From the NCBI GenBank assembly GCA_946886125.1, contig CAMPHY010000024.1:1-10247 (forward strand): 10,247 bases of DNA, read 5' to 3'. Within the stretch, counting starts at the first letter, position 1; every line of letters begins with the position of its first letter. This stretch comes from an uncultured Candidatus Saccharibacteria bacterium. Its GTDB lineage: Bacteria; Patescibacteria; Saccharimonadia; Saccharimonadales; UBA6022. Positions 1 to 10,247 of the stretch are shown here, one piece after another. The notes beneath the pieces were generated by a model. That model ran no database searches. It was not told where the DNA came from and worked only from the letters and a program-made list of their open reading frames with translations. The position numbers and the translations under genes were made by a program.

Positions 1-2
1 CT

Positions 3-962
3 GGTGACGAAAGCGTCTGTCAGGCGCTGGAAACCGATAGCTGTACGATGCTTCAAGATGCAGGTATTTCAACATTCGTGACAACTGAAGGGGGTAATAG
101 AGAAGTGCCTATTCAAACCTCGGTTGCTTCAGACAATGATCAAGCACTCGATCAAGCATACACATGCGTCAAAGTAGAGGCCGACACAACCGACTACCCA
201 GGAGTGCTAACAATTGGTGATTCTCAAATGATCCCGCTACGCGGAACAAAATCGTTTACGAGTGTCCAGCTATCTTGGTTTAGCTATGAAGACATTTCTT
301 CGGCGGCGCCAGGAGCAGATCATTCGGTATCTTTACCAACGCCGTTGCCAAGCGCAGACGGTACGCAGTATCTGTATACTCAAGATAATTGGCCGACTAA
401 TCGTCCGTCCTTAATACGCGCCCAATTAATACAGTTTAATACTACGGGTTTTAATCTCAATAGCTTTGACAAGCCCGACGAGGGAAGTAACGCGAGTACG
501 CTCTTTTTATACCCTGGAGCGGGTTTACCGACGAAAAGTTTTGACCTTGATGGTCGGCAAGATTCTACCAATGCACCTGAAGTAGTAAAGTGTGTCAATG
601 ATCTTAGTGCGGAGGCGTATGCCTGTACGGTCACACTGCAGCTACCAGAGCCAATTGGCGGCGATGAGAATAATCGAGCGGCTTACTTACGCCTCAGTAG
701 TTTGTATAACAATACACACTACACATTAAGCTTAAAAAATGACGGTGGTGAAACCGTAAGGTTTGATAATGTTTTGCCGGCAGTAGATTCGACGGGGCGC
801 GCCAACGATCAGTTCAGGCGAGTGGAAAGTCGCATTAACCTATTGGGTGACTTCCCGTATCCTGAATATGCCGTTGATGTTGACGGTGGCTTTTGCAAGA
901 ACTTCGTGGTAACTGATAACGCTTCAGATAACCCAAATGGCGCCGCTTGTACTACCCCATAG
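3..962 (+). CDS. PilX-like type IV pilus-associated protein, C-terminal part (5' truncated by window)
   Basis: The frame is open from the first bases of the window, so the true start lies upstream; 319 residues are visible and no N-terminal membrane helix is included. The visible part has seven cysteines and no transmembrane segment, which fits a secreted, disulfide-stabilised protein. The arrangement (a Tyr-Thr-Cys segment about 55 residues in, a 'VQLSWF' strand, a 'YLRLSSLYNNTHYTLSL' region, then 'DSTGRANDQFRRVESRI' and a late 'GGFCKNF') resembles PilX-type pilus assembly proteins found in Saccharibacteria, where a pilin-like N-terminal helix precedes a large extracellular domain. That match is from memory of the family, not a search. 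The gene is convergent with the recombinase, with only six bases between their stop codons and no terminator hairpin visible. Alternative: an unrelated secreted hypothetical protein. The coding frame itself is very secure. Confidence 0.6.
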   Translation, partial: GDESVCQALETDSCTMLQDAGISTFVTTEGGNREVPIQTSVASDNDQALDQAYTCVKVEADTTDYPGVLTIGDSQMIPLRGTKSFTSVQLSWFSYEDISSAAPGADHSVSLPTPLPSADGTQYLYTQDNWPTNRPSLIRAQLIQFNTTGFNLNSFDKPDEGSNASTLFLYPGAGLPTKSFDLDGRQDSTNAPEVVKCVNDLSAEAYACTVTLQLPEPIGGDENNRAAYLRLSSLYNNTHYTLSLKNDGGETVRFDNVLPAVDSTGRANDQFRRVESRINLLGDFPYPEYAVDVDGGFCKNFVVTDNASDNPNGAACTTP

Positions 963-968
963 GTTGCG

Positions 969-1883
969 CTAATCGGTGTCGCTATGGAATTTCTCGTATA
1001 CTTCTCGTAGATGTTCATCGGTCACATGGGTGTATACCTGAGTAGTGCTAATATTGCTGTGACCAAGCATGGATTGTACGCTACGGATATCCGCACCGTT
1101 CATGAGTAAGTCTGTAGCAAAACTATGGCGCATGGTGTGTGGACTGACGTGCTTTGTAATCCCTGCAAGTCGAGCATATTTATTGATCATCCGCTGGATG
1201 CTACGGCTACTCAAGCGTCGATAGTCGCCACTCATGCTTGAGAGGTTGTTGCGGCTGTAGCTCAAAAAGAGGGGAGGGAGATTATCAAGCCGGGCGCTTA
1301 AATAATCGTCAACTCGTTGTGCCGACGCTTCACCAATAAAAACAGGGCGATCTTTCTGGCCTTTTCCGCGCACCATAAATTCACGACGCCTTGTATTAAC
1401 GTGGTCCCGGTTAAGATTAACAAGCTCCGATACGCGTAGTCCGCTTGAGAACAAAAGCTCAATAATAGCCCGGTCGCGTAGCCCTGCTTCGTCACTGAGA
1501 TCGATTTGCTCAAGGAGTCGACTTACCTCGTCGAAATGAAGGAACGTCACTTGTTTTCGTGATACTTTGGGTAGGTCAATTTTATCTGGGCTCAAACTAG
1601 CAATGTCACGCTTTGATAAGTAGCCGAGAAAACCACGAAGCGCAATTAGGTGATAGCTCTGAGTGATTGTTGCAAGCTCACCATCATTGTCATTTTTATA
1701 ACGGTTTAACCAAAGACGGTACTTTCGAATGACTTCAGATGTTATTTTTTCTACGACAATATCATCGGTAAATTCCACGAAACGAGAAAGGTATAGCGCG
1801 TAGTTTTCGGCCGTTTTAGCTGAGCGTCCACCCTCTACTTCTAAGTGCTCGACGTAATCACGTAATAATTCCGACATATACAT
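969..1883 (-). CDS. xerC: Tyrosine recombinase of the XerC/XerD family
   Basis: This 304-residue protein has the usual Xer length and two-domain layout: an N-terminal SAM-like core-binding domain (about residues 1-95) and a C-terminal catalytic domain (about 110-295). All catalytic residues are visible: Arg150 in SSGLR, Lys174 in RGKGQKDR, His249 and Arg252 in HTMRH, His275 in LGHSN and the nucleophile Tyr284 in QVYTH. The family resolves chromosome dimers at dif sites by strand exchange through a covalent phosphotyrosine intermediate. XerC, XerD or a single-recombinase version cannot be told apart here. The first ATG (1883) lies six bases after a TATGCT hexamer, which suits a leaderless mRNA; a second ATG two codons later (1877) is possible. 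No transposon ends or integrated element flank it, so a housekeeping role is more likely than an integrase. Confidence 0.93.
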   Translation of the reverse strand: MYMSELLRDYVEHLEVEGGRSAKTAENYALYLSRFVEFTDDIVVEKITSEVIRKYRLWLNRYKNDNDGELATITQSYHLIALRGFLGYLSKRDIASLSPDKIDLPKVSRKQVTFLHFDEVSRLLEQIDLSDEAGLRDRAIIELLFSSGLRVSELVNLNRDHVNTRRREFMVRGKGQKDRPVFIGEASAQRVDDYLSARLDNLPPLFLSYSRNNLSSMSGDYRRLSSRSIQRMINKYARLAGITKHVSPHTMRHSFATDLLMNGADIRSVQSMLGHSNISTTQVYTHVTDEHLREVYEKFHSDTD

Positions 1884-1889
1884 ACTTTA

Positions 1890-1895
1890 AGCATA
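1890..1895 (-). promoter_or_regulatory. Putative -10 element of the recombinase gene
   Basis: On the minus strand TATGCT ends six bases before the ATG at 1883, so transcription would start at or next to the start codon. No good -35 hexamer is seen 16-18 bases upstream and no Shine-Dalgarno sequence precedes the gene. This is inference from position and similarity only. Confidence 0.35.
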
Positions 1896-1917
1896 GCGTA
1901 AAACGAGTAAAATTCGG

Positions 1918-1923
1918 TACAAT
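1918..1923 (+). promoter_or_regulatory. Putative -10 element of uppP (TACAAT)
   Basis: TACAAT ends seven bases before the ATG at 1931. It overlaps the in-frame upstream ATG at 1922, which therefore could not be translated from this promoter. The same TACAAT hexamer appears before ndk and tRNA-Arg. No clear -35 hexamer is present. Confidence 0.45.
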
Positions 1924-1930
1924 GAAGGGA

Positions 1931-2719
1931 ATGAATATTATCGAGACAATTATCCTTGGTCTTATCCAGGGACTCACCGAGTTTATTCCTATTAGTAGCT
2001 CGGGTCATTTAGTGATTGGCCAGACATTATTTGGCGGTGGGTCGGATCACTTATTCTTGGAGTTTATTAATATTGGTACGATGGTGGCACTCCTAGTATT
2101 TTTCCGTAGTCGAATAGCTGAGATCATTAAAGATATCTGGGTGAATCATAATAGTCGATTGGCTCGTAATATTATTATCACCGCTGTTCCAGCAGGGGCG
2201 GTAGGCTTTTTCTTGTCTGACTTCATTGCATCAAATGCTTTTTTTGGAAGTGTGGCGGTTGTCGCAGTGACACTTGCGACAGTCGGGGCTGTAATGGTGG
2301 TGCTTGAGAAACTGCCGAAAGCATCTAGGGTGGAGAGTGGTGACGCTTTAAGTCCATTACGGGCTTTCGCAATTGGTGCCACGCAGGTGCTAGCGCTGAT
2401 TCCTGGAGTATCACGTTCTGGCTCGACAATTATTGCTGGTCGACTTGCTGGCCTCAGTCCTGCGGCGGCGGCGGAGTATAGTTTTTTAGCATCACTTCCT
2501 ATTATGGCTGGCGTAACGCTAAAGGTGTTGTTGACCGATACCGATTATTTGATGGCCAACTTGCTGCCATTATTAGTCGGCAACACCATCGCTTTTATAT
2601 CGGGATTAATCGCTGTCGGTTTCTTGATGCGCTATTTGGCTCACCACAGTCTCGCCGTCTTTGGTTGGTATCGAATTGGGCTCGCTAGCGTGCTAACAAT
2701 TGTACTTTTGGTACAATAG
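1931..2719 (+). CDS. uppP: Undecaprenyl-diphosphatase (UppP/BacA family)
   Basis: This integral membrane enzyme removes one phosphate from undecaprenyl diphosphate, regenerating the lipid carrier for peptidoglycan and other envelope polymers; the family is also known for bacitracin resistance. From the ATG at 1931 it is 262 residues, close to the usual 260-275. Family signatures are clear: the (E/Q)xxxE motif as Gln13...Glu17 in QGLTE, the PISSSGHL loop with His26, and PGVSRSGST with Arg162. Several hydrophobic stretches indicate about seven or eight membrane helices. An in-frame ATG at 1922 would add MKG, but it sits inside the likely -10 hexamer, and MNIIETIILG is the usual family start. 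It is divergent from the recombinase gene and 23 bases upstream of ndk, which has its own likely promoter and ribosome binding site. Confidence 0.95.
   Translation: MNIIETIILGLIQGLTEFIPISSSGHLVIGQTLFGGGSDHLFLEFINIGTMVALLVFFRSRIAEIIKDIWVNHNSRLARNIIITAVPAGAVGFFLSDFIASNAFFGSVAVVAVTLATVGAVMVVLEKLPKASRVESGDALSPLRAFAIGATQVLALIPGVSRSGSTIIAGRLAGLSPAAAAEYSFLASLPIMAGVTLKVLLTDTDYLMANLLPLLVGNTIAFISGLIAVGFLMRYLAHHSLAVFGWYRIGLASVLTIVLLVQ
2709..2717 (+). promoter_or_regulatory. Extended -10 promoter of ndk
   Basis: TGGTACAAT (TG-N-TACAAT) overlaps the last codons of uppP. It gives a leader of about 18-20 bases containing the GAGGAG ribosome binding site at 2731-2736, six bases before the ndk ATG. No -35 match is evident, as expected for an extended -10 promoter. 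Confidence 0.45.
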
Positions 2720-2742
2720 AGTAAAACGAAGAGGAGATAACC

Positions 2743-3249
2743 ATGAGTGATCATATTCAGCGAACATTAATACTATTTAAACCTGATGCGGTACAACGAG
2801 GTGTTGTCGGCGAGATTACAACTCGTTTTGAACGCGTTGGGCTTAAGATCATCGGCACAAAGATGATTGCTCCAGATGCAGAGCACTACCATAAGCACTA
2901 CGAGGAAATTGGACAGGTGATTACTCGACGCGGTGAAGCAACTTTTAATAACGTTCTTGATATGATGAATCAAGGTCCAGTGATTGCTATGGTGCTTGAA
3001 GGTGTTGAGGCAGTTGAACTTGTTCGTAAGTTGGTTGGTTCGACTGAACCTAAATCATCCGCTCCGGGCACAATTCGCGGCGACTTTTCACACATGAGTT
3101 ACGGCTATGGTGATGAAAAAAATATGGGGATTCCGAATTTGATCCACGCATCGGGTGATCTAGATGATGCACAGAAAGAGATTCCACATTGGTTTGCTGA
3201 TGAAGAGTTGTACGACTACAGCGTCCTTCACGAACGCTTTACCCGTTAA
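2743..3249 (+). CDS. ndk: Nucleoside diphosphate kinase with an enlarged loop before the active-site histidine
   Basis: Ndk transfers the gamma phosphate from ATP to nucleoside diphosphates through a phosphohistidine, balancing NTP and dNTP pools. The protein is 168 residues, longer than the usual 135-155. Conserved features include LFKPDAVQRG with Lys13, the VRKLVG segment, PGTIRGDF with Arg112, and the active-site motif NLIHASGD with His135. Between RGDF and the histidine motif there are roughly nine or ten more residues than normal (about 116-131, rich in Gly, Tyr, Asp and Met), and there is a short insertion near residues 55-65. The catalytic residues are intact, so the enzyme is probably active. 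A strong ribosome binding site (GAGGAG, 2731-2736) sets the start. It follows uppP by 23 bases and precedes tRNA-Arg. Confidence 0.96.
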   Translation: MSDHIQRTLILFKPDAVQRGVVGEITTRFERVGLKIIGTKMIAPDAEHYHKHYEEIGQVITRRGEATFNNVLDMMNQGPVIAMVLEGVEAVELVRKLVGSTEPKSSAPGTIRGDFSHMSYGYGDEKNMGIPNLIHASGDLDDAQKEIPHWFADEELYDYSVLHERFTR

Positions 3250-3254
3250 AACAG

Positions 3255-3263
3255 TGCTACAAT
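3255..3263 (+). promoter_or_regulatory. Extended -10 promoter of tRNA-Arg
   Basis: TGCTACAAT (TG-N-TACAAT) lies five bases after the ndk stop codon and ten bases before the mature tRNA 5' end. It may drive the tRNA alone; read-through from ndk is also possible because no terminator separates them. Confidence 0.45.
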
Positions 3264-3273
3264 AGTGTGGTAC

Positions 3274-3350
3274 GCCTCGGTAGCTCAACTGGATAGAGTA
3301 GATCCGTCCTAAGGATATGGTTGCAGGTTCGACTCCTGCCCGGGGTACCA
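3274..3350 (+). tRNA. tRNA-Arg (anticodon CCU)
   Basis: A full cloverleaf of 77 bases with an encoded CCA end can be folded. The acceptor stem is 3274-3280 with 3340-3346, the D stem GCTC/GAGT, the anticodon loop 3306-3312 with CCT at 3308-3310, and the T stem GCAGG/CCTGC around loop TTCGACT. The anticodon reads AGG. One oddity is a G-A mismatch at the top of the anticodon stem (3301 with 3317); G-U pairs occur in the acceptor and D stems. The discriminator base is A. Confidence 0.93.
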
Positions 3351-3363
3351 GACGAATTAAAAT

Positions 3364-3388
3364 ACTACCCCAAGTGGGTAGTTTTTAT
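3364..3388 (+). terminator. Rho-independent terminator after ndk/tRNA-Arg
   Basis: A perfect 7-bp stem (ACTACCC / GGGTAGT, 3364-3370 with 3376-3382) closes a five-base loop and is followed by a T-rich tract. It ends the transcript that carries tRNA-Arg and possibly ndk. Confidence 0.85.
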
Positions 3389-3485
3389 TTCGACTCGATA
3401 TATTGCACCACGAGGCGAGGAATTTATTTGCGGGGGCGAATGGGGGCTAGGTGGCGCCGTGAAGTAAAACCTATCACCGCTGTAG

Positions 3486-3491
3486 TATAAT
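3486..3491 (+). promoter_or_regulatory. -10 element (TATAAT) of the PH-domain/foldase/SOD operon
   Basis: A consensus TATAAT ends six bases before the ATG at 3498, which would make the first gene of this operon leaderless. There is no Shine-Dalgarno sequence. A -35 hexamer is not obvious. The 100 bases upstream (3389-3485) hold only G-rich sequence with no gene I can support. Confidence 0.6.
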
Positions 3492-3497
3492 AAACAT

Positions 3498-4037
3498 ATG
3501 TCTAAAAAGAACAAACAAACAGAACAACAATTAGATTTTGACGGACAGCGAGACGGGGAAGAACTTCTCTTCGTATTTCGACGTCACATCATAGCAATGC
3601 GAAAAGGCTTTTATTTCCTGCTGATTCCTTTTGTGCTTTCCGCTATTCCACCGTTGATTTGGCAATCGAATCTTGAATTATTCTTATTACCAATCGGAGG
3701 TCTGTTACTCGGTCTTATACTGTTTTCGTACCACTTTCTTATGTGGTACTTTACGATCTATATCGTGACTGATCAACGGATACGACAAATCACCCAGCGT
3801 GGCTTTTTTGGTAAGGACGTGATTGAGCTGCGACTATCAAAGATCCAAAACATAAGTTATAATATACCAGGGTTCACTGGTGAAATTTTTGGCTTTGGCA
3901 CTGTTGTCATTCAGACGTTCGTCGGTGATCTTGTTATTAATAAAGTAGAGCATCCTGATAAAATTTACAACAGATTACAGGACGCTGTTAGTGCCGCTAC
4001 GGCCACCCAAGGAGATTATGAAGAAACCGTCACTTAA
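3498..4037 (+). CDS. Bacterial PH-domain (YdbS/DUF304-like) membrane protein
   Basis: The 179-residue protein begins with a hydrophilic, lysine- and glutamine-rich tail (1-30), then two transmembrane helices (about 36-54 and 61-80), then a cytoplasmic bacterial pleckstrin-homology-like domain (about 84-160). The PH domain is recognisable from TIYIVTDQRIRQITQRGFF, followed by a RLSKIQNI strand and a GFGTVVIQT strand, typical of bPH2/YdbS proteins. The exact role of this family is poorly known. The gene is the first of three on the same strand: its 3' end overlaps the foldase gene by 20 bases, implying translational coupling, and it appears to be transcribed as a leaderless mRNA from TATAAT at 3486. 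Family assignment is confident; function is not. Confidence 0.85.
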   Translation: MSKKNKQTEQQLDFDGQRDGEELLFVFRRHIIAMRKGFYFLLIPFVLSAIPPLIWQSNLELFLLPIGGLLLGLILFSYHFLMWYFTIYIVTDQRIRQITQRGFFGKDVIELRLSKIQNISYNIPGFTGEIFGFGTVVIQTFVGDLVINKVEHPDKIYNRLQDAVSAATATQGDYEETVT

Positions 4038-5091
4038 ATGGCGTAAAGGTAAAAAAGCTCAGCAGACACCACTGTCGCGCATTACTAATGAGACAGTTGC
4101 TGAGCACCGCGAGCGTATCCTCGCTGGAGGTCGTCGCTTTAAATACCCAATGCAATATGCTCGACATAAATTAGTGTTCAACACTATAATTATTAGTCTT
4201 GTCGCTCTGCTGCTTATTATTGGTATCGGATGGCAGCAGCTGTACGTTGCACAAAATACCGGTACATTCTTTTATCGAGTAACAAAAGTCCTACCGTTAC
4301 CGGTTGCCTCAATTGATGGCCAGCCGGTTCGTTATAGTGACTACTTGATGAACTACCGTAGTTCTGTCCATTATCTACAGCAAAAGGAGCAAGTGAATTT
4401 ACGTGACGAGCAGGGCCAGAAACAGATTGAATATATCAAGAATCAGGCCCTAAGTGACGCGGTAGCCGATGCTTACGCAGTAAAACTTGCCAACGAGCGT
4501 GATATTTCTATTAGCGACGAACAAATCGATGCCTTTATTGATCAGCAGCGACGCTCACGTGACGGTACTGTCTCCGAAGAGACATATGATGCGGTCATTC
4601 TAGATTATTATGGCTGGACGCCTGAAGAGTACCGCGAAGCAATGAGTAATAAGCTTTTGCGACAAGAGGTGGCGTATCATATTGACGAGACGGCCCAGTC
4701 TAAACGTGATGCAATCGCTACGGCACTTGAAGATAATCCAGATGCTAATTTTGAAGATCTTGCCGCTAAACAAGGCGGTGAAGGTGTTGAGCAGGTAACA
4801 GCTGGCACCTCCGGTATGGTACCTATTAATAATCAAGACGGTGGTCTAGCTGAGGCGGCTTCTCAGCTTGAAGTCGGGGAGACTTCTGGTGCAATTAAAA
4901 CGACTGCGGGTGATGGCTACTATTTCGTGAAATTACTCGAAACGACAGATACTCAGTTAAGTTACGCTTATATTAAGGTTCCGCTTAGTGAATTCGCTAA
5001 GCGTTTGCAGGCAGCGAAAGATCAGGACAAACTTAATCCGTACATCTCTATCCCGCAATTGAATGCTCAACGTGCACCAGAACAAGACTAA
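4018..5091 (+). CDS. Membrane-anchored SurA/PrsA-like foldase (parvulin-type peptidyl-prolyl isomerase)
   Basis: From the ATG at 4018 the protein has 357 residues: a basic cytoplasmic tail (1-50), one transmembrane helix (about 51-72), a SurA-N/trigger-factor-like helical region (about 97-225, with VASIDGQPVRYSDYL and DEQIDAFIDQQ) and a parvulin-like domain (about 230-307, ending in the strand GYYFVKLLE). Such proteins fold or chaperone exported proteins on the outer face of the membrane; PrsA does this in Gram-positive bacteria. Prolyl isomerase activity is uncertain because canonical catalytic positions are not obvious. I chose 4018 over a GTG nine codons upstream because AAGGAG at 4009-4014 fits the ATG. 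It overlaps the PH-protein gene by 20 bases and sits 18 bases before the superoxide dismutase gene, so all three are probably one operon. Confidence 0.85.
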   Translation: MKKPSLKWRKGKKAQQTPLSRITNETVAEHRERILAGGRRFKYPMQYARHKLVFNTIIISLVALLLIIGIGWQQLYVAQNTGTFFYRVTKVLPLPVASIDGQPVRYSDYLMNYRSSVHYLQQKEQVNLRDEQGQKQIEYIKNQALSDAVADAYAVKLANERDISISDEQIDAFIDQQRRSRDGTVSEETYDAVILDYYGWTPEEYREAMSNKLLRQEVAYHIDETAQSKRDAIATALEDNPDANFEDLAAKQGGEGVEQVTAGTSGMVPINNQDGGLAEAASQLEVGETSGAIKTTAGDGYYFVKLLETTDTQLSYAYIKVPLSEFAKRLQAAKDQDKLNPYISIPQLNAQRAPEQD

Positions 5092-5109
5092 TGTCAAAGG
5101 AGGTTCTTT

Positions 5110-5706
5110 ATGTATCAACTACCTAATCTTGGATACGATTACGACGCGCTAGGGAAGTATATTAGTAAAGATATTATGCAACTGCACCATAGTAAGCATC
5201 ATCAAACGTATATTGATAAGCTTAATACTGCGCTTGAATCGGCGCCCGCGCTACGTGAGCGACCACTTGAGAGTCTATTAAGCGATATCGATAGCTTACC
5301 GGAAAATGTCAAGGTAGCCATTCGTAATAACGGAGGCGGTCATTACAATCATAGCTTGTTTTGGCAATGGATGTCACCGGACGGTGGCGGTCAGCCAAAA
5401 GGGGAGCTAGCAGCGCAATTAAATGAAAAGTATGGAAGTTTTCAAGACTTCATTGACGAGTTTACGGCAAAGTCATTGAGTGTGTTTGGCAGTGGCTGGG
5501 CGTGGCTTCAACCAGATCTTGGAATTATCACAACGCCAAATCAAGACAGCCCCATTATGAGCGGCGGTGCTGTGCCTATTTTAGGCTTAGACGTATGGGA
5601 GCACGCTTATTACCTTGATTATAAGAACAAGCGTGATGATTACGTTAAAGCTTGGTGGAATGTTGTGAACTGGGATGTTGTTGCACAAAAGTTCGATGCG
5701 AAATAG
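5110..5706 (+). CDS. sodA: Superoxide dismutase, Fe/Mn family (sequence features favour Mn type)
   Basis: The enzyme dismutes superoxide to oxygen and hydrogen peroxide. It is 198 residues, normal for the family. The metal ligands are all present: His26 (LHHSKHH), His81 (HYNHSLFW), Asp161 and His165 (DVWEHAYY). The active-site gateway Tyr34 is present. Gly77 in GGGHYNH together with Gln145 in NQDSP is the pattern usual in Mn or cambialistic enzymes; Fe enzymes normally place the active-site glutamine at the earlier position. No signal peptide is seen, so it is cytoplasmic. A near-perfect ribosome binding site, AAAGGAGG (5096-5103), lies six bases before the ATG, suggesting high expression. 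It is the last gene of the PH-domain/foldase/SOD cluster and is followed by a terminator. Confidence 0.95.
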   Translation: MYQLPNLGYDYDALGKYISKDIMQLHHSKHHQTYIDKLNTALESAPALRERPLESLLSDIDSLPENVKVAIRNNGGGHYNHSLFWQWMSPDGGGQPKGELAAQLNEKYGSFQDFIDEFTAKSLSVFGSGWAWLQPDLGIITTPNQDSPIMSGGAVPILGLDVWEHAYYLDYKNKRDDYVKAWWNVVNWDVVAQKFDAK

Positions 5707-5721
5707 AAAGTAAGACCTGGT

Positions 5722-5752
5722 AAAATAATCACTATCGAGTGGTTATTTTATT
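5722..5752 (+). terminator. Intrinsic terminator after sodA
   Basis: A 12-bp stem (5722-5733 with 5738-5749, one G-T pair) around loop ATCG is followed by a short T-rich stretch. The stem is AT-rich on both outer sides, so it could work in both directions, but it sits directly after sodA. Confidence 0.75.
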
Positions 5753-5769
5753 TGGAGCTCCAGAACACG

Positions 5770-5799
5770 AAAAAATACCATCAAATGATGGTATTTTTT
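5770..5799 (-). terminator. Terminator of tRNA-Asp (possibly bidirectional)
   Basis: TACCATC/GATGGTA stems (5776-5782 with 5787-5793) are flanked by six A on the left and six T on the right. On the minus strand it follows tRNA-Asp closely and ends in a T run; on the plus strand it offers a second stop for sodA transcripts. Confidence 0.8.
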
Positions 5800-5801
5800 C
5801 T

Positions 5802-5877
5802 TGGCGGGCTCGACCGGATTTGAACCGGCGATCTCCTCCGTGACAGGGAGGCGTGATAACCCCTTCACTACGAGCCC
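5802..5877 (-). tRNA. tRNA-Asp (anticodon GUC)
   Basis: On the minus strand a 76-base cloverleaf with encoded CCA folds cleanly: acceptor GGGCTCG/CGAGCCC, D stem GTGA/TCAC, anticodon stem CCTCC/GGAGG around CTGTCAC (anticodon at 5842-5844), and T stem CCGG-type arm with TTCAAAT. The discriminator base is G, as is standard for tRNA-Asp. Confidence 0.97.
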
Positions 5878-5898
5878 GTGTAGCTTTTAGCTTTACGT

Positions 5899-5927
5899 AT
5901 GATAGCAGTTTTTGGCCCCTGGTGCAA
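5899..5927 (-). promoter_or_regulatory. Promoter of tRNA-Asp
   Basis: On the minus strand TTGCAC (5922-5927) is separated by 17 bases from TATCAT (5899-5904), which also carries an extended TG motif (TGCTATCAT). The -10 ends 21 bases before the mature tRNA. Confidence 0.7.
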
Positions 5928-5960
5928 GCAGTCTGAAGCATTTATTTTCACAAGCGAGAG

Positions 5961-5969
5961 TGGTATAAT
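5961..5969 (+). promoter_or_regulatory. Extended -10 promoter of tRNA-Thr
   Basis: TGGTATAAT is a consensus extended -10 element. It ends 17 bases before the mature tRNA-Thr 5' end. No good -35 hexamer is visible. The membrane-protein and glycosyltransferase genes downstream may share this promoter, since no terminator follows the tRNA. Confidence 0.65.
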
Positions 5970-5986
5970 AACGGAGATAGACTGAT

Positions 5987-6062
5987 GCCGCTGTAGCTCA
6001 GTTGGTAGAGCGGCGCTTTCGTAAAGCGTAGGTCTCCGGTTCAAATCCGGACAGCGGCTCCA
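5987..6062 (+). tRNA. tRNA-Thr (anticodon CGU)
   Basis: A 76-base cloverleaf with encoded CCA: acceptor GCCGCTG/CAGCGGC, D stem GCTC/GAGC, anticodon stem GCGCT/AGCGT around TTCGTAA with CGT at 6020-6022, and T stem TCCGG/CCGGA around TTCAAAT. It reads ACG. The discriminator base is T (6059), giving the 3' end UCCA, which is exactly complementary to the UGGA of the T-box leader upstream of thrS in this window. Confidence 0.97.
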
Positions 6063-6110
6063 TGACGTCCTGTATGTCGTATGATCGCCCTGTTACACAA
6101 AGTATATATT

Positions 6111-6488
6111 ATGAAATTATTTAGTTTTGAAACATTTAAGTTAATCGCCACTGACCGGTATGTGATCACATTACTTGGAGTATTCTTACTTGTAACAATT
6201 GGCTTTTGCATATCAATAGGTGTAACCCTTCAACCGAGTGAGCTACAAATCGTTAATCAGTATACTGCGTATGGCATTACAAATTTTTATCGTGATAAAT
6301 GGTTTTACTTCTTGTCGTATATTGTTTTTGGCTTCATGATGGCTGTTGTTCATACAATTATTGCTGCAAAGTTGTATCAAGAGAAAGATCGTCAGTTTGC
6401 GCTAATGTTTATCTGGCTGAGTATTGCAATCGTGGCTATAGCTTTGATATTGGTTCACTCAGTTCTGCAGGTGGCATCGTTGTCATAA
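6111..6488 (+). CDS. Small three-helix membrane protein of unknown function
   Basis: From the ATG at 6111 this is a 125-residue protein with three predicted transmembrane helices (about residues 17-40, 64-88 and 96-118) and little soluble sequence between them. The layout, including a FYRDKWFYFLSY segment before helix two, is like small uncharacterised membrane proteins I associate with Patescibacteria, but I cannot name a family. An in-frame ATG at 6081 would add ten residues; I prefer 6111 because the shorter form puts the first helix at a normal distance from the N-terminus, though neither start has a clear ribosome binding site. It begins 48 bases after tRNA-Thr with no terminator between. 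Its stop codon and the glycosyltransferase ATG are separated by one base, so the two proteins are probably translationally coupled and may act together. Confidence 0.75.
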   Translation: MKLFSFETFKLIATDRYVITLLGVFLLVTIGFCISIGVTLQPSELQIVNQYTAYGITNFYRDKWFYFLSYIVFGFMMAVVHTIIAAKLYQEKDRQFALMFIWLSIAIVAIALILVHSVLQVASLS

Positions 6489-6489
6489 T

Positions 6490-8169
6490 ATGATTGATCT
6501 TGAAATTCCTCTTGGTAAGCGGACGCCTGGCTATCGATTCTTTGAAATATTGCCGGCTGTCCTTAGCTATGGCGCGCTCATTCTACTTATTGTTTTGTCT
6601 CTGATCAATCCGTTATGGGCAGCTATTTATTTAATGCTTATTATCACCACCGTACTTGTAAAGGCTGTTGGCATTGCGGTGCATACCATTTCTGGCCGTC
6701 GTCGCTTGCACGGCGCCCAGGCAGTTGATTGGCATGCTCGTTTGCAAACCCTAGAGAACCCACAGGTTTCTTATGCGAGCGCAATTAATGGTGGCGACAG
6801 CGAACAGTTTGGTGAGGCGGCGCACCTAGAAAATCTACGATTAATAGCTGCAGCAGAAGAAGGTGATTTTCCTAAGCCTTCGGAATTATACAATGCGGTG
6901 ATTATTGCCGCCTACAATGAGTCGATTGAGGTGCTAGAGCCAACAATACAATCAGTTGCACACACTCATTACGACAATGAAAATCTGATTATCGTGTTGG
7001 CGTACGAAGAACGCGGCGGTGCTGGTATGAAGAAGACGGCCGAAAAGCTTCAGCGGCAGTTTAAAGGTACTTTTAAGGCTTTTCATATCGTAGAGCATCC
7101 TAAAAATCTCCCTCATGAAGTGGTCGGCAAGGGTGGGAACATCACCTATGCAGGTAAATGGCTAAAAAGTTGGCTTGAAGAAGAGAGTATTGCCTTTAAA
7201 GATGTGATTGTTACCACTCTCGACAGTGATAACCGTCCACACGAAACGTATTTTGATTATGTCACCTATGAATATATTGTGCATGAAGACCGTAAGCATT
7301 TGTCATACCAGCCTGTTTCATTGTTCCTCAATAATATTTGGGATGCACCGGCGCCAATGCGTGTCGTCGCGACAGGTAACTCGTTTTGGAATATTATTAG
7401 CTCTATGCGACCGCATACGCTGCGCAACTTTGCTTCGCATTCACAGCCAATGGATGCACTTGTAGAAATGAATTTCTGGAGTACTCGTACAATCGTTGAA
7501 GACGGCCATCAATACTATCGCAGCTACTTCCACTTTGGCGGTAAGTATGCCGTCACGCCGATTTACGTACCAATCTATCAAGACGCTGTTTTGTCAGATA
7601 CGTACGCTAAAACACTCAAGGCTCAGTTTATCCAGCTTCGGCGCTGGGCATATGGCGCTTCAGATATTCCTTATGTCGCGATGCGTGTGTTGCCACGCAG
7701 TCGTAACGTGCCGTTTTGGGCTGGTTTTGCACGCCTGGTACGTTTAATTGACGGTAATATTACATTGGCTACGATTTCACTGCTAGTGGCTTTTGGTGGT
7801 TGGATTCCACTTCTTATTAACAGTGAAGCGGCACGAAGTGTGGCAGCTCACCAGCTTCCAGAGGTAATTAGTGATATGCAGCGGGTAGCAATGGTCGGAC
7901 TGATCATTACTGTTTTTCTTTCGTTTAAAATGCTCCCACCGCGTCCCGAGAGATACAAGCGTCGTCGTACTATTTGGATGGTTGCTCAGTGGGCGTTAAT
8001 GCCGGTGACGGCCATCGTTTACAGCGCTCTTTCTGCTTTATACTCTCAGACACGCTTAGCGCTTGGTAAGTATCTTGATAAATTTGATGTGACCGAAAAA
8101 GCTACGGCTGAGTCCGTGGCGCGCGCGAAACAACAGAAGGCCGACCGCGCTTCTTCTTCGTCGAAGTAA
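6490..8169 (+). CDS. Membrane-bound family 2 glycosyltransferase (processive GT2 type)
   Basis: This 559-residue protein has two N-terminal membrane helices (about 20-39 and 44-66), a cytoplasmic GT-A domain (about 130-390) and three C-terminal helices (about 424-444, 465-483, 496-518). GT2 hallmarks are visible: AVIIAAYNES at the nucleotide-sugar site (136-145), the metal-binding DSD at 245-247 in TTLDSDNRP, the VED motif at 336-338 with likely catalytic base Asp338, and the QLRRW form of QxxRW at 382-386. The QxxRW box and the flanking helices are typical of processive synthases such as cellulose or hyaluronan synthase, so it probably builds or exports a cell-surface polysaccharide; sugar and product cannot be told. 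Its last 68 bases overlap the convergent nrdR gene. The C-terminus is a charged, serine-rich tail. Confidence 0.9.
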   Translation: MIDLEIPLGKRTPGYRFFEILPAVLSYGALILLIVLSLINPLWAAIYLMLIITTVLVKAVGIAVHTISGRRRLHGAQAVDWHARLQTLENPQVSYASAINGGDSEQFGEAAHLENLRLIAAAEEGDFPKPSELYNAVIIAAYNESIEVLEPTIQSVAHTHYDNENLIIVLAYEERGGAGMKKTAEKLQRQFKGTFKAFHIVEHPKNLPHEVVGKGGNITYAGKWLKSWLEEESIAFKDVIVTTLDSDNRPHETYFDYVTYEYIVHEDRKHLSYQPVSLFLNNIWDAPAPMRVVATGNSFWNIISSMRPHTLRNFASHSQPMDALVEMNFWSTRTIVEDGHQYYRSYFHFGGKYAVTPIYVPIYQDAVLSDTYAKTLKAQFIQLRRWAYGASDIPYVAMRVLPRSRNVPFWAGFARLVRLIDGNITLATISLLVAFGGWIPLLINSEAARSVAAHQLPEVISDMQRVAMVGLIITVFLSFKMLPPRPERYKRRRTIWMVAQWALMPVTAIVYSALSALYSQTRLALGKYLDKFDVTEKATAESVARAKQQKADRASSSSK

Positions 8170-8572
8170 TTAATTGGTGCTGCGCGCCGTATTGCATAGC
8201 TGCCAGTTCGTCGTATTGCTTTAATACTTGATGAGTAGTGACCTCGATATCTTCAGGTGTAATGACTTTTAACTGCGTTGAAAGAGTATCTTCAACTGTT
8301 TGTGCAAGCCATAGTGCGTTTACTTGCGCATCTTCGGGGGCGTGATGAAATGCCTGAGCGATACTAATAATCAGCCGTCCAAGGTTAAATTGCTCGGTTT
8401 GTCCCGAGGGTAGGCTAATTGGAGTATTTTCTGCTAGAGAAGGTCGTTCGTAGGTGGTAAATATCGTTTGGCATTTTGCGCACTTGCGTCGCCGCCAAAT
8501 AGACGGCTTTTTTCTATGAGGACGTGAATTCGCTACTGTGGTACTAGAATGAAAACAATTTATACAAAACAT
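8102..8572 (-). CDS. nrdR: NrdR-like transcriptional repressor, divergent ATP-cone and AT-hook-like tail
   Basis: NrdR represses ribonucleotide reductase genes in response to nucleotide levels. This 156-residue protein has the family zinc ribbon (Cys3, Cys6, Cys31, Cys34) with the RRRKCAKC...FTTYER signature (27-43). The following region (about 52-132) aligns in position with the ATP-cone, but the usual lysine-rich VVKRDGS start is replaced by SLPSGQTEQF, so nucleotide binding may differ. The C-terminal tail carries KKKRGRP (139-145), an AT-hook-like core unusual for NrdR. The start at 8572 fits the zinc ribbon beginning at residue 3; there is no ribosome binding site, and a leaderless start is likely. 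A perfect match to the core NrdR-box consensus lies just upstream, implying autoregulation. Its 3' end is antisense to the last 68 bases of the glycosyltransferase gene. Confidence 0.82.
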   Translation of the reverse strand: MFCINCFHSSTTVANSRPHRKKPSIWRRRKCAKCQTIFTTYERPSLAENTPISLPSGQTEQFNLGRLIISIAQAFHHAPEDAQVNALWLAQTVEDTLSTQLKVITPEDIEVTTHQVLKQYDELAAMQYGAQHQLITSTKKKRGRPSVVSRAPRTQP

Positions 8573-8574
8573 GT

Positions 8575-8584
8575 CTATATATTG
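8575..8584 (-). promoter_or_regulatory. Putative NrdR box overlapping the nrdR -10 region
   Basis: The minus-strand sequence CAATATATAG matches all ten core positions of the published NrdR-box consensus CwAtATaTwG; the outer flanks match only partly. It ends two bases before the nrdR ATG and overlaps the candidate -10 (CAATAT), so NrdR binding would block its own transcription. Being AT-rich, a chance match is possible. Confidence 0.5.
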
Positions 8585-8641
8585 TCATACCGCAAGAAAA
8601 AATGCTAGTGGATAAACCGAAAAAAAGTGGGGATATAAAAA

Positions 8642-8664
8642 GCCTCATTGCAGTGCAATGAGGC
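8642..8664 (-). terminator. Intrinsic terminator of the 38-residue small gene
   Basis: A perfect 11-bp stem (GCCTCATTGCA / TGCAATGAGGC, 8642-8652 with 8654-8664) is formed; on the minus strand it is followed by TTTTTATAT. The actual loop is probably three to five bases. The T run exists only on the minus-strand side, so it serves the small gene, not plus-strand transcripts. Confidence 0.88.
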
Positions 8665-8683
8665 GAGATTAGGGTCGAAAAAC

Positions 8684-8800
8684 TTACTTTTTAAACGTAC
8701 GAGCTTTAACGGCTTGTTTGGCTTGTTGCCATGTAACGTCGTATTCGAAACTAATTTTAAATGATTCGAGTGATGATGGTGTGATGTCTTTGTGTACCAT
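8684..8800 (-). CDS. Small protein, 38 residues, unknown function
   Basis: On the minus strand an ATG at 8800 opens a 38-codon frame ending in TAA at 8684. The protein starts MVHKDITPSSLESFKISFEY and ends WQQAKQAVKARTFKK: mildly amphipathic, basic at the C-terminus, with no membrane helix, cysteine or signal peptide. I do not recognise a family. The case for a real gene is its surroundings: TTGACA, a 17-base spacer and TAATAT place the transcription start at the ATG, and a strong terminator follows the stop codon by 20 bases, so the transcript is almost exactly this frame. Alternatively the transcript could be a small RNA whose frame is incidental. The TTT-AAA-AAG ending before TAA and the codon use look normal for the window. 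Confidence 0.7.
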   Translation of the reverse strand: MVHKDITPSSLESFKISFEYDVTWQQAKQAVKARTFKK

Positions 8801-8806
8801 GTATCT

Positions 8807-8835
8807 ATATTAGCATAAGCGTGAAAGTTTGTCAA
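8807..8835 (-). promoter_or_regulatory. Promoter of the 38-residue small gene
   Basis: On the minus strand a perfect -35 TTGACA (8830-8835) is followed after exactly 17 bases by TAATAT (8807-8812), which ends six bases before the ATG. This is the strongest sigma-70-type -35 in the window and predicts a leaderless mRNA. Confidence 0.78.
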
Positions 8836-8853
8836 TGTACAGGGCGACGCCTT

Positions 8854-8875
8854 GATATATCACTCATGGTATATC
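8854..8875. repeat. Inverted repeat in the intergenic region
   Basis: GATATATC and GGTATATC form an 8-bp stem (one T-G pair) around ACTCAT. It lies in the 130-base gap between the small gene promoter and the tRNA-Val terminator, where I see no gene. It lacks a T run, so an operator or RNA structure is as likely as a terminator. Confidence 0.4.
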
Positions 8876-8930
8876 GTTTAATAAGTATAAGCTTTTTCGT
8901 ACGTGGAAAAGTTTTTAAGAGCTGGGGAAT

Positions 8931-8951
8931 AAAAAACACCCTTAGTGGGTG
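8931..8951 (-). terminator. Intrinsic terminator of tRNA-Val
   Basis: CACCC (8937-8941) pairs with GGGTG (8947-8951) around a five-base loop; on the minus strand the hairpin is followed by six T. It lies 15 bases after the tRNA-Val CCA end. Confidence 0.82.
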
Positions 8952-8966
8952 AATTGATTTCTATTA

Positions 8967-9043
8967 TGGTGGACCCTGGAGGACTTGAACCTCCGACCTC
9001 GTCAACGTCAATGACGCGCTCTAGCCAACTGAGCTAAGGGTCC
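8967..9043 (-). tRNA. tRNA-Val (anticodon GAC)
   Basis: On the minus strand a 77-base cloverleaf with encoded CCA: acceptor GGACCCT/AGGGTCC, D stem GCTC/GAGC, anticodon stem CGTCA/TGACG around TTGACGT (GAC at 9007-9009), and T stem GGAGG/CCTCC around TTCAAGT. The discriminator base is A. Confidence 0.97.
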
Positions 9044-9054
9044 GTAGCTCACTT

Positions 9055-9084
9055 ATAGTACCATATCAGAGGTCAGCGTTGCAA
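9055..9084 (-). promoter_or_regulatory. Promoter of tRNA-Val, sharing its -35 with the thrS leader promoter
   Basis: On the minus strand TTGCAA (9079-9084) lies 18 bases from TACTAT (9055-9060), which has an extended TG motif (TGGTACTAT). The -10 ends 11 bases before the mature tRNA. TTGCAA is its own reverse complement and also serves as the -35 of the plus-strand promoter. Confidence 0.6.
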
Positions 9085-9107
9085 TAACAAGGCTGTGAGT
9101 ATATGAT
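9079..9107 (+). promoter_or_regulatory. Promoter of the thrS T-box transcript
   Basis: TTGCAA (9079-9084), a 17-base spacer and TATGAT (9102-9107) predict transcription start at about 9113-9114, exactly where the first helix of the T-box leader begins. The fit between predicted start and RNA structure supports both. Confidence 0.7.
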
Positions 9108-9112
9108 AAAAG

Positions 9113-9304
9113 GGAACAATGACGCGAAGTAACCGCTCGCTGAGTTCCGTGGGAGTCGTAGCGTACGATAACGTTATGTCATAAGTGTTCTACGATGCTC
9201 TATGCGCCGTAGAAAAGTCCGGTGGAACCGCCCATGTATTGGGTCCGAGACATGCGATCAATGGATTTAATGAATTTAAAGCCAGATATCGCATGTTTTT
9301 ATTT
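9113..9304 (+). promoter_or_regulatory. T-box riboswitch (threonine, ultrashort Stem I, transcriptional) controlling thrS
   Basis: Stem I: GGAAC (9113-9117) pairs with GTTCC (9144-9148); bases AAT (9118-9120) and tandem GA/GA steps (9121-9122 with 9142-9143) form a kink-turn-like GA motif; GCGA/TCGC closes the nine-base loop 9128-9136 containing ACC (9132-9134, Thr codon) followed by a purine. Stem II: TCGTAG (9156-9161) with CTACGA (9190-9195). Antiterminator: GTCCGG (9217-9222) pairs with CCGAGAC (9245-9251, one bulged A); the seven-base bulge TGGAACC (9223-9229) is the hallmark T-box; GCCC/GGGT (9230-9233, 9241-9244) closes the apical loop. A competing terminator follows. By family knowledge, uncharged tRNA-Thr would pair its anticodon with the specifier and its UCCA end with UGGA, stabilise the antiterminator and allow thrS transcription. 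The Stem I distal domain of classical T-boxes is absent. Found by eye only, but the core motif and structure are complete. Confidence 0.88.
9251..9304 (+). terminator. T-box-controlled terminator before thrS
   Basis: CATGCGAT (9251-9258) pairs with ATCGCATG (9288-9295), followed by TTTTTATTT. Inside, TGG/CCA and TTTAA/TTAAA can extend the hairpin. Its 5' arm begins at the last base of the antiterminator's 3' strand and can extend into it through A-U and G-U pairs, so the two structures compete. Confidence 0.82.
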
Positions 9305-9323
9305 AACTTAAAAAGGAGTACAA

Positions 9324-10247
9324 ATGAACGACGAACAATTACACGCAATGAGACATAGCCTTGCTCATATTACTGCTGCCGCCGTCCAGCGCCTCTGGCC
9401 GGATGCCAAGTTCGGCGTAGGACCAGTAGTGGATAATGGTTTTTATTATGATATTGATCTTGGTGAGCGGAAGATATCCGAAGTTAACTTTACTAAGATT
9501 GAAAAAGAAATGCGCGGCATTATCAATTATGGTGATGACTTTGAGCGTTTTGAAATGCCAGTCGATCAAGCAATCGAATGGGCAAAAGAAAATAATCAGC
9601 CGTATAAAGAAGAGTTGCTTAATGACCTTAAGCGTTCAGGTACAACAGTCGCAAAAGATCTTGATGTTGATGAACTTGGCCTAGTGACCGACGGTGAAGC
9701 GGCGGTTGAGAATGTGTCTTTTTATAAAAATGGTCAATTTGTTGATCTCTGTCGCGGCCCGCATGTGGCAAACACCAAAGATGTTGGTGTCTTTAAGTTG
9801 CTGCGCGTGGCTGGTGCGTATTGGCGTGGTAATGAAAAGAATCCACAAATGCAACGACTTTACGGTGTCGCTTTTGCCACTCAAGGGGAGCTCGATACTT
9901 ATCTTGAACGTTTAGAGCAAGCCAAATTACGGGACCATCGTAAACTTGGTAAAGAGCTTGATCTCTATACGGTGTCGTCATTAGTAGGCGCTGGCCTGCC
10001 GCTCTTCACGCCGCGAGGAACGGTACTGCGGGATATCATGGCGCAGTATTCAAATCAGCTTCGTCAGCGTCGAGGGTTTGGCAAAGTGTTTACACCACAT
10101 ATTACAAAAAAAGAATTATATGAAACATCGGGTCACTGGGCGAAATTTGGTGATGAACTTTTCTTGGTTACAAGCCAAGAAACGAGTGATGAATTTGCTC
10201 TTAAGCCAATGAATTGTCCGCATCATACACAAATATTTGCAAGTCGA
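9324..10247 (+). CDS. thrS: Threonyl-tRNA synthetase lacking the TGS domain (3' truncated by window)
   Basis: ThrRS charges tRNA-Thr and edits mischarged Ser-tRNA. 308 residues are visible and the frame runs off the window. The protein starts directly in the editing (N2) domain: HxxxH as His11-His15 (HSLAH), GPVVDNGFYYD (33-43) and CRGPH with Cys143 and His147, the zinc-like editing-site residues. The N-terminal TGS domain of E. coli-type ThrRS (about 60 residues) is missing; I know this short form from Patescibacteria. The class II catalytic core begins near residue 215 and shows KPMNCPHH with the zinc-ligand Cys298. The remaining catalytic motifs and the anticodon-binding domain must lie beyond the window. 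AAAGGAG (9312-9318) upstream of the ATG fixes the start, and no in-frame ATG upstream could add a TGS domain because the T-box terminator occupies that space. Confidence 0.95.
   Translation, partial: MNDEQLHAMRHSLAHITAAAVQRLWPDAKFGVGPVVDNGFYYDIDLGERKISEVNFTKIEKEMRGIINYGDDFERFEMPVDQAIEWAKENNQPYKEELLNDLKRSGTTVAKDLDVDELGLVTDGEAAVENVSFYKNGQFVDLCRGPHVANTKDVGVFKLLRVAGAYWRGNEKNPQMQRLYGVAFATQGELDTYLERLEQAKLRDHRKLGKELDLYTVSSLVGAGLPLFTPRGTVLRDIMAQYSNQLRQRRGFGKVFTPHITKKELYETSGHWAKFGDELFLVTSQETSDEFALKPMNCPHHTQIFASR

Follow-up and report, generated by a model that had tools for sequence, protein, structure and literature searches.

A T-box variant with an ultrashort Stem I and without Stem II in thrS leaders of Saccharibacteria

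Does a T-box riboswitch control the thrS gene of an uncultured Candidatus Saccharibacteria bacterium and, if so, of which kind? The window, that is, the whole stretch of 10,247 nt analysed here (contig CAMPHY010000024.1), carries a leader (9113–9304) between a tRNA-Val(GAC) gene on the opposite strand (8967–9043) and thrS, which an earlier note, made from the letters alone, had read as a T-box with an ultrashort Stem I, threonine specificity and transcriptional attenuation. The score of the thrS product is under the whole-protein cut-off of TIGR00418 because the gene is cut by the window end. Other genes of the window match, by family, a tyrosine recombinase (969–1883), a bacterial PH protein (3498–4037), a SurA-like protein (3991–5091) and an NrdR-like protein (8102–8572), and the ORFs at 3–962 and 6081–6488 had no Pfam match. 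The features that concern us, with their basis in brackets, are as follows:

5987–6062, forward strand: tRNA-Thr(CGU) gene, ending in UCCA (discriminator U), complementary to UGGA
9079–9107, forward strand: promoter-like TTGCAA-17-TATGAT, the −10 ending 5 nt before Stem I
9113–9148, forward strand: ultrashort Stem I with kink-turn, base helix 9113–9117/9144–9148 (sequence; the helices covary)
9118–9122 and 9142–9143, forward strand: Stem I kink-turn, three-base bulge AAU 9118–9120 and GA 9121–9122 / GA 9142–9143 (sequence)
9124–9127/9137–9140, forward strand: Stem I apical helix of four pairs (sequence; covariation)
9132–9134, forward strand: specifier ACC (threonine), in the nine-base apical loop 9128–9136 (sequence; parser)
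9148–9178, forward strand: probable IIA/B-like pseudoknot, CGU 9148–9150 with ACG 9165–9167 (hairpin folding and covariation)
9188–9214, forward strand: Stem III hairpin with purine flanks (folding; sequence)
9217–9251, forward strand: antiterminator, A1 9217–9222/9245–9251 and A2 9230–9234/9240–9244 (Rfam match; covariation)
9223–9229, forward strand: T-box bulge UGGAACC, its UGGA complementary to the UCCA end of tRNA-Thr
9250–9304, forward strand: terminator with U-run, arms 9250–9258/9288–9296, extendable into A1, with which it shares bases
9313–9318, forward strand: Shine-Dalgarno-like AAGGAG, outside the terminator
9324–10247, forward strand: thrS, 308 amino acids, running off the window (TIGR00418, E = 1.6e-74, 251.8 bits)

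Stem I is 36 nt long and reads GGAAC (9113–9117) AAU GA C GCGA AGUA-ACC-GC UCGC U GA GUUCC (9144–9148). The kink-turn-like Stem I with ACC in a nine-base loop, the complete antiterminator with its TGGAACC bulge (GUCCGG-UGGAACC-GCCCA...UGGGU-CCGAGAC) and the competing terminator, which the earlier note had described, were each found in the sequence at the positions listed; the terminator, ACAUGCGAU...AUCGCAUGU plus the U-run, starts with the last bases of A1. The second helix of that description also exists, not as a Stem II with an S-turn but as a hairpin (9157–9164/9171–9178) that holds the ACG in its loop and probably takes part in the IIA/B-like pseudoknot, and the list of elements was incomplete, since Stem III is also present. 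Folding of 9100–9325 beat all of 200 shuffles (200/200; z = −3.72). The proposed search with the Rfam T-box model did give a match, of RF00230 to 9110–9251 on the forward strand (E = 1.4e-6), at 41.5 bits and so short of the gathering score of 93. An off-state by pairing between GUUCC of Stem I and GGAAC of the T-box bulge, suggested by the lowest-energy fold, was rejected as unconserved, GUUCC being found in 10 of the 65 thrS leaders defined below.

Relatives were sought with ThrRS, one genome per species, and we kept 80 loci, the best 80 of 131. Among these best 80 of 131, 61 are titled Saccharibacteria, Saccharimonadia, Microsaccharimonas or TM7, and the closest ThrRS, 90% identical to that of the window, comes from a named Saccharibacteria genome, in support of a Saccharibacteria-like host. 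The stated sizes of related genomes are 0.7–1.4 Mb. Stem I together with TGGAAC[CA] was recognised by a motif script in 63 of the 81 sequences (the window and the best 80 of 131 loci). The alignment has 63 rows, the window and 62 loci; L079 was omitted, L009 was taken in and L057 was cut back by hand. Because sequences were picked by GA, G, AC in the loop, TGGAAC and the best apical pairing, the conservation of these motifs follows from the picking, which also favours the apical helix and leaves the remaining helices unaffected. The tRNA-Val(GAC) gene that adjoins the window leader has counterparts in 48 distinct tRNA-Val(GAC) sequences among the loci examined, indicating that the neighbourhood of the thrS leader is widely kept.

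Covariation of Stem I and of the antiterminator helices, the lack of which the earlier note had named as grounds for giving up its reading, is present. Over 30 pairs, 85.3% of the alignment cells are paired (71.7% when shuffled, 25–41% with slid partners), and changes on both sides occur in 26 of the 30, amounting to 283 double-change cells (87.4 when shuffled, 43–67 with slid partners). The apical helix, favoured by the picking, reaches 98.8% of cells paired and shows compensatory changes in 4/4 pairs; the base of Stem I is paired in 90.9%, A2 in 95.8%, A1 in 79.9% and the poorly aligned IIA/B hairpin in 68.5%. For the pseudoknot the figure is 95.2%, with covariation residing chiefly in one pair (UA 37, CG 13, UG 11), so that its existence in these leaders is probable rather than certain. 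The bulge core UGGAAC is kept wherever the leader is found; the final base of the bulge is A (UGGAACA, not UGGAACC) in L003, L036, L037, L068 and L069.

A covariance model, R1, built from the window and its 62 relatives, recovers the window leader and detects the same element at 64 of the best 80 of 131 thrS loci, and these 65 sequences are the thrS leaders referred to throughout. Two of the 16 loci missed, L011 and L032, have only 53 and 13 upstream bases, which leaves 14 of 78 testable loci (from the best 80 of 131) without a match. Genome-wide, R1 gave a strong match in 16 of 19 genomes and no good match in those of L010, L024 and L034. Judging from these searches, some close homologs of the window thrS are without this leader; as to the loss of the TGGAACC bulge in close homologs, also raised in the earlier note, the core thus holds up where a leader occurs, while the last base varies in five and the match is missing from those 14 loci.

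The position of the terminator bears directly on the mode of control. A rule asking for a hairpin of at least six pairs plus a U-run downstream of the bulge places a terminator after all 65 leaders, and the 5′ arm shares 2–5 nt with A1 in 64 of them; only 5 of 1300 shuffles matched in having a terminator and the A1 overlap. The exception is L057, where the rule picked another, weak hairpin. A simple terminator scan with loops of 3–8 did not report the window terminator, the loop of which is of about 29 nt. Antiterminator and terminator are mutually exclusive, as is general for T-boxes. In folds computed without tRNA and without the pseudoknot, the complete window leader prefers the terminator (−65.4 vs. 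−58.1 kcal/mol for the antiterminator), and in the pre-terminator transcript the best fold lies no more than 1.8 kcal/mol below the antiterminator. The Shine-Dalgarno-like site lies downstream of the terminator in the window and in most relatives. A terminator in 65/65 leaders, overlapping the antiterminator in 64, argues that control of thrS is very probably transcriptional, and the attenuation proposed earlier is supported to that extent by conserved terminators that share bases with A1.

The promoter that had been called well placed stands as to its position and not as to its motif: a scan of the window alone returned three promoter-like sites against 2.8 expected, no better than chance, and among relatives a −10-like hexamer lies 2–13 nt upstream of Stem I in 63 of 64 leaders (shuffles, 444/1280). 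It lies exactly 5 nt upstream in 40 of the 64, which suggests that the transcript probably starts at Stem I.

Conservation of AC in the loop is circular when taken from the motif scripts, because they required it; the specifier was hence read with a parser that requires the kink-turn and pairing and makes no demand on the loop letters. On the 65 leaders this parser returned ACC 50, ACT 7, ACG 6 and CCA 2 times, a threonine codon in 63/65; both CCA readings (L009 and L070) are misreads by one base, with ACC one base upstream. The tRNA side agrees. In G002, where 32 tRNA genes were seen (39 Rfam matches), the threonine tRNAs GGU, CGU and UGU end in UCCA, and U73 is limited to Cys, Lys and Thr tRNAs among the 32. 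G586 carries one of the 85-nt thrS leaders, and all three tRNA-Thr seen there have U73, as do the tRNA-Thr seen in G409 and, likewise, the tRNA-Thr(CGU) of the window, which is not the GGU isoacceptor expected to read ACC. G409 has a glyS leader that combines GGA with UGGA, and both tRNA-Gly seen in this genome also have U73, unlike the tRNA-Gly of G002, which has A73. As in T-boxes generally, the specifier codon matches the regulated gene and the UGGN bulge complements the NCCA end of the tRNA, and the threonine specificity put forward in the earlier note is well borne out as a prediction from codon and discriminator.

Stem III is optional. Its hairpin occurs in 18 of the 63 aligned leaders; counting L070 and L079, assigned by eye, the figure is 20 of 65, and the hairpin is absent from the other 45, where short purine runs are kept. 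Presence and absence require 15 changes on the ThrRS tree, in which many branches are weak; leaders may also be carried along with their genes. In the part of PMC7583486 available to us, Stem III, flanked by RRRxG and AA, is described as a T-box discriminator feature and called indispensable, and in PMC6197855 its shortening had no more than a minor effect. The former also names a G-U pair at the base of A2 as a steric sensor; this pair is G-U in the window, and over the 63 rows it is GU 17, GC 29, UA 16 and other 1.

The distribution of the leader was followed with covariance models whose E-values are rough. RF00230 matched in 6 of 12 related genomes, none over its cut-off, and the thrS leader was among the matches in only three of the six. 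The class to which G002 (CP011211.1, titled Saccharibacteria) belongs was covered with 294 genomes, of which R1 matches 120 at E ≤ 1e-4 and RF00230 matches 68 at E ≤ 0.001, with 0/294 over the gathering cut-off. Across the phylum, R1 matches 44 of 379 sampled genomes; the 25 of these leaders that were examined precede thrS (17), glyS (4) and aspS (1), and three have none of five reference synthetases close downstream. These 25 plus 40 lower-scoring R1 matches from the class make up 65 wider loci. Of their thrS leaders the parser could read 37, with Thr in 34, and left 17 unparsed; the glyS leaders gave Gly in 4/4, and the aspS leader (GAC) was misread by one base. In the R1-fitted alignment the specifier columns, by eye, hold AC and then C, T or G, excluding the four glyS and the one aspS leaders, R1 itself having been trained on AC at these columns. 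A terminator follows 58 of the 65 wider leaders (some weak) and overlaps A1 in 52 (shuffles, 6/650). In L246, L251, L253, L255, L256 and L257 the 3′ arm of the U-tract hairpin (e.g., GGUGG, GGCGG) seems, on inspection by eye, to have the Stem III loop (CCACC, CCGCC) and not A1 as its partner, a different switch design. Before a 196-aa protein without NCBIfam match, L206 has a strong R1 match (1501–1620) with ACU. The ThrRS of L209 and L210, of about 400–420 aa, start near the catalytic domain without the usual N-terminal part, and in L209 the TIGR00418 match begins at position 167.

A second model, R2, trained on the 65 wider loci, matches 93 of the 379 phylum genomes (training loci included), mostly before synthetase genes. 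In 48 of the 59 further R2 loci, blastp with five references drawn from these loci placed ThrRS (26), GlyRS (10), IleRS (7) or ValRS (5) downstream; one more has SerRS (TIGR00414), with AGC and UGGC by eye, and ten have none of these synthetases. The leader-derived models also detect the leaders of other synthetase genes, with codons of their own, for example glyS with GGA or GGC and serS with AGC. R2 detects more than one T-box architecture, since in some leaders that have Stem II its matches extend over the 3′ half alone. Automatic reading of the specifier at these second-round loci was poor and is not used as proof: the unanchored parser matched in 16/49, and the anchored one gave Thr in 8 of 11 parsed, Ser in 1/1 and Gly in 2/7, five more of the Gly loci reading TGG with GGC one base further, and left 18 of 37 unparsed. 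L362 has two tandem R2 matches on the minus strand (1293–1406 and 1443–1556). The shortest leaders, L211 and L218, span 85 nt from Stem I to A1: a Stem I whose loop has seven bases and holds ACC is joined to the antiterminator by about 20 nt of linker, and terminators follow.

With the anatomy, covariation, matching codon and discriminator and overlapping terminator observed in these leaders, we regard it as highly likely that the window leader senses tRNA-Thr as a T-box and attenuates thrS transcription. As the RNA emerges, Stem I would fold, its kink-turned hairpin presenting ACC to the GGU anticodon of tRNA-Thr. If this tRNA is uncharged, its UCCA end is predicted to pair with the UGGA of the bulge and hold A1/A2, so that the polymerase would read into thrS; if it is charged, the antiterminator would be left unheld and its 3′ strand would join the terminator, stopping transcription before the ribosome-binding site. 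The predicted role of the pseudoknot is probably to set the distance and angle between the codon hairpin and the bulge, the elbow clamp and the Stem II S-turn being missing.

Other readings start from the same observations. Since most descriptions of a short Stem I concern translational T-boxes (PMC7583486 and PMC10482949, in the parts available to us), the leader could act on translation as in actinobacterial ileS, with the U-rich hairpin incidental; that hairpin shares A1 bases in 64/65 leaders and the Shine-Dalgarno-like site lies downstream of it in the window and most relatives, and we consider this improbable. It is less probable again that the leader is an ordinary class III T-box with a Stem II that went unrecognised. 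The ileS-type leaders of Saccharibacteria do have a Stem II with an S-turn, L390 among the wider thrS leaders appears by eye to have one, which counts against a general rule, and a still looser S-turn pattern occurs in 7 of 43 wider thrS leaders, partly by chance. In the 65 leaders, Stem I and the IIA/B hairpin are only 7–12 nt apart; the S-turn pattern is found in 0/65, against 32 of 37 loci of RF00230 type from the same bacterial class (by eye mostly ileS leaders with AUC), and its still looser form in 1/65. A stricter pattern proved insensitive (0/65 leaders and only 10/37 of these controls), and the looser one was used instead.

Repeated loss of parts, seen in the 15 changes of Stem III, and the 14 of 78 testable loci (from the best 80 of 131) without a match would suit a decayed T-box that no longer senses tRNA, whereas compensatory changes in all helices and the conservation of bulge, codon and terminator speak against it, and we give decay a very small probability. 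In the E. coli thrS operator, ThrRS binds a tRNA-like hairpin and represses its own mRNA, and here too a hairpin with a threonine triplet lies immediately upstream of thrS; its loop carries the codon and not the anticodon, and the antiterminator, the bulge and the same design at glyS and serS would stay unexplained, so that repression by ThrRS is the least probable reading, at the very bottom of the scale.

We return to the T-box acting on transcription, and on balance we lean towards its being a fifth T-box class in Patescibacteria, transcriptional, in which a kink-turned codon hairpin and a bulged antiterminator would suffice, with no elbow clamp or Stem II and with pseudoknot and Stem III optional. 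If so, the 85-nt L211 and L218 would be near the smallest workable T-box, with clamp, S-turn and Stem III as accessories, and T-box control would extend to a large radiation of host-dependent bacteria. Close relatives with or without Stem III and leaders without the pseudoknot would offer a natural deletion series for the question of the minimal T-box, and the leader would be a native tRNA-controlled element in organisms in which riboswitches have been named as promising tools (PMC11665869, in the part available). The earlier note had supposed little or no previous description: in the open-access literature, absence from which is weak evidence, we found none of a T-box in Saccharibacteria, Patescibacteria, the candidate phyla radiation, TM7 or Parcubacteria, nor any T-box in passages from riboswitch papers on Saccharibacteria. 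A 2008 census lists Firmicutes, Actinobacteria, Chloroflexi, Deinococcus/Thermus and Proteobacteria (PMC2494555), and TBDB covers 3,632 species according to PMC7778990.

Within the same bacteria, the closest comparison is with ultrashort-Stem-I T-boxes of ileS type, all under the Rfam cut-off, that read AUC and have Stem II and a hairpin with a U-run (L081, L108, L109, L174, L175, L177 and others). Those of L081, L108, L174 and L175 share with the thrS leaders the short Stem I, the apical codon loop, the UGGNACC bulge and, by eye, the U-run after the hairpin; they differ in the codon, AUC, and in a Stem II with the S-turn pattern, as in the 32 of 37 loci above. Isoleucine-type T-boxes (AUC) also precede non-synthetase genes, in L083 and L084 (GNAT-like proteins) and in L106, where the downstream gene presumably encodes a Tag-like 3-methyladenine glycosylase. 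The Ile-type leaders L106, L107 and L108 have a UGGA bulge, and tRNA-Ile(GAU) in G002, the genome of L106, ends in ACCA, an apparent discriminator mismatch. RF00230 aligns with the thrS leader at the antiterminator, the UGGNACC bulge and the IIA/B region.

Four T-box classes are described in the parts of PMC7583486 and PMC10482949 on which this comparison draws. In classes I and II, which act on transcription, Stem I is long and its end binds the elbow (both sources). Class II, exemplified by B. subtilis glyQS (PMC10482949), resembles the thrS leaders in being transcriptional and lacking Stem II, the likeness of a mere linker being limited to the 85-nt leaders, and differs in that the Stem I of thrS leaders is short, without an elbow-binding end, and their specificity is for threonine, not glycine. 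Class IV has an intermediate Stem I with the specifier in a side bulge (PMC10482949), not in the apical loop as here. Class III, represented by ileS of Nocardia farcinica and M. tuberculosis, has a short Stem I, a codon in a five- or six-base loop and a required Stem II with S-turn (PMC10482949), and acts mostly on translation (both sources). It is like the thrS leaders in the short Stem I without elbow-binding end, the codon in the apical loop, the kink-turn and the pseudoknot; the thrS leaders differ from it in lacking Stem II, in an optional Stem III, in a loop of nine bases with the pairing used here (seven in L211 and L218) and in using a terminator, not Shine-Dalgarno control. The ultrashort-Stem-I T-box before thrS seen by the earlier note is upheld by the Rfam match and by helix covariation, with the absence of Stem II, the optional Stem III and the wide occurrence of the element, also before other synthetase genes, all unnoticed then, added to it: the thrS leaders are T-boxes by their defining working parts, fit none of classes I–IV as described in these sources, and are a new architectural variant of the T-box, widespread in one bacterial radiation.
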